64,000 nt of DNA, from the NCBI RefSeq assembly GCF_000014585.1, contig NC_008319.1:1-64000 (forward strand). Direction: 5' to 3'. Shown here piece by piece: positions 1 through 64,000 of this stretch; positions within the stretch are counted from its first letter, which is position 1; each line of letters begins with the position of its first letter. The notes under the pieces were generated by a model, which worked only from the letters and a program-made list of their open reading frames with translations, was not told where the DNA came from and did no database searches. The position numbers and the translations under genes are program-made. Origin of the DNA: Synechococcus sp. CC9311. GTDB taxonomy: Bacteria; Cyanobacteriota; Cyanobacteriia; PCC-6307; Cyanobiaceae.

Positions 1-14
1 ACATCGTTTCCCCT

Positions 15-49
15 GTTTCCACAAGACCTACTACGGCTGTTTTCGTAGT
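15..49. promoter_or_regulatory. DnaA-box-like 9-mer and small hairpin upstream of dnaN
   Basis: GTTTCCACA at 15-23 differs by one base from the TTTTCCACA form of a DnaA box. ACTACG at 30-35 pairs with CGTAGT at 44-49, giving a 6-bp stem with an 8-nt loop. One near-match is expected by chance and no cluster is visible in the 173 bp available, so this is only a weak hint of replication-related sequence. Confidence 0.2.
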
Positions 50-173
50 TCTTTTAAGAGAATAAAAACAGCCCTAAAGCCGGGGAACACGAAAAAAACG
101 TGAAACCATTGCGCTTCTCCCTTGCCTGTGAAATTGTGAGGAGAGATTTGTTCACGCCGTTGACTCGGACCTC

Positions 174-1331
174 ATGAAATTGGTCTGTTCCCAGGCAGAA
201 CTCAACGCAGCTCTGCAGTTGGTCAGTCGGGCTGTCGCCTCACGTCCAACCCATCCGGTGTTGGCCAATGTGTTGCTTACCGCTGATGCAGGCACTGATC
301 GTCTCAGCCTCACAGGATTTGATCTGAATTTGGGCATTCAGACGTCACTAGCTGCTTCTGTCGACACCAGTGGTGCGGTGACTCTGCCCGCTCGCTTGCT
401 TGGTGAAATCGTCTCCAAGTTGTCCAGTGATTCGCCGGTGTCGTTGTCCAGTGATGCGGGCGCTGACCAGGTCGAGCTCACCAGCTCCAGCGGTAGCTAT
501 CAGATGCGTGGAATGCCTGCTGACGATTTCCCCGAGCTCCCGCTCGTGGAGAACGGCACAGCTCTACGGGTGGATCCCGCATCACTGCTGAAAGCCTTGC
601 GTGCAACCTTGTTCGCAAGCAGTGGTGATGAAGCCAAACAGCTCCTCACAGGCGTGCATCTGCGCTTCAATCAGAAACGTTTGGAGGCCGCATCCACCGA
701 CGGGCATCGGCTTGCCATGTTGACGGTTGAGGATGCCTTGCAGGCCGAGATCAGTGCTGAAGAGTCTGAGCCTGATGAATTGGCCGTCACGCTGCCAGCA
801 CGCTCCCTGCGTGAGGTGGAGCGATTAATGGCGAGCTGGAAAGGAGGCGATCCGGTCAGCCTGTTTTGTGAGCGAGGTCAGGTTGTCGTGCTCGCGGCCG
901 ATCAGATGGTGACCAGCCGCACCCTGGAAGGCACCTATCCCAATTACCGCCAGCTGATTCCTGATGGTTTTAGCCGCACGATTGATCTCGATCGACGGGC
1001 TTTTATTTCTGCTTTGGAACGGATCGCTGTCTTGGCTGACCAACACAACAATGTGGTCCGGATCGCGACTGAGCCAGCCACGGGGTTGGTTCAGATCAGT
1101 GCTGATGCCCAAGATGTGGGTAGTGGTTCTGAGTCTTTACCTGCCGAGATCAACGGCGATGCTGTACAAATTGCCTTCAATGCGCGGTACGTGCTGGATG
1201 GCCTCAAGGCCATGGATTGTGATCGCGTCAGGTTGTCATGCAATGCCCCAACGACGCCGGCGATCTTGACCCCTGCCAATGATGATCCTGGCCTCACCTA
1301 CCTGGTAATGCCTGTTCAGATCCGTACCTGA
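174..1331 (+). CDS. dnaN: DNA polymerase III beta subunit (sliding clamp)
   Basis: Ring-shaped processivity clamp that tethers DNA polymerase III to DNA. The 385-residue product has the normal family length and begins MKLVCSQAELNAAL, the usual DnaN N-terminus, which supports the ATG. The C-terminus ends in the conserved YLVMPVQIR stretch. In marine picocyanobacterial genomes dnaN is commonly the first gene of the deposited sequence and precedes a PRC-barrel gene, purL and purF, as here. Only 173 bp of upstream sequence are visible, so promoter and origin context cannot be judged. Confidence 0.98.
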   Translation: MKLVCSQAELNAALQLVSRAVASRPTHPVLANVLLTADAGTDRLSLTGFDLNLGIQTSLAASVDTSGAVTLPARLLGEIVSKLSSDSPVSLSSDAGADQVELTSSSGSYQMRGMPADDFPELPLVENGTALRVDPASLLKALRATLFASSGDEAKQLLTGVHLRFNQKRLEAASTDGHRLAMLTVEDALQAEISAEESEPDELAVTLPARSLREVERLMASWKGGDPVSLFCERGQVVVLAADQMVTSRTLEGTYPNYRQLIPDGFSRTIDLDRRAFISALERIAVLADQHNNVVRIATEPATGLVQISADAQDVGSGSESLPAEINGDAVQIAFNARYVLDGLKAMDCDRVRLSCNAPTTPAILTPANDDPGLTYLVMPVQIRT

Positions 1332-1347
1332 AACCGTTAACGACGCC

Positions 1348-2148
1348 TTGACTGTTCCGGACCAGCTCCTTTTGAGCGATCTGTTGCACCACCGGGTGCG
1401 CTGTGATCTAGGCCTTGATCATGGACCAGGGGTCATGGCTTGGATGCACCCGCCTGTGCATCGTCTGCTCGGCTGGGTGAGTCGTCCGTCTGCATTGCGT
1501 ACAAGCCGGGATGTTTGGCGTCTTGATCAATGTCGTGGATTCGACGATCAGCAGGTCTTTGTCAAGGGGGCTCCCGCAGAAGCTGATCAGATCACCTTGG
1601 ATCGGTTGCCAACCCTGCTGGATGCCGATCTTCTAAATGCCGATGGAGAGAGGGTCGGCATCATCGCTGATTTGGCTTTCCTGCCAGCGAGCGGGCAGAT
1701 CAGTCATTACCTCGTGGCACGCAGTGACCCTCGCCTGCCTGGAACCAGTCGTTGGCGCTTGTTGCCAGATCGAATCGTTGACCAACAGCCAGGCTTGGTG
1801 TCTTCGGCCATCCATGAACTCGATGATTTGCCTCTGGCTCGGGCCAGTGTTCGTCAGGATTTTCTTCAGCGCTCCAGGCACTGGCGGGAACAGCTGCAGC
1901 AGTTTGGAGATCGCGCTGGCGAGCGCCTGGAGGGTTGGTTAGAGGAACCGCCTTGGGACGAGCCCCCCGCGGTTTCTGACGTTGCCTCTTCCTATTCGTC
2001 AACAGCAGCGCCCACGGTGGACCCACTCGATGACTGGGATGATGGTGATTGGACCGATGCCCCTCGGGTTGAGCGTGGCCGTTCAGTACGAAATGATCCG
2101 ACGGATCGAAATGATTGGCCTGATCACGAGGAAGATCCTTGGGTCTGA
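1348..2148 (+). CDS. PRC-barrel domain protein
   Basis: Conserved picocyanobacterial protein of 266 residues between dnaN and purL. Residues about 90-145 resemble a PRC-barrel: a LDADLLNADGERVGII strand pair followed by a SHYLVARSDPR strand. The tail after about residue 200 is low-complexity and acidic, with many Asp, Trp and Arg, and is probably disordered. The start is a TTG only 16 bp after the dnaN stop, which suggests co-transcription. PRC-barrels occur in RNA-processing and photosynthetic proteins, but no specific function can be assigned. Confidence 0.8.
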   Translation: MTVPDQLLLSDLLHHRVRCDLGLDHGPGVMAWMHPPVHRLLGWVSRPSALRTSRDVWRLDQCRGFDDQQVFVKGAPAEADQITLDRLPTLLDADLLNADGERVGIIADLAFLPASGQISHYLVARSDPRLPGTSRWRLLPDRIVDQQPGLVSSAIHELDDLPLARASVRQDFLQRSRHWREQLQQFGDRAGERLEGWLEEPPWDEPPAVSDVASSYSSTAAPTVDPLDDWDDGDWTDAPRVERGRSVRNDPTDRNDWPDHEEDPWV

Positions 2149-2184
2149 TCGTCGGCAAGACTGGGTACAGATGACTCATCGGTT

Positions 2185-4518
2185 GTGACCCAGTCCTCCC
2201 ATGCGGTTGCGGCATTTGATCTTGGGGCGGCTTTGCGCCAAGAGGGGCTCACCGAAACGGATTACAGCGAAATTCAGCGTCGGCTTGGACGGGATCCCAA
2301 CCGCGCTGAGTTGGGCATGTTTGGTGTGATGTGGTCAGAGCATTGCTGTTATCGCAATTCCAGACCCCTCTTGAGTGGTTTTCCAACGGAAGGCCCACGC
2401 ATTCTTGTCGGCCCTGGAGAGAACGCCGGTGTGGTGGATCTGGGAGAAGGTCACCATTTGGCGTTCAAAGTTGAAAGCCACAACCACCCTTCAGCTGTTG
2501 AGCCTTTTCAGGGTGCTGCTACGGGGGTTGGTGGCATCCTTCGTGACATTTTCACGATGGGCGCCAGGCCGATTGCATTGCTGAATGCCTTGCGTTTTGG
2601 ACCGCTGGACGAACCAGCGACCCGTGGATTGGTGGAAGGGGTTGTGGCTGGCATTGCCCACTACGGCAATTGCGTTGGCGTGCCCACCGTGGGTGGAGAG
2701 GTTGCATTCGATCCGTCGTATCGAGGCAACCCCTTGGTGAACGCCATGGCCCTGGGCCTGATGGAAACGGATGAAATCGTCCGCTCGGGAGCCGCAGGGG
2801 TTGGTAATCCGGTGGTGTACGTGGGGAGCACCACGGGCAGAGACGGCATGGGAGGTGCCAGTTTTGCGAGCGCTGAGCTCAGTGCGGATTCACTGGATGA
2901 TCGCCCTGCTGTGCAGGTCGGAGATCCCTTTCTCGAGAAGGGCTTGATTGAGGCTTGTCTGGAAGCCTTTCAAAGCGGTGATGTTGTCGCCGCTCAGGAT
3001 ATGGGTGCTGCAGGTCTTACCTGTAGTTGTTCGGAGATGGCTGCTAAGGGAGATGTCGGTGTCGAGTTGGACCTCGATCGGGTGCCAGCAAGAGAAAAAG
3101 GGATGACCGCCTACGAATTCCTACTTTCGGAATCGCAAGAGCGCATGTTGTTTGTGGTGCGTGCTGGTCGGGAGGAGCAGCTGATGCAGCGTTTCCGGCG
3201 TTGGGGGCTTCAGGCAGCGGTTGTGGGTCGCGTCCTGGAAGAGAAGGTGGTGAGGGTGCTGCAACACGGTGCTGTGGCGGCAGAAGTTCCGGCCAGGGCT
3301 TTGGCAGAAGACACACCGATCAACAAGCACGAGCTGCTTTCCGAGCCCCCAGATGACATCCAGACGCACTGGACCTGGCGTGAATCTGATCTTCCTAGTC
3401 CTGCCATCGATCGCGATTGGAATGCAGATCTGCTGCGTTTGCTTGATGACCCCACGATTGCCAGCAAGCGCTGGATTTATCGCCAATACGACCAACAGGT
3501 GTTGGCCAATACGGTGATTCGAGCCGGTGGTGCTGATGCTGCTGTTGTTCGTCTCCGTCCTCAACAGGGTGATGCATCGCTGCAAATGTCTCAGCGTGGC
3601 GTTGCGGCCACGCTGGATTGTCCAAATCGCTGGGTGGCGCTTGACCCAGAGCGGGGAGCGATCGCAGCGGTGGCTGAGGCTGCCCGCAATCTCAGCTGTG
3701 TTGGAGCCCAGCCGATCGCTGTGACCGACAACCTCAATTTCCCATCCCCGGAAACATCAAAGGGGTATTGGCAGTTGGCGATGGCATGCCGTGGCCTATC
3801 CCATGCCTGTCGCTCCATGGGCACCCCTGTTACCGGTGGCAACGTCTCTCTCTACAACGAAACGAGGGCAGATGATGGCAGTCTTCAGCCCATTCACCCC
3901 ACGCCTGTTGTGGGCATGGTGGGACTGGTGGAAGATCTCGACCGCTCCGGAGGTTTGGCTTGGCGTCAACCTGGCGATTTTGTGGTGCTACTTGGTGTCT
4001 CCACCGATGAGGAGGGGAATGAAAGTGTTGGCTTGGCGGGCAGTAGCTACCAAGGAGCTGTTCATGGGTTGCTCACTGGCCGTCCACCGAGCGTGGATCT
4101 GGAATTAGAGGGTCAAGTTCAAGCTTTGGTTCGGCAGGCGTTTGCCCAGGGTGTGTTGGCCTCAGCTCATGACAGCAGTGATGGTGGTTTAGCTGTAGCG
4201 CTCGCGGAAAGTACCCTGGCCTCTGGCCTCGGAGTTGATCTCAACCTGCCCCATAGGTCTGCTCGGCTGGATCGTGTTTTGTTTGCTGAAGGTGGTGCGC
4301 GCATTGTCGTTTCGGTTCGCGCAGAGCAGCGCAGTGCTTGGCATTCTTTGGTGGCCTCGCAAGAGCATCGAAGTGTTCCAGTAACAGAGATTGGAACCGT
4401 TGCCGACCATGGTTGTTTTCGGTTGGCGGTGGAGAAACATCCAGTAATTGATCTGGCCGTTGAGACCCTGCGAGAGCAATACGAACAAGCAGTTCCCCGT
4501 CGCCTCGGAGCGGTTTGA
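2185..4518 (+). CDS. purL: Phosphoribosylformylglycinamidine synthase II
   Basis: Catalyses the fourth step of purine synthesis, the ATP-dependent amidation of FGAR to FGAM, working with PurS and PurQ. The 777-residue protein is the short, multi-subunit form. Visible family motifs include [15 protein letters not shown] near residue 50, the ATP-binding segment [21 protein letters not shown] around residue 95, and AQDMGAAGL. Starts at GTG. It is followed by purF with overlapping stop and start, so the two purine genes are translationally coupled. Confidence 0.97.
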
Positions 4519-6023
4519 TGCAGAATCTTGAGACCCATCCGAAGTCGAGGCGGCCGGTGCATCAGCTCGAGATAGAGCGTCCCGATCGCATGGAAGAAGC
4601 CTGCGGTGTTTTCGCTGTTCAGGCCCTGGAACAGCCGGTAGCGAACCTGGTGTACTTCGGTCTTTATGCCCTGCAGCATCGGGGTCAGGAATCCGCTGGC
4701 ATTGCTGTTTTCAACGAAGGAAAGGTCAGGCTCCACAAGGACATGGGCTTGGTGAGCCAGGTGTTTGATCAGGATGTGCTCGAGCGCATGCCCGGTGGTT
4801 TAGCCGTGGGCCATAACCGTTATTCCACCACCGGGAGTAGCAAGGTTTGCAACGCCCAGCCCGTGGTCCTGATGACCCGTCTCGGACCCTTTGCGCTGGC
4901 GCATAACGGCAATCTTGTGAATGCAGCAGAGCTGCGAGCTCAGGTGGATGACGGTGAGGTGGAGTTCACGTCCACGACCGATTCGGAGTTGATCGCATAT
5001 GCGGTTCAGCAGGCTGTGGATGGGGGCTTGGATTGGACTGAGGGGATCAAAGTGGCCGCATCCCAGTGCCAGGGGGCTTTCAGTTTGGTGATTGGAACCT
5101 CAGATGCCCTGTACGGCTTGCGTGATGGTTATGGGATTCGCCCGCTGGTGTACGGCTACCTCGGGGAGCAAGATCTTGGGCACTGGGTTCTTAGTAGTGA
5201 AACCTGTGGGCTCGACATCATTGGTTCTCCGTTCGTTGCTGATGTTGAACCTGGCGAATTAGTGGTGTTTCGTTGCGGTGATCCCACACCAGAACGTCAT
5301 CGCTGGATTGAACCCACCACACGCATGTGCGTGTTTGAAATGATCTATTTCGCTCGCCCTGATAGTCGTTTCTTTGGTGAATCGCTGTACAGCTATCGAC
5401 AGCGCATCGGCCAGATCCTGGCCCGTGAATCCGCTGTTGATGCGGACCTTGTGATTGGTGTTCCTGATTCCGGAATTCCAGCTGCGATCGGTTATTCCCA
5501 GAGCAGTGGCGTTCCCTATGCCGATGGACTGATCAAAAATCGCTACGTCGGCCGAACCTTCATCCAGCCAACCCAGGCCATGCGTGAGGCTGGGATTCGC
5601 GTGAAGCTCAATCCACTTCCAGATGTTTTAAGTGGCAAAAGGGTTCTGGTGATTGATGACTCGATCGTTCGTGGAACCACCAGTAAAAAATTGGTTCAGG
5701 CTCTCCGTGATGCAGGTGCCATTGAGGTGCACATGCGCATCAGTTCACCACCCGTAACGCATCCCTGCTTCTACGGCATCGATACCGATACACAGGATCA
5801 ATTGATCGCTGCTCGACTCACGTTGCAAGAGATTGAGGAGCATCTCAAGGTGGATTCGCTGGCTTATCTCAGCAAGGAAGGGATGGTGGAAGCTGCGCAT
5901 GCTCAGTCTGAACATTTCTGTACAGCTTGCTTCGATGGGAACTATCCGGTTCCGATGGACGCCTCGATCAAGGCGAGCAAATTGATGCTTGAACCATCAG
6001 GGGTGGCGGCAACGAATCTCTGA
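4518..6023 (+). CDS. purF: Amidophosphoribosyltransferase
   Basis: First committed step of purine synthesis: transfers glutamine amide nitrogen to PRPP. The N-terminal Ntn glutaminase begins after a short propeptide at CGVFAVQALE, whose Cys is the catalytic nucleophile after processing. The phosphoribosyltransferase domain has the PRPP loop VLVIDDSIVRGTT. The start chosen is the ATG overlapping the purL stop (TGATG); an in-frame TTG lies one codon upstream. The stop codon directly abuts that of the opposite-strand topoisomerase gene. Confidence 0.97.
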   Translation: MQNLETHPKSRRPVHQLEIERPDRMEEACGVFAVQALEQPVANLVYFGLYALQHRGQESAGIAVFNEGKVRLHKDMGLVSQVFDQDVLERMPGGLAVGHNRYSTTGSSKVCNAQPVVLMTRLGPFALAHNGNLVNAAELRAQVDDGEVEFTSTTDSELIAYAVQQAVDGGLDWTEGIKVAASQCQGAFSLVIGTSDALYGLRDGYGIRPLVYGYLGEQDLGHWVLSSETCGLDIIGSPFVADVEPGELVVFRCGDPTPERHRWIEPTTRMCVFEMIYFARPDSRFFGESLYSYRQRIGQILARESAVDADLVIGVPDSGIPAAIGYSQSSGVPYADGLIKNRYVGRTFIQPTQAMREAGIRVKLNPLPDVLSGKRVLVIDDSIVRGTTSKKLVQALRDAGAIEVHMRISSPPVTHPCFYGIDTDTQDQLIAARLTLQEIEEHLKVDSLAYLSKEGMVEAAHAQSEHFCTACFDGNYPVPMDASIKASKLMLEPSGVAATNL

Positions 6024-8486
6024 TCAGCTGATCAAGGGCACCAATCGCAGGATTGATTCGTTGTCTTTGAGCGTGAGCTGATCTTGCTCGTTCACTTTCA
6101 GTCGTCCGTGACGACCGCTTGATGTCACTACACCGATCAGGGAATCGGCGAGACAAGCTGCTGCAATCCTCTCGCTCCCACTGGTGGATTCGGAATCGAA
6201 CTCCCAGCCGATTTCCCCGAGATCACCTCGTTTGCAGGACCGGATGCAGGTAAGTTCCAACCATTGCAGACGGCCTGTTTGGCTTGCCAACAGGATGGTT
6301 GTAGGGCGTTCAGCGTGGCCGGCGATTGCGGTGACCAATTGTTCACCAGGGAGCAAACGCATGGTGATTGGTCCTTGGGCCAACTTGCCCATCACAGGGA
6401 GATTGGTTTCCTCTGCTTGTAAACGCAAAACTCTGCCGATATCGCTGATGACGGCCACATCAGCTCCGTCTTGACAGATCAAGGCTGCTTTCAGGCTCAC
6501 ACCTTCTTTTAGTTTTAAAACGGTGGCGGCTCGTCCTGACAATTCTTGGATGTCTTTGAGCGGAAGCCGTTTGAAGCGTCCATCGCTGGTCAACAGTCCA
6601 AGGGATTTCGTCTCATTGGCGACAAGATCCTCCGGATTGGGCAAAGGCAGAAGGGACACCACCTCATCGCCTTCTAGGGCTGTGGGTAGGAATCGCTCCA
6701 GGGTTCCTTGTTGCTGTCCTGCAAACTCCCAGCGCACAAGCGCTACACGACCGCTCACTGTTACAGCCAAAAGACGCGGTGGCGGCTGGATGGGCAGGCT
6801 GATCAGGGCTGGAGAAGGTTCATCTCCCATGGGTATTGGATCATTGAGATGCAGGCGTCCAAGCAGCTGAGGACTGACGATTTTCACCTGTCCATCGTCT
6901 TGAATGAGCAGTCTTGAATCGCTAGGTAGGGCATCCAGGGCCTGGCGCCTTTGTAGTTCGGCATTGGGCCTTTGACTGGCGGCCCGCTCGGCAAGTAGGT
7001 GGTCACCACCTTCTACCAGCCGCGTGCGTCTTGGCGTTGCAAAGCGTTTTTTGAGTTGGCGCAGTTCCTGGATCAGGGCATCAAGCAATTGGTCCCGGTT
7101 TTCAAGAAGCAGGGTGAGTCGCTGTCTTTCCTTCCGAAGATCGTCAGCTTCCTTACGCAGGCTTTCCTGTTCCAAACCTGTGAGCCTGCGCAGTGGCATG
7201 GCCAGCACAGCATCAGCCTGCCGTTCGCTTAAATCGAAATGCACCATCAAGCTGGCCCTTGCCTTGGCCGCATCTCTTGCTTCCTGGATCATGGCAATCA
7301 CTTGTTGCAGTGATGCCAGGGCGGTGGTTAGCCCCTCCACCACTTCAAGCCGATCTTCCGTCTTGCGCAGCGCATGGTTGGTACGCCTGATGATCGTGAG
7401 CTCTCTGTAATCCAGGAAGGTTTGGAGGAGTTGCCGCAGCGTGAGTTGCTGGGGTCTGCCATCCACCAGGGCCAGCAGGATTGCGCCGAAGTTGCTTTGG
7501 AGTGAAGTGCGCCGTTGCAAGTCAGTCAGCACTGTTTCTGGATCGGCATCACGGCGGAGTTCCACCACCACGCGCATCCCTTCGCGGTCGCTTTCATCAC
7601 GGATATCGGCAATGCCACCAATTTTTCCGTCGTTGACATGTTCAGCCAGTTTTTCGATCCAGCCGGCCTTACTGAGTTGGTAAGGGAGCTCGGTCACGAT
7701 TACAGCGTTCCGCCGATGCTTTCCTTTGCCGGGATGCACTTCCTCGATATGGGCAACGCCACGCATGGGAATGCTGCCTCGGCCTCTTAAATACGTTTCG
7801 CGGACGCCGCTCCCAAGAAGAACTTCTCCACCCGTAGGGAAATCGGGCCCAGGGATCAGTTTTAGGACTTCGTTTTCACTTAGATCGGGGTTTTGAACAA
7901 GAGCAATCAGACCATCCACCACCTCGCCGAGGTTGTGGGGAGGGATGCTGGTGGCCATGCCAACAGCGATGCCCGAGCAGCCATTCAGAAGTAAAAACGG
8001 AAGCTGGGCCGGAAGAACGGTGGGCTCCTGTTGGGATCCATCGAAGTTGGAGGCAAAATCAACGGTGTCATCGCCGATTTCATCGAGTAATCCCTCGTGG
8101 GAGATCCGCGCTAGCCGTGTTTCGGTGTACCGCATGGCGGCTGGTGGATCGTCATCCACCGAGCCAAAGTTGCCGTGACCATCCAGTAACGGGTGACGGC
8201 TGGAAAAGGTTTGGACCAACCGCACTAGGGCGTCATAAACCGCTTGATCACCATGCGGGTGGTACTTACCAAGCACGTCCCCGACTACACGGGCACATTT
8301 TCGATAAGGACGATCTGGGGTGAGCCCCAGTTCGTGCATCGCAAATAAAATTCTGCGTTGGACGGGTTTCAGTCCATCACGCACATCTGGGAGCGCTCTG
8401 CCCACGATCACGCTCATTGCGTATTCGAGATATGAGCGCTGCATCTCGTGATGCAGGGCGATCGATTGAACGCGCTCCTCAGCCAT
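6024..8486 (-). CDS. Type IIA topoisomerase subunit A (GyrA/ParC-like, no GyrA box seen)
   Basis: DNA breakage-reunion subunit of gyrase or topoisomerase IV. The product is 820 residues; the catalytic Tyr is Tyr120 in [12 protein letters not shown], and the quinolone-region helix reads [14 protein letters not shown]. Gln81 sits where many GyrA proteins have Ser. The C-terminal beta-pinwheel is present from about residue 520, but I see no QRRGG(K/R)G GyrA box, which is needed for gyrase-type DNA wrapping. Marine Synechococcus usually carry a second subunit A gene, so this may be the ParC-like paralogue; databases often label it gyrA. Its stop abuts the purF stop. Confidence 0.9.
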
Positions 8487-8555
8487 CCTGCAGGGAAATA
8501 AGAGGGCAGACGTAAGTCAGCCTACAGATCATCTCCTGCTTGACCAGGGTTTTGG

Positions 8556-9455
8556 TTAATTAGCGCTTTTTGGATCTGCATTCGCCTCGGCACGTTCGAC
8601 GGCGTTTTGAAGGCTGGGATTGTTGAACAGTTCAGCTGTAGCTCTGCGTAATTTCAGGCCCCATAGTTGTTTTTTTTGATGGCCAGGCAAAACGTAATTC
8701 GGAGATTCGGCAAGGGCTTTTTGAGCGAGCTCCAATGATTCCTGATCTCCAGGATTCACTTTGTTCAACGCCGCAGCTAGGGCCAACATCGGCTCTGGGT
8801 TGGCATTGATCGTTAAAACGGAACGCCAGCGACGAATGGCTTCTTTGGTGTTTCCCATTTCAAATAACACCAGGCTTTGATTGTTTAATGCTTCCCAGAA
8901 ACTGGGCTTAATCGCTGTTGCACGCTCAAAAGCCTTGAGGGCTTGCTTCTTGTTGGATTGCATCACCCTGGCGTTGCCAAGGTCGAAATAGGCCGTCGCG
9001 TTTTTGGGATCAAGTTTGAGACCTCGATCCAAGAGGGGGATGGCGTCGTCCGGACGGTTGTCTCGCAGCGCTAGGGATGCTTCTGCGAACCAAAGTCCTG
9101 CGTTGGTTGGGTTGAGTGATTTCGCACGGGCCAGGGATCCCGCTGCGTCGTCGAGTTGTTCGCTCCGTAGTTGCGCTTCAGCCAACACGGACCAGAGCCT
9201 TTCATCGTTGGGTTGTAGACGCACAGCCAGAGCTGCTAAGCGGGCGGCTTCTTTGGGTTGTCCAAGCCTTAGCAATTGCGCTGCAGTGCGACCGATGCCG
9301 ATTCCAGCCCCTTCTAATTCTTGTGTGCTGGGCGTGAAGACATAGGGGATAAGGGCTTTGGCGGGTTCAGCGCTGCACAGACCGATCGCGCTCATCAGGG
9401 CCGCTGACACCCAAGCTTTTTTGAATGATTGGCTTGACCGCCTGTGGGATCCCAT
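8556..9455 (-). CDS. Exported TPR repeat protein
   Basis: Tetratricopeptide protein of 299 residues, probably a scaffold in the periplasm or thylakoid lumen. A basic N-terminus (SHRRSSQSFKKAW) and a hydrophobic segment ending near AEPAKA look like a signal peptide. About five TPR units follow, for example LWSVLAEAQLRSEQLDDA, AYFDLGNARVMQSNKKQA and ALNNQSLVLFEMGNTKEA. The ATG overlaps the queG stop as TGATG, so it is coupled to queG. A GTG one codon upstream is also possible. Client unknown. Confidence 0.85.
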   Translation of the reverse strand: MGSHRRSSQSFKKAWVSAALMSAIGLCSAEPAKALIPYVFTPSTQELEGAGIGIGRTAAQLLRLGQPKEAARLAALAVRLQPNDERLWSVLAEAQLRSEQLDDAAGSLARAKSLNPTNAGLWFAEASLALRDNRPDDAIPLLDRGLKLDPKNATAYFDLGNARVMQSNKKQALKAFERATAIKPSFWEALNNQSLVLFEMGNTKEAIRRWRSVLTINANPEPMLALAAALNKVNPGDQESLELAQKALAESPNYVLPGHQKKQLWGLKLRRATAELFNNPSLQNAVERAEANADPKSAN

Positions 9456-10429
9456 CACCGAATCTCAGATGTAGACACAGTAGGTGGATCTACTGACTTT
9501 GCTGAGGCGGCATTGCGTCGCCACATCCAAGGTTTGATGCGTCTGAGTGCTGATCCGCGCAACTTCTGATCCCAGGTTGACGGATCCCATTGCTCAACCT
9601 GCGTAGCGCTTAGATCCAAAATCCAGGGACGGGGCTGGACCTCTGGATCTTGACTCGATGGGAGCTCAGTCTGATTGAACGGACAGACGTCCTGGCAAAT
9701 ATCACAGCCTGCGACCCATGGACCCATCCCAGCCTTAATCAAATCTGGAAGCTGCTGATCTCGGTTCTCAATTGTGTGATAGGCGATGCATCGTCGTGAA
9801 TCAACGACAAATGGCTCCCTTATGGCGTCGGTTGGACAGGCGTCCATGCATGCTCTGCACCGGCCGCAGCGAGGTTGGGCAGGCTGATCCGCTACTAAAT
9901 CTTCTGTGCTGAGCAAGTGGCCAATCACCATCCAAGACCCGCGTTGCGGATGAATCACGTTGCTGTGTTTTCCAATCCAGCCCAGCCCAGCCTCTTCTGC
10001 CCAGGCCTTATCCAGTAGGGGTTCGGCATCCACGCAAACCCGCCAGCGTGATGCGGGCCTTTGTGTTTCAAGCCAGCGGCCAACGCGGCGCAGCCTTTGG
10101 TTGACGACGCGGTGGTAGTCACGGCCCCATGCATAGCGAGCGATCGCAAGGCTGTTCGGTTGGCGTGATTCGGAGACGTAGTAATTCAGCCCAACGGCAA
10201 GCAAGCTTCGAGCTCCATCAAGAAGTGTTCTCGCATCGAGCCTTCGCGGAGCAGCCATCCAGCCCATCTCTGCTTGAAAACCAGCGTCAAGCCAGCGCTG
10301 TAAGGATGCCGTTCGCATTTGCAGCCGTGAACTTCCCGGTAGACAGGCGATCCCCACAGGATCGAATCCTTCCTGGCGGGCACGCTCTTTGAGAGCTGCA
10401 GTGAGTTGGGTTTGCCCAGAGGACGACAT
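9455..10429 (-). CDS. queG: Epoxyqueuosine reductase
   Basis: Cobalamin-dependent iron-sulfur enzyme that reduces epoxyqueuosine to queuosine in tRNA. Two 4Fe-4S cluster motifs are visible, CGRCRACMDACP and CDICQDVCPFN, together with the family segment DAEPLLDKAWAEEAGLGWIGKHSN. The ATG giving MSSSGQTQL is preferred; a TTG eight codons upstream also keeps the frame open. It is first in a two-gene unit with the TPR gene. A need for cobalamin fits the presence of cbiD in this window. Confidence 0.93.
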   Translation of the reverse strand: MSSSGQTQLTAALKERARQEGFDPVGIACLPGSSRLQMRTASLQRWLDAGFQAEMGWMAAPRRLDARTLLDGARSLLAVGLNYYVSESRQPNSLAIARYAWGRDYHRVVNQRLRRVGRWLETQRPASRWRVCVDAEPLLDKAWAEEAGLGWIGKHSNVIHPQRGSWMVIGHLLSTEDLVADQPAQPRCGRCRACMDACPTDAIREPFVVDSRRCIAYHTIENRDQQLPDLIKAGMGPWVAGCDICQDVCPFNQTELPSSQDPEVQPRPWILDLSATQVEQWDPSTWDQKLRGSALRRIKPWMWRRNAASAKSVDPPTVSTSEIR

Positions 10430-10473
10430 CACGGAAATGGGCCGTAAAATCAATCAACTTTCAGCATCGTGAC

Positions 10474-11136
10474 GTGTCCGCATCCCCTTCGGGTTCTCAA
10501 GCCTTACGACTTTCATTTGTTCTGAGGTGGTTGGGCATCACCCTGGTTGTGCTGCTGGCATTGCAGATGGCTGTGCTTTTGAGTGCAGCCGATTGGGCCG
10601 ACGGAGTCTTTAAGCAACTGTTAATTGAGCGCTTGGTCAATCAAGCCCCTATGGGGCTGATCGGGCTTTTGCTCATGCTTTTGGGCTCGCGCCTTGACCA
10701 ACCGGAGACAGCAAGACCTCCAATTCGTTGGTTGGTTTGCGTGATTTCTGCGCTGTTGGCGATTTTGATGATCGTTGTTGTTCCTGTTTCGATCTCAGGC
10801 AATCAGAACCTTTCAGGTGAATCGGATCAAACGCTTGAGCAGCAAAAGGGTCAGTTGGAGATGGCTCGTCAGCAATCGGCTAACCCTGAAAACGTGAAAA
10901 TGCTGGGTAACCAGCTCACTCAGGCAGGACAGTTGCCTGCTGATGCCAGTGAGGAAGACCAGGTCAAAGCTGCTCAGGCTTTCATCGATAAGCAGCTGGC
11001 GCAGATGGAACAGCAGATCAAGCAGGGGGAACGTCAGCGCAACCTTGCTGTGAATCAGCGTCGCTTCGGAGGGACCTTGAGTGCGGTGATTCTTGCCGTT
11101 GCTTTCGTGCTCTTGGCTCTGGCGGCCGTGATCTAA
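10474..11136 (+). CDS. Membrane protein, HpsJ-like
   Basis: Cyanobacterial membrane protein of 220 residues with three hydrophobic segments near the N-terminus (about residues 15-35, 60-75, 85-105), then a Gln-rich, coiled-coil-prone region at about residues 115-190, and a C-terminal membrane segment ending LLALAAVI. The arrangement resembles the HpsJ family named from hormogonium polysaccharide genes, but that assignment is from memory of the family and the role here is unknown. GTG start, divergent from queG. Confidence 0.65.
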   Translation: MSASPSGSQALRLSFVLRWLGITLVVLLALQMAVLLSAADWADGVFKQLLIERLVNQAPMGLIGLLLMLLGSRLDQPETARPPIRWLVCVISALLAILMIVVVPVSISGNQNLSGESDQTLEQQKGQLEMARQQSANPENVKMLGNQLTQAGQLPADASEEDQVKAAQAFIDKQLAQMEQQIKQGERQRNLAVNQRRFGGTLSAVILAVAFVLLALAAVI

Positions 11137-11191
11137 TCGATCTGCTGGTTAGGTTGGTGAGATCACGTCAGCCTTAGGCCACAGGCGTTCC

Positions 11192-11941
11192 TTGGTGCAG
11201 TCCAATACAAGACCTGACCTGCCGCTTAGCGCCAGGCTTCAGCAAGATCTGAAAAACGATTTAATCGCAGGGTTGTTAGTGGTCATTCCGCTAGCAACCA
11301 CGATTTGGTTAGCAACCACGGTCAGTCGTTTTGTGCTGGCTTTTCTCACTTCGATTCCCAAGCAGTTCAATCCGTTCATCACCCTCAATCCTCTTCTCCA
11401 GGATTTGATCAACCTGGCGCTGGGATTAACGGTACCGCTCTTTGCGATTTTGCTCATCGGCCTGATGGCGAGGAATATCGTCGGTCGCTGGTTGCTTGAG
11501 TTCGGCGAAGAAACCCTCCAACGCATTCCTCTTGCTGGCTCGGTTTACAAAACCCTGAAACAGCTTCTTGCCACGTTTTTGAGAGATAACTCTCAGCGTT
11601 TTCGGCGTGTGGTCTTAGTGGAGTATCCCCGTGAGGGTCTCTACAGCGTGGGCTTTGTGACAGGTGAGGTGGGTCCGTCCCTACAAGCTGAGCTCACTGA
11701 GCCCCTTCTTAGTGTGTTTATCCCCACAGCACCAAACCCCACAACGGGCTGGTACACCTTGGTTCCCGAAAAATCTGTCAAAGATCTGGACATTTCAGTG
11801 GAAGATGCATTCCGAACGATCATTTCCGCTGGCATTGTGAATCCTGATGAGCGTGAAGCTCCTGTGAATCGAAGTTTTTCCAGCCTGATCTCTCAGCTGA
11901 GGGGTTCTGTGTCACCGTCGTCGTCCACCACTGGAGCCTGA
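11192..11941 (+). CDS. DUF502 family membrane protein
   Basis: Conserved membrane protein of 249 residues. After an N-terminal stretch (LPLSARLQQDLKNDLIAG) come two membrane segments around residues 25-50 and 75-97, then a soluble region with the DUF502 hallmarks IPLAGSVYKTLKQL and VVLVEYPREGLYSVGF. Homologues are widespread in bacteria, but the biochemical function is not established. TTG start, or GTG one codon later. It lies 15 bp before nusB, suggesting one transcript with nusB and ftsY. Confidence 0.85.
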   Translation: MVQSNTRPDLPLSARLQQDLKNDLIAGLLVVIPLATTIWLATTVSRFVLAFLTSIPKQFNPFITLNPLLQDLINLALGLTVPLFAILLIGLMARNIVGRWLLEFGEETLQRIPLAGSVYKTLKQLLATFLRDNSQRFRRVVLVEYPREGLYSVGFVTGEVGPSLQAELTEPLLSVFIPTAPNPTTGWYTLVPEKSVKDLDISVEDAFRTIISAGIVNPDEREAPVNRSFSSLISQLRGSVSPSSSTTGA

Positions 11942-11956
11942 ACTCGACTCGGCCGT

Positions 11957-12595
11957 ATGTCCATGCAGTCTCGATCCCTGTCCCGTGAACTAGCGCTGCT
12001 GGTGCTCGGTCAATGCCCTGAACGGGTGGATGATCCCCCCGATTTTTCCCTGGACACCTTGCTCCAAAAAGCCCTCGACAGCTTGATGCAGCATTGGACA
12101 GAAGTCCTGGACTGTTGTGCTGGTGATCTGGAAAAAGCTCAGCAACACCTGCTTGAGAGTGAACTTAAGGATGGCCCTTCCTCCGATCAAGCCTCAGTTC
12201 GTGAGTCATTGCAGTCGTCCCTCACTGGGGCCGAACAAGTTTTGAATGGTCTTTCGGCCAGTCTTGAGTTGCCTCGTTTATTGGCCCTATCCAATCAAGA
12301 TCAGGTGCGTCGCGAGGCCATGCAACGCGTGACGTTTGTGCTGAAAAAACGCAAAGCCATTGATCAGATGCTCGATGGTGTGATGGAGGGCTGGCGCCTC
12401 ACCCGGTTACCGCGCATCGATCGCGATATTTTGCGCTTGGCCGTGATTGATCTTTCGGAACTCAAGACACCTGCGGCTGTGGCTTGCAACGAAGCTGTTG
12501 AATTAGCTCATCGCTTTAGTGATGAGCAAGGACGAAAGATGATCAACGGTGTGCTGCGTCGTCTGCAGAACGCCCCCTCACTGGTGTTGTCCTGA
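11957..12595 (+). CDS. nusB: Transcription antitermination factor NusB
   Basis: RNA-binding factor of the rRNA antitermination complex. The 212-residue protein is longer than the roughly 140-residue E. coli form because of an insertion at about residues 30-95, as in other cyanobacteria. The helical core and C-terminal signature (LPRIDRDILRLAVIDL, then AVACNEAVELAHRFSDEQGRKMINGVL in pieces) are clear. ATG start; ftsY begins 4 bp after the stop. Confidence 0.93.
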   Translation: MSMQSRSLSRELALLVLGQCPERVDDPPDFSLDTLLQKALDSLMQHWTEVLDCCAGDLEKAQQHLLESELKDGPSSDQASVRESLQSSLTGAEQVLNGLSASLELPRLLALSNQDQVRREAMQRVTFVLKKRKAIDQMLDGVMEGWRLTRLPRIDRDILRLAVIDLSELKTPAAVACNEAVELAHRFSDEQGRKMINGVLRRLQNAPSLVLS

Positions 12596-12599
12596 AATC

Positions 12600-14255
12600 A
12601 TGGTCTACGACTGGTTTAATCGCGGATCCGTTCCTCCTGAAACCCCAGCTGACCCACTAGTTGATCCAGAGGTCCAATCCGATCAGTCTTCTGCGCCGCA
12701 ACCATCTGCGACTGAACCTTCTGGAACCCAACCAGCAGACGTGCAAGCGTCGGAACCCCAATCGACTGAGTCGGAAGACGATTCTCTTGAGTGGGCACGC
12801 CAGGCTTATGCACGTTTAAAAGCCCAGAAAGCTCAGGCTGCTGAGGCGGCCAAGACGGTTCAGGATGATTCCACATCTGTACAGAACGTGGTTGTGCCTC
12901 CAGTCATGGAGCCTCCAGCGGTCGTGCCAGAAACCGTTGTCCCTTCTGTTGTTTCTCCCTCAGAAGAACCTCCTGCACTCGAAGCTCCCTCAGTCGAGCC
13001 TGCACAACCGGCCCCTGTTGTGGAGCCTGCTGTTGTTCCCGCTCCCACTCCCGCAGCATCTGCTTCTCCTGCCACAACTCCTACACCTCCCGCTCCGGCG
13101 CTGTCTTTTCTTGAACAGGCAGCTGCCCAGCGGGATCAGCGTCAGCAGGAGCTAGAGCAACCTGCTGAGCCAAATCCTGTTCCCGTTGTTCCAGCCGATG
13201 CTCAAGACGCTCCGAACATTGATGAGGACGAACCCAGCCTCGGAGACTTCGACGATGCATTCACCTGGTCGGCTGAAGTTTTAGCGGCCCAAGGGCGGAG
13301 CGCCGAGCAGGTCACCCTCGAGGAGATCGATTGGTTAGGGCGACTTCGACAAGGCCTGGAGAAAACCCGCCAAGGGTTCGTGACCGGTCTGCTGGAGAAC
13401 CTGGGCGACGATCCGTTGACGCCAGAGGTGCTCGACGATCTCGAATCGCTTTTGTTGAGAGCTGATGCGGGCGTTCAGGCCACGGATCAGGTGCTGGATG
13501 CCTTGAGGCAGCGGATGAACGAACAGGTTGTCGATCCGAGTGAAGGCATTCGTTTCCTGAAGGAACAGCTTCGTGACCTTCTCGATGAGCCGATTAAGTC
13601 CAGTGCTGTTGAGGTCCTCGCTCCTCAAAGGGATCGCTTGAATGTTTGGCTTTTGGTTGGTGTGAATGGCGTCGGTAAAACCACAACCCTCGGCAAGCTC
13701 GCCAATCTTGCCGTCCGCAGTGGTTATTCCGCTTTGATTGCAGCGGCTGACACCTTCCGTGCTGCTGCTGTTCAGCAAGTGCAGGTTTGGGGAGATCGCA
13801 GTGATGTGCCAGTTGTGGCCAATCCCTCAGCGAATGCGGATCCTGCAGCAGTGGTGTTTGATGCCATCGGCGCCGCCCGTTCGAAAGGCACTGATTTGGT
13901 TCTGGTAGATACGGCTGGTCGCCTACAGACCAAGCACAACTTGATGGAAGAGCTTGAAAAGATCCGCCGTGTGGTGGATCGTCTTGCTCCCGAAGCCCAT
14001 GTGGAATCGCTGTTGGTGCTTGATGCCAGTCAGGGTCAGAACGGCTTGAAGCAGGCAATGGCGTTTGCCCGCGCAGCTGGGCTTACAGGTGTGGTGATCA
14101 CCAAGCTTGATGGCACAGCCAGAGGTGGTGTGGCACTGGCTGTTGCCTCAGAAGCAAAGTTGCCGATTCGCTTTATTGGAGCTGGTGAGGGAATTCGAGA
14201 CCTTCGTCCCTTCAATAGTTTTGAGTTTGTGGAGGCCCTCTTGGCATCGCGTTGA
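12600..14255 (+). CDS. ftsY: Signal recognition particle receptor FtsY
   Basis: GTPase that receives ribosome-SRP complexes at the membrane. The 551-residue protein has a long N-terminal A domain, about residues 10-220, rich in Pro, Glu, Val and Gln and probably disordered. The NG domain follows, with P-loop GVNGVGKTTTLGKL, DTAGR and TKLDGTARGG. The ATG at 12600 immediately follows nusB; longer in-frame reading into nusB is unlikely to be used. The repetitive Pro/Val/Glu stretch around 12,890-13,100 is in this domain. Confidence 0.96.
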   Translation: MVYDWFNRGSVPPETPADPLVDPEVQSDQSSAPQPSATEPSGTQPADVQASEPQSTESEDDSLEWARQAYARLKAQKAQAAEAAKTVQDDSTSVQNVVVPPVMEPPAVVPETVVPSVVSPSEEPPALEAPSVEPAQPAPVVEPAVVPAPTPAASASPATTPTPPAPALSFLEQAAAQRDQRQQELEQPAEPNPVPVVPADAQDAPNIDEDEPSLGDFDDAFTWSAEVLAAQGRSAEQVTLEEIDWLGRLRQGLEKTRQGFVTGLLENLGDDPLTPEVLDDLESLLLRADAGVQATDQVLDALRQRMNEQVVDPSEGIRFLKEQLRDLLDEPIKSSAVEVLAPQRDRLNVWLLVGVNGVGKTTTLGKLANLAVRSGYSALIAAADTFRAAAVQQVQVWGDRSDVPVVANPSANADPAAVVFDAIGAARSKGTDLVLVDTAGRLQTKHNLMEELEKIRRVVDRLAPEAHVESLLVLDASQGQNGLKQAMAFARAAGLTGVVITKLDGTARGGVALAVASEAKLPIRFIGAGEGIRDLRPFNSFEFVEALLASR

Positions 14256-14322
14256 TGCATTTCGCATTGCGGCCTGATCAAGCTGAACTTGCTACGTTGC
14301 GCCTTCTGCTGGGTGCTAGGCC

Positions 14323-15732
14323 GTGAGCAGCACACCTTCATGGAGACATCCGGCCTCTCCTCAACGTGGAATCAATCAATCGTTGACGGCTACAGCCTCG
14401 CTCCGACAGTTGTTGGAGAGCATGTCGCGGGAGCAGCGTTCCAATCAGGAGCTGCTGGTGTCGCTTGGGTTTGCTTTGCGCAGTTTCAGCAACCTCAACC
14501 GCTTTTTGGAGTTGGTGCCAGTGGTGGCTGCCCGGCTTGTGGGGGTGCAGGGTTCACTGCTTGTTCCGTTTCAGGCTGATGGACGCCTTTGGCGTGACCA
14601 GCTTCACATGCTTCCTGGTTCACGCACGGAGGGCATGTTGCGAGCGCTTGCTGCTCATGAACCTGGGAACATCATCGGGTTTGGATCCGACGAAAGCCTT
14701 GTGCGTGCCATGGATCGCTTGGTCCAGCGGCAGCTTGGAAGTGCTGGCTTGTTTGCAACGTCGTTGATCGCTCGTGGTCGTCCGAGGGGACGCCTCTATG
14801 TGTTCAATCCCTCGAGTCCTCTTGCTTGGAGTGACGTCTATCGCCGACATGTGCAGTTGGTGGCAGACCTCACTGGGGTTGCGATCGAAAATGATTTGAT
14901 GCTTCAGGAGGCCCGTCGCCACGAACGGGTTGATCGTCAGCTCAGCATTGGAGCGGATATTCAGGCCCAGTTGTTGCCTGATCACTGCCCTGTGATCGAA
15001 GGCGTGGATCTTGCGGCGCGTTGCCGGCCGGCCTTTCAAGTTGGCGGTGATTACTACGACTTCATTCCAACGCGGCCAGAACTGATTGGGCGCCGTCGGG
15101 AGCGCGGCCGTTGGGCCTTCGTGATGGGGGATGTGATGGGTAAGGGGGTGCCAGCAGGATTGTTGATGACCATGCTGCGCGGCATGCTGCGAGCAGAGGT
15201 TTTGAGTGGTTTGCCGCCCGATCGCATTCTTTATGACCTCAACCAATTAGCGCTGGAGGATCTGTCTCAGTCCCATCGGTTCGTAACGCTGTTTTATTCA
15301 GATTTCGATCCACGCACTAGGCGTCTTCGCTATGCCAACGCCGCCCACAACCCGCCGTTGATATGGCGTGCCCAATCACGGAAATTGATGCGCCTGGACG
15401 CCCCCGGGCTGTTGATTGGTCTTCAGCCTGAGGCGGAATATGGCTGCGAATCACTTGTGCTTGAGCCAGGTGACGTTCTTCTTTATTACACGGATGGAGT
15501 GACTGAAGCCCCTGGTATCACAGGTGATCGCTTTGATGAAGCGCGATTGATGCGCTCGCTTGAGCAAGCCTGTCGATCAGGAACTGGTTCCCAAGGGATT
15601 CTTGACCAGTTGTTCAGTCGCCTCGATCGTTTTGTGGGACCCACCCGTCAGTTGGATGACGATGCCTCGATGGTGGTGCTCAAGGTCAAAGAGGAGATCA
15701 TGCTGCCGTCTGTACCCAGGTCTTTGGCCTGA
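14323..15732 (+). CDS. PP2C-type serine phosphatase (RsbU/SpoIIE-like) with GAF-like domain
   Basis: Probable regulatory phosphatase. The C-terminal half, about residues 215-455, carries the PP2C/SpoIIE signature, with metal-binding segments QVGGDYYDF and [18 protein letters not shown] and the later [12 protein letters not shown]. Residues about 45-195 look like a GAF-type sensory domain. Such proteins usually act on anti-sigma-antagonist partners, but no partner gene is adjacent. GTG start; 469 residues. argH follows after 31 bp. Confidence 0.88.
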
Positions 15733-15763
15733 CAAGCTGAGGACAAGCGCAGAGGAGAGTGAC

Positions 15764-17182
15764 ATGGCAGGGGGTGTGACCGGTGGAGGCTCCGCAACCT
15801 GGAGTGACCGGTTTGAGCAGGGATTGCATCCGGCGATTGAACGTTTTAATGCTTCGATTGGCTTTGATATCACTCTTCTTCAAGAGGATCTGGATGGGTC
15901 GATCGCCCACGCCCGCATGCTCGCTGATTGCGGTGTGATCCAGGTCGAGGAGGCAGATCAACTTGTGGGTGGTCTTGAACAAGTCCGCCAGGAAGCGGCG
16001 TCAGGACTCTTTCAGCCAGGGCTCGCCGATGAAGATGTGCACTTCGCTGTTGAGCGACGCCTGATTGCCCTGCTTGGCCCGGTTGGCAAGAAATTGCACA
16101 CCGGACGGAGTCGTAACGACCAGGTGGGAACTGATTTGCGGCTTTGGCTGAGGCGGCGTTTGGATGAGCTTGAACAGCATTTGCTTGGTTTTCAGCGCGC
16201 CTTGCTTGACCAAGCCAACCTCCACAGCAACACCCTGATTCCTGGCTACACGCATCTGCAGCGTGCCCAGCCTCTCTGCCTCGCACACCATCTTCTTGCC
16301 TATGTGGAGATGGTGGAAAGGGATCGGCAGCGGATGGCGGACTTGCGCAAACGCTTGAATCTGTCTCCTCTGGGTGCTGCAGCTTTGGCAGGCACTCCGG
16401 TACCGATTGATCGCAGGAGCACTGCATCGGCCCTTGGCTTTGATGGCATCTATGCCAACAGCCTGGACGCTGTGAGTGATCGCGATTTCACCGTGGAATT
16501 TTCGGCCGCGGCCTCATTGGTGATGGTGCATCTCAGTCGTCTTGCTGAGGAGGTGATTTTTTGGGCGTCCGAGGAATGTGGCTTTGTACGGCTCACCGAT
16601 CGCTGTGCAACGGGCAGCAGCCTGATGCCGCAGAAAAAGAATCCCGATGTACCTGAATTGGTGCGTGGCAAATGCGGGCGCGTGTTTGGCCATTTGCAAG
16701 GCCTTCTCACGATGATTAAGGGCCTACCACTGGCCTACAACAAAGATTTTCAGGAAGACAAAGAGGCGCTCTTTGATGTGGTGGCCACCACATCGCAATG
16801 CCTTGAAGCGATGACGATTTTGCTGCAGGAAGGCCTGAGCTTCAGAACCGAACGCCTCGAGGCGGCTGTTGCTGCGGACTATTCCAATGCCACTGATGTG
16901 GCCGACTATCTCGTGGCTAAGCAGGTTCCTTTCCGTGAGGCCTATCAATTGGTGGGTGCCGTCGTGAAACATTGCCTTCAAGAAGGCGTGCTTCTTCGCG
17001 AACTGACTCTGGAGCGTTGGCAGCAGTTTCATCCTGCGATCGAGGCTGATTTGTTTGAGGCGTTAACACCTCGCAATGTGGTGGCAGCTCGAACCAGTGA
17101 AGGGGGAACAGGTTTCGATCGCGTCAATGAACAGCTGGCGATTTGGAACCAACGATTTGGGCTTGCCGATCAGGTTTTTTGA
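15764..17182 (+). CDS. argH: Argininosuccinate lyase
   Basis: Last step of arginine synthesis: cleaves argininosuccinate to arginine and fumarate. The superfamily signature [12 protein letters not shown] is present around residue 285, and the substrate-binding segment HTGRSRNDQ around residue 110. The ATG at 15764 is preceded by a good AGAGGAGAG ribosome-binding site, so the longer open frame running back into the phosphatase gene is not used. Product 472 residues, normal for the family. Confidence 0.97.
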
Positions 17183-17308
17183 TTGGTGATCATTCGGCTC
17201 AGATCGGACTACGCTGAAGGAGCCAGAGGTTCAACGATCTTCTTCAGGTCCATGAATTGTTGGCCCTTTGATTCCATCGGCCCCTCTTAACTTCGGTCCA
17301 TCAGATAA

Positions 17309-17854
17309 GTGAGCATTTTCGTCGGCAATCTTCCGTTCCGCGCTGAGCAGGAAGACATCATTGAATTGTTTTCCACCTATGGAGAGGTCACGAATTGTGC
17401 CCTCCCTCTAGAGCGCGACACCGGTCGTAAACGTGGCTTTGCGTTTGTCGAAATGAGCGACGAAGCAGCCGAAGCATCTGCCATTGAGGCGCTTCAAGGT
17501 GCTGAGCTGATGGGTCGTCCCCTGCGCATCAACAAAGCTGAGCCCCGTGGCAGTGCCCCTCGTCGCGATTTCGGCGGTGGTGGCGGCGGCAACTACGGCG
17601 GTGGTGGCGGTGGCAACTACGGCGGTGGTGGCGGTGGCAACTACGGCGGTGGTGGCGGTGGCAACTACGGCGGTGGTGGCGGTGGCAACTACGGCGGTGG
17701 TGGTGAGCGCCGCTCTGGTGCGAGTGGCTGGGAAGATCGCAGCTATGGAAGTGGAGCTCCTCCAGCTGGCGGCAGTGCCTACGACGATGGCCGTACCCGT
17801 CGCCGCCGTGGTGGAGCCGACGACAACAGTGGCTATGGCGGTGCCGAAGGCTGA
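17309..17854 (+). CDS. Glycine-rich RNA-binding protein (RRM)
   Basis: Cyanobacterial Rbp-type protein of 181 residues. The RRM, residues 1-80, has RNP2 (IFVGNL) and RNP1 (KRGFAFVEM). The C-terminal tail is almost wholly Gly, Asn, Tyr and Arg, with five GGGGGNYG units and then an Arg-rich end. Family members in other cyanobacteria are often cold- or light-responsive. GTG start. A roughly 125-bp leader separates it from argH, suggesting its own promoter. Confidence 0.93.
   Translation: MSIFVGNLPFRAEQEDIIELFSTYGEVTNCALPLERDTGRKRGFAFVEMSDEAAEASAIEALQGAELMGRPLRINKAEPRGSAPRRDFGGGGGGNYGGGGGGNYGGGGGGNYGGGGGGNYGGGGGGNYGGGGERRSGASGWEDRSYGSGAPPAGGSAYDDGRTRRRRGGADDNSGYGGAEG
17573..17704 (+). repeat. 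Five tandem 24-bp repeats in the Gly-rich tail
   Basis: Unit GGCGGTGGTGGCGGTGGCAA plus CTAC, encoding GGGGGNY with one more Gly. Five full copies start at 17573, 17597, 17621, 17645 and 17669, with a half copy at 17693. Only one base differs, in the first unit (GGCGGC for GGTGGC). Such near-identity implies recent copy-number change by slippage. Confidence 0.95.
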
Positions 17855-17872
17855 TCGCCTTCTCGGTGCTGC

Positions 17873-18877
17873 TCAGAGCCCGGCATCAAGCAGTTGCTGG
17901 GCTGCTTCCTCAATGATTTCAATCCCAGCACCAGCTCTTTGAGCTTTGGTGCTCAGATTGTTGCGCCAATACCTTGCTCCAGGCACCGCTTCTACAACCT
18001 GGACGAGATGGCGGCATAGATCCCAAAGTCGTCCTCCTCGCTGAAGATGACGTTCGGCGTGGGGGATCAGCCCAAGCACGACATCGGAGGCCAGCACTTG
18101 GCGCGGCGCCGCGCCATAGATCAGGCTGTCGATTTCACGCCAGCGCAGTGGGTGGGCATAGGCGGCCCGTCCAACCATCGCCCCATCGCAGTGTTTTAGG
18201 GCGTTGAGGCAATCCTCAGGGGTATCAAGGCCACCATTTAATTCAATGGTGAGAGCCGGCCTGGATTCTTTTAAGGCGATCACTCGATCGTGCTGAAGAG
18301 CAGGAATCGTGCGGTTTTGTTTGGGATCTAATCCTTCCAGCCATGCTTTACGGGCATGCACTGAAAAACGTAGGGCTCCAGCTTCAGCCACTTGGTCAAC
18401 AAACTGTCTGAGCAGGTCATCACTGTCGAGATCATCGATCCCTACGCGATGTTTCACCGTGACGGGAAGGGATGATGCCGCCACCATGGCCTCCACACAA
18501 CGCGCCACGGTTTGCGGTTCTGCCATTAAACAAGCCCCAAAATTCCCGGCTTGCACCCTTGGACTCGGGCAGCCCACATTGAGGTTGATCTCGTCGTACC
18601 CCCAATCAGCTGCCATCCGCGTGGCGTCCGCTAGTAACGCAGGATCGTCGCCCCCCACCTGTAGCGCTATTGGATGTTCCTCTGCGTCGAAGTCCAGCAG
18701 CCGTTCACGGCGCTTGCTGTGGTGTAGAGCTTGCGCCACCACCATTTCGCTGTACAGCAGGCTTTGTTTGCTGATTTGGCGCATCAGCATGCGGAAATGC
18801 CGATCCGTGCAATCCAGCATGGGCGCCACACTGAAGCGCCAGGCGGGTTCCCGGTCGGGGTTGAGTGGGGAATCCAT
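17873..18877 (-). CDS. dusA: tRNA-dihydrouridine synthase A
   Basis: FMN enzyme that reduces uridines in the tRNA D-loop. The 334-residue barrel begins FSVAPMLDCTDRHFR, the DusA form of the substrate loop; it also has LNVGCPSPRVQ with the catalytic Cys, TVKHRVGID and IELNGG, with the flavin phosphate-binding GAMVGRAAY. Length and motifs fit DusA rather than DusB. Convergent with the RNA-binding protein gene, 18 bp apart. Confidence 0.95.
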   Translation of the reverse strand: MDSPLNPDREPAWRFSVAPMLDCTDRHFRMLMRQISKQSLLYSEMVVAQALHHSKRRERLLDFDAEEHPIALQVGGDDPALLADATRMAADWGYDEINLNVGCPSPRVQAGNFGACLMAEPQTVARCVEAMVAASSLPVTVKHRVGIDDLDSDDLLRQFVDQVAEAGALRFSVHARKAWLEGLDPKQNRTIPALQHDRVIALKESRPALTIELNGGLDTPEDCLNALKHCDGAMVGRAAYAHPLRWREIDSLIYGAAPRQVLASDVVLGLIPHAERHLQRGGRLWDLCRHLVQVVEAVPGARYWRNNLSTKAQRAGAGIEIIEEAAQQLLDAGL

Positions 18878-18943
18878 TCCTCCATGCTGCCTCGCTCCCT
18901 GCCCTTGTCGCTTTAGAACTGGAAGCGTTTAAAGACACTGCAG

Positions 18944-19456
18944 ATGACGACTTCGATGCAGCCTTGGTTGTTGAGCCGACGTTCGATGCTTTTGGCCTCG
19001 ATTGCCGGGATGGTGGGAGTCTTAAGAGCCCCGGATCAAGTGTTGGCTGCTTCTAAGGCCGGTGAGGCAACTTGGGATCTCAGCGATGGGGAATGGAAAA
19101 AACGTCTGTCGCCTGAGGCCTACCAGGTGTTGCGTCAGGAAGGCACAGAACGACCATTCACCAGTCCGTTTAACAACGAAAAACGAGAGGGCACCTACCT
19201 CTGTGCCGGTTGCGACCTGCCGTTGTTTGCTTCCACCGCCAAGTTTGATAGCGGTACCGGTTGGCCCAGTTTTTGGCAGCCTCTTCCTGGCGGTGTGGAG
19301 ACAAAAGTAGATTTCAAATTAATTCTTCCTCGCACTGAATATCACTGCAGACGCTGCGGTGGGCATCAGGGCCATGTTTTTAATGACGGTCCCCGACCGA
19401 CGGGTAAGCGCTACTGCAACAACGGAGTCGCCTTGCGTTTCCAACCCACGGCATGA
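18944..19456 (+). CDS. msrB: Peptide-methionine (R)-S-oxide reductase, Tat-exported form
   Basis: Repairs oxidised methionine. The catalytic domain, residues about 45-170, has two zinc CxxC pairs (CAGC, CRRC), the FDSGTGWPSF motif and the catalytic Cys in RYCNN. Ahead of it is a twin-arginine-type signal, LLSRRSMLLASIAG, with a cleavage-like AxA region before residue 40. This suggests export to the periplasm or thylakoid lumen, inferred from sequence only. The start lies 66 bp from the divergent dusA start. Confidence 0.93.
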   Translation: MTTSMQPWLLSRRSMLLASIAGMVGVLRAPDQVLAASKAGEATWDLSDGEWKKRLSPEAYQVLRQEGTERPFTSPFNNEKREGTYLCAGCDLPLFASTAKFDSGTGWPSFWQPLPGGVETKVDFKLILPRTEYHCRRCGGHQGHVFNDGPRPTGKRYCNNGVALRFQPTA

Positions 19457-20696
19457 CCTGATCGTGATCGGTGGTGGGCCTGCCGGTTTTATGGCAGCGA
19501 TCACCGCCGCCGAACGAGGGGTTCGTGATGTTCTGATCTTGGAGGCGACCCCAGAAGTGCTCACAAAAGTGCGCATCAGCGGTGGCGGTCGCTGCAACGT
19601 CACCCATGCTTGCTGGGATCCCATGGAGTTGGTGGGTCATTACCCCCGGGGAAGCAAACCATTGCGGGGTCCCTTCAGTCAGTTTGCGTGCGGGGATTCC
19701 ATTGCTTGGTTCGATGAGCACGGACTCACGCTTGTGGAAGAGTCCGATGGACGCATGTTTCCCCAGCAGAATCGCTCTGAGGCGGTTGTGGAGTGCCTGA
19801 GGCGGGCTGCTTTAGCAGCAGGGGTAAAGATTCAGTGCGGCTCAGCTGTGCGTGAACTCAGCTGCTCCGCCGGTGGAGACTTTCAACTCTGCGATCAACG
19901 CTCTGCCCTTCATCACACCAAGCGCGTGTTGCTGGCCACTGGCGGCCATCCCAGTGGACGACGTCTTGCTCAGGATTTAGGTCACAGGATTGTGCCGCCG
20001 GTGCCGTCGCTGTTCAGCTTGAAATTGCAGGCTCCTGCTTTGACCGCGTGCAGCGGCATTGCGCTGGATGACGTGAGCTTGGATTTAAAGGTTGGTGATC
20101 AGCGCTTTCGTGAGAAGGGCCGGGTGCTGATTACCCATCGGGGTGTGAGCGGGCCTGCGATCTTGCGGCTCACCGCATTTGCAGCGCGGGCCCTCCATGC
20201 CAGTCGTTACAAGGGTGAGTTGCGAGTGGATTGGAGTGGTGGATTGGGGCGTGAGCGTGTTCAGCAGAGGTTGCAACAGGCGCGGCGTGAGCAGGCGCGA
20301 CGCACGCTGGTGGCTGCCAAGCCGTTTGAGAATTTGCCCAGACGTCTTTGGCTTGCCTTCTTGACGCAGGCGGGAGTGGCTGGAGAACGCCGCTGGGCAG
20401 ATCTTCCCGTAAAGGCGGAACGCAATTTGGTGGAGACCCTCTGCGCTCAACGTTTATCGGTCCAGGGTCGCGGCCCGTTCGGGGAAGAATTTGTGACCGC
20501 TGGTGGCGTTGATCTGGGCGAGGTGAATTTGGCAACGATGGAAAGTCGTCGTTGCACTGGGTTGTATTTAGCGGGTGAATTACTGGATGTGGATGGGGTA
20601 ACCGGAGGCTTTAATTTCCAGGCCTGTTGGAGCGGCGGCTGGCTTGCGGGTAAAGCGATTGCTGCAGCATTGGCTCCTGTTGATGGGCCTACTTAA
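19383..20696 (+). CDS. FAD/NAD(P)-binding flavoprotein, HI0933 family
   Basis: Putative oxidoreductase with an N-terminal dinucleotide fold (DLIVIGGGPAGFMAA), the family segment VRISGGGRCNVTHA and the C-terminal GEVNLATMES with TGGFNFQACWSGG, typical of the HI0933/YhiN group. Substrate unknown. The conserved part begins near 19454, two bases before the msrB stop. The possible starts in this frame (19359, 19374, 19383) all lie inside msrB; I use 19383, so the start is uncertain. Confidence 0.85.
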   Translation: MTVPDRRVSATATTESPCVSNPRHDLIVIGGGPAGFMAAITAAERGVRDVLILEATPEVLTKVRISGGGRCNVTHACWDPMELVGHYPRGSKPLRGPFSQFACGDSIAWFDEHGLTLVEESDGRMFPQQNRSEAVVECLRRAALAAGVKIQCGSAVRELSCSAGGDFQLCDQRSALHHTKRVLLATGGHPSGRRLAQDLGHRIVPPVPSLFSLKLQAPALTACSGIALDDVSLDLKVGDQRFREKGRVLITHRGVSGPAILRLTAFAARALHASRYKGELRVDWSGGLGRERVQQRLQQARREQARRTLVAAKPFENLPRRLWLAFLTQAGVAGERRWADLPVKAERNLVETLCAQRLSVQGRGPFGEEFVTAGGVDLGEVNLATMESRRCTGLYLAGELLDVDGVTGGFNFQACWSGGWLAGKAIAAALAPVDGPT

Positions 20697-20698
20697 CA

Positions 20699-20720
20699 AG
20701 CCCTGCTCAAGCAGAGCTTT
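20699..20720 (+). terminator. Weak hairpin between convergent genes
   Basis: AGCCCTGC at 20699-20706 pairs with GCAGAGCT at 20711-20718 with one mismatch and a TCAA loop, followed by a short T run. It lies in the 47-bp gap between the flavoprotein stop and the repeat-protein stop. Too weak for certainty. Confidence 0.35.
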
Positions 20721-20743
20721 TGGCTGGATGATTGCTGGCTAGC

Positions 20744-23700
20744 TCAGACTGATATCGAGGTTGTTGTGGAATCAGTTGAGTTAAGGATGGAGAAGAACTC
20801 GCCCCAAGCATCGGAGAGCTGTTCAGCGGAGCGCCAGCCGGTACCGGATAAAAATGAGGCGGTTTTATCGGTCGTCCAAACCTTGTATTGATCTTCTCGT
20901 GTGGTGCCGTCAGCGCCTTCAAGGAGAAGATAAAAGTTCCCAGAGTTATCTTCTGCATTGACGGCTTGTGTGACATCCCAGTTAGGGATGCCTGTTGCTG
21001 AGAAGTTGCGTGTGCTGCCGTTGGCACGTTGTTTGCTGATGGTGAGTGGGTCACCGTCGTTAAAGAGGGTGTAAACGGAAGTGTTGTCTACAAGACCATT
21101 CTGGTCTTCATCAGCGGTAGGGATGCCAATGAGCTCGTCGCCATCGAAATCGATGTTGAAGCGTTCTTCCCATCCAGCTTGAACGAGCTGTTCAGCGGAG
21201 CGCCAACCGGTGCTGGATGCAATCGAGCCGCTGATATCAGTCGTCCAAACCTTGAATTGATCTTCTCGTGTGCTGCCGTCAGCGCCTTCAAGGAGAACAT
21301 AAAAGTTCCCAGAGTTATCTTCGGTATTCACGGCTTGTGTGGCATCCCAGTTGGGGATACCTGTTGCTGAGAAAGTGCGTGTGCTGCCGTCGGAGCGTTC
21401 TTTAGTGATGGTGAGTGGGTCACCGTCGTTAAAGAGGGTGTAGACGGGGGTGTTGTCTACAAGACCGTTGTTATCTGCATCCACTGCGCCGTTGTCACTG
21501 TCGCTTCGTTTTATCTCAAAGGAAGTTTGCTGAATGTTGGAATCGGAGAGAAATTGTTCCCAATCAGAATTGTCTACAGGAAGCTCAGAGTTATCTCTAA
21601 AGACAAACTGGTTACCAGCTTTGTCTGATCCTTCTATTTGTCTGAGGACATATTCTCCGTTGGCTGCAAAGGGATCAATGAATTCGCTTGTTCCTATCGA
21701 TCCTTCTAACAGGTTGCCTTCAAGTGAGTCAGATGGTAGAAGAGAAAATGTAATTTCTTGATTGCTATCAACAGACTCAAAACTTAGAAATAGGAAGTCG
21801 ATGCCTGAAGCGTCATCCGTGAAGCTCACATCTGCTGTGAGGAAAGCTCCTCCTGGTTGAGAGGGGTCAATCGTGGTAGCGCTGAGGTTTAGTCCTGTGA
21901 TGGTCGGTGCTGTGATGTCTGATTGGGAGTTATTAATTTCAAATGAAGTTTGCTGAATGTTGGAATCGGAGAGAAATTGTTCCCAATCAGAATTGTCTCC
22001 AGGAAGCTCAGAGTTATCTCTAAAGACAAACTGGTTACCAGCTTTGTCTGATCCTTCTATTTGTCTGAGGACATATTCTCCGTTGGCTGCAAAGGGATCA
22101 ATGAATTCGCTTGTTCCTATCGATCCTTCTAACAGGTTGCCTTCAAGTGAGTCAGATGGTAGAAGAGAAAATGTAATTTCTTGATTGCTATCAACAGACT
22201 CAAAACTTAGAAATAGGAAGTCGATGCCTGAAGCGTCATCCGTGAAGCTCACATCTGCTGTGAGGAAAGCTCCTCCTGGTTGAGAGGGGTCAATCGTGGT
22301 AGCGCTGAGGTTTAGTCCTGTGATGGTCGGTGCTGTGATGTCTGATTGGGAGTTATTAATTTCAAATGAAGTTTGCTGAATGTTGGAATCGGAGAGAAAT
22401 TGTTCCCAATCAGAATTGTCTACAGGAAGCTCAGAGTTATCTCTAAAGACAAACTGGTTACCAGCTTTGTCTGATCCTTCTATTTGTCTGAGGACATATT
22501 CTCCGTTGGCTGCAAAGGGATCAATGAATTCGCTTGTTCCTATCGATCCTTCTAACAGGTTGCCTTCAAGTGAGTCAGATGGTAGAAGAGAAAATGTAAT
22601 TTCTTGATTGCTATCAACAGACTCAAAACTTAGAAATAGGAAGTCGATGCCTGAAGCGTCATCCGTGAAGCTCACATCTGCTGTGAGGAAGGCTCCTCCT
22701 GGCTGAGAGGGATCAATCGTAGTAGCGCTTAGGTTTAGTCCTGTGATGGTCGGTGCTGAGCTATCTTCTCCGGTTTGAGGTTCTGCGCTGCTGTTTGCAA
22801 CAGTGAATGAACGGGCCGCTTCCGCGATATTGAGTGCATCAAGTTGAGTATCCCAGTTATCTTCAAAGCGTGAGTAGAATTCACCATTACCGGCTTGGTC
22901 ATCGACCTGAATTGAACTAATAATGTAATCACCACTGGCCGCGAAGCGATCGAGTTGGCTGCTACTTGTGATGGTGCCATTCCGAGCATTACCAGTCAGC
23001 GCATCTCCACCAAATTCAGATAGCTTGAAGCTAAGTTGGATTTCCTGGCCGCTGTTTACTTCTGTGTAAGTGATAAAGATATTACTAAGACCAGACAGGT
23101 CGTCAGAGAATGTTATGGCTCCAGAGAGAAAAGCTCCACCAGGTGCTGAGGGGTCAAGTGTTGTGGTGTCGAGAGTGACGTCGATTAGTTGAGGTGCCTG
23201 GGTGTCTGCGCTGCTGTTTGCAACAGTGAATGAACGGGCCGCTTCCGCGATATTGAGTGCATCAAGTTGAGTATCCCAGTTATCTTCAAAGCGTGAGTAG
23301 AATTCACCATTACCGGCTTGGTCATCGACCTGAATTGAACTAATAATGTAATCACCACTGGCCGCGAAGCGATCGAGTTGGCTGCTACTTGTGATGGTGC
23401 CATTCCGAGCATTACCAGTCAGCGCATCTCCACCAAATTCAGATAGCTTGAAGCTAAGTTGGATTTCCTGGCCGCTGTTTACTTCTGTGTAAGTGATAAA
23501 GATATTACTAAGACCAGACAGGTCGTCAGAGAATGTTATGGCTCCAGAGAGAAAAGCTCCACCAGGTGCTGAGGGGTCAAGTGTTGTGGTGTCGAGAGTG
23601 ACGTCGATTAGTTGAGGTGCCTGGGTGTCTGCGCTGCTGTTTGCAACAGTGAATGAACGGGCCGCTTCCGCGATATTGAGTGCATCAAGTTGAGTATCCC

Positions 23701-24079
23701 AGTTATCTTCAAAGCGTGAGTAGAATTCACCATTACCGGCTTGGTCATCGACCTGAATTGAACTAATAATGTAATCACCACTGGCCGCGAAGCGATCGAG
23801 TTGTCTGCTACTTGTGATTGTGCCATTCAGAGCATTACCAGTCAGCGCATTTCCACCAAATTCAGATAGATTGAAGCTAAGTTGGATTTCCTGGCCGCTG
23901 TTTACTTCTGTGTAAGTGATATAGATATTACTAAGACCAGACAGGTCGTCAGAGAATGTTATGGCTCCAGAGAGGAAAGCACCGCCAGGTGTTGAAGGAT
24001 CAAGAGTTGTGGTGTCGAGCGTGACGCCGAGAAGTTGAGGCGCCTGTGTATCGCTCATGAAGAAACTCTTAAGACTCAT
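20744..24079 (-). CDS. Large multi-domain repeat protein, probably secreted or surface-located
   Basis: Unrecognised 1111-residue protein. Order: A domains at residues 10-150, 151-291 and 292-432; a six-residue linker; B domains at 439-579, 580-720 and 721-861; then C domains at 862-989 and 990-1111. A and B are both 141 residues and share the frame DxxAP...TTxDPSxPGGAFL, so they are diverged versions of one Ig-like fold (inference). The C domains carry DADNNGLVDN and DEDQNGLVDN loops that look calcium-binding, and a Trp-rich end resembling the W_rich_C domain. No signal peptide is visible. Composition is very acidic. Start could also be the Met at 24058 (MSDTQAP). The pilus motor genes lie upstream. 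Confidence 0.85.
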   Translation of the reverse strand: MSLKSFFMSDTQAPQLLGVTLDTTTLDPSTPGGAFLSGAITFSDDLSGLSNIYITYTEVNSGQEIQLSFNLSEFGGNALTGNALNGTITSSRQLDRFAASGDYIISSIQVDDQAGNGEFYSRFEDNWDTQLDALNIAEAARSFTVANSSADTQAPQLIDVTLDTTTLDPSAPGGAFLSGAITFSDDLSGLSNIFITYTEVNSGQEIQLSFKLSEFGGDALTGNARNGTITSSSQLDRFAASGDYIISSIQVDDQAGNGEFYSRFEDNWDTQLDALNIAEAARSFTVANSSADTQAPQLIDVTLDTTTLDPSAPGGAFLSGAITFSDDLSGLSNIFITYTEVNSGQEIQLSFKLSEFGGDALTGNARNGTITSSSQLDRFAASGDYIISSIQVDDQAGNGEFYSRFEDNWDTQLDALNIAEAARSFTVANSSAEPQTGEDSSAPTITGLNLSATTIDPSQPGGAFLTADVSFTDDASGIDFLFLSFESVDSNQEITFSLLPSDSLEGNLLEGSIGTSEFIDPFAANGEYVLRQIEGSDKAGNQFVFRDNSELPVDNSDWEQFLSDSNIQQTSFEINNSQSDITAPTITGLNLSATTIDPSQPGGAFLTADVSFTDDASGIDFLFLSFESVDSNQEITFSLLPSDSLEGNLLEGSIGTSEFIDPFAANGEYVLRQIEGSDKAGNQFVFRDNSELPGDNSDWEQFLSDSNIQQTSFEINNSQSDITAPTITGLNLSATTIDPSQPGGAFLTADVSFTDDASGIDFLFLSFESVDSNQEITFSLLPSDSLEGNLLEGSIGTSEFIDPFAANGEYVLRQIEGSDKAGNQFVFRDNSELPVDNSDWEQFLSDSNIQQTSFEIKRSDSDNGAVDADNNGLVDNTPVYTLFNDGDPLTITKERSDGSTRTFSATGIPNWDATQAVNTEDNSGNFYVLLEGADGSTREDQFKVWTTDISGSIASSTGWRSAEQLVQAGWEERFNIDFDGDELIGIPTADEDQNGLVDNTSVYTLFNDGDPLTISKQRANGSTRNFSATGIPNWDVTQAVNAEDNSGNFYLLLEGADGTTREDQYKVWTTDKTASFLSGTGWRSAEQLSDAWGEFFSILNSTDSTTTSISV
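20747..21496 (-). repeat. Two C-terminal repeats (128 and 122 residues)
   Basis: Units at 21496-21113 and 21112-20747. Both contain NGLVDNT, YTLFNDGDPLT, FSATGIPNWD, LLEGADG and STGWRSAEQL or the close GTGWRSAEQL. They are more diverged at DNA level than the A and B units. The first ends in DFDGDELIG, a calcium-loop-like sequence. Confidence 0.9.
21497..22765 (-). repeat. Three tandem 423-bp B-type repeats
   Basis: Units at 22765-22343, 22342-21920 and 21919-21497. The middle unit has a Gly codon where the others have Val (SELPGDN for SELPVDN), from a single base. The unit nearest the A block carries a few silent differences. The same 141-residue period as the A block supports common ancestry. 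Confidence 0.92.
22784..24052 (-). repeat. Three tandem 423-bp A-type repeats
   Basis: Units at 24052-23630, 23629-23207 and 23206-22784, each encoding 141 residues. The second and third look identical over long stretches; the first differs at several codons (LLGV for LIDV, Tyr for Phe, SRQ for SSQ). Low variation suggests recent duplication or gene conversion. Confidence 0.92.
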
Positions 24080-24098
24080 GAGACTATCATGAGTTTCT
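24061..24098. promoter_or_regulatory. Nested inverted repeats across the start of the repeat-protein gene
   Basis: AGAAACT at 24061-24067 matches AGTTTCT at 24092-24098, and ACTCATGA at 24074-24081 matches TCATGAGT at 24087-24094 around a 5-bp spacer. The inner arm covers the first start codon (complement of 24077-24079). In RNA it could fold over the start; in DNA it could be an operator. Confidence 0.45.
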
Positions 24099-24217
24099 CA
24101 TTCCATCTGAGAATTGTCTGAGAGGCTTTCGAGGTCAGTTTTGGGAAATGGTGTAAAACCTATTTTTGTGTTTTTGCTTGTTGATGCTGGTCACTGTTTA
24201 AGCATCATTGTGATGTT

Positions 24218-25498
24218 CTACTGAATCTGATCAAACACCGTAAACATCGGTAGGTACATCGCTAAAAGGATCGAACCCACAATTCCTCCCACCACCACAA
24301 TCATCGCGGGCTCCAGCATCGAGGTGAGTGCCTTTACCGAGGTTGAGACTTCGTCTTCATAAAAGTCGGCAACTTTGCTCAGCATTCGATCCATTTCTCC
24401 CGTTTCCTCCCCAATGGAGAGCATGCTCAGCGCCATGTCAGGCAAAACCTTTTGGCGGGTCAAGGCTGTGCTGAGCAACACGCCTTCCTGTACCAGGGTG
24501 CGTGAGTCCAGAATCGCGTCAGAGATGATCGAGTTGCCAGCTGTTTCACTGGAGATCTCCATGGACATCAGGATTGGAACACCAGCGCGCGTGAGTGAGC
24601 TGAAGATTCGGCAAAATTGAGCCGTGGCAGTTTTCATGATGAGATCACCAAACAACGGCAGCTTGAGGATTAATTTGTCGAGAACTCTGCGGCCTTTGTG
24701 GGTGTTGTAATAACGGCCGATTAACCAGGCGCCAATCATTAGAATTCCAGCGAACACGACTGAGGCGGAGGAGCGGAGTAAGGCGCTTAAATCCACCATT
24801 AATTGCGTAAATAACGGTAATTCGGCTCCTAGATCTTCAAAGATTCCGGCGAAAGTGGGAATCAAAAAGATTGTCATTCCTAAAAACACCAAAATGGCGA
24901 TCACCAGCACTGCTACGGGGTAACCCAGGGCACCTTTGATTTGGTTTTGGAGTCTCGCGTTGTCTTCCAACAACTTGGCGAGGCGTTTGAGGGATTCATC
25001 CAGAACACCGCCGGCTTCGCCTGCCTCCACCATGGCGATGGTGAGTTGGTCAAAGACCTTGGGCCATTGGCGCATTGCTGCTGCCATTGCCGTGCCCTGA
25101 TTTACCTCGAGTCCCACGCTGGTGAGAGCTTTTTTAAACATCGGCAATTTTTGCTGCGTGGCCATGAGATCAAGGCTGCGCACAATTGGGACCCCTGCAT
25201 CCACGAGCGCGGCCAGCTTGCTGGCCCAAATGGCTTTCTCTTTCACCCCAGGTGGTTTCTGGAAAGCTTCTCCCAGATCCATCGACAGCCACCCTGCTGA
25301 TGAGCTTCCACCTGCTCCTTTGGATTCGGCCTGGAATTTCTCTTTTCCTTTTCGCTTGCTTGTGTCTTGGCGAAGCTCATCCGCTTTAATTCCGCGCCTC
25401 CGTAGCAGACGACGGGCCGAAACAGCATCGTTTGCTTTGACCGTGACCGTTCGCGGTTGGCCTGTAGCTGAGGTGTAAGTGGCGGTGAAAGAGACCAT
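24218..25498 (-). CDS. pilC: Type IV pilus inner-membrane platform protein
   Basis: Polytopic platform of the type IV pilus machine, homologous to GspF. The 426-residue protein has an N-terminal extension (VSFTATYTSATGQPRTVTVKA) and two T2SSF domains (residues about 90-215 and 295-420), each with a family signature such as LDAGVPIVRSLDL / LTRAGVPILMSMEI and VEAGEAGGVLDESL / SIGEETGEMDRML. Third gene of pilB-pilT-pilC, 16 bp after pilT. Confidence 0.96.
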   Translation of the reverse strand: MVSFTATYTSATGQPRTVTVKANDAVSARRLLRRRGIKADELRQDTSKRKGKEKFQAESKGAGGSSSAGWLSMDLGEAFQKPPGVKEKAIWASKLAALVDAGVPIVRSLDLMATQQKLPMFKKALTSVGLEVNQGTAMAAAMRQWPKVFDQLTIAMVEAGEAGGVLDESLKRLAKLLEDNARLQNQIKGALGYPVAVLVIAILVFLGMTIFLIPTFAGIFEDLGAELPLFTQLMVDLSALLRSSASVVFAGILMIGAWLIGRYYNTHKGRRVLDKLILKLPLFGDLIMKTATAQFCRIFSSLTRAGVPILMSMEISSETAGNSIISDAILDSRTLVQEGVLLSTALTRQKVLPDMALSMLSIGEETGEMDRMLSKVADFYEDEVSTSVKALTSMLEPAMIVVVGGIVGSILLAMYLPMFTVFDQIQ

Positions 25499-25514
25499 GG
25501 GCTAATCGACCAAT

Positions 25515-26588
25515 TCAGTTGTTCAACAGGCGTTCCAGTTCCGCGGGTTTGCTGGCTTTGCTTTGTCCTTCATCAAGGCTGATTTCACCCTGATCAATCA
25601 GATTGGCAAGGGCTCTTTCCAGGGTTTGCATGCCGAGCTCGCCGCCGGTTTGAATTTGGGAATACAGCTGAGCTGTTTTGCCTTCGCGGATCAAATTGGC
25701 GATGGCTGGCGTGTTGATCATGATTTCTTGAGCCATAACGCGACCGAATTGCCCAGGTGCAGGATTTTGGCGTCGGCAGAGCGTTTGAGAGAACACCGCA
25801 GTCAGGCTTCCTGAGAGTTGCACGCGGATCTGGGTTTGCTGGCTCGGTGGAAACACATCCACCATCCGATCAACCGTCTGAGCTGCAGAACTGGTATGCA
25901 AGGTTCCAAACACCAAATGCCCTGTCTCTGCAGCACTGATCGCCAGTTGAATCGTTTCGAGATCACGCATTTCACCCACCAAAATCACGTCTGGGTCTTC
26001 TCTCAGAGCAGCGCGCAGAGCGTTGGCAAAACTGCGCGTGTCTTCGTTGAGTTGGCGTTGATGCACCAAGCTGAGATCACTGGTGTAAACGAATTCGATC
26101 GGGTCTTCGATGGTGAGGATGTGCTCAGCCCGCGTGTGGTTGATGTGATCGAGAAGCGCTGCGAGTGTTGTGGTTTTGCCGGAGCCAGTAGGACCCGTGA
26201 CCAGAACAAGACCCCGGGGGCGTTTGCTGGTTTCCACCACGACTGGAGGCAGATTCAACAACTGAATGCTGGGGATTTTGCTCCCAAGAGCACGTAAGCA
26301 GGCGGCATAGCTGCCTTTCTGCCGGTACACATTCACGCGAAAACGTGCGACCCCTTTTAGGCCATAGGCACAATCCAGCTCCCACGTTTGTTCGAGTGTT
26401 TTGCGTTGGCTGTTATTGAGCATGGAAAAGATCAGGCGGTTGCAGCCTTCTTCACTGAGCGGCTCCTCCTGCATCGGCCGCAGTTCGCCACTGAATCGGC
26501 CGTAAGGCGGCTGTCCGCTGGCGATGTGGAGGTCGCTTCCGCCTCCGTTCACCAGCTGTTCCATCAAGTCTTCGATCATTAGTTCCAT
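25515..26588 (-). CDS. pilT: Type IV pilus retraction ATPase
   Basis: Hexameric ATPase that depolymerises pilin fibres. Walker A GPTGSGKTTT, Asp box IEDPIEFVY, Walker B DVILVGEMRD and the His box HLVFGTLHTSSA are all present. The retraction-type sequence AIANLIREGKTAQ near the C-terminus separates PilT from PilB. The ATG at 26588 lies 11 bp after the pilB stop; the longer open frame would overlap pilB. Product 357 residues. Confidence 0.95.
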   Translation of the reverse strand: MELMIEDLMEQLVNGGGSDLHIASGQPPYGRFSGELRPMQEEPLSEEGCNRLIFSMLNNSQRKTLEQTWELDCAYGLKGVARFRVNVYRQKGSYAACLRALGSKIPSIQLLNLPPVVVETSKRPRGLVLVTGPTGSGKTTTLAALLDHINHTRAEHILTIEDPIEFVYTSDLSLVHQRQLNEDTRSFANALRAALREDPDVILVGEMRDLETIQLAISAAETGHLVFGTLHTSSAAQTVDRMVDVFPPSQQTQIRVQLSGSLTAVFSQTLCRRQNPAPGQFGRVMAQEIMINTPAIANLIREGKTAQLYSQIQTGGELGMQTLERALANLIDQGEISLDEGQSKASKPAELERLLNN

Positions 26589-26599
26589 GCCCGGAGCTC

Positions 26600-28372
26600 T
26601 CACTGACGGGGTGTCAGGCAGTACGGGCATTCCAACCAACCTTCTTGCAGTCCGCCACCACATCCACGGCAAGTGACTGTGCTTAGGGCCCTGGCACGTT
26701 GTTCCGATTCCAGTCCCGCATCTGTCAACACCATTCGGTCCACCTCTTCCAGAGTGGTGTGACCTTCTCGCACGAGATCAAGGCTGTAGCCGAGCAAGGT
26801 TTTCATTCCTGCTTCAAGTGCTAATTGGCGAACGAGATCAGTGGTTGCGCCCTTGGCGACCGATGCCGCCAGGGCTTCATTCATGCGTAACACCTCGTAC
26901 ACACCGATACGGCCCTTGTAACCGGTGCCCTGACAGGTGGGGCATGGCGTTTCTGGCCCTTCGTGGTGTTTGGCTTTGAAAAAGGTGATATTGCCTTCAT
27001 CGCTCGTCATGAGGCCAAAGCGGCCTAATTCTCGCGAATCTGGGTGGTAGGGGATTCGGCACTCGCTGCATACGCGCCTGAGTAAGCGTTGAGAAACGAT
27101 GCCGAGCAAGGATGCGCTCACCATGAAGGGTTCAACGCCCATTTCGTCGAGTCGGGCGATGGCGCTCGGGGCATCGTTGCAGTGAAGGGTGGTTAAGACC
27201 AGGTGCCCTGTTAGCGCGGCTTCGATGGCAGTTTTTGCTGTTTCCTGATCACGGGTCTCACCCACTAACAGCACATCTGGGTCCTGGCGCATGAAGGCAC
27301 GAAGAGCAGTGCTGAAGTCAAATCCTTTTTCTCGATTCACCTGACATTGAGTAATACCAGGCAATGTGTATTCAATAGGATCTTCCACGGTGGAGATATT
27401 GATCCCAGGTTCGTTGCGTTCGGCTAGTAAGGAATACAGAGTTGTGGATTTACCAGATCCTGTTGGTCCGGTCACAAGAATCATGCCGAATGGCTTTGAA
27501 CCAAGGGTTCGTACAAGCTCCAGTGTGTTGGGATTGGAGATGAGTTTGTCCAGCCCTAACTGAGTTGATTGACTATCGAGTAACCGCAAGCAAATCTTTT
27601 CTCCATAGCGGCTGGGAAGACTGTTGACGCGAAAGTCAACAGTTCGTCCTTTGTACTGTCTACGGATGCGACCATCTTGTGCTTGCCTCCGTTCAGCGAT
27701 ATCAAGATCAGCCATGATCTTGAAGCGAGAGGTAATCGCTGGGATTAGTTTAATCGGGAGTGGTTGCGCTAAATTGGTGAGTACGCCATCCTTTCTAAGC
27801 CTAATTTGCAATCCTGATTGTTGCGGCTCTACATGGATATCACTGGCATTCATGTCTAATGCCTTAATTAAGATACGATCCACCAATGTGACAACTGGAG
27901 ATGCACCGGTTATTGATGAATTGATGTCTAGCGAGGAGGCCGAATTGCTCTGAATTTCAGCTTCATCTGGATCGGCACTTAAGATTCCTTCAGTGTCAAA
28001 TCCATCGAGAAGTGATTTCGCTGTCTCGCTAATTGATGTTTGGCTGATATTTGAATCTGAGTTGAATTCTTGTGGATCAAGAATCCGTTTTAGATCTGCT
28101 CCATTGGCCAATACAAGTTTGGTGATGTAGCCATGGCTTTTTAAAACCTGCTTGAGCTGTTCACGGCTGTTTCGGTCGCTGCTGCTCGCGATGGCCACCA
28201 TGAGGCCGTCGTCGGTGAGGTGGATGGGGAGCGCCTGAAGTTGCTTCCAGGTTTCAAGGTCTAAAACTTGCCCGGAATGAAGGAGCGCTTCTCCAGCGGC
28301 GAGCTCTGCCTCTGAAATCAGCTTTGCCGGCAGAGCAGGCGGTAGCGGCATTCGGGTGGAGTCGGCGCTCAT
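26600..28372 (-). CDS. pilB: Type IV pilus assembly ATPase (PilB/GspE)
   Basis: Extension motor of the pilus, 590 residues. The N-terminal MshEN-like region (about residues 20-190) is followed by the ATPase core with Walker [22 protein letters not shown] and Walker [11 protein letters not shown]. Zinc-binding Cys pairs are seen at CSEC and CPTC. An extra C-terminal zinc-ribbon-like pair, CRGCGGG and CPYC, closes the protein. The ATG giving [10 protein letters not shown] is chosen. It is divergent from grpE across 79 bp. Confidence 0.95.
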
Positions 28373-28451
28373 GCTGATTCGGCTTTCCGCGCTTGTGGTG
28401 GGTCCATGTGACCCTTCAACATGTCTAGACGTGATTTTGCATCTGGTCAGT
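28373..28451. promoter_or_regulatory. Divergent control region pilB / grpE
   Basis: These 79 bp are all that separates the pilus operon from the grpE-dnaJ heat-shock pair, so both promoters must lie here or inside the 5' coding ends. I see no CIRCE-type inverted repeat. Confidence 0.5.
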
Positions 28452-29180
28452 ATGAGCGGCGACGCTTCCATCCCGGCTAACGATTCGGCATCGGATGTTC
28501 CCGAAGCCCAGCAGGACCCCACATCCTCTGTTGAGGAGACACCCGCTGCTGCTTCTTCAGACTCTGCTTCAGAGGGAGTTCCCTCTGCTCAGGACAATGA
28601 AGCGCGGCTTGAGCAACTGGAGCGCGAGCACAGCACCCTCCGCCAAGAACACGAAACATTGAGTGCTCAGTACGTGCGCATTGCGGCCGACTTTGACAAC
28701 TTTCGCAAACGTCAGAGCCGGGATCAGGACGACCTGAAGCTGCAGATCACCTGCAGCACCCTGACGGAAATTCTTCCTGTGGTCGATAACTTCGAACGCG
28801 CTCGTCAACAGCTTGATCCTCAAGGAGAAGAAGCCCAATCGCTGCACCGCAGTTATCAGGGTCTCTACAAGCAACTCGTTGATGTTCTCAAGCAACTTGG
28901 TGTGGCCCCAATGCGGGTTGTTGGACAAGAGTTCGACCCCAGTCTTCATGAAGCGGTGTTACGCGAACCTAGTAACGAGCATCCAGAAGATGTGGTGGTT
29001 GAAGAATTGCAGCGTGGTTATCACCTCAGCGGCAAGGTATTGCGTCACGCTTTAGTCAAGGTGTCGATGGGACCTGGACCGCAGCAATCAGATGCCGCGG
29101 TTCAAGCGACAGAGGGTGGTGAGAGCGCTCCACCAATTCAGGGAGATGATGGCTCCCCGATGCCTGCGCCGAGCGAATGA
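28452..29180 (+). CDS. grpE: Nucleotide exchange factor GrpE
   Basis: Releases ADP from DnaK. The 242-residue protein has a disordered acidic Ser/Ala/Pro-rich N-terminus (about residues 1-50), a long coiled coil ([21 protein letters not shown] region), and the beta-wing with [13 protein letters not shown] and the C-terminal [17 protein letters not shown]. The ATG at 28452 fits cyanobacterial homologues; earlier in-frame codons run toward pilB. dnaJ follows. Confidence 0.96.
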
Positions 29181-29222
29181 TTCAAAACTTATGCCTAGTG
29201 TGCGCAGCGGAATGACGAGCTG

Positions 29223-30353
29223 ATGGCCGATTACTACGACCTACTTGGGGTGAGCAGGGATGCAGATGCCGACACCCTGAAGCGCGCCTACAGGCGGATG
29301 GCTCGCCAATATCACCCTGATATCAATAAAGAGGCTGGAGCTGAAGATCGCTTCAAGGAGATTGGCCGCGCCTACGAGGTGCTGAGCGATCCCCAAACCC
29401 GCGGGAGGTATGACCAGTTCGGTGAGGCTGGGCTCGGTGGCGGCGGTGGCATGCCCGATATGGGCGATATGGGTGGTTTCGCAGACATTTTCGAAACCTT
29501 TTTCAGTGGGTTTGGTGGTGCTGCTGGTGGTGCAGGTCGTCAGCGCAGGCGAGGGCCTCAACAGGGAGATGACCTGCGCTACGACCTCACGATTGATTTT
29601 GACCAGGCTGTCTTTGGTCAAGAGCGGGAGATTCGCATCCCCCACCTCGAGACCTGCACCACCTGTGGCGGGAGCGGTGCCAAATCGGGGAGTGGTCCCA
29701 CTACCTGTACTACCTGTGGTGGAGTTGGGCAGGTGCGTCGCGCTACGCGGACTCCCTTTGGGAATTTTGAGCAGGTGGCTGAATGCCCCAGTTGCAATGG
29801 CAGTGGCCAGGTGATTGCTGACCCTTGCAGTTCCTGCGGGGGTCAAGGGGTCACGCAGGTCCGTAAGAAATTGCGAATCAACATTCCCGCTGGTGTTGAC
29901 ACGGGCACCCGCCTGCGGGTTTCCGGTGAGGGAAATGCTGGGCTACGTGGCGGTCCTTCTGGAGATTTATATGTATTTCTCACGGTTAAATCACATCCAA
30001 GCCTGAGGCGCGATGGGCTCACCGTCCTTTCGGAGGTGAAGGTGAGTTATCTGCAGGCAATCCTTGGCGACACCATTGAGGTGGAAACAGTGGATGGACC
30101 CGAATCGCTGGACATTCCGGCAGGAACCCAGCCCAATTCCGTGTTATCGCTTGAAAACAAAGGTATCCCCAAGCTGGGAAATCCAGTGGCCCGTGGTCAT
30201 CAGCGCATTTCCGTCACGGTGACATTGCCGACCCGTCTCAACGATGAAGAACGCGGTCTCCTCGAAGATTTGGCTGGACACCATTCAGCCCGTGGTGAGC
30301 AGCACCATCACCACAAGAGTGGCCTATTTGCTCGACTCTTCGGGCAACGCTGA
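29223..30353 (+). CDS. dnaJ: Chaperone DnaJ (type I)
   Basis: J-domain co-chaperone of DnaK. Residues 1-70 hold the J domain with the HPD motif in YHPDINKE. A Gly-rich linker follows, then a zinc-finger domain with four CxxCxGxG-type repeats ([32 protein letters not shown]), then the substrate-binding domains. 376 residues, full type I architecture. A His-rich patch (QHHHHKSG) lies near the end. Confidence 0.97.
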
Positions 30354-30356
30354 CAG

Positions 30357-30599
30357 ATGAGTGATGCCCAACCTGATCATTATCTGGATCTAAGGGGCAC
30401 TCCCTGTCCAACCAATTTCATTCGTTGCCGTTTGGCTTTGGAGGCCATGCGTCCCGGGCAGCATTTTCAGGTTGATCTCGATCGGGGTGAGCCTGAGGAG
30501 ATGGTGATACCGGGGCTGACTCGGGATGGCCATCAAGTACAGGTGATGGATCAAGCCAGCGATTGGGTGCGCCTTCTGGTGGTGTGTGGTGGTGCTTGA
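30357..30599 (+). CDS. TusA-family sulfur carrier protein
   Basis: Small protein of 80 residues with the TusA fold signature LDLRGTPCPTNFIRCRLAL, where the Cys in the CPxx motif is the sulfur-carrying residue. Likely role in sulfur transfer for tRNA or cofactor modification, but the partner is unknown. Starts 3 bp after the dnaJ stop, and its end overlaps the rsgA start, so it is part of a grpE-dnaJ-tusA-rsgA run. Confidence 0.85.
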   Translation: MSDAQPDHYLDLRGTPCPTNFIRCRLALEAMRPGQHFQVDLDRGEPEEMVIPGLTRDGHQVQVMDQASDWVRLLVVCGGA

Positions 30600-31500
30600 T
30601 CAGCCGGCTCAGTCCGGCATGGTTGTTGCGCTCCAGGCCAACTACCTGGAGGTGGAGTTGGATCAGGTGTCTGAGTTGATTCCCTCACGACTGTTGTGTA
30701 CTCGCCGCACGCGCCTGAGTCATCGCGGTGAGGCGGTCTACGTCGGTGACCGCGTGCGGGTGGAAGCCATCGATGTGAGTCATGCCCGTGCAGTGGTCGC
30801 TGATGTGGAACCTCGCGTCAGTTTTCTGACAAGGCCGCCCGTAGCCAACGCCAGCACGGTGGTTGTGGCATTGGCTGTGGATCAACCGGCTTTTGATCCT
30901 GATCAGGCCAGTCGTTTTCTGTTGACGGCAGAGCGAACGTCACTGGCGGTGCAGCTGGTCTTGACCAAAACCGATCTCTTAGAGCCGGAAGCTTTGGAGC
31001 GTCTGCGCGTGCGCCTTCAGGCCTGGGGCTATCCCCCTTTGCTGGTGTCGACGTTCAGCGGCCTTGGGCTCTCTGAGCTGAAGCAACGCCTTGCCGAATC
31101 GTCTTTGTCGGTGTTGTGCGGTCCCTCAGGAGTTGGGAAGAGCTCATTGCTGAATGCTTTGATCCCAGAACTCGATTTGCGAATCGGTTCCGTCTCAGGA
31201 CGGCTGCAACGTGGACGTCACACCACTCGACATGTGGAGTTGCATCACTTGGGAGCCAAGGCACGCGTTGCCGATACGCCCGGTTTTAATCGGCCAGATT
31301 TGCCAGACGACCCTAGAAATCTTGAGGTGTTGTTTCCGGAATTACGCGTCCAGCTCGAGCAGCATCCCTGCCGTTTTCGAGATTGTTTGCACCGTGATGA
31401 ACCTGGATGCGGAGTCACGCGCGATTGGGAGCGCTACCCGATCTATAGGCGAGCAGTGGAGGATCTTCTCGGACTTAGCCGCCCATCCCGGGGAGGTTGA
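30586..31500 (+). CDS. rsgA: Ribosome small-subunit GTPase RsgA
   Basis: Circularly permuted GTPase of 30S subunit maturation. An N-terminal OB-fold (about residues 10-80) precedes permuted G motifs: TKTDLLE (G4) before the P-loop [12 protein letters not shown] (G1) and DTPGFN (G3). A zinc site, [16 protein letters not shown], lies at the C-terminus. Three successive GTG codons at 30586-30594 are possible starts, all overlapping the tusA-like gene. Confidence 0.95.
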
Positions 31501-31816
31501 GATTGAGGCCGCCAGTGAGTTCTTCCATGCGTTCTTTCATGGTGCCGGTGGAGCGTTCATAGGCCGATTGCAAGGCGGCGAGTGTGGCGGCCTCTGTGGC
31601 CTCCTGTCCTTCGCTGAGCAGTGAAGGATCCAGACGCACCCTCAACGGTTGTTGATTGCCAGACAACCAGATGCTGGCTCGACCGTCCTCACTGTTGCCC
31701 TCGATCTCCATGGCATCGAGTTCCTCTTGCAACTTTTGCGCGTCTTGCTGGATTTGTTGAGCCTTTCGGAATGCCTCAGTGAGCTGTCCGAAATTGGGAA
31801 GTCCAAACCCTGCCAT
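31475..31816 (-). CDS. YbaB/EbfC family nucleoid-associated protein
   Basis: DNA-binding dimeric protein of 113 residues. The family core is visible in [38 protein letters not shown] and [13 protein letters not shown]. It sits downstream of murB on the same strand, and its 3' end overlaps the convergent rsgA gene by 26 bp. Confidence 0.9.
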
Positions 31817-31840
31817 GACACCAGTGAAGTGACGCGAAGG

Positions 31841-32779
31841 CTAATCGGTCGTTTGAAAGCCCAAGCGTTTCACTTCAGGATGCAAAGTGATTCCGTTCAT
31901 ACGTTCCACTTCGTTCTGCACTAAGTCGATTAAGGCGCGGATGTCATCGGCTGTGGCATCGCCGACGTTCACGATGAAATTGGCATGCACCGAAGAGACT
32001 TCAGCGCCTCCGATACGTCTCCCCTTGAGCCCTAAGCCCTCGATGAGCTGACCAGCTTTTTCGGGCTCTGGGTTGCGGAACACACTCCCGCAGCTTGGCC
32101 ATTGGTAAGGCTGGGTGGTGGTGCGGTGACTGAGGTTGCCACTGGTCTTTCGCATCAATTCCTTGGCGTCGTGGCCAGGTTCCAATTGGAACTGCGCTGC
32201 AACCACCATTTGGTCGCTGCCTTGAAGGAGGCTGTGTCGGTAGTCGTAGGCGAGATCGGTATTGCTGAGCAGCGTGGTGGTCTTCACCGTGTCCGTTAAC
32301 GATTGATCGATCACCTCCACGGCTGTCAGGCAGTCGGCTGTTGAGCCGCCTTGGGCTCCGGCGTTCATGGCCGCGGCCCCACCCACGGTTCCAGGGATGC
32401 CAACGGCCCATTCCAGTCCATGTAATCCAAGTCTGGCTGCGCGCCTGGCGAGTGTTGGAAGTGGTTCACCCGCCAAGGCTTTTACCTGCCCTGATTCGGC
32501 ATCCAGTTGGCTGCCTTGGAGACGGCGCAAGCAAAGTGTGAGGCCCGGAAGACCAGCATCAGCGATGAGCAGGTTCGATCCCGCTCCAATCACTCGGGTC
32601 GTCAGACCTTCAGCTTTGGCCCATTGGAGAAGCTCAAGACATTGCTCAGCATTGTTGGGTTCGGCCAACCATTGAGCTGGACCTCCCACCCGCCAAGTGG
32701 TGTAGTTCGCGAGGGGCACCTCCTGTTGGAGAACCCCCGACTCGAGAAGGGCATTCAGGCCGCGATCGCCGGTGAACAT
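31841..32779 (-). CDS. murB: UDP-N-acetylenolpyruvoylglucosamine reductase
   Basis: Peptidoglycan precursor enzyme that reduces the enolpyruvyl group to lactyl. FAD-binding segments [16 protein letters not shown] and [12 protein letters not shown] are present, with [19 protein letters not shown] and the catalytic-Ser segment [10 protein letters not shown], and a C-terminal LHPEVKRLG. 312 residues. The 5' end overlaps murC by 25 bp, an operon-type coupling. Confidence 0.96.
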
Positions 32780-34206
32780 GACGCCTCTCCTCCAATTCCT
32801 TCCTGTGACAGGCGTTCCCAGAGACTGTTCACATCTCCAGCACCCATCGCCAAAATCAAGTCATCAGGCTGACTGTGTTGTTTCACCAGACCTGCGAGCT
32901 CTTCCATAGTGCTAGCCACAAAGACGGGCTGATTGGGATCGATCAGCCGAATGGAGCGAGCCAGAAGCTCACTGTTGATGCCCTCGATCGGTTGTTCACC
33001 AGCGCCATAAATCGGGGCAAGAACGAGGGCGTCAGCGGACACGAGTGCCTGGGCAAAGGCGTTGAGAAATTCTTGTGTGCGGCTGTAGCGGTGCGGTTGG
33101 AAAACAGCGAGAAGGCGTTGGGGTGTTCGGGGTAAGGGGCTTCGGCCGCTTTGCACCATCAGCTGGGCCATGGTCAGAGTTGCTTGAACTTCGCTGGGGT
33201 GATGGGCATAGTCATCAACCACTTGTCGGTCTTGCCACTCGCCTCGGAAATCAAAGCGACGACCTGGCGAACGCAGTTCGGTTACTGCCAACAAAAGAGC
33301 CTCCAAGGGAACCCCCTCCATGCGGCAAGCCGCCAGGGCGGCCACTACGTTGCTCAGGTTGTGCAGGCCTGGCAGGGGAAGCGTGATTTGACCAACCTTT
33401 TGCCCTTGCTCGAAATAGTCGGCGATGGTGCGATCTCCATCGAGTTGCACAGGTAAAGCGGCGTAATCCGCTGTTTCGACATGGTGAACAGACCAACAGG
33501 CATCGGCTTGAAAGTGTTCTTTCAGAATTGGATCGTCGTGATTGATGAGTAGGCGTTTGCAGCCGCGGCCAAAGGTTTTCATCGTCTCGATCAAGTCGTC
33601 GAGATTGCGGTAATGGTCTGTATGGTCCAGTTCGAGATTGGTGATGATCCCGAGACTGGCCTTGAACTTCACCAGTGATCCATCGGACTCGTCGGCCTCA
33701 GCGACAAGGAGACGACCGTTGCCTTTGTGACCGTTGCTTCCGTAACAGGGGACGACACCACCAATCACCGCTGTGGGGTCTTCGCCAACCGTGGCGAGGA
33801 GGGTGGTCAAGACAGTGCTTGTGGTGGTTTTCCCATGGCTACCAGCCACAGCGATGGAGGGTTGTTGCTCGATCAACCAGGCCAAAAGGTCGGAGCGATG
33901 CCAAATCGTTAGATCCAAGCGCTGCGCTTCGATCAACTCTGGATTGGTGCTCGGTATGGCCGTACTGACCACCACCAAGGGCTCTTCAATGCCGCGTGAT
34001 TGGAGATGGGCAAAATTCTTCGAGACCTGGCTTTCGAATATGGCGAGTGCTTTGGTCTCAAGGGCCTGCATTGCAGGTGTGAGTTTCCGGTCGGATCCAC
34101 TCACGGAATGGCCCCTTTCAGCAAGGATCAGAGCCAGTGCCGACATGCCGATTCCACCCATCCCAATGAAGTGAATGTGCTTCTCGGGCTGGATCGAATC
34201 GGCCAA
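32755..34206 (-). CDS. murC: UDP-N-acetylmuramate--L-alanine ligase
   Basis: Adds L-alanine to UDP-MurNAc in peptidoglycan synthesis. The N-terminal nucleotide-sugar domain begins [16 protein letters not shown]; the ATP loop is [25 protein letters not shown] and [11 protein letters not shown] mark the C-terminal domain. 483 residues, normal length. First gene of murC-murB-ybaB. Confidence 0.97.
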
Positions 34207-34322
34207 GGGGAGTCAACGTGAGGGCAAACGATAATCCAGCTTTTCCCTGTGGCCAACTGCTAGAAGGTCATTCCTTTTAATTGTTAAGCAGATCAATAGG
34301 AGGAATTTCCAAATAAATTCTG

Positions 34323-34361
34323 TATGATCTGCGGCCAAAACCTCCTAGCGGTAAGACCGCT
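34323..34361 (+). promoter_or_regulatory. Putative -10 element and leader hairpin of gap2
   Basis: TATGAT at 34323-34328 resembles a sigma70-type -10; no clear -35 at proper spacing. AGCGGT at 34347-34352 pairs with ACCGCT at 34356-34361 around AAG, a 6-bp stem only 11 nt before the gap2 ATG. Confidence 0.35.
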
Positions 34362-34372
34362 TTATTTCTGCC

Positions 34373-35398
34373 ATGACCCTGCGCGTTGCCATCAATGGAT
34401 TCGGCCGAATTGGTCGCAATGTGCTGCGAGGTTGGATCAGCCGCGGTGCTGACACTGGTCTGGAAATCGTGGGTATGAACTCCACGTCTGATCCCAAGAC
34501 CAGCGCTCACCTACTCACCTACGACTCGATTTTGGGTCGCTTGGACCCATCAGTGGATATCAAAACCACTGATGACTCCATGTTCATCAATGGCAAGGAA
34601 ATCAAATTCTTCGCCGATCGCAACCCCCTCAATTGCCCTTGGAAGGAATGGGGTGTTGATCTGGTCATCGAATCAACCGGTGTGTTCAACACTGATGAAA
34701 AGGCCAGCATGCACATCCAGGCTGGTGCCAAGAAGGTGATTCTTACCGCTCCTGGTAAGGGTGCTGGGGTCGGCACGTTCGTGGTTGGAGTCAACGACGA
34801 TCAGTATCGCCACGAAGATTGGGACATTCTCAGCAACGCAAGTTGCACCACCAATTGCCTGGCGCCAATCGTCAAGGTTCTGGATCAGAATTTCGGCATG
34901 GAATGGGGCTTGATGACCACCATTCACAGCTATACCGGTGACCAAAGAATTCTGGATAACAACCATCGCGACTTGCGTCGTGCCCGTGCAGCAGCGCTGA
35001 ACATGGTGCCCACCACAACGGGTGCAGCTAAGGCTGTTGCCCTGGTGTACCCCGAAGTGAAGGGTAAGCTCACTGGCTTCGCCATGCGCGTTCCTACTCC
35101 GAATGTGTCCGCTGTTGACCTGACCTTTGGAACATCCAAGGGCCCAAGTGTTGAGGAGGTCAAAGCTGCCATGAAGAGCGCCTCTGAAAACGGCATGAAG
35201 GGAATCATCAAGTACACCGACTTGCCCCTCGTTTCCACCGACTACGCCGGCACGAACGAATCGACCATCTTTGACGCTGATCTCACCTATGCGATGGGCG
35301 ACAAAGCTGTGAAAATTCTTGCTTGGTATGACAACGAGTGGGGCTACAGCCAGCGTGTCGTTGACTTGGCTGAGGTTGTTGCCAAAGGCTGGAAGTAA
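34373..35398 (+). CDS. gap2: Glyceraldehyde-3-phosphate dehydrogenase, Gap2 (Calvin cycle) type
   Basis: Reduces 1,3-bisphosphoglycerate in the Calvin cycle. NAD(P) fold [15 protein letters not shown] at the N-terminus; catalytic Cys in [12 protein letters not shown]. The coenzyme loop reads GMNSTSD, with Ser/Thr rather than a discriminating acidic residue, which fits the dual NAD(P)-using Gap2 form. 341 residues. Single gene between murC and a strong terminator. Confidence 0.96.
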
Positions 35399-35425
35399 TC
35401 CTCAGGTTCGAGACTTGATCTCATC

Positions 35426-35450
35426 CCCTCCCCTAAGGGAGGGTTTTTTT
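35426..35450 (+). terminator. Intrinsic terminator of gap2
   Basis: CCCTCCC at 35426-35432 pairs perfectly with GGGAGGG at 35437-35443 around a CTAA loop, followed by seven T. It lies 28 bp after the gap2 stop. Confidence 0.9.
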
Positions 35451-35460
35451 GTGCGTTCTT

Positions 35461-36441
35461 TCAGCGGTAATGGGAGAACCCTGATGGCTGTAGGAGCGCA
35501 CCATCTTCGTTCCAGATAATCCTTCCTGTCTCGGCGGTGATGGTGCCGAAGCATCGACTTTCAGGCTGATGCCGTTTCCAGGATTCAGCCCACTCAGGAG
35601 GCAGGCTCAGCACCAGTTCGAAATCTTCGCCGCCACTGAGGCACCAGCGATCCCATCTCTCCTCGCAGGGCCAGTCATCGGCGCGTGGGAGGGCCTCTCT
35701 GCGCAGAACAGCGCCGCAGCCACTGCTGCGACAGAGACTCTCCACTGCAGCGAGTAGGCCATCGCTGCTGTCGGTCCCACCGGCTCTCCAGGGAAGCTGC
35801 TCGGGTTTGCAGGCCATCAGAGTCTGAAGAGCATCAAATCTTGGCCATGGCCGCTGGTGGCAACGAATCGCCTGCTTTTTCAGCATGGGTGGAAGTGAGA
35901 GTGGGGTGGGGAGTGCGGTGTCCTGCAGGAGTGCCAGTCCAAGTCTGCTCAGCCCATGGGGGCCGCTGCTCATCAGCAGATCACCAGGTCGTGCCAGTGC
36001 CCGATGCAGTCGCAGCGGTCCGAGTCGTCCAAACGCACTGATCGAGAGGACTCTTTGGTTGCCGGTGCTGCAGTCACCTCCCAAGAGAGTTCCACCAAAA
36101 CGCTCAAGGGCTTCTGAGATGCCTTCATACACCTGTTCAACCCACCACCAAGATGTGCTGCCAGGAGCCACCAGGCCCACGGTGATTCCCTCTACCTGCT
36201 CGGAGCCACTGGCAGCTAGATCAGACAGATTGGCCACTGCAGCACGCCAACCCACATCGGCAGGGGCCGTGGTGGCGTCGCTGAAATGAACACCTTCGAC
36301 CATGACGTCGGTGTTCACCAGCAGTGCCCTTGAATCAGGCGGTAGCAAGGCGGTGTCGTCGTTCAGCTGGCCTGGAGGGGCAAAGCGGGCCAGACGGTCC
36401 AGCAGCTGCGTTTCGCCAAGTTCGGCCAGCGTGATGCTCAC
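35461..36441 (-). CDS. thiL: Thiamine-monophosphate kinase
   Basis: Phosphorylates thiamine monophosphate to the active diphosphate. The N-terminal LNDDTALLP and VNTDVMVEGVHFS, and the later GTDSSDGLLAAVE and SGGEDFELVLSLP, are the Mg/ATP and substrate motifs of the ThiL/PurM fold. 326 residues. It begins 7 bp after the cyclophilin stop, so the two are likely co-transcribed. thiG lies elsewhere in this window. Confidence 0.95.
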   Translation of the reverse strand: MSITLAELGETQLLDRLARFAPPGQLNDDTALLPPDSRALLVNTDVMVEGVHFSDATTAPADVGWRAAVANLSDLAASGSEQVEGITVGLVAPGSTSWWWVEQVYEGISEALERFGGTLLGGDCSTGNQRVLSISAFGRLGPLRLHRALARPGDLLMSSGPHGLSRLGLALLQDTALPTPLSLPPMLKKQAIRCHQRPWPRFDALQTLMACKPEQLPWRAGGTDSSDGLLAAVESLCRSSGCGAVLRREALPRADDWPCEERWDRWCLSGGEDFELVLSLPPEWAESWKRHQPESRCFGTITAETGRIIWNEDGALLQPSGFSHYR

Positions 36442-36448
36442 GTCAGCA

Positions 36449-37522
36449 TCAGGCGTGAGCTTGGAGTCGATCGGCGCCCTCGATCACCTGGATGCGTTTG
36501 ATTCCGTCGTCGACGCCCAGTTCTTCGAGAACATCAAAGCCATCCACCACGTAGCCGAAGGCGGCATTGCGCCCGTCTACAAGGTTGAGACCAGCAGGGG
36601 TGAGTTCTGCTTCGTAGAGGAACAGGAAGAATTGCGACGATCCATCGTCAAGGGCTTGGTCGGAATGGGCCCAGCCCAGAGTCCCAAGGGTGGAGAAAGG
36701 AAGAACTGCTGCTGCTTTGAACAGGCCAACATCTTCGAAGGTTTCGTTGTAGAGGGTGTCGGTTTCGCCTGGAATGCGAATCTCTAGGGGAACGTGTCGC
36801 TCTTGTTTGGTTTTTGGGTCCACGTAGCCGATATCAGGACCTTCTGGATCTCCGGTTTGCAGGATGTAGAAATCTTCGGCGCGATTGAAAGGGAGGCCGT
36901 CATAAAAGCCTTTCAGGCTGAGATCGATAAAGGCGCCTGCTGTCAGAGGAGCGTTGTAACCGTCCACAACGGCTGTGAGGTTTCCTTGCGTTGTTTCGAT
37001 CACCACGGTTGCCCGTCCAGCAAGCCGTGGCAAGGCATCGAATTCGGAAGGGATGTCAGGAAGACGATCGTCGATCAGAAGTGCTTCAAGATCACCGATC
37101 CGGCTCAGGGTGTCGCGACGGATTTGGATGAATCCATCTCGATCATTGGCATCCGCCTCGTCCTGAAGCTTGACCAGGTCAGAGCGCACCTCGTTGAGCA
37201 GCAGCTCTGCCTGGCTGCGTTGTTCTTCAGGAACGGCTTCAACAATGTTGTTGCCTTGGGTGGCCACTAGTTTTTGGGTGCGGCTCACCGTGCGGCCCAA
37301 AGCACCCCAGCGTTTGGCACGTAAATCGTTACTGGTGGATTCCAGCCGATGCTGAAGCTCGCGTAGATCCTCTTGATTCATCGGCAATGAATCGCGCAGG
37401 ATCGCCGCAGGATCCTGTACGGCATTGCCTTGAGGCAGGTCTGCCCATACCGGTTTGGCAAGCCAGAGGCCAAAGGCGGCTAGCCAGGCAAGAAGCAGAG
37501 CGGTCAGACGGCGGTGAGCCAA
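36449..37522 (-). CDS. Exported cyclophilin-type peptidyl-prolyl isomerase (TLP40/CYP38-like)
   Basis: Signal peptide ([22 protein letters not shown], residues 5-26), a helical N-terminal half (about 30-150) and a cyclophilin domain from about residue 165 ([44 protein letters not shown]). This layout matches chloroplast CYP38/TLP40, which assists photosystem II assembly in the lumen. Key cyclophilin active-site residues are altered, as in that family, so isomerase activity is uncertain. 357 residues. Confidence 0.88.
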
Positions 37523-37587
37523 GGAGAACCCCAGGTGCTGTCAGGACTTTGGCACAGCCGTATGATCCACTGAACCGTTCCGCGGGA

Positions 37588-38151
37588 ATGATCTCCAGCA
37601 ACGACTTTCGCACTGGCACCACGATCGAGCTGGACGGTGCTGTCTGGCGCGTGGTCGAGTTTCTGCATGTCAAGCCAGGCAAGGGGTCTGCGTTTGTCCG
37701 CACGAAGCTCAAGGCCGTTCAAAGCGGCAGTGTTGTGGAGAAAACGTTCCGAGCTGGGGAGATGCTTCAACAGGCTCTGCTCGAGAAGTCGACGCTTCAA
37801 CACACCTACATGGAGGGCGAAGATTTCGTCTTCATGGATATGTCTACCTATGAAGAGACGCGTCTGACGGCCAAACAGATCGGAGACAGTCGTAAATATC
37901 TCAAGGAGGGCATGGAGGTGAATGTCGTGACCTGGAATGAGAAGCCCTTAGAAGTTGAATTGCCGAATTCGGTTGTGTTGGAGATCGCTCAGACCGATCC
38001 CGGCGTGAAAGGAGACACAGCAACTGGGGGTACGAAACCAGCCATTTTGGAAACCGGTGCTCAGGTGATGGTTCCCCTGTTTTTATCGATCGGCGAGAAA
38101 ATTAAGGTTGATACTCGCAACGACACCTATCTGGGACGGGAGAACGGTTAA
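37588..38151 (+). CDS. efp: Elongation factor P
   Basis: Relieves ribosome stalling at polyproline. [17 protein letters not shown] begins the KOW-like domain; the modified-loop region is VKPGKGSAF (Lys preceding Gly); the C-terminal OB domain ends [14 protein letters not shown]. 187 residues, standard. The ATG at 37588 is chosen over a longer open frame that runs into the cyclophilin gene. accB follows 2 bp later. Confidence 0.97.
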
Positions 38152-38153
38152 TC

Positions 38154-38633
38154 ATGCAGCTCGACCACGATCAGCTCCACACCCTGCTTGCCGCTCTCGT
38201 CGAGAGTGATATTCAGGAATTCCGCCTGGAGGGAGACGACTTCCGCCTGGAAGTGCGTCGCAACCTACCTGTGACCACAGTGGCTGCGCCATTGGCGCCA
38301 GTGGCATCTGCACCGGTCGCTCCTCCGCCAGAGAGTCCTGCTGTTGAATTCTCTGCCGGAACCCCGCCGCCTGCGGCTGGATCTCGCTCAGATTTGTTGG
38401 AAGTGACGGCCCCCATGGTTGGGACCTTCTATCGGGCTCCAGCGCCAGGAGAGCCTTCGTTTGTAGAGATTGGGACTCGCATTGGAGTAGGCCAAACGAT
38501 CTGCATTCTTGAAGCGATGAAGCTGATGAATGAGCTCGAATCTGAGCTGGCTGGCGAAGTGGTTGAAATCCTGGTGGAAAACGGCACCCCTGTTGAATTT
38601 GGTCAGGTATTGATGCGGGTTAAGCCCGGCTGA
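38154..38633 (+). CDS. accB: Biotin carboxyl carrier protein of acetyl-CoA carboxylase
   Basis: Carries biotin for fatty-acid synthesis. A Pro/Ala-rich linker (about residues 40-75) joins an N-terminal segment (LHTLLAALVESDIQEFRLEG) to the biotinyl domain, with the biotinylation Lys in ILEAMKLMNELE. 159 residues. Co-directional and 2 bp from efp, a common cyanobacterial pairing. The 3' end overlaps pdxA by 14 bp on the opposite strand. Confidence 0.97.
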   Translation: MQLDHDQLHTLLAALVESDIQEFRLEGDDFRLEVRRNLPVTTVAAPLAPVASAPVAPPPESPAVEFSAGTPPPAAGSRSDLLEVTAPMVGTFYRAPAPGEPSFVEIGTRIGVGQTICILEAMKLMNELESELAGEVVEILVENGTPVEFGQVLMRVKPG

Positions 38634-39648
38634 GCTCCCAGGCGGCCCGAATCGCTGCCACCATGCTCGTCGATCTCGCCACCCCCTGTCCTGCGATATC
38701 GAAGCCGGTTCCGTGGTCTGGTGAGGTGCGCAGGAACGACAGTCCGAGCGTGGTGTTCACGGCCTCATCGAAGGCCATCAGCTTCATGGGGATTAAGCCT
38801 TGGTCGTGATACAAAGCGAGGATTCCATCCGGTGATTCCGCTTGACCTCCTTGCTGCCAGGCCTTGGCAGCGCTGAGCCAGCAGGTGTCAGGGGGCAGAG
38901 GCCCGCTCAAATAGATGTGGGGATGGTTGTGCTGCCACTGGTGGAGTGCGGGGATGAGCCAGTTGGTTTCTTCACTGCCAAGGCGGCCCTGTTCTCCAGC
39001 ATGGGGATTGAGGCCAGCAACGAGCAAGCGCGGGTTGGGATTGAACCTCAGACAGAACTCGCTGAGCACGTCCAGCTTGCGGAGTATGAGGTCGGGGGTG
39101 AGTGCAGTGGGAACCTCTTGCAGTGGAATGTGCGTTGTGGCAAGAAGGGTGTTCAGCCTCCAGCCATGGTTTGGTGAGACGGCTGTGAACAGCATTGAGG
39201 CTTGACGCGCATTGTCGAGTTCTGCCAAACGCTCTGTTTGGCCTGGATAGTCGTGTCCTGCGGCATGCCAGGCATGTTTCGCAATGGGCGCTGTGACCAA
39301 AGCCAGTGTTTGCGCCTCTTTCACGCGTGAGACGGCATGACTCAGCCAGCGAAAACTGGATGCGCCGCTTTCAGGGCTTGGTCTCCCAGGGGTGATTGCG
39401 TCATGGATCGGTAGATCGTCAATGTCCAGATTGCTGGGATCCATCAGCAGGGGGCACTGTTGGGCTTTGAGCCTGGTGTACGTCTGCTCCAAAGTTTTTC
39501 GGCAGCCAACGACGAGTGGGTTCAGTCCATCTGGCAATCGAGGGTCTGCGAGGGCTTTCAACGTGACTTCCATGCCGATTCCAGCAGGATCACCGAGAGC
39601 AATCACCAGGCGGTGGGTAGCGTCAGAGGAGGGATGAGAGAAGGACAT
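38620..39648 (-). CDS. pdxA: 4-hydroxythreonine-4-phosphate dehydrogenase
   Basis: Vitamin B6 synthesis. Motifs: IALGDPAGIGMEVTLKAL, APIAKHAWHAAGHDYPGQTE with metal and substrate His, LNPHAGEQG and LYHDQGLIPMKLMAF, and LRTSPDHGTGFDIAG. 342 residues. The start codon overlaps, on the opposite strand, the ATG of a small membrane-protein gene (shared CATG). Confidence 0.95.
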   Translation of the reverse strand: MSFSHPSSDATHRLVIALGDPAGIGMEVTLKALADPRLPDGLNPLVVGCRKTLEQTYTRLKAQQCPLLMDPSNLDIDDLPIHDAITPGRPSPESGASSFRWLSHAVSRVKEAQTLALVTAPIAKHAWHAAGHDYPGQTERLAELDNARQASMLFTAVSPNHGWRLNTLLATTHIPLQEVPTALTPDLILRKLDVLSEFCLRFNPNPRLLVAGLNPHAGEQGRLGSEETNWLIPALHQWQHNHPHIYLSGPLPPDTCWLSAAKAWQQGGQAESPDGILALYHDQGLIPMKLMAFDEAVNTTLGLSFLRTSPDHGTGFDIAGQGVARSTSMVAAIRAAWELSRA

Positions 39649-39841
39649 GCTGCGCTGGTTGCTCCTGGGGTTATTGCTTTACGGGTTGGGAACGGCGTTG
39701 AGGAAGGGCTGGATTGAAGTGCAGTGGCAGCGGTTGCTCGATGATGCAGGACTCATTGAAACCGGTTCAGACAAGCCGCTTCCGTTGCATGAACTGCCGA
39801 TGCTTAAGGCTCCGCCTCGGGTTCAGGATTCATCGCGTTGA
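39647..39841 (+). CDS. Small membrane protein, unknown
   Basis: ORF of 64 residues with an N-terminal membrane segment (LRWLLLGLLLYGLGTAL) and a charged tail (VQWQRLLDDAGLIETG). Its ATG overlaps the divergent pdxA start, and its last 38 bp overlap the convergent epimerase gene. The position, hydrophobic start and lack of competing frame make it plausible, but it has no recognised domain. Confidence 0.5.
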   Translation: MLRWLLLGLLLYGLGTALRKGWIEVQWQRLLDDAGLIETGSDKPLPLHELPMLKAPPRVQDSSR

Positions 39842-40733
39842 AGCCTTCAGCCTCGAAACAATCCTTGAGACCGCTTGAATAATCCGGATGCAGAAAGGTG
39901 TAGCCCAGTTCGTCTCGCAGGAGTGCGTTGCTCACTTTGCGGTTGTCTGCCCAGAAGGAGAGAGCCATTGGGCTCATGGTGGCTTGGGCTTCACTGAAGG
40001 GGATCGGTGCTGGGAGTTTGCATCCCAAGAGTTCGGCGGCAAAACGTTGAAGCTCGAGGCGGGAGGCGGGCCTGTTATCACTGATGTTCACCACTGTTGG
40101 TCGCTGTCCTGCTGCGGCTCGATGCATGAGATGCCAGCAGGCTCCAGCTAGGTCATCCACGTGGATTCGGCAAAACATCTGCCCTGGTTGATCCACAGGA
40201 GTGACTTCGCCTGAGCGGACGGCAGCCAAAGGGGAGCGGCCTGGCCCATAGATCCCCGGTAAGCGCAGGATCTGCACCGGCAGGCCGCTTTTGCGCCAGA
40301 GCTGCTCACAGTCCAATCGCTTCTGGCTGCGGAGTTGAGTGGGTTGGGGCTCGTTGGTTTCATTCACCCAGTTGCCATTGCTATTTCCGTAGACGCCGGT
40401 GGTGGAGAAATAGCCCACCCATTGGAGTGGAAGCTGCTGCAGCTGCTCTCCAAGACACGACAGCACTGGATCCGCTCCCTCTTTGGTGGGTGGGATTGTG
40501 CTGATCAGATGGGTGACGGAGGCGAGTACTTCGTGGCCGGGCACGATCCCTTTGGCGCTGTCAAAGGGCAGATGATCGCTGCCGGATTCCGGTCGGCGGC
40601 TCGTGCAGATCACTCTTGTCCCAAGCGCTTTGGACAGCTTGGCGAGATGGCCACCGCTGAATCCAGCTCCAAGAATGCACAACGTGGCGCCCGACGGGAG
40701 AGGAGCGCAGCGGTTGACAAGATCGTTCAGCAT
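39804..40733 (-). CDS. NAD(P)-dependent epimerase/SDR-like protein
   Basis: Extended short-chain dehydrogenase-type protein of 309 residues. Dinucleotide fold LCILGAGFSGGHLAK at about residues 18-32, active-site-like region YFSTTGVYGNSNG with the Thr/Tyr pair, and IYGPGRSPLAAV. It resembles the YeeZ group. Substrate unknown. Its 3' end overlaps the small ORF at 39647. Confidence 0.82.
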   Translation of the reverse strand: MLNDLVNRCAPLPSGATLCILGAGFSGGHLAKLSKALGTRVICTSRRPESGSDHLPFDSAKGIVPGHEVLASVTHLISTIPPTKEGADPVLSCLGEQLQQLPLQWVGYFSTTGVYGNSNGNWVNETNEPQPTQLRSQKRLDCEQLWRKSGLPVQILRLPGIYGPGRSPLAAVRSGEVTPVDQPGQMFCRIHVDDLAGACWHLMHRAAAGQRPTVVNISDNRPASRLELQRFAAELLGCKLPAPIPFSEAQATMSPMALSFWADNRKVSNALLRDELGYTFLHPDYSSGLKDCFEAEGFNAMNPEPEAEP

Positions 40734-40805
40734 CAGTACAAACGTATTAATCGCGGTTTTGTTGTGGCTGATTCTTCCTTTTCACTGGCGCCCTCACGAG
40801 ATTCC

Positions 40806-40997
40806 ATGCTGCCCCAGAGTCGGGTGTCTCGTCGTGGTAGAGCGCAGGCCCAGGACATTGCAAGGCTTCGCACGGGCTCAGCGCTCTTAGCTGCGGCTCT
40901 GGTGACAGGTGCCCTGTTGTTGGCTCCAGAGAGGCCGGAGCAAAGCGCCTCGATCTGTCAGCACTATCACTCCGCAGCTGCCTGTCGGGTGTGGTGA
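40806..40997 (+). CDS. Small membrane protein, unknown
   Basis: ORF of 63 residues with an Arg-rich start (VSRRGRAQAQDIARL), one membrane segment (ALLAAALVTGALLLA) and a short tail with two Cys (ICQHYHSAAACRVW). A GTG at 40824 is an alternative start. Its stop directly abuts the stop of the HNH gene within a TGATCA palindrome, which supports a real gene end. Function unknown. Confidence 0.5.
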   Translation: MLPQSRVSRRGRAQAQDIARLRTGSALLAAALVTGALLLAPERPEQSASICQHYHSAAACRVW

Positions 40998-41429
40998 TCA
41001 GGCTGTACGAAGCCCCCAACTCTGCTCATCATCTCCCTTAGTAAGAGTGTCGTTTGCTCGTTTGGAGTTGGGTGGTTGGTTGTGTTCAGGCTGGGCCCAC
41101 TGCAGCAATCTTATGGCGAGGCGCAGATCGCCATCGGTCCAGGCGCGAATGGCCATGGCGCGGCGCGGGTCATAAAAGCGTTGGCGGCGATACCAATCAA
41201 AAACATCGGCGTCAGATTTCTGACCGTTGCAAGACAGGCAAGCTGGAACACAATTTTCGGTCACACTCATGCCCCCTCGACTCAGGGGGAAGACATGGTC
41301 GATCGATTCAGAAGGTTTGCCGCAATAAATACAGCGGTTGCAGGTATGGAGATGAATCGATTGACGCCAGCGTCGATTGCGCAGCTTGGGACAGAGATCC
41401 TCTAGGAAAACCGCATCCCGGCTGTGCAT
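40998..41429 (-). CDS. HNH endonuclease family protein
   Basis: Metal-dependent nuclease fold of 143 residues: CIYCGKPSESIDHVFPLSRGG followed by NCVPACLSCNGQKSD, i.e. two CxxC zinc pairs with the DH and N of HNH. The ATG at 41429 has a GAGG ribosome-binding site; a GTG lies two codons upstream. Substrate unknown. It is divergent from a SNF2 ATPase gene across 225 bp. Confidence 0.9.
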   Translation of the reverse strand: MHSRDAVFLEDLCPKLRNRRWRQSIHLHTCNRCIYCGKPSESIDHVFPLSRGGMSVTENCVPACLSCNGQKSDADVFDWYRRQRFYDPRRAMAIRAWTDGDLRLAIRLLQWAQPEHNQPPNSKRANDTLTKGDDEQSWGLRTA

Positions 41430-41654
41430 CCCCACACCTCAGCTACTGAGAGTCTGACGTGAGGGCAGGGTTCGTCAACGTGTCGAACGCTGCATTTTCA
41501 CGGTCATGCGGGTTTTGGACGGATCAATGGATGATTGGAACAGTCAACCGCGGGTGCTGTGGGGGCCAGCGCACTACGGAGCTGTGTAGAGGACTAGCGT
41601 CTGAGTCTTTGAATCTGAATCACGGCTTCATCACCAACATCTTGCAAGCTGGGA
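41430..41654. other. Noncoding gap between HNH and SNF2 genes
   Basis: 225 bp holding the promoters of two divergent genes. I found no tRNA, known RNA or strong inverted repeat here. Confidence 0.6.
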
Positions 41655-43223
41655 TTGACTCCGTCTGGTTTGGTCCAGGCCCGTTACCCCTTTGATGCGG
41701 TGACCCATGCGGAGATGCGCAGAATTCGTCCAAGGGGCGTATGGCGTGGTTCTCGGCTGGGTTGGGAATTTCCTCTTGCCTCAGCTGAGGCTCTGTTGCA
41801 GCGTTTTGAACGGCGCTTTCGGGTGGATGAGGAGCTGATGCGTTGGTTGCATTGGCACCGCCATCCGCTACCCCCATTGCCGCCTCACCGAGATCTGATC
41901 GCGCACGCGGATCTGGATCAACGTTTGCGTGATGGTCGCTTACCGATGCCTCACCAGCGCTCGGGTGCTCGCTGGTTGTTAGCGCGGCGCGGCGCGGTGC
42001 TGGCAGATGAGATGGGTCTTGGCAAAACGCTCACTGTGTTGCTTGCGGCTAGAGCCTTGCTGCGTGCCTTGCCGCTGCGCTTGTTGGTTGTGGCTCCTGT
42101 GGGATTGCATTCGCATTGGCGCCGAGAGGCCGCGGCCCTTGATCTAATACCGGACCTTTGCAGCTGGGCGCGACTTCCGTCTGAGCTCCCGGAGGCGGGT
42201 ACTTTGCTTCTGGTGGATGAGGCCCATTACGCCCAAACACTGCATGCACAACGCACTCAGAGTTTCCTACGCCTTGCCCGGCATCCCCGTCTCCGAGCCA
42301 TTTGGATGCTCACCGGCACTCCTATGAAGAACGGCCGGCCTGATCAGCTTTATCCCTTGCTGGCTGCGATGGACCATCCCATTGCTAGAGATCAGCACTC
42401 TTACGAGGAATTGTTTTGTCAGGGGCATTTCCGCGAGCAAGGCGGACGGCAGCGTTGGCAAACCGCAGGAGCCAGCCGATTGGACGAGCTGCGTCGCCTG
42501 ACCCGACCGCTTGTTTTGCATCGCCGTAAGCAGCAGGTTTTGGACCTCCCTCCCAAACGAAGGATGTTTGAAGGGATCGATCTCGACGCTGAGGAGGTGA
42601 AGGGTTTTGATTACCGCCTTCGGTTGGTCATCGATGACTATCGCCAAAGGGTGGCGGAGGGTTTGGTGCGTTCTGACGCTGAATCTTTGGCGGTGCTCAC
42701 AGCTTTGCGGCAAATTGCAGCCGAATTCAAGTTGCCAGCTGCGCAACAGTTGATTCAGCGTTTGCGGCAGCAGCACAAGCCGATCGTTGTGTTCAGCAGC
42801 TTTGTGGATCCGTTGCTGCTGCTCCACGAACGTCTGGGAGGTGTTTTGCTGACAGGCCGTCAGAAACCTGATCAGCGGCAGTTTGCTGTGGACTGCTTTC
42901 AAGCTGGGGAGACCGATTTACTTTTGGCCACCTTCGCTGCTGGTGGGCTTGGTTTTACGCTCCACCGCTCTCAGGATGTTGTTCTTCTCGAACGGCCTTG
43001 GACGCCTGGGGACATTGATCAGGCGGAAGATCGTTGCCATCGCATTGGTATGGAAGGAGGGCTGACCAGCCATTGGCTTCAGCTTGGTCTTGCTGATCAG
43101 CTCGTGGACGGTTTGGTGGCTAGCAAAGCCGAACGGATCGAACTGTTGCTGGGACCGCGTCGCGTCACGCTCGATCGTCAACCGTTGCCCAAGATGGTGT
43201 CTCGCTGTTTACAGGATTTATGA
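41655..43223 (+). CDS. SNF2-family DNA-dependent ATPase
   Basis: Compact SNF2 helicase of 522 residues. Q-motif region LPMPHQRSGARWLL, Walker A ADEMGLGKTLT, DEAH-type LVDEAHYAQ, motif III MLTGTPMKN; then motif V/VI segments TFAAGGLGFTLHR and QAEDRCHRIGMEG in the second RecA lobe. It may remodel or anneal DNA like SMARCAL1/ZRANB3, an inference from family only. TTG start. The 3' end overlaps a convergent lipoprotein gene by 46 bp. Confidence 0.9.
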   Translation: MTPSGLVQARYPFDAVTHAEMRRIRPRGVWRGSRLGWEFPLASAEALLQRFERRFRVDEELMRWLHWHRHPLPPLPPHRDLIAHADLDQRLRDGRLPMPHQRSGARWLLARRGAVLADEMGLGKTLTVLLAARALLRALPLRLLVVAPVGLHSHWRREAAALDLIPDLCSWARLPSELPEAGTLLLVDEAHYAQTLHAQRTQSFLRLARHPRLRAIWMLTGTPMKNGRPDQLYPLLAAMDHPIARDQHSYEELFCQGHFREQGGRQRWQTAGASRLDELRRLTRPLVLHRRKQQVLDLPPKRRMFEGIDLDAEEVKGFDYRLRLVIDDYRQRVAEGLVRSDAESLAVLTALRQIAAEFKLPAAQQLIQRLRQQHKPIVVFSSFVDPLLLLHERLGGVLLTGRQKPDQRQFAVDCFQAGETDLLLATFAAGGLGFTLHRSQDVVLLERPWTPGDIDQAEDRCHRIGMEGGLTSHWLQLGLADQLVDGLVASKAERIELLLGPRRVTLDRQPLPKMVSRCLQDL

Positions 43224-43576
43224 CGCACATTTAATTCATGGACCACCATTGGATCAGTGGATCCCTTGTCTTGGCGCAATAGAGAGATGGCTTGGGTCAC
43301 GTCTGCGCAGGCTTGGTCGGTCTTGCCCATCAGGGTGAGCAAAAGCGAGCGATCAGCAAGCGCCGCTGGTTTGTCACCATGGGCGTCGACGACCTCATTG
43401 CAACGCTGAAGTGCTTTGTCGAGCTTGTTCAGATCAAGATCTGACATGCAATCCGCAATGGACGTTTCAGGTGAGACGGTTGCAGGCTTCGGTTCGGATC
43501 GGCTGCGGCATCCCAAACCTGTGAGAAGCAAACCGCCAATCATCAGGATGGGAATGAATCGTATGGAAGGGAACAT
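43178..43576 (-). CDS. Predicted lipoprotein, TPR-like
   Basis: 132-residue protein with a signal and lipobox (LLLTGLGC, Cys about residue 23), suggesting membrane attachment. The rest is helical, with Cys residues and a TPR-like stretch (LDKALQRCNEVVDAHGDKPA). Its ATG overlaps the upstream gene's stop as TGATG. Function unknown. Confidence 0.75.
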   Translation of the reverse strand: MFPSIRFIPILMIGGLLLTGLGCRSRSEPKPATVSPETSIADCMSDLDLNKLDKALQRCNEVVDAHGDKPAALADRSLLLTLMGKTDQACADVTQAISLLRQDKGSTDPMVVHELNVRHKSCKQRDTILGNG

Positions 43577-44007
43577 CAATAGCTATAGCGGTCGTCCTTG
43601 TCCCAGTCGGAGGAGGTTTCTGAAGTCGTTGATGAATTGCTCGAATTGGTTGAGTTGAGGACGCTGTTTAATGATTTTGCAGAACCTTTGCTGCCTCCAA
43701 AAAGATCCCCTAGGTACTGACCGCAGTCGGGGTAGCTGCCTGGATCTTCCACAACAGCCTCAGTGATCATCACTGCAGCATGTTCTGGTGACGTTTTGAA
43801 CATTCCGCTTTTTTGGCGTTTGATCAAGGCATAAGCCGCTTCCCAGCTAACGGTGTGATCGTTATTGCTGCTTCTCATGTAGCAATAAATTTTTGCGCCC
43901 TTAACGGCCTCAGGCGTCCCGGCGATCGCTTCTAAAGGGGTCAAGCCAAGTCCAGCGATACCCGCCAGAGAGAGGAGGAGCGCAAGGCGCTGGCGCAGAA
44001 GGGCCAT
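43576..44007 (-). CDS. Exported small protein, conserved cyanobacterial type (DUF6554-like)
   Basis: 143-residue protein with a signal peptide ending near AIAG and a conserved-looking core (VKGAKIYCYMRSS, SWEAAYALIKRQ, TSPEHAAVMITEAVV). The C-terminal tail is Ser/Asn-rich and low-complexity. I recall this family from cyanobacteria without known function; the DUF number is a recollection. The ATG at 44007 is preferred over a longer open frame. Confidence 0.7.
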   Translation of the reverse strand: MALLRQRLALLLSLAGIAGLGLTPLEAIAGTPEAVKGAKIYCYMRSSNNDHTVSWEAAYALIKRQKSGMFKTSPEHAAVMITEAVVEDPGSYPDCGQYLGDLFGGSKGSAKSLNSVLNSTNSSNSSTTSETSSDWDKDDRYSY

Positions 44008-44071
44008 GGCAGGACGATTGAAGCGATCAGAAACTAAAATATCGATTGGAGTCGCTCTGTCTAGGCCCGAG

Positions 44072-44587
44072 TCAGGAATCACCCAGCCCAAGTGGTGTTA
44101 GCAGTTTCACCACAACAGGAATGACCAGCAAGACAGTGATCAAGCGAACGGCATGCAGTGCAGCAACAGCTGCGCCAACGCCGTAGTCAGCTCCAACCAG
44201 GCTCATGCCGCTGATTCCTCCAGGCGCTGCACCCAGCAGGGTGACAAGAGGATCAACGCCTAGCAGTCTGCTGCTCCACAGCCCTACCACGATTCCGGTG
44301 AGGACGAGGGTGAGCGTGATTAAGACCGCAGGCTTCCACAACTGTTGTAATTGATCGAGCGAGGTTCTGGTCAGGCCTGTGCCGATCACCGTGCCAATGG
44401 CGATTTCTAGACAGGTCTTTGTGCCTGTTGGCCATTGAGCCACCTCGAGGCGTCCACTCATGCTCACCATGGCGGCTCCGATCAGTGCTCCTGCCAGTGG
44501 TGCAGCAGGGATTCCAGTGCGTGTGGCAAGCAATCCCATGCTCGTGCCGGCGAGGAGATAGAGGAGCACCGTTGTGAGTGGGGGCAT
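44072..44587 (-). CDS. AbrB-type membrane protein, single-repeat
   Basis: Hydrophobic 171-residue protein with several membrane segments and the family-like sequence GAAPGGISGMSLVGADYG. The usual AbrB/ammonia-monooxygenase-like membrane protein is about twice as long with two repeats; here only one repeat is present. The start may be the ATG at 44587 or a GTG three codons upstream. Substrate unknown. Confidence 0.75.
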   Translation of the reverse strand: MPPLTTVLLYLLAGTSMGLLATRTGIPAAPLAGALIGAAMVSMSGRLEVAQWPTGTKTCLEIAIGTVIGTGLTRTSLDQLQQLWKPAVLITLTLVLTGIVVGLWSSRLLGVDPLVTLLGAAPGGISGMSLVGADYGVGAAVAALHAVRLITVLLVIPVVVKLLTPLGLGDS

Positions 44588-44671
44588 GAACACCACGCTG
44601 CAGATTGATCCTTAGTCTGGATCGAGTGGTTCTGATGTGCTGTTATCGGGGCATATCTGTTTATTAGGGCG

Positions 44672-44962
44672 ATGACCCAGTCCGTTTCCTTCCGCATTAC
44701 GCGTACCGCTGAGGATGTAGCGGAGACCCTGAATGCTTTATCTCAGCGGCTGATCAAGCTTGAGAATCGCCTTGAGAGTTTGGAGCTTCAGCTTGAACGC
44801 CAGTCGTCTGAGGTCAACACCATGCCCACAGATGAGATGGAACGGCTTGATGGGGTCGATCGTTTGCTGACCGACTGCAGAGACCTACTACTGCGTTCTG
44901 AGCCGCAATGGGTGGATCAATCCAACTCTGATATGTCCTCGGAGCAAGACTTGGCTGCCTAA
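44672..44962 (+). CDS. Hypothetical coiled-coil protein
   Basis: 96-residue protein. Residues about 10-48 form a coiled coil (ALSQRLIKLENRLESLELQL); the C-terminal half is acidic. No domain recognised. It starts a run of three small plus-strand genes. Confidence 0.7.
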   Translation: MTQSVSFRITRTAEDVAETLNALSQRLIKLENRLESLELQLERQSSEVNTMPTDEMERLDGVDRLLTDCRDLLLRSEPQWVDQSNSDMSSEQDLAA

Positions 44963-45000
44963 CCCATCCCATGGTTGCCACAATTTGAATAAAGCCACCT

Positions 45001-45204
45001 ATGGCTCATTCACCCACCAATTCCGCAGCGATGTGCGAAGTCATGTTGCGCAACCGACAAAATTTCTTTGAAGGTGGTCACCAGCTTGAAAAGCTGGAAT
45101 TCGCTCTAGCTGTTGCAATCACGCGGGGAGATGCCAGCAGATGCGAAATGCTTCGTGGTCAGATTGCTGAACTCGGGGGCAACATCGAAGAGCCAGGTAC
45201 TTGA
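45001..45204 (+). CDS. Hypothetical small protein
   Basis: 67 residues, mainly helical (LEKLEFALAVAITRGDASR), with two Cys. Separated by 38 bp from the previous gene. No function known; the codon use resembles neighbours. Confidence 0.6.
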   Translation: MAHSPTNSAAMCEVMLRNRQNFFEGGHQLEKLEFALAVAITRGDASRCEMLRGQIAELGGNIEEPGT

Positions 45205-45291
45205 GTTGAGATTGACTTGTCATTCATTCGTTAGACTATTGAAACTTAAGTCCATTTAGTGTTGAATTCGGTCCTCGATAGAACTTCAACG

Positions 45292-45486
45292 ATGGTGCAA
45301 TCTGCTCCCAATCAAAAACAGGAGCATCTTGCTAAAGCAGGTGTGTTTTTTCAGAAAGCACAATCTGCAGCTGAAGCGGGCGATGTCTCGTCTTCAGGAT
45401 CTTTCATTTTGAAAGCACTTGAACAGGAACGGCGCGCAGGCACCGTTGGTCCTCAGGTGATGCAATTGATTAAACCAAGATCTTGA
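45292..45486 (+). CDS. Hypothetical small helical protein
   Basis: 64 residues from ATG (MVQSAPNQKQEHLAKAG); a TTG eleven codons upstream is an alternative start. It looks like a small helical bundle (FFQKAQSAAEAGDV, FILKALEQERRAG) and resembles conserved picocyanobacterial proteins of unknown role. Ends 3 bp before the tRNA-Gly gene on the other strand. Confidence 0.65.
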   Translation: MVQSAPNQKQEHLAKAGVFFQKAQSAAEAGDVSSSGSFILKALEQERRAGTVGPQVMQLIKPRS

Positions 45487-45489
45487 CCA

Positions 45490-45561
45490 AGCGGGTGACC
45501 GGATTCGAACCGGCGACGTCCAGCTTGGGAAGCTGACATTCTACCGCTGAATTACACCCGC
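45490..45561 (-). tRNA. tRNA-Gly (anticodon TCC)
   Basis: On the minus strand: acceptor GCGGGTG (45561-45555) pairs with CACCCGC (45497-45491). D-arm contains CAGCGGTAGAATG. The anticodon stem CAGCT/AGCTG surrounds loop TTCCCAA, giving anticodon TCC. The T-arm contains GGTTCGAATCC. The discriminator is T; CCA is not encoded. Confidence 0.96.
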
Positions 45562-45612
45562 ATAGGCGTGATTCTATCGCACGCCCGATAATCGAGTTGA
45601 TGATTAATTGTT

Positions 45613-46767
45613 CTAATTATTGCTTAAAGCGGCTGATGCAGCGCTAAGTCCAGCGCCCATCTGACCCTTGTGGAAGCCAAGTGAATGCAACACGGATTCA
45701 ATGGCAGCTACGGCTGTTAAAACATCTCGATCGCAGACAAAGCCGAGATGGCCAATGCGGAACACTTTGCCTTTGAGATGGTCTTGACCGCCCGCTAACA
45801 GAATGTCGAAGCGATCTTTAATGGTTTTACGCAGCAGTTCCGCATCCATTCCTGCAGGTGCAACTGCCGTAATCGCCGGACTCCCATGGCCTTCGGCTGC
45901 AAACAGCGCCAATCCGATCGCTTTCATCGCAGCTATTGCTGCGTCACGGTGACGCGCATGGCGCGCAAAAATCGCTTCAAGCCCCTCCGCCTGCATCATC
46001 TCCAGTGCGGCGTCGAGAGCGAAGTACAAATTCACTGCAGGCGTGAATGGATTGCTGTTTTTGGCTGCAGTTTTCCGATAGGGACCCAAATCCAAATAAA
46101 ACTTGGGTAAATCCGAGCGTTCGTAGGCCTTCCAAGCTCGCTCACTCATTGCAACAAAGCTGAGCCCTGGCGGCATCATGTAGCCCTTTTGGGATCCAGA
46201 TGCAACCACATCCAGGTTCCAGTCATCCATGGGCACGTTGGTGGCTCCCAGGCTGGTGACGCAGTCGGCAATAGTCAGTGCTGTGCCATGGGCTTGGACG
46301 TGGCGGCTGATCGTTTCAAGATCGTTGATCACGCCTGTGGATGTTTCTGAATGGGTCAGGATCACCGCTCGGATCGTTTTGTCACTGTCGGCTTCCAACG
46401 CGGTCCGGAAGTTTTCTGGGTCAAGGGGGTGTCCCCAGTCCGCCTTGATGACCTCCACCTCAAGGCCGTAGGCACGCGCCACCTTGACCCAGCGCTCGCC
46501 AAACTTGCCATTGTCGCCACAGATCACCCGATCTCCACGACTGAGTGTGTTGATGATTCCAGCTTCCATAGCAGCTGTGCCGCTACCGGTGATCACCAGC
46601 ACGTCGTTGTTGGTTTGATGCAGCCAGCGCAGTTGGGCGGTTGTTCGTTCCACCACCGCTTGAAACTCACCGCTGCGGTGCCCGATGGGATGGCGTCCCA
46701 TCGCTTTCAGAACCGTTTCTGGCACCGGGGTGGGTCCGGGGATCATCAGGGTGAGCTTGTCCTGCAC
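45613..46767 (-). CDS. Class V aminotransferase (serine/alanine--glyoxylate type)
   Basis: PLP enzyme of 384 residues. N-terminal MIPGPTPVPETVLKAMGRHPIGHRS and the PLP-Lys segment SGSQKGYMMPPGLSF match the alanine-glyoxylate/serine-pyruvate group, likely working in photorespiratory glyoxylate recycling. Other amino donors are possible. Strong family match; exact substrate inferred. Confidence 0.93.
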   Translation of the reverse strand: MQDKLTLMIPGPTPVPETVLKAMGRHPIGHRSGEFQAVVERTTAQLRWLHQTNNDVLVITGSGTAAMEAGIINTLSRGDRVICGDNGKFGERWVKVARAYGLEVEVIKADWGHPLDPENFRTALEADSDKTIRAVILTHSETSTGVINDLETISRHVQAHGTALTIADCVTSLGATNVPMDDWNLDVVASGSQKGYMMPPGLSFVAMSERAWKAYERSDLPKFYLDLGPYRKTAAKNSNPFTPAVNLYFALDAALEMMQAEGLEAIFARHARHRDAAIAAMKAIGLALFAAEGHGSPAITAVAPAGMDAELLRKTIKDRFDILLAGGQDHLKGKVFRIGHLGFVCDRDVLTAVAAIESVLHSLGFHKGQMGAGLSAASAALSNN

Positions 46768-46809
46768 GTCCGGAAGAGCGCCAATCGTTCATTCTAAAAA
46801 ACGATCTGC

Positions 46810-47997
46810 TTGCTATTCGGTATCACGCAATCCCGCACAGACTCCCCCCAAGGGCTGACTCTCCCCGTCTGGGTTGCCGCCGCAGCTCGAGCGGCTACGC
46901 AAGTGTTGTGTGGACAGGCGTTCGAAAATCCACAATCGCTGAAGATTCCAGGTCGCGACCAGCCCCTCAGCGTGCAGGTTCAATCGGCAGCGCCCTTGCA
47001 AAGAGGAGAGCAAGCTTTGGCGATCAGCCGCTGTGATCCAGGACCAGGTCTCGATCTCACTCGAGATTTAGAAATTTGGGTTCAGGTGCGTTGGAGTCAA
47101 CCGGAAACAGGTTGGTTGGAGATCGTGCCGGGGGAGGGGCTCGGTAGACAGGGGTCTGAGGGTGATCTTTGCGCTTCTGATTTCGCCCGCCGCGTGATGG
47201 AGGCCAATCTGCGCGACCTGGTTCCTACTGGTCGATGTCTGCAGTTGGAAGTTGTGTTTCCGCTCGGCCGCGAGCTGGCCCAGCGCACGAGTAATGCAGC
47301 GTTTGGCGTGGTGGATGGCTTGGCCTTGATCGGCACGCAAGCCGAGGTGCAATCGAGTGCATCGCCGGATCAGCTGCGCGCCAGCCTTGATGCTCTTCAG
47401 GCGATTGCGGGAGCAGCCGATTTTTGCGGATCCCTCACCCTTGTGATTGGGGAAAACGGGTTGGATCTCGCCCATCAACTGGGTCTTGCTGATCAACAGC
47501 CTCTGCTTAAGGCAGGGAACTGGATTGGACCTTTGCTTGTGGCCAGTGCGGAAGCGGGCATTAGCAACCTGCTGTTGCTCGGCTATCACGGAAAGCTGGT
47601 CAAATTGGCTGGCGGGATCTTCCATACCCACCACCATTTGGCGGATGGTCGATTAGAGGTTCTTGCGGCGATTGCCCTGCAGCAGGGACTTGGTGTGGAT
47701 CTGATCAAAGACCTACTGGGTTGTGCGTCGATGGAATCGGCGCTGCAAGAGCTTCAGAAGCGCGATTCCACAAGGGCAGATCAGGTCTGGCAAGCGATCG
47801 CACAGGCGGTTGAAGTAAGAAGCGAGGCTTACCTAAAGCGTTATGGCACTTGGCCTATGCGGGTTGGTGCGGCGTTATTTGATCGCCAACGCCAGTTGCG
47901 TTGGACCGGATTGACAGGACTCTCCCTTCTCGCCTGCTGCGGACTTGGCATTCATTCGGAAGGGGATGAGGCAGGCTTTGGTCCTTCTCTACGCTGA
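46810..47997 (+). CDS. cbiD: Cobalt-precorrin-5B C1-methyltransferase
   Basis: Cobalamin ring methylation (anaerobic route). The family features LPVWVAAAARAATQVL near the start, and GYHGKLVKLAGGIFHTHHHLADGR near residue 260, are recognisable. 395 residues; TTG start. It supports cobalamin synthesis, matching queG's need. The stop lies 48 bp before guaA. Confidence 0.9.
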   Translation: MLFGITQSRTDSPQGLTLPVWVAAAARAATQVLCGQAFENPQSLKIPGRDQPLSVQVQSAAPLQRGEQALAISRCDPGPGLDLTRDLEIWVQVRWSQPETGWLEIVPGEGLGRQGSEGDLCASDFARRVMEANLRDLVPTGRCLQLEVVFPLGRELAQRTSNAAFGVVDGLALIGTQAEVQSSASPDQLRASLDALQAIAGAADFCGSLTLVIGENGLDLAHQLGLADQQPLLKAGNWIGPLLVASAEAGISNLLLLGYHGKLVKLAGGIFHTHHHLADGRLEVLAAIALQQGLGVDLIKDLLGCASMESALQELQKRDSTRADQVWQAIAQAVEVRSEAYLKRYGTWPMRVGAALFDRQRQLRWTGLTGLSLLACCGLGIHSEGDEAGFGPSLR

Positions 47998-48045
47998 AGG
48001 AACTGAAGGTTTGGAAGGCCGTTCTTTTGACGGTCCTAGTGCGGT

Positions 48046-49632
48046 ATGTCATCAGTCCAGAGCGAAGGTCAGCGCAAACCGGCCATCGTCATTCTTGATT
48101 TCGGTTCCCAGTACTCGGAACTGATTGCACGCCGCGTTCGTGAGACGGAGGTGTTTTCGGTGGTGTTGGGCTACAGCACCAGCGCTGAAGAATTACGGGC
48201 CTTGGCTCCGCGTGGAATCATCCTCAGCGGAGGCCCAAGTTCGGTTTATGCCGATGAGGCTCCCCTCTGCGATCCAGCGATTTGGGATCTGGGCGTCCCT
48301 GTGCTGGGGGTCTGCTACGGCATGCAGTTGATGGTTCAGCAGCTTGGTGGTCAGGTGGTCGCGGCTACGGGTAAGGCTGAATACGGCAAGGCTCCGCTCA
48401 AGGTGGATGACCCCACTGCACTTCTCACGAATGTTGAGAGTGGCTCCACGATGTGGATGAGTCACGGTGATTCCGTGGAGGCTTTGCCCGACGGCTTCCT
48501 GCGTTTGGCTCATACAGCGAATACGCCTGAGGCGGCTATCGCGAATCACAAGCGACGCTTATACGGCGTTCAATTTCACCCTGAGGTGGTTCATTCCACT
48601 GGTGGAATGGTGATGATTCGCAATTTTGTGTATCACATCTGTGGTTGTGAACCGGATTGGACCACTGAGGCTTTTATCGATGAAGCAGTGGCAAATGTGC
48701 GTGATCAAGTTGGTCAAAAGAGAGTGCTGCTTGCTCTCTCAGGAGGCGTGGATTCTTCAACCCTTGCTTTTTTATTGAAGAAAGCGATTGGAGATCAACT
48801 TACCTGCATGTTTATTGATCAAGGCTTCATGCGTAAAGGCGAACCTGAATTCCTGATGGAGTTCTTTGATCGTAAATTTAATATTCATGTTGAGTATATC
48901 AATGCTCGTGAACGGTTTATCAAAAAGCTTGATGGCATTACGGATCCAGAAGAGAAGCGCAAAATCATTGGCACGGAATTCATCCGTGTGTTTGAAGAAG
49001 AGAGTCGCCGTCTAGGCCCATTTGATTATTTAGTCCAGGGCACGCTTTATCCGGATGTGATTGAAAGTGCTGGCACCAACGTGGATCCCAAAACCGGGGA
49101 GCGTGTGGCTGTGAAGATCAAGAGCCATCACAACGTGGGAGGTCTTCCTAAGGATCTGCGCTTCAAGTTGGTGGAGCCCCTACGCAAGCTGTTTAAGGAT
49201 GAAGTTCGTAAGGTTGGTCGAACGCTTGGGTTGCCCGAGGAGATCGTGAGTCGCCATCCATTCCCAGGCCCTGGACTAGCGATTCGCATCTTGGGCGAAG
49301 TCACGGAGGAAAAGCTCGATTGTTTGCGTGATGCAGATCTGATTGTGCGCGAGGAAGTGAACGCAGCGGGGCTCTATCACGACATTTGGCAGGCGTTTGC
49401 GGTGCTTCTTCCCGTGCGCTCAGTGGGTGTGATGGGTGATAAGCGCACTTATGCCTGGCCGATCGTGCTGCGCTGTGTATCGAGTGAGGACGGCATGACC
49501 GCTGATTGGTCGAGGCTTCCTTATGACCTTATGGAAGTGATTTCCAATCGGATTGTGAATGAGGTGAAAGGAGTGAATCGCGTGGTAATGGACATCACTA
49601 GCAAGCCTCCAGGAACGATTGAGTGGGAATAG
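48046..49632 (+). CDS. guaA: GMP synthase (glutamine-hydrolysing)
   Basis: Converts XMP to GMP. The class I glutaminase has [14 protein letters not shown], catalytic Cys in GVCYGMQLM and the His-Glu pair in VQFHPEVVH. The ATP pyrophosphatase loop [11 protein letters not shown] follows, and the dimerisation domain ends [11 protein letters not shown]. 528 residues, intact. Its last 15 bp are duplicated at 50830-50844, so the 3' end doubles as an attachment site; the coding sequence is not damaged. Confidence 0.97.
49618..49632 (+). other. Attachment-site copy at the guaA end (attL or attR)
   Basis: ATTGAGTGGGAATAG, the final five codons' worth of guaA including the stop (IEWE, TAG). Identical to 50830-50844. 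Sequence outside the 15 bp differs on the right (T versus C). Confidence 0.85.
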
Positions 49633-49671
49633 TTCAGGGGGTAAAACCTCTGTCTCTCACTCAAAAAGTCG

Positions 49672-49751
49672 GTTTCACCCAAGTTTCACCTGAGATTTAG
49701 GTGACGGAGTGACAAGGGTTCTCGGGTGGTGTGTTTCACCTTCGTTTCACC
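49672..49751 (+). repeat. Two pairs of GTTTCACC sites near the guaA end
   Basis: GTTTCACC at 49672-49679 and 49683-49690, and at 49733-49740 and 49744-49751. Within each pair the repeat distance is 11 bp, about one helical turn. They resemble arm-type binding sites of tyrosine recombinases. Confidence 0.85.
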
Positions 49752-49795
49752 TGTCACCTTGTCACTGTCTCTATGGAGATGTCGTGGAACTCCTG

Positions 49796-49896
49796 TTTTC
49801 TCTACGGATGGTTTCTGTCCGTTTGTAGAGATGACGTAGAGAAAAAGACCACTTCTAAACAGCACATTTCTACGACTATTTGTAGAGAAATCGTAG
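49796..49896. repeat. TTTGTAGAGANNNCGTAG repeats and an 11-bp inverted repeat
   Basis: TTTGTAGAGA plus three bases plus CGTAG at 49822-49839 and again at 49879-49896. TTTTCTCTACG at 49796-49806 is inverted as CGTAGAGAAAA at 49835-49845. A related TTTCTCTACCGATG is at 50699-50712 in the far end. They may bind an excision or regulatory protein. Confidence 0.65.
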
Positions 49897-49973
49897 GAGA
49901 ATGCCTAGGTATTCAGGCACGGGAGGTCTGTTGTGGGTAGTCGGGGAAGTAATGCCAACTCATATGCCCTTTA

Positions 49974-50068
49974 TGAGGCACTGAGGCACCTGAGAGTGGA
50001 TGTTGAGGCACCTGTGCCCTACATCTACAAATGACTGGATAAGCAGGTTCATCTGCCCGTTGAGGCAC
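49974..50068 (+). repeat. Four TGAGGCAC repeats before the integrase remnant
   Basis: Copies at 49974, 49982, 50004 and 50061, the first two directly adjacent. The last lies 18 bp before the GTG of the recombinase remnant. Could be an operator array or a replication-type iteron; function unknown. Confidence 0.6.
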
Positions 50069-50085
50069 GTGCGTGGCAGATAAGA

Positions 50086-50553
50086 GTGCCCGTGCCGAAC
50101 ACGAAGGGCATCAGGAAGTCCTTGAAGGTGATTGAGAGGGCAGATGCCATCGCAAAGGCAGAGGAGATGGTGATGGAAATCAGGGTCACTCTCAAACAGG
50201 GAGGAAGTGTTCTGCCGATGCCTGTTGAGGAGGTGGTGGAAAGGTTTCTCAAAACCAAACGTGCCCGTATCCGTGAGGAATGGGAGGGCAAGGATGCCGC
50301 AGGGAGAAGAAGCATCACCAAGGAGAGGTATGCCCTGATTGAGGGGAAGTTACGGAACTATCTGGTGCCGTTTCTTGGTGCCAAGACCGATGCCCGCAAC
50401 GTTCCGTTTTCCAAGTGGAACGAATGGGAGGGATGGAGGGTGGAAAGCAGGCACACCCGCACTGGTGGCAAACCAAAGGCAATCACCATCCAAAACGAAA
50501 TGGGTGGCAAAAGGTTCCTGCTGTCTGGGGTGCTGATGCGGAACCCTGATTAG
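50086..50553 (+). pseudogene. Truncated tyrosine-recombinase/integrase, N-terminal part
   Basis: 155 residues read from GTG. It looks like the N-terminal and core-binding part of a phage-type integrase of picocyanobacterial elements: AIAKAEEMVMEIRVTLKQGG, SITKERYALIEGKLRNYLVPFL and KPKAITIQNEM. The reading departs from the expected pattern after that and stops at NPD. The catalytic domain with its R...HxxR...Y set is absent in all frames downstream, so it is not an active recombinase by itself. Confidence 0.7.
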
Positions 50554-50630
50554 GTGCTCGTCCCTACAAAAGAGTTCGTGCGGATATATAAAACTCTCCT
50601 TGTTCCTCACACGGGAATGCGTCGAACTTG

Positions 50631-50661
50631 GGGAGGTCTGGGGGGACCTTCCTTTTTTTTT
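50631..50661 (+). terminator. Intrinsic terminator inside the element
   Basis: GGGAGGTCT at 50631-50639 pairs with GGACCTTCC at 50644-50652 (two G-T pairs) around GGGG, followed by nine T. It lies downstream of the integrase remnant. Confidence 0.85.
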
Positions 50662-50755
50662 GCCTCTAATGACTTCTCTACGAGGCAAAACCCAACAGTT
50701 TCTCTACCGATGTGTCTAGGAGAACTTTTTCGTCCAATCTCACTGGGACAAATGA

Positions 50756-50774
50756 GTTTCACCCCAGTTTCACC
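50756..50774 (+). repeat. Third GTTTCACC pair, at the far end
   Basis: GTTTCACC at 50756-50763 and 50767-50774, again 11 bp apart, 56 bp before the second attachment copy. It has the same orientation as the other two pairs. Confidence 0.85.
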
Positions 50775-50829
50775 CCGTAAAATGAGTGCTGAGAACCCAG
50801 TTCAGTCCTCATTCTTGGGAAACCGACTT

Positions 50830-50844
50830 ATTGAGTGGGAATAG
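50830..50844 (+). other. Second attachment-site copy
   Basis: ATTGAGTGGGAATAG, an exact copy of the guaA end, reading IEWE-stop in one frame though no guaA sequence precedes it. It marks the far boundary of the element. Confidence 0.85.
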
Positions 50845-51022
50845 CTCTAAATAAGCTCTTTTAAAGTTTAGTATTTGTGCTCGATTGCAGAGGCTGAAGT
50901 GTGATTGCCTTGAATTGTGTAGTAACTTGATAAGAGATAGGCCTTCTGGTTGAATGCTCCGGCATGAGTATGTTTCGCTGTCATTCTGTGTACGGCTGCA
51001 GTCTGCGGTGGAAAATATGGCC

Positions 51023-51056
51023 GTTCCGGCTATGATTTTCTGGAATCTTCCGGAAC
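51023..51056. promoter_or_regulatory. Inverted repeat upstream of the orphan ORF
   Basis: GTTCCGG at 51023-51029 and CCGGAAC at 51050-51056, 20 bp apart, ending 19 bp before the ATG at 51076. May be an operator or hairpin. Confidence 0.35.
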
Positions 51057-51075
51057 TCTTGTTTGGTGCGGGTCC

Positions 51076-51462
51076 ATGACTAAGCATGCCTATTATTCTT
51101 CCCTCGAAATCGTTCAAGAGGGGAAATGTTATCGCTGTGACCTCCCGTATAAATCTTTGAGTCAAAAATTTGAGCGAGGTGAGGTAATAGATCATTTCTA
51201 TACAATATTTTCGCATCCGATAAATAACGGAGTTATTAACAGGTATGGGATGTCCGCCTATGACTTTTCGGTAGATATTGTCGACAACGAAAAGGAGTCT
51301 GTTGAAAATTATGACCTCAGTTGGCTCTTCTCTGTAGATTGCTGGCAAAAGATTTCCCAGCCTCGCGCTTATCCTTATCAACATCGTCTTAATCTCCTGG
51401 GCTTATTAAGTAAGCATGTTGAATGTCGCTCAGAGCGAAGTGGGCTGAAAGAGGATTCTTAA
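51076..51462 (+). CDS. Orphan hypothetical protein with CxxC
   Basis: 128 residues, AT-richer than neighbouring core genes. The segment CYRCDLPYKSLSQKF, then EVIDHFYTI, recalls the first half of an HNH nuclease (CxxC, then DH), but no second CxxC or Asn-His follows, so this is only a resemblance. An open frame of 191 codons also exists on the opposite strand at 50809-51384. Either could be real; the plus-strand ORF is favoured by its Cys motif and by staying outside the att repeat. Confidence 0.45.
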   Translation: MTKHAYYSSLEIVQEGKCYRCDLPYKSLSQKFERGEVIDHFYTIFSHPINNGVINRYGMSAYDFSVDIVDNEKESVENYDLSWLFSVDCWQKISQPRAYPYQHRLNLLGLLSKHVECRSERSGLKEDS

Positions 51463-51901
51463 TGTATGGCTTGTATGGCTGGCTGGATTCATTGCGCTGG
51501 CTATAGGTTGATTGTTGTGTTGTTGGCGAATTCTTTATTCAAGGCTTAAGGTTCTAGGCTTGTTGTTAGGCCTGGTTGCTATTACGTGTCTTGGGGCCTG
51601 CTGTTCAGGGTTTGGTTTTTCAAGAATTCAATAGAAAAGAAATCACGTTGACAGCTCTGCCTTGACCTCTTGTGTTAGCTGTTATTGAGTAAATCTGCCT
51701 CAGAAGTAGCAAGATCTCTTTTGCGCTACCTCTTTAAAAACTGCAAATACTGCTCAATGGTTGCTCGTGAAAAAGCGTCTTTTCGGCTTGATTAAGTGTA
51801 TTGCATTCAAATGTTCGAGCTCTTGGTGAGAAATTCAGTTGATTGATTTGGATGGTTGACCTTGCTTGCGTGCATTTTGGTAGGGGGCTGGTGGATGAGC
51901 C
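51463..51901. other. Gene-poor stretch
   Basis: 439 bp with no ORF I can support; AT-rich, with short frames only. It may be decayed island DNA plus the promoter of the next gene. Confidence 0.6.
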
Positions 51902-52549
51902 TTGGCGTCGATATCCTTAGCGCCCGGCATCAATCCCTTGACCGCTGCTCAAGAGCAGGACCTCCAGCTTCAGCGCCGTCTTCAGCAAGACAGCATTTTG
52001 TTGGCAGGGAAAACGATCTACATCAACCCTTTCTTGTATTGGCGTCGCTTCGACAGCAATACAGATCGTTGGTTGCGCGAACCGGGTCAGCTTCCCGAAG
52101 AGCAGATTGCCTCGAATCGAAGTCGCTTTTATCCCGAGCTCGACTGGACCCTGCTGGATGACTCCAACCGGGAGATCAAGGACGGAGCTGTGGAGATGTT
52201 CCTCAAGAGCCTCGAGTTGATAGGGACGTTTCATCCAGAGCTCAGCTCCGGGCATTTGCTGGAGGTGGAGCGCAAGATGGCGATCACCAAGAAGCGATCG
52301 TTCGAGCGTTGGGTTGAGAAGTCGTACCGGCGACGTGCCAAGCAGGAAACTAGGGAACGACGTCGATTTGATCGTGATCGTTTTTGGCGTTCGTGGGGGG
52401 AATGGCTTGCTTTAGAAGCGACTCATCACGCTTTGGCCCCAGCTGTGGCCTTGTTGGTGCTCACAGGTGTTGGTGGCTGGTGGATCGGGTCATCTAATTC
52501 AAGTTGTCCGACACTTTTGCCTCCTCCGGAGCAGACTGGAGTCCGCTGA
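51902..52549 (+). CDS. Hypothetical membrane-anchored protein
   Basis: 215 residues from TTG, 4 bp after an in-frame stop, so the start is nearly forced. The middle is polar with a basic region (KKRSFERWVEKSYRRRAKQE); a membrane segment at about residues 178-197 (APAVALLVLTGVGGWWIG) is near the C-terminus. A conserved-looking marine cyanobacterial protein of unknown role. Confidence 0.7.
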   Translation: MASISLAPGINPLTAAQEQDLQLQRRLQQDSILLAGKTIYINPFLYWRRFDSNTDRWLREPGQLPEEQIASNRSRFYPELDWTLLDDSNREIKDGAVEMFLKSLELIGTFHPELSSGHLLEVERKMAITKKRSFERWVEKSYRRRAKQETRERRRFDRDRFWRSWGEWLALEATHHALAPAVALLVLTGVGGWWIGSSNSSCPTLLPPPEQTGVR

Positions 52550-52563
52550 GTACGAGTCTGCTC

Positions 52564-52959
52564 ATGGCTGAGAATCAACCGTTCGACACCCTGAGACTGA
52601 CGTTGATGCAGGAGGTCTTGCCCGTGGGGCTTGCTTTGGTCGAGCGAGTCCGCGCTGGAGGTCCAGCCAAGGTGGTGGAGCCTTTCACTTCAGGTGCGTC
52701 GGATCCGTTGCGAGAGTTGCGCGATGAAGGTGAACCTGCTGCGAAGGGTGTGCGTGAAAGACTCGATCAAGTGAGTCCTGGACTCGGTAATCCAGTGATG
52801 CCCGTGCAGGTGGCTGTGGAGGAGCCTTCAGCTGAAGTGGTTGACGTCATTGAAGAAGGAAGTTCACCAGAACAGGAAGAACACCAGTTGCATGAAGTTC
52901 TGGCGAGGATTACGCAACGGCTTCAGGCCTTAGAAGCTCAGCTTGAGCAAGAGAGCTAG
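52564..52959 (+). CDS. Hypothetical acidic coiled-coil protein
   Basis: 131 residues from ATG (MAENQPFDTLRLTLMQEVLP), with a C-terminal helix (LARITQRLQALEAQLEQ). A longer open frame starts at 52504 but overlaps the preceding gene. Located 5 bp before the PBP2 gene, so probably co-transcribed with it. Confidence 0.75.
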   Translation: MAENQPFDTLRLTLMQEVLPVGLALVERVRAGGPAKVVEPFTSGASDPLRELRDEGEPAAKGVRERLDQVSPGLGNPVMPVQVAVEEPSAEVVDVIEEGSSPEQEEHQLHEVLARITQRLQALEAQLEQES

Positions 52960-52964
52960 AGGGC

Positions 52965-54770
52965 ATGACGCGCTCCGCTTCTCCTCAAAGGGACGCTCAG
53001 CGTCACAGCGGCTTGCGCCAGCAGCCCCTGGTTTTGTTCGGATTGGTGCTGTTGTTTTGCAGCGCCATGGTTGCTCGGTTGGTGTGGCTCCAGGTGTTGG
53101 AGGGCCCTCGCTACAGGCAGCTGGCGGATGAAAACCGCATACGACTCGTACCCAGATCGCCAACGCGTGGTCGTCTCCTTGATCGCAAAGGGCGGGTATT
53201 GGCCTCCAGCAAGCTCACCTATTCGCTTTATGTGGAGCCGCGCTTGGTGGATGACGCGGCCTGGCCGGAGCTGCGCGATCGCCTTTCAAGTCTTATGGAT
53301 CTCAACCCGATGACCCTGGATCGTCGCCGCCAGTCGGGGCCGGATCGCAATGGCTACCGCATCAATTTGGCCAGCGAACTCAGTTCCGAGCAGGTGCTTC
53401 GCTTCCGGGAGCAGTCCCTCGGACTGAAGGGCGCTCAAGTGGACGTGGACATTCTTCGTGCCTATCCCTACGGAACACTGGCAGCCCATACGCTCGGCTA
53501 CACCCAGCCGATCACTGAAGAGGAATACACAGCACTGGCTGATCGGGGTTACAAGATTCGCGATCGGATTGGACGCATCGGGGTAGAGGCGGCCTACGAG
53601 TCGCACTTGCGGGGCAAGTGGGGCGGGCAAATGCTTGAAGTGAATGCTATGGGGGAAGTGCAGAGGCATCTAGGTGATCGTCCATCTGTTGCCGGTAAAG
53701 ACCTCACGCTCACTCTCGATCTTGATCTTCAGAAGACGGCTGAGCAGGCTTTGGCTGATAAACCTGGCGGCGCAATCGTGGCTATGGACCCTCGCAACGG
53801 AGCGATCTTGGCCCTTGCGAGCAACCCGAATTTTGACCCCAATTTTTTCTCGAAATTGGTGACGACTCAAAAGGAATACGACGCGCTGTTTTCCAATCCC
53901 AAAAAGCCGCTGTTAAGCCGTGCCATGAATGCCTATGACCCTGGAAGCACTTGGAAGCCCGTGACAGCGATGGCAGGAATGGCGTCGGGCAAATTTCCGC
54001 CGGAGGTCAAGTTGAACACCACCTCCTGCATCACCTATGGCGGCCATTGTTTTCCTGATCACAATGGCGCTGGATTTGGACGGATTGGCTACGCCGACGC
54101 CCTGCGCTTCTCCAGCAATACGTTTTTCTATCAAGTCGGTGTTGGTTCGGGCTCGCTCGCTCTCAAGAAAGCGGCCACTCAACTTGGTTTCGGGCGTAAG
54201 ACGGGGATCGAAATCGGTTGGGAGGAAAATGTGGGTCTCGTTGGAGATGAAGAGTGGGCAAAGGAGGGGCGAGGCTGGGCGGAGCCTGGTTCCACTCCTT
54301 GGATTCCTGAGGACATGGCCTCTGCTTCGATTGGCCAGTCCGTGGTGCAGATCACCCCTCTCCAATTGGCAAGGGCTTATTCCGTGTTTGCCAATGGTGG
54401 CTGGTTGGTAACGCCCCACCTTGCTGATCAAGGCTTGGATTGGACAGCTCCATCGCGGCGTACCAAGGTGCCGATCAAGCCATCAACCCTGGCCAAGATC
54501 CGTGAAGGCTTGCGCAAGGTGGTGGAGGACGGCACCGGCTATGGCCTGAATGGTGAGGGCATTCCTCCTGCGGCTGGTAAGACCGGTACAGCAGAGGACA
54601 GCACGGGAGGCCCAGATCATGCCTGGTTTGCCAGTTATGCCCCCTATCCGAATGGAGAGATCGTTGTGGTGGCCTTCGCTCAGAACACGCCGGGGGGTGG
54701 TTCAGTGCATGCTTTGCCGATGGCCAAGAAAGTGATTGAGGTGTGGAACCGCAATCGCAAACAGAATTGA
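52965..54770 (+). CDS. mrdA: Penicillin-binding protein 2 (class B transpeptidase)
   Basis: Peptidoglycan transpeptidase, probably for cell elongation. A single N-terminal membrane anchor (residues about 23-43), the dimerisation domain (PTRGRLLDRKGRVLASS), then the transpeptidase with active-site STWK in YDPGSTWKP, SSN in FSSNTFF and KTGT in AGKTGTAED. 601 residues. Assigned PBP2 rather than PBP3 on overall resemblance. Its stop lies 1 bp from the convergent sqdX stop. Confidence 0.92.
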   Translation: MTRSASPQRDAQRHSGLRQQPLVLFGLVLLFCSAMVARLVWLQVLEGPRYRQLADENRIRLVPRSPTRGRLLDRKGRVLASSKLTYSLYVEPRLVDDAAWPELRDRLSSLMDLNPMTLDRRRQSGPDRNGYRINLASELSSEQVLRFREQSLGLKGAQVDVDILRAYPYGTLAAHTLGYTQPITEEEYTALADRGYKIRDRIGRIGVEAAYESHLRGKWGGQMLEVNAMGEVQRHLGDRPSVAGKDLTLTLDLDLQKTAEQALADKPGGAIVAMDPRNGAILALASNPNFDPNFFSKLVTTQKEYDALFSNPKKPLLSRAMNAYDPGSTWKPVTAMAGMASGKFPPEVKLNTTSCITYGGHCFPDHNGAGFGRIGYADALRFSSNTFFYQVGVGSGSLALKKAATQLGFGRKTGIEIGWEENVGLVGDEEWAKEGRGWAEPGSTPWIPEDMASASIGQSVVQITPLQLARAYSVFANGGWLVTPHLADQGLDWTAPSRRTKVPIKPSTLAKIREGLRKVVEDGTGYGLNGEGIPPAAGKTGTAEDSTGGPDHAWFASYAPYPNGEIVVVAFAQNTPGGGSVHALPMAKKVIEVWNRNRKQN

Positions 54771-54771
54771 C

Positions 54772-55917
54772 TTACGCCGCTGAGCTGATGTCTGAGGAGA
54801 GCACCTGGCGGTAATAGCCGCGTAGCTGCTCTGTTGCCCCGGCCCAGCCCCATCGTTCGGCTTCCGATCGGGCGGCATTGCGGAGGGCTTGACGCTCGAG
54901 GTCATTGCCGAGCAGTTTGCCGGTGGCTTCGATCAAGCTACCTGCCCCTGCATCTGCACCGTCCGGTTCGTAGAGACAACCGTTGACGCCGTCGCTGATG
55001 ATGTCCGGGATGCCGCCGCGATTGGCTCCCACCACTGGGCATCCAGCTGCCATTGCCTCGAGCAACACAAGGCCAAGGGTTTCGGTGCTTGAGGGGAAGA
55101 GGAAGGCATCACCGCTGGCGTAAGCCCCAGCGAGTTCCTCGCCAGCCAGATAGCCCACAAAGGTAGTGGCGGTTCCCTCGAAATGCTTCTCCAGTTGCTG
55201 TCGGTGAGGGCCATCGCCCACCAGTGCCAGTCGCGTATCGGGTAGTGCTTCGAGCACCGGACGGATCCGTTCGATTTGTTTTTCTGCGGAGAGCCGTCCG
55301 ACATACAGCAGAAGCGCGCCGCGGTCGTCGTATTCACCGAGTAAGCGTTGACGGAGTTCGGGGCTACGCAACTCTGGCCGGAACAGCTCCGTATCCACGC
55401 CCCTCTGCCACAAGGCGGTGTGCTGGATGCCCTTATCACTTAGCTCTTGCACCATTGCGGTGGAGGTGCAGAGATTCAGCACAGCTTGGTTATGGGCCGC
55501 TTTGAGCAGCTCCCACAGCAGGGGTTCGAGCATGCCCATGCCGTAGTGCTCGAGATACTTCGGCAGGTGCGTGTGATAACTGGCGATCAGTGGGATGGAT
55601 TTGGTCTTGGCGAGCCAGATGCCTCCCAATCCCAGAACCGCTGGGTTGACCACGTGGATCAGGTCCGGCTGGAAGGCATCGATGGCCTCGGAGACAGCAG
55701 GCCGCGGCAAGGCCAGCTTCAGCTCTGGGTAGAGCGGCAAGGGCATGGCGGGAACTCCCACCACCTTGGCTCCCATGTAATGGCTCGGTGCGCCTTCCGG
55801 ACAGAACACCACCACCTCGTCTCCTGCATCCACCAAATGCTTCACCGTTTTGGTGAGCCGGGTCACGATGCCGTCAACTTTGGGGAGGAACGTTTCTGTA
55901 AAAAAGGCGATTTTCAA
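54772..55917 (-). CDS. sqdX: Sulfoquinovosyldiacylglycerol synthase (SqdX)
   Basis: GT4 glycosyltransferase that transfers sulfoquinovose to diacylglycerol, making the thylakoid sulfolipid. N-terminal KIAFFTETFLPKVDGIVTRL; C-terminal donor site with PSSTETLGLVLLEAMAAGCPVVG. The TTG giving LKIAFF follows the sqdB stop by 13 bp and fits the family; longer reading overlaps sqdB. 381 residues. Sulfolipid lets picocyanobacteria save phosphorus. Confidence 0.94.
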   Translation of the reverse strand: MKIAFFTETFLPKVDGIVTRLTKTVKHLVDAGDEVVVFCPEGAPSHYMGAKVVGVPAMPLPLYPELKLALPRPAVSEAIDAFQPDLIHVVNPAVLGLGGIWLAKTKSIPLIASYHTHLPKYLEHYGMGMLEPLLWELLKAAHNQAVLNLCTSTAMVQELSDKGIQHTALWQRGVDTELFRPELRSPELRQRLLGEYDDRGALLLYVGRLSAEKQIERIRPVLEALPDTRLALVGDGPHRQQLEKHFEGTATTFVGYLAGEELAGAYASGDAFLFPSSTETLGLVLLEAMAAGCPVVGANRGGIPDIISDGVNGCLYEPDGADAGAGSLIEATGKLLGNDLERQALRNAARSEAERWGWAGATEQLRGYYRQVLSSDISSAA

Positions 55918-55930
55918 GGATTCGTCCCGA

Positions 55931-57127
55931 TTAGGAAGCGTTGCCAATGGCTTGGGCCTGAGTCTTGGTCCAGGCCGACGTGCAGAGGATGCGATTGCGG
56001 TCGCAGCGATCCGCATAGCGTGTGGCGATTTCCACCACCTCCTTCAACAGCCCGTCATCAAGTGTGGTGGGTTTGAGCCCCAGCTCGATGAAACAGCGGT
56101 TGTCCACGATCAGATCGTTTTCAACGGCTTCGTTGCGTGGATTGGGGAGATTGTTGACCTGAGCACCTGTTAAAGCAGCCACCTTCTTGGCCAATTCGCC
56201 CACCTGGTGGCTCTCGGTCATTTGATTGAAGATCTTGACCCGTTCGCCTTTCTCAGGTCGATTTTCGAGCGCGAGCTGCACACAACGCACCGAGTCACGG
56301 ATGTGAATGAAGGCGCGGGTTTGACCGCCGGTGCCATGCACCGTGAGTGGATATCCGATCGCTGCTTGCATCAGGAAGCGGTTCAGAACCGTTCCGTAGT
56401 CACCGTCGTAATCAAAGCGGTTGGTGAGGCGCGGATCGCGATCCGTGGCCTCGGTGTTGGTGCCCCAAACAATGCCTTGGTGAAGGTCAGTAATTCGGAC
56501 TTTGTCGTTCTTGTTGTAGTAGAGGAACAGCAACTGATCGAGCGTCTTGGTCATGTGATAAACGCTGCCAGGACTGGCCGGATGAAGAATTTCCTCTTCA
56601 AAACGGCTGCCGTCAGGTTGGGGCACTTCCACCTTGAGGTAGCCCTCAGGAATGGTGGCGCCACGGTGGGATCCATAGCCATACACACCCATCGTGCCGA
56701 GGTGCACCACGTGGATGTCTTGGCCAGATTCCACGATCGCTGCCAGCAGGTTGTGGGTGCCGTTGACGTTGTTGTCAACGGTGTAGCGCTTGGTAGCACT
56801 GCTCTTCATCGAGTAAGGCGCAGCTCGCTGTTCGGCGAAGTGCACGATCGAATCCGGCTTCTCTTCGATGATGAGGTCGAGAAGCCGCTGGTACTCGTGG
56901 GCGATATCCATATGGATGAATCGCATGGGCTTGCCGCCAATGCTTTCCCACACGTTCAGACGTTCACCGATGCTCACGATCGGCGTCAACGATTCCACCT
57001 CAAGGTCGATGTCGATCTTGCGACGGCTGAGGTTGTCCACGATCACAACATCGTGATCTTGGTCGGCCAAATTCACCGCACAAGGCCAGCCGCAGAAGCC
57101 GTCACCACCTAAAACGAGAACCTTCAA
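55931..57127 (-). CDS. sqdB: UDP-sulfoquinovose synthase
   Basis: Makes UDP-sulfoquinovose from UDP-glucose and sulfite. Extended SDR with VLVLGGDGFCGWPCAVNLA, the SqdB-specific DNLSRRKIDIDLEVESLTPI, active-site Tyr and Lys in PGSVYHMTKTLDQ, and YPLTVHGTGGQTRAF. 398 residues. First gene of the sqdB-sqdX operon. Confidence 0.97.
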   Translation of the reverse strand: MKVLVLGGDGFCGWPCAVNLADQDHDVVIVDNLSRRKIDIDLEVESLTPIVSIGERLNVWESIGGKPMRFIHMDIAHEYQRLLDLIIEEKPDSIVHFAEQRAAPYSMKSSATKRYTVDNNVNGTHNLLAAIVESGQDIHVVHLGTMGVYGYGSHRGATIPEGYLKVEVPQPDGSRFEEEILHPASPGSVYHMTKTLDQLLFLYYNKNDKVRITDLHQGIVWGTNTEATDRDPRLTNRFDYDGDYGTVLNRFLMQAAIGYPLTVHGTGGQTRAFIHIRDSVRCVQLALENRPEKGERVKIFNQMTESHQVGELAKKVAALTGAQVNNLPNPRNEAVENDLIVDNRCFIELGLKPTTLDDGLLKEVVEIATRYADRCDRNRILCTSAWTKTQAQAIGNAS

Positions 57128-57185
57128 CCCAAACTCCTGCTGAAGCGAGCAAGCCGCTGATTTCTGGCAAGCTACTACAGGGTTT

Positions 57186-57353
57186 TCAGCTGACGGCTAC
57201 GGACAGAGCCATGAGTGCGACAACAAGCACTGCGCCGGAGATGATCAGGAGCCGAGAGCCGTTGCTGAGAGAGGCTCCCTCGCTGATGACTTCCATGCGC
57301 GGTTCCTTTGCGAAGGCGTTGAGGCGACCGCCATCTTCTTCAGTGACCTGCAT
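57186..57353 (-). CDS. Psb34-like small light-harvesting-like protein (ssl1498 family)
   Basis: 55 residues, too short for many gene finders. Reads MQVTEEDGGRLNAFAKEPRM, then a short linker and one membrane segment (LLIISGAVLVVALMALSVA). The N-terminal EDGGRLNxFAxEP motif is that of the ssl1498/Psb34 family, thylakoid proteins tied to photosystem II assembly. It lies between sqdB and thiG on the same strand. Confidence 0.82.
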   Translation of the reverse strand: MQVTEEDGGRLNAFAKEPRMEVISEGASLSNGSRLLIISGAVLVVALMALSVAVS

Positions 57354-57487
57354 GGATTGAGCTGCAACTGAACGGGACCTTATGGAGTGGATCGTTGTTG
57401 CGCCCCTGCTCCTTCATGCTCCTTTACGTCCCGAGATGTGTTGTTACGTCGAGGCGGTGAATGGGTTGATGGACGGAATGTTCCTTG

Positions 57488-58297
57488 CTAGCCGTTGATC
57501 CGTCCGCTTGTGGGGGAGCTTGGAGAGGCTTCTGGGCGGGTTGGCAACCGCCCAGCCCGCAGGGATTGGCGCCCTGCATTAACGGCGTTGGCCATGGCTT
57601 CTGCCATCAGAGGAGGTTGTCCCGAAAGAGCAATGGCGCTGTTGATCAGAACCGCATCCGCGCCCATCTCCATGGCCTGGGCTGCATCACTGGGCACGCC
57701 AATTCCAGCATCGACCACCACCGGTACCTTGGCGTTCTCAATGATTAGGCCAATGTTGGCGGCATTGCGCAATCCCTGACCTGATCCGATAGGGGATCCC
57801 AGCGGCATCACGGTGGCGCAGCCCACATCTTCTAAGCGCTTGGCCAGCAGTGGGTCGGCATTGATGTAAGGCAGCACTGTGAAGCCCTCCTTCACCAGCA
57901 TTTCTGCTGCTTCCAATGTTCCAAAAGGGTCGGGCAGCAAATGGCGACTGTCTGGAATGACCTCGAGTTTCACAAAATTGTTGTCCTGACCTGCCAGCTT
58001 GGCGAGCTCCCTGCCGAGCCGGGCGACCCGCACGGCCTCTTCCGCGTTGGTGCACCCCGCCGTATTGGGAAGCATCCAGATTTGTGACCAGTCAATCGCT
58101 TCCATCAGCCCTGCATGTCCTTCAGCGACCGCCTGAACCCGCCGAACGGCAACTGTGACCATCTCGCAGCCTGAGCGCTGCAGGCTGTGCTGCATGGCCT
58201 CCAGACTTGGGTATTTGCCCGTCCCGGTGATCAGTCTGCTGTTGAAAGTGCGTCCTCCGATTTGGAGTGCATCGTCGTGAGAGTGGGTCGGATCCAT
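57488..58297 (-). CDS. thiG: Thiazole synthase
   Basis: Forms the thiazole phosphate of thiamine. Barrel motifs: [53 protein letters not shown] and [13 protein letters not shown]. 269 residues from ATG at 58297; a longer open frame exists but overlaps the divergent gene. Complements thiL in this window. Confidence 0.96.
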
Positions 58298-58391
58298 AGT
58301 GGTCAGTTGCGGTTTGGTTGGAGAACCGGATCGTGATGGGGTCCAAGCAGGCCGCAACCGCTCTAACCTGCGCGAGTCATCTATTGCTTGC

Positions 58392-58913
58392 ATGCCCGTT
58401 CCTCCCGTCATGGACGTACCGGTTGAGATTCAGGCACCGTTTGAGTCTTCCCAATCGTTTGATAGTTCACAACTAGCTATACCTCTCGAACTTGAGGGAT
58501 CTGTTGAGAGTTTTGATCCTGTCGCCCGTGCTGCTGATCTCGCTGCAACCCTGCCACGCCAGTGGTGCGGAAATTACACCTCGTTCACGTCCAATTCCAC
58601 CGTGGATGTTGAATTGACCTTGACCCGCTTGAAGCCAATGGGCCAGATGGTGGATTTGCGCGGTGAAATGCGCATCGGCTCGATTTCAACGCCTGTTCAG
58701 GGCAATCTCAATGCCAAATCGGATCAGCTTGACCTTCTGCCTTTGTCTTCTGAGCTCACCGATGACTTGGAAATTGGCGGGAGATTTTTAGGATTACAGG
58801 ATTTTTCATTGGCGGGATGGGTAGCTCCAAGGCTGACCAACCCCGGAGGGCGTCTTGACCTTTCAGGCAGCTGCGCTGTTTCAGAATCCGCGCCCATCCG
58901 GGCTCTTTGGTGA
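58392..58913 (+). CDS. Hypothetical protein
   Basis: 173 residues from ATG ([14 protein letters not shown]); an internal ATG at 58410 is an alternative. Beta-rich ([27 protein letters not shown]), one Cys in the NYTSF region. Unknown role, divergent from thiG, with its 3' end overlapping the next gene by 33 bp. Confidence 0.7.
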
Positions 58914-59456
58914 AGCTTGACTCGAATTTTTGCTTTTTGACGCTGCACGTTCCAAGCGGTTCAACCGCTTGCGTGCAGTTTTGTTTTTAGGGTCGAGAAC
59001 GAGTGCTTTGCGATAAAGGGCACAAGCCTCCTCGTTTTCTAGTAAGCGCTCTTGCGCAAAAGCAAGGTTATTGATTGCCACCGGGTAATTCTCTTTAGCT
59101 CGGAGAGCCGATTTGTAATGGCGTACGGCAGTCGTAAAATCTTTTTCCGCTGCTAGCGCGTAGCCCAGGGCATTCTCAATGAGCGCCCGCGCTTCATCGG
59201 GCTCGTCGTTGAGCCTTTTAACCGCCTGGCGCAAGGTCACAATGGCCTGGGGGTACAAACGCTTGCGCAATTGAACCGACGCCAGCTCATACAAAGCACC
59301 TGCGTCTTTGGAGGAGGCGACCTTGTCTTGCTCCATCTTGAGCAAACTTTGTTCGTCGCGACGAACACGTAAAAATTGGCGACCGCCGACAACAGCAACG
59401 ATCGCCAAGAGGCCGATCAGGCCCAACAAATAGGTCTGAGGCAGCAAGGAATTCAT
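58881..59456 (-). CDS. TPR protein with N-terminal membrane anchor
   Basis: 191 residues. A membrane segment at about residues 8-27 (LLGLIGLLAIVAVVGG) is followed by TPR units (AGALYELASVQLRKRLYPQA, PVAINNLAFAQERLLENEEA). Probably a thylakoid or plasma-membrane assembly scaffold; such TPR proteins help photosystem biogenesis in cyanobacteria, but the client is unknown. Confidence 0.83.
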   Translation of the reverse strand: MNSLLPQTYLLGLIGLLAIVAVVGGRQFLRVRRDEQSLLKMEQDKVASSKDAGALYELASVQLRKRLYPQAIVTLRQAVKRLNDEPDEARALIENALGYALAAEKDFTTAVRHYKSALRAKENYPVAINNLAFAQERLLENEEACALYRKALVLDPKNKTARKRLNRLERAASKSKNSSQASPKSPDGRGF

Positions 59457-59492
59457 GTCAGACCAAAGAAACGTCCCGATGGGGACTGATCA

Positions 59493-59840
59493 TTAACCCT
59501 GAGTGGCATTCACAACGTTGGCGAAACTCGCAGGATCAACAACGGCCATTTGTGCCAACATTTTGCGGTTGATCCGCACATCAGCTTTCTTGAGACCACC
59601 GATCAAGCGGCTGTAGCTCACGCCATTCATCCGTGCGGCAGCGTTGATCCGTGCAATCCAAAGACGGCGGAAATCACGCTTGCGACGACGACGGTCGCGG
59701 TAGGCATTACAAAGCGCCTTCATGACGCGTTGGTTTGCTGTGCGGAAGAGTGTTCCGTTGCTGCCGCGGAAACCACGGGCTAAGCGAAGAATTTTATTGC
59801 GGCGTTTACGGGCAACATTGCCTCTCTTGACGCGAGCCAT
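59493..59840 (-). CDS. rplT: 50S ribosomal protein L20
   Basis: Assembly and structural protein of the 50S subunit. Highly basic start [20 protein letters not shown], with [24 protein letters not shown] and [17 protein letters not shown]. 115 residues, standard length. Follows rpmI with a 70-bp gap. Confidence 0.98.
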
Positions 59841-59869
59841 GAATCAGATGTGGAGAAGTTGAGGGAAAT

Positions 59870-59898
59870 GTCCTGCGTGGATTACCACCTGGCAGGAC
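59870..59898 (-). promoter_or_regulatory. Hairpin between rpmI and rplT
   Basis: GTCCTGC at 59870-59876 pairs with GCAGGAC at 59892-59898, a 7-bp stem with a 15-nt loop in the rpmI-rplT gap. L20 autoregulates through mRNA structures in some bacteria, but this connection is only inferred. Confidence 0.35.
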
Positions 59899-59910
59899 TC
59901 AGGGCTGAGC

Positions 59911-60108
59911 TCAGGCGTAGGGCATCATCAGCGTGACGCGTTCCTCATCGGTGCGATCCACCACAGCCTTGGTCTTCAAATGACGCTTCTGTTTCGGCGT
60001 TTTGTGATCGAGAAGGTGATTATGAAAGGCGCGGCGACGCATGAACTTGCCAGTGCCTGTTGCTTTGAACCGCTTGGCGGCTGCTTTGCGGGTCTTGAGC
60101 TTGGGCAT
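59911..60108 (-). CDS. rpmI: 50S ribosomal protein L35
   Basis: 65-residue basic protein beginning [20 protein letters not shown], with the family stretch [19 protein letters not shown]. The ATG at 60108 is the family start; the longer open frame is not used. First gene of rpmI-rplT. Confidence 0.97.
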
Positions 60109-60184
60109 TGGCCTGGCAGCACGCGGCATAAGCGACAACAATAGAACGTTGCCTTCCCCAAAGCCAATCAATTCAAGCCACGTC

Positions 60185-61798
60185 ATGCTGAACCCAGTTG
60201 CAGCGGACGTGTCCTTGACTCCTCCCTTTGGCTGGCTGAAGTGCCGGGTCGTAGTGCCGTTGGCGTTGGTGAGTGCCATCGCTTGTGGCTGCCGCGCTCA
60301 AGAAGCGACCCTTGAGTCGGGTTCTCCTGTCGTTGTGACCCATCGGTCTGTGCCTTTGCCGCCCAAGGCCAATCAAGCGCCTTTGTGGGTGGCACTGGAC
60401 GATCACCTCGGCCGCGGCACCACCACGCAACGTTCCGGGCCTTTGCTCACTTTGAACAGTGCTGGCCAGCAGTCCCTGCGCATGAGGGATGGATCTGGAG
60501 CCGAGGTCGCCGAGGCAAGGTCGCTGCGTCTCAGCTGGCGACTTGCTCCTTTGGCGGAACCTGTAGACATTGCACGCCAGATTGCTGGCCCCTTCGCCAG
60601 TTTTGAATCAGCGGAGCGGATTGCCAATCGTTGGCGCAATCAAGGTGTGGTTGCCCGTGTCGCCCATCCCGGCGACTGGGAGGTGTGGGCACCCATTGAT
60701 GCTGAGCCGCTTGAAGGGGTCCCGGTGCGGAGATGGATGCGCACGGTCAAAACGGAAATGAAAGCCGTCTTGGAGGGCCCATCGGGTGGACGCACCTTGA
60801 CGGGTCCGCTGATGCTGGAGGCTCCGAACGGTCTTCTTTGGCAGGGAGGCGTTCTGCGTGGCCCATTTCGTCTTCAGCCGGATGCCTACGGCAGTTGGAC
60901 ATTGCTGGAACAAGTTCCGCTTGAGCGTTATTTAGAGGGGGTGGTTCCCCATGAAATTGGCGCCGGATCTCCCAGGGCGGCACTCGAGGCTCAGGCGGTG
61001 TTGGCGCGCACCTGGGCCCTGGCGAATAGCCATCGGTTTGCAATCGATGGCTATCACCTCTGCAGTGATACGCAGTGCCAGGTGTACAGCGATCCCCGTC
61101 AAGCCAGTGCTGCAGTGCGTCAGGCGATTCGTGCCACGTCCGGACAAGTGTTGGCGTGGAATGGCGAGCCGATTCAAGCCTGGTATCACGCCAGTAATGG
61201 TGGAGTGATGGCTGGCGGAGATGAGGCCTGGGCGATGGACTCACTTCCTTACGTTCAGGCCCGTGCCGATGGCTCAGAGGCATGGGTCAATGGAATGGCG
61301 TTGCCAATGAAGGACGCCTCTTCCGTGAGTGGCTTGCTAGCGCGCAGCGAGGGTGCCTATGGCACGAATCACCCCCGTTTTCGTTGGTCGCGAACGTATA
61401 GCGCTGGCCAAGTGGCCCAGGCTTTAAGTGCAGCTGGTCTTCCTTCTGGTGTCCCCAGTGATCTCAGCGTTCAGAAGAGAGGTGCGAGTGGAAGAGTGCT
61501 GGCTCTCGACATTGAGATGTCGGGTGATGGGGAGGCGGTCCTGTTGCAGCTGGATGGCATCCGTCGCACCTTGCGTCGCCTGCCCAGCACTTTGTTTGTG
61601 ATTGAGACACTTGGGCCCGATCGATGGCGTTTTAACGGTGGAGGATTTGGTCATGGAGTGGGCCTCTCGCAAGCTGGCGCCATCGATTTGGCGGCTCGAG
61701 GTTGGAGCTTTGAACGGATCCTCAGCCACTACTACCCGGGCACAACATTGACCTCGGTTCAGCCGTCAGCAAGCTCCGTAACTGGTCAGGCCCCTTAA
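60185..61798 (+). CDS. SpoIID/LytB-domain protein with a SPOR-like segment
   Basis: Exported envelope protein of 537 residues. An N-terminal hydrophobic segment ends in a lipobox-like SAIACGC. Residues about 125-175 ([21 protein letters not shown]) look like a SPOR peptidoglycan-binding unit. The SpoIID domain follows from about 240: [48 protein letters not shown] and [18 protein letters not shown]. SpoIID proteins cleave or bind denuded glycan. ATG start chosen; longer frame overlaps rpmI. Confidence 0.9.
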
Positions 61799-61804
61799 AG
61801 TCCC

Positions 61805-63208
61805 ATGACTTCGAATGGTGACAGGGTGTTGGCCGCAGGGACAGGCGATCGCCGGCGCGGCAAGACAGCCCTGTTTTTGGTGGCTTGCGGTTGCGCTGGA
61901 GCTGCACCCCATTGGCTTGATCCCTCAAGGAGCCTCATCCCTTCGCTCACGCTTGCGCTCGTGCTGGGTGGGTATTCCCTCAGTACAACGCTTCGAGGCT
62001 CTGACGAGAGTGCTAGTCCCGCGAATGGCACGCCTGCAAACGAGGGGGATGAGCCCTCAAGTAAAGACACCTCTTTGGCTGCAGAACCCGCTGTGGTCGA
62101 GAGCCTTGCCTCTTGGCCCAACGTGGACGTTGTGGTGGCGGCCAGGGATGAAGAGGCTGTGGTGGCACGTTTGATGGAACGCCTGGGAGCACTTCGCTAT
62201 CCAGCTGACCAACTCACCACTTGGATCATTGATGACGGCAGCGAAGACAAAACACCAGATCTGTTGGATGAACTGAAGCCTCAGTACCCGAACTTGAACG
62301 TGATTCGCCGGCCGCGCAATGCAGGCGGAGGGAAGTCGGGTGCGCTGAATGCTGCGTTAGCTCAAAGCAGTGGGGAGTGGATTCTCGTGCTGGATGCCGA
62401 TGGTCAGATCAGTGAAGACCAGCTGGAACGCTTGATTCCTATCGCCGTGATGGGTGACTGGTCTGGGGTGCAGATGCGCAAAGCGGTGACGAATGCTGAT
62501 ACCAACTTGCTGACGCGGCTCCAGGCCATGGAGATGGCGTTTGATGCGCTGATTCAGCAGGGGCGCCTGTTGGGCGGAGGGGTGTCAGAACTTCGTGGCA
62601 ATGGGCAGTTGCTGCGTCGTGACGTGTTGGAAGCCTGCGGTGGCTTCAACGAGGACACGGTCACAGACGACCTGGACCTTAGTTTTCGTTTCTTGCTCCA
62701 GGGTGCGCGCACAACGCTGCTTTGGAATCCACCGGTGCGAGAAGAAGCGGTGGAGACCATTTCGGCGCTTTGGAAGCAGCGACAACGCTGGGCAGAAGGA
62801 GGGTTGCAGCGCTTCTTTGATTACTGGCCGGGGTTGCTATCCAATCGCCTAACGGTTGGCCAGAGACGTGACCTGGCTTGTTTTTTCTTGCTTCAGTACG
62901 CCCTCCCTGTTCTCTCCTTTGCCGACTTGCTCACCAGTGTTTTCACGCGAACCTCACCGGCTTACTGGCCCTTGTCGATCGTGGCGTTTGGCGTGTCAGG
63001 CGTGGCGTATTGGAGAGGGTGCCGCCGCTTCAGCGAAGGTCCTTCCCTACCTCAACCCGATCCATTTTCATTGCTGTTGGGTATTGCCTACCTCAGCCAT
63101 TGGTTCTTTGTCATTCCCTGGGTCACGCTCCGAATGGCGGTGCTTCCCAAGCGATTGGTTTGGGCAAAAACCAGCCATCGCGGGAATGAGGAGACGGTCA
63201 AAGCTTGA
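61805..63208 (+). CDS. Family 2 glycosyltransferase, membrane
   Basis: Processive-type GT2 of 467 residues. Two N-terminal membrane segments, the GT-A domain with VVVAARDEEAVV, IIDDGSEDKT, DADGQ, TDDLDLSFR and the QRQRW acceptor motif, then about three C-terminal membrane segments. It may make a polysaccharide or a glycolipid. Begins 6 bp after the SpoIID-type gene; product unknown. Confidence 0.88.
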   Translation: MTSNGDRVLAAGTGDRRRGKTALFLVACGCAGAAPHWLDPSRSLIPSLTLALVLGGYSLSTTLRGSDESASPANGTPANEGDEPSSKDTSLAAEPAVVESLASWPNVDVVVAARDEEAVVARLMERLGALRYPADQLTTWIIDDGSEDKTPDLLDELKPQYPNLNVIRRPRNAGGGKSGALNAALAQSSGEWILVLDADGQISEDQLERLIPIAVMGDWSGVQMRKAVTNADTNLLTRLQAMEMAFDALIQQGRLLGGGVSELRGNGQLLRRDVLEACGGFNEDTVTDDLDLSFRFLLQGARTTLLWNPPVREEAVETISALWKQRQRWAEGGLQRFFDYWPGLLSNRLTVGQRRDLACFFLLQYALPVLSFADLLTSVFTRTSPAYWPLSIVAFGVSGVAYWRGCRRFSEGPSLPQPDPFSLLLGIAYLSHWFFVIPWVTLRMAVLPKRLVWAKTSHRGNEETVKA

Positions 63209-63228
63209 GCTTTGATGGTTAAAACGGT

Positions 63229-64000
63229 TTAGTCATTGTCCAGTTCCACATCCAGGACCTGACCGTTAAAAAAGTCGGCAAAGCGCTTCACTTTTTCATC
63301 CATGATCGAAGGGGGACTCACGTCCGCTTGTGGAGGAGGAGTTGGTGAGCCCATGGATGGGGAGCCCGGTCCAGAGCCCTCAGCTGAGACGACGCTGGGC
63401 GGTTTCGCGCTTGCGGGAGGTGAGTTTGTTGTGGGCGCTGCCACAGGAGTGATGGATGATGGTTGTACAGCAGGCACCGCGACTGGCGCTGGAGACGCTG
63501 GCTTCGGTTGAGAAGGCTGGGCTTGAGACGCCGTTGGAGCTGTGATCGGCGTGGATGGTGTTGATTGCGTTGCGGCGGCTGGCGTTGAGGCCATCGGGGC
63601 TGCGCCACCGTGGTTTTCCAAAACCAGTTGTCGGTTCCCGCCAATGGAACGTTTGATGGCTTGTTCCAGCAAACTGGCCCGGCTTTGCACCATCCCCATC
63701 CAGTTTCCAGCCACCTGCACCACAGCGCGATGGGGATCGAGTCGGACCAGTTGTGCCTGCTGTGACAGCAGCATTCGGGTGGAGGGGAGCTCCAGACTGG
63801 CGAGAATCTGTTGCCATAGTTCAGCCAGGTTGTGGCTGTCAGGGTCTGGATCTTGCACTGATTGTGGCGTCGGAGCAGGCTCTGAGCTCACGACCGGTTG
63901 CGGACTTGTGTTGGGAAGGCTGACGGGTGGTGGTGCTGTTGTTTCAGCTGCTGGATCTGTGCTGGTTAGCGCCGGTGTGCTGATGGCTGGAGGAATGCTT
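63229..64000 (-). CDS. dnaX: DNA polymerase III gamma/tau subunit, C-terminal part (partial)
   Basis: Clamp loader subunit; the 5' end lies beyond the window and the frame is open to the last base. Visible is the Pro/Ser/Thr/Ala-rich linker, the polymerase-binding-like helix (LAELWQQILASLELPSTRMLL, RLDPHRAVVQVAG), another low-complexity stretch and the C-terminal tail VKRFADFFNGQVLDVELD, which I recognise from cyanobacterial DnaX. An apparent GTG start at 63891 is internal. Convergent with the GT2 gene. Confidence 0.82.
   Translation of the reverse strand, partial: SIPPAISTPALTSTDPAAETTAPPPVSLPNTSPQPVVSSEPAPTPQSVQDPDPDSHNLAELWQQILASLELPSTRMLLSQQAQLVRLDPHRAVVQVAGNWMGMVQSRASLLEQAIKRSIGGNRQLVLENHGGAAPMASTPAAATQSTPSTPITAPTASQAQPSQPKPASPAPVAVPAVQPSSITPVAAPTTNSPPASAKPPSVVSAEGSGPGSPSMGSPTPPPQADVSPPSIMDEKVKRFADFFNGQVLDVELDND

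Follow-up and report, generated by a model that had tools for sequence, protein, structure and literature searches.

The locus downstream of guaA in Synechococcus sp. CC9311 raises the question of what the 1.2 kb between this gene and a second copy of its 3' end represents, and whether it is, or once was, a mobile element. The earlier note on this DNA, made from the letters alone, had offered two answers, a larger integrative element that had lost its cargo or a minimal element that moves using another integrase. The stretch analysed, hereafter called the window, comprises 64,000 nucleotides (positions 1 to 64,000 of contig NC_008319.1). The features of the locus are collected in Table 1, and the genomes with which it was compared are referred to by G numbers.

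The exact recurrence of the last 15 bp of guaA at 50830-50844, with which the earlier note had begun, was confirmed, and the sequence ATTGAGTGGGAATAG was found just twice in the genome of 2,606,748 bp (2 forward and 0 reverse copies at ≤1 mismatch; 0 for the sequence read backward as a control), which rules out that the 15-mer is common at random. No further copy was found in the 64-kb window at ≤2 mismatches (expected 0.06), and the repeat of the guaA end can be extended to 18 nt with one mismatch. The gene end is thus repeated at the far boundary of the unit, as in an integrative element inserted at guaA.

The recombinase remnant, spaced repeats and terminator that the earlier note had placed between the two copies were all recovered. 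The remnant is the N-terminus of a tyrosine integrase: window positions 49918-50514 align to residues 2-200 of the intact 465-amino-acid integrase of G193 with 71 % amino acid identity and one TGA in ~199 codons. The C-terminal half of the G193 integrase corresponds to Phage_integrase (Pfam); this catalytic domain is absent from the window unit, which retains the integrase gene only as an N-terminal remnant and has no complete integrase of its own. Since no family was matched in a Pfam search with the remnant alone, it could be identified only via the relative in G193. The spaced repeats are pairs of GTTTCACC with 11-bp spacing at 49672, 49733 and 50756. This arm type is common to the window unit and G193, in which the left arm offsets are also nearly equal, and the arms of G203 are of the type ACTACCCC. 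The terminator corresponds to a hairpin and T run at 50630-50653 (consensus scan, 3 sites versus 1.4 in shuffles). The statement that the unit has no cargo was nearly right, the exception being the final ~16 codons of a DUF1651 gene, which persist up to 50549. The window is homologous to the integrases of G193 and G217 until 50504 and, from 50496-50501 on, to the 3' ends of the DUF1651 genes of G193, of G075 and of another DUF1651 copy encoded by the window's own genome. As aligned, this overlap of 4-9 nt is the footprint expected of a deletion between short repeats.

Table 1 Features of guaA and the adjoining unit (window coordinates)
Feature	Position	Strand	Basis or remark
guaA (GMP synthase), host gene, 3' end = integration site	48046..49632	+	528-aa ORF; Pfam GMP_synt_C + GATase
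Left att core, final 15 nt of guaA, ATTGAGTGGGAATAG	49618..49632	+	exact repeat
Inverted-repeat arm A, 22 nt	49655..49676	+	91 % complementary to 50819-50840
Arm-type repeat pair 1, GTTTCACC x2, 11 bp apart, +39 from core	49672..49690	+	repeat search; 11-bp spacing enriched family-wide
Arm-type repeat pair 2, GTTTCACC x2, 11 bp apart, +100 from core	49733..49751	+	same offset in G193
TCTCTAC / GTAGAGA repeats, between arms and integrase	49797..49896	.	repeat search
Integrase remnant, N-terminal ~190 codons from GTG at 49933, catalytic domain lost	49933..50504	+	homology to G193
In-frame TGA within integrase remnant	50032..50034	+	alignment to G193 integrase
Putative deletion junction, 4-9 nt overlap	50496..50504	.	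integrase homology ends 50504; DUF1651 homology starts 50496-50501
DUF1651 gene tail, ~16 last codons, ..KVPAVWGADAEP stop	50501..50549	+	homologous to L039:9678-9944, PF07864 E 5e-26
Terminator-like hairpin, then T run	50630..50653	+	consensus scan only; 3 sites vs 1.4 in shuffles
Right-side TCTCTAC repeats	50674..50712	.	repeat search
Right arm-type pair, GTTTCACC x2, 11 bp apart	50756..50774	+	matches left arm at 0.94
Inverted-repeat arm B, 22 nt, overlaps right core	50819..50840	+	partner of 49655..49676
Right att core, second guaA-end copy, ATTGAGTGGGAATAG	50830..50844	+	15/15 nt match
Host flank	50846..52059	+	82 % over 1230 columns to element-free G101

Comparison with related genomes, which the earlier note had recommended as a check, yielded both larger elements with the same boundary repeat and empty sites without the second copy. 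The guaA end was used to search 31 same-genus genomes (one genome per species), 28 of which matched and were all inspected downstream. An element lies at guaA in five of these 28 loci (the window, G203, G217, G193 and G211). The elements of G203 (5693 bp), G217 (7034 bp) and G193 (9111 bp) are complete, each with an integrase of 458-465 amino acids, and are bounded by the guaA-end repeat (14-15 of 15 nt; in G217 the repeat is 18 bp, exact), and that of G211, with an integrase and a gene for a 318-amino-acid protein, reaches the contig end. At 18 of the 28 loci the site is empty, the next conserved gene lying ≤204 bp away without any additional core, and the same site therefore occurs in occupied and empty form; in the pairs G193/G181 and G203/G218 the sequence following attR in the occupied genome was, by eye, much like that following guaA in its empty partner. 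Five further loci (G101, G205, G220, G210 and G202) have 1.1-3.3 kb of other sequence and no core copy, with integrase pieces further downstream in G210. The genome closest by guaA, G101 (96 % over 233 bp), is element-free, and the window flank aligns to it from 50846; it carries ~90 bp after guaA that are absent from the window, so the two form an imperfect before/after pair. No intact parent of the window's own element was found among the genomes compared, the best parent-like match being G193 with 75 % DNA identity. In G193 the DUF1651 gene (PF07864) is the last element gene before attR, from which it is separated by inserted transposase-like ORFs (assigned by eye), and an internal deletion would therefore directly yield the structure seen in the window.

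The larger elements with the same ends, the empty sites and the internal deletion junction support the first answer of the earlier note, that of a collapsed larger element. We consider it very probable (roughly 0.85) that an integrative element of the tyrosine-recombinase type inserted at the guaA 3' end and collapsed by internal deletion, leaving the 1.2 kb as its shell. Its ancestor would have been of the G193 kind, with an integrase adjoining guaA, the 318-amino-acid protein, cargo and DUF1651 near attR. Insertion would have occurred by recombination of the attP of the element with guaA, which would have been left intact by the copy of its end that attP carried. A deletion at the 4-9-nt overlap would then have removed everything from about codon 197 of the integrase onward, sparing only the final ~16 codons of DUF1651 and what follows. 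We infer that this deletion happened in place. The CIMEs of the ICE literature retain attL and attR and have lost the integrase, and the remnant would be a unit of similar kind, with both putative att ends, cores and arms included, and no mover of its own; excision would be expected only upon entry of an element with a matching integrase. DUF1651-like tails were also found in G075 and at other places of the window's genome, so the right half may derive from another DUF1651 copy.

A search of 399 genomes of the order with alignment A1 (E 1e-30) detected integrases of the guaA type in 14. Nine of them are full or near-full and adjoin guaA (G193, G217, G203, G009, G240, G263, G363, G348 and G078, the last with one internal stop and at a locus without a second core), G000, G086 and G210 have remnants, and the weakest two matches (G275 and G402) had no guaA in the stretch read. 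Other searches identified full guaA-adjoining integrases in G211 and G011 as well, giving a total of 11 relatives, in all of which the integrase adjoins guaA within the first unit. The 318-amino-acid protein is encoded in 10 of these 11, a Rep-like protein in 8 and a serine-resolvase relative in 9 (tblastn). Named carriers include Prochlorococcus AG-402-M15, AG-409-O23 and AG-347-G20 and Synechococcus AG-679-A04. The elements of G203 and G211 share 95.7 % identity over 4073 bp, compared with 83.0 % over 348 bp of the guaA end; judged by such alignments, guaA elements move between hosts.

The 318-amino-acid protein of G193 had no Pfam match at E 0.1 and no PHROG match at E 0.01. Its predicted structure is all-helical (mean pLDDT 80.9, pTM 0.43), and a PDB search with this model gave nothing at E 0.001; a weak resemblance to Raf1 (two chains of 6kkm; E 1.3 and 2.7, probability 0.93 and 0.72) is given no weight here. 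The Rep matched PF23343 in both proteins scanned and is presumably of the HUH type, by its motifs LHxH (8 of 8 aligned sequences) and YxNKS (7 of 8). Searches of IMG/VR with the integrase alignment A1 and the alignment A2 of the 318-amino-acid protein gave no confirmed relative, the integrase, the 318-amino-acid protein and Rep were unmatched in phages at 1e-5, and Rep was unmatched in plasmids. Distant blastn in phages returned only short guaA-end matches in four records, two from Listeria phages and two from Klebsiella phages.

Copies of the guaA end beyond the gene itself were counted at 77 loci (320,610 bp) with each genome's own guaA end at ≤2 mismatches. The set consisted of the 28 same-genus loci, 39 mostly single-contig genomes chosen from 160, some of which (such as G161, G086, G056 and G010) had arm matches known before selection, and 10 with an integrase or arm match; 10 of the 77 loci end before the conserved flank, and arm-match loci in G065, G073, a second G079 contig, G100, G122, G151, G116 and G109 lie outside the set. 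At least one extra copy was present at 25 of the 77 loci, which, the loci not having been randomly sampled, is no estimate of prevalence; 9 of the 25 have a full integrase and 16, including the window, have none in the stretch read. On this comparative evidence, integration at guaA recurs in marine Synechococcus and Prochlorococcus. The units delimited by the copies have a median length of 2586 bp, the shortest measuring 69 bp and the longest 13.5 kb. The 69-bp 'unit' of G031 has poor arms (6 of 8) and may be unreal. No PF00589 match was found in the stretch read of ten integrase-less carriers (G086, G161, G056, G173, G130, G110, G010, G185, G031 and G039), of which G086, G161, G056, G173, G130, G110 and G185 form the genus g56; in G173 such a match lies ~55 kb downstream of guaA, past the stretch read. 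In G086, 39.6 kb were read, and the array there contains 8 extra cores.

Such loci bear on a second account of the window unit, namely that its collapse took place elsewhere and that an integrase-bearing relative, since gone, then brought it in trans to guaA as a non-autonomous mini-element. The 16 loci with no full integrase are in line with this, as are units as short as 200 bp (G003), whose arms are distinct and match between the two ends, and the left ends of the integrase-bearing G011 and the integrase-less G161, which are 92.5 % identical over 268 bp, compared with 75 % for the guaA ends of their hosts. However, the fusion of integrase and DUF1651 was found in no second genome among the 201 compared, and part of an integrase can still be recognised in the window unit, unlike in the shortest units, so that arrival in the collapsed state appears unlikely. 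It is more doubtful still that the fragment has been retained as a small non-catalytic DNA-binding protein which sits on the arms and impedes excision or the entry of other elements. A 155-amino-acid ORF is open from the GTG at 50086, and the G086 array likewise retains the integrase N-terminus alone, cut at a similar, not identical, position (~183-190 versus ~197), but a TGA separates the homologous start from the remainder of the fragment, the G086 copy also has a stop, the G210 remnant retains C-terminal pieces instead, and two cases of a kept N-terminus are too few to carry the argument.

Over the 77 non-random loci the extra guaA-tail copies were one-sided, 51 forward and 1 reverse. Of 60 unit starts, 29 have arm-type direct repeats (≥7 of 8, spaced by 11 bp) and 31 have none at this threshold; of 51 unit ends, 38 have them and 13 do not, and they occur at 15 of 600 control positions. 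Other spacings from 6 to 20 gave ≤4, except spacing 8 at starts (12/60). The motifs TCGTAGA and TCTCTAC occur ≤300 bp from 28 and 34 of the 60 unit starts, versus 73 and 90 of 1200 control windows, respectively. The two ends of a unit had similar arms in 18 of the 21 units compared (2000 shuffles: 3.5 on average, at most 9), a count reduced from 20/23 by exclusion of the 139-bp units of G117 and G173, in which one repeat was found by both windows; arms were alike across a core in 2 of 8 cases, and 157 of 1085 arm pairs from different genomes were equally similar. Because arms agree within units and not across cores, the stretch from core to core acts as one element, even without an integrase. 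An entirely non-mobile origin, in which the guaA end was copied by duplication, or recurs by chance, beside a pseudogene, would suit an exact repeat of only 15 bp, but is already contradicted by this one-sidedness, arm spacing and arm agreement and deserves hardly any credence.

Cargo was scanned in ten long ORFs from the 70 ORFs of at least 80 amino acids in integrase-less units. Five combined TPR with a sulfotransferase or methyltransferase, one was a methyltransferase without a TPR match and one had TPR alone, and the others were a DNA methylase, a helicase-like protein and an acyltransferase. A broader interpretation, which we put forward tentatively and hold to be somewhat less probable than its opposite, is that guaA in marine picocyanobacteria serves as a cassette platform. 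Helpers adjoining guaA would import and export integrase-less units of one or few genes between guaA-end copies, many with TPR-sulfotransferase or TPR-methyltransferase genes, and would leave arrays behind, with the 1.2-kb unit and the units of 139-200 bp as empty shells.

Three Phage_integrase matches occur elsewhere in the genome that contains the window unit, none of which was detected by the guaA-type integrase search; no other relative of the guaA-type integrase was found in this genome, nor was the 318-amino-acid partner protein. With neither in the genome, no movement is expected now, and the second answer of the earlier note, a minimal element using another integrase, finds no support here. 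A foreign integrase might in principle still move the unit, given that it retains both sets of arms and that relatives commonly have units without an integrase at guaA. The unit is thus probably inert at present and mobilisable only in trans, a mode of movement demonstrated for the guaA island GIsul2, described below; a response of the remnant to an incoming integrase is likewise what we infer.

Elements of this kind are known in principle, and the single unit in the window is a decayed example. In the literature searched, with subscription journals largely beyond reach, no report of a guaA island in picocyanobacteria was found, and the picocyanobacterial guaA family, with its variable arms, Rep, 318-amino-acid protein and integrase-less arrays, is a variant not found there. 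Since arms differ between units and agree within a unit, helper and passenger can be matched by sequence, and the guaA arrays thus permit testing of trans-mobilisation via arm matching.

Among known systems, the tycheposons of Prochlorococcus are described in the accessible part of the source as tyrosine-recombinase islands bordered by tRNA genes (PMC10872708). They resemble the guaA units in recombinase type, as far as that part goes, and in organism group. The border of the window unit differs in being guaA; the sole tRNA in the window (45490-45561) lies 4 kb off, on the opposite side of guaA. With the guaA arrays, marine Synechococcus and Prochlorococcus would have another way of building islands in addition to the one bordered by tRNA genes. 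The ssrA islands of Dehalococcoides, according to the portion of the report that was available (PMC3146451), lie in tandem, with the 3' end of a single essential gene directly repeated at their boundaries, and 15 of them have no integration module, the authors suggesting possible cis-mobilizable elements (CIME). To this extent they parallel the guaA arrays in their tandem order, in their essential-gene 3'-end repeats and in the occurrence of islands without an integration module, although their target is the tmRNA gene and their enzyme the serine recombinase DsiB, in contrast to guaA and a tyrosine recombinase (Phage_integrase) in picocyanobacteria. The window unit is CIME-like in that putative attL and attR sites are kept and the integrase is truncated.

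The closest parallel in target is GIsul2, which, in the accessible part of its description (PMC9376610), inserts at the guaA 3' end at the site GAGTGGGA, has three att sites (attL, attLR and attR) and carries genes including alpA, stbC and resG. According to the same source, the GIsul2 integrase acts in enterobacteria on the CR2-sul2 unit as well as on the island, excising and integrating each of them, and knockouts indicate that this movement needs the integrase and the att sites (PMC9376610). A tblastn search of plasmids with the cyanobacterial integrase, not that of GIsul2 itself, returned 5 weak records, 0 of them enterobacterial. The GIsul2 site GAGTGGGA, as given in that part of the source, sits inside the window core ATTGAGTGGGAATAG, and because guaA is essential and widespread, and its end is rebuilt by the element, the same landing site can be used in very different hosts.

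Units bounded by copies of the guaA 3' end are found in tandem downstream of guaA in seven of the compared genomes, G086 (loci L170 and L171), G161 (L168), G056 (L173), G173 (L164), G130 (L175), G110 (L174) and G185 (L040). Several of these array units hold one to three large ORFs, among which are genes for TPR-sulfotransferases and TPR-methyltransferases, and no full integrase was found in the stretch read at the guaA arrays of these genomes. One unit of G086 provides a second case of an integrase cut after its N-terminus, which has 93 % DNA identity with the intact integrase of G011, a relative carrying the full gene at guaA, and which ends at a residue similar, not identical, to that of the window remnant. 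Downstream of guaA in G210 (L143), the conserved flank gene is present in two copies, and the interval of approximately 6 kb that separates them contains degraded pieces of an integrase.

Intact guaA elements share a conserved protein of 318 amino acids (alignment A2), present in four of the eight genomes checked, namely the four with an intact element, and absent from the remaining four. Its predicted structure is all-helical, and a PDB search with this structure gave no significant match. In the intact element of the same-genus relative G193, two ORFs which by eye are transposase-like lie between the DUF1651 gene and the right attachment site, attR.

Positions of features in the window and in compared loci
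Feature	Location	Positions	Remark
318-aa protein gene	L097	3766-4716	homologues in A2
Unit with truncated integrase	G086 (L170/L171)	15085-23288	counted from guaA stop
Two transposase-like ORFs	L039 (G193)	9987-11152	minus strand
DUF1651 tail and/or following stretch	CC9311 genome, C1 (L035, L036 for the pair)	2579854-2580017	
DUF1651 tail and/or following stretch	CC9311 genome (L035, L036 for the pair)	775985-776250	
128-aa ORF	right flank of window unit	51076-51462	no clear family

The DUF1651 tail, the stretch after it, or both, recur elsewhere in the CC9311 genome, and similar copies are also found in G075, G089 and G034; this is a repeated module. DUF1651 genes are linked to the host response to cyanophage in one study (PMC5490813).

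The ORF in the right flank shares 91 % identity with its counterpart in G101, a relative that lacks the element; tblastn at 1e-4 gave no match to it in the other same-genus loci.

Four phage records, two from Listeria phages and two from Klebsiella phages (OR846794, OR848131, MK416010 and MK422448), also contain a stretch resembling the guaA 3' end, which suggests that other elements, too, use guaA as their attachment site.
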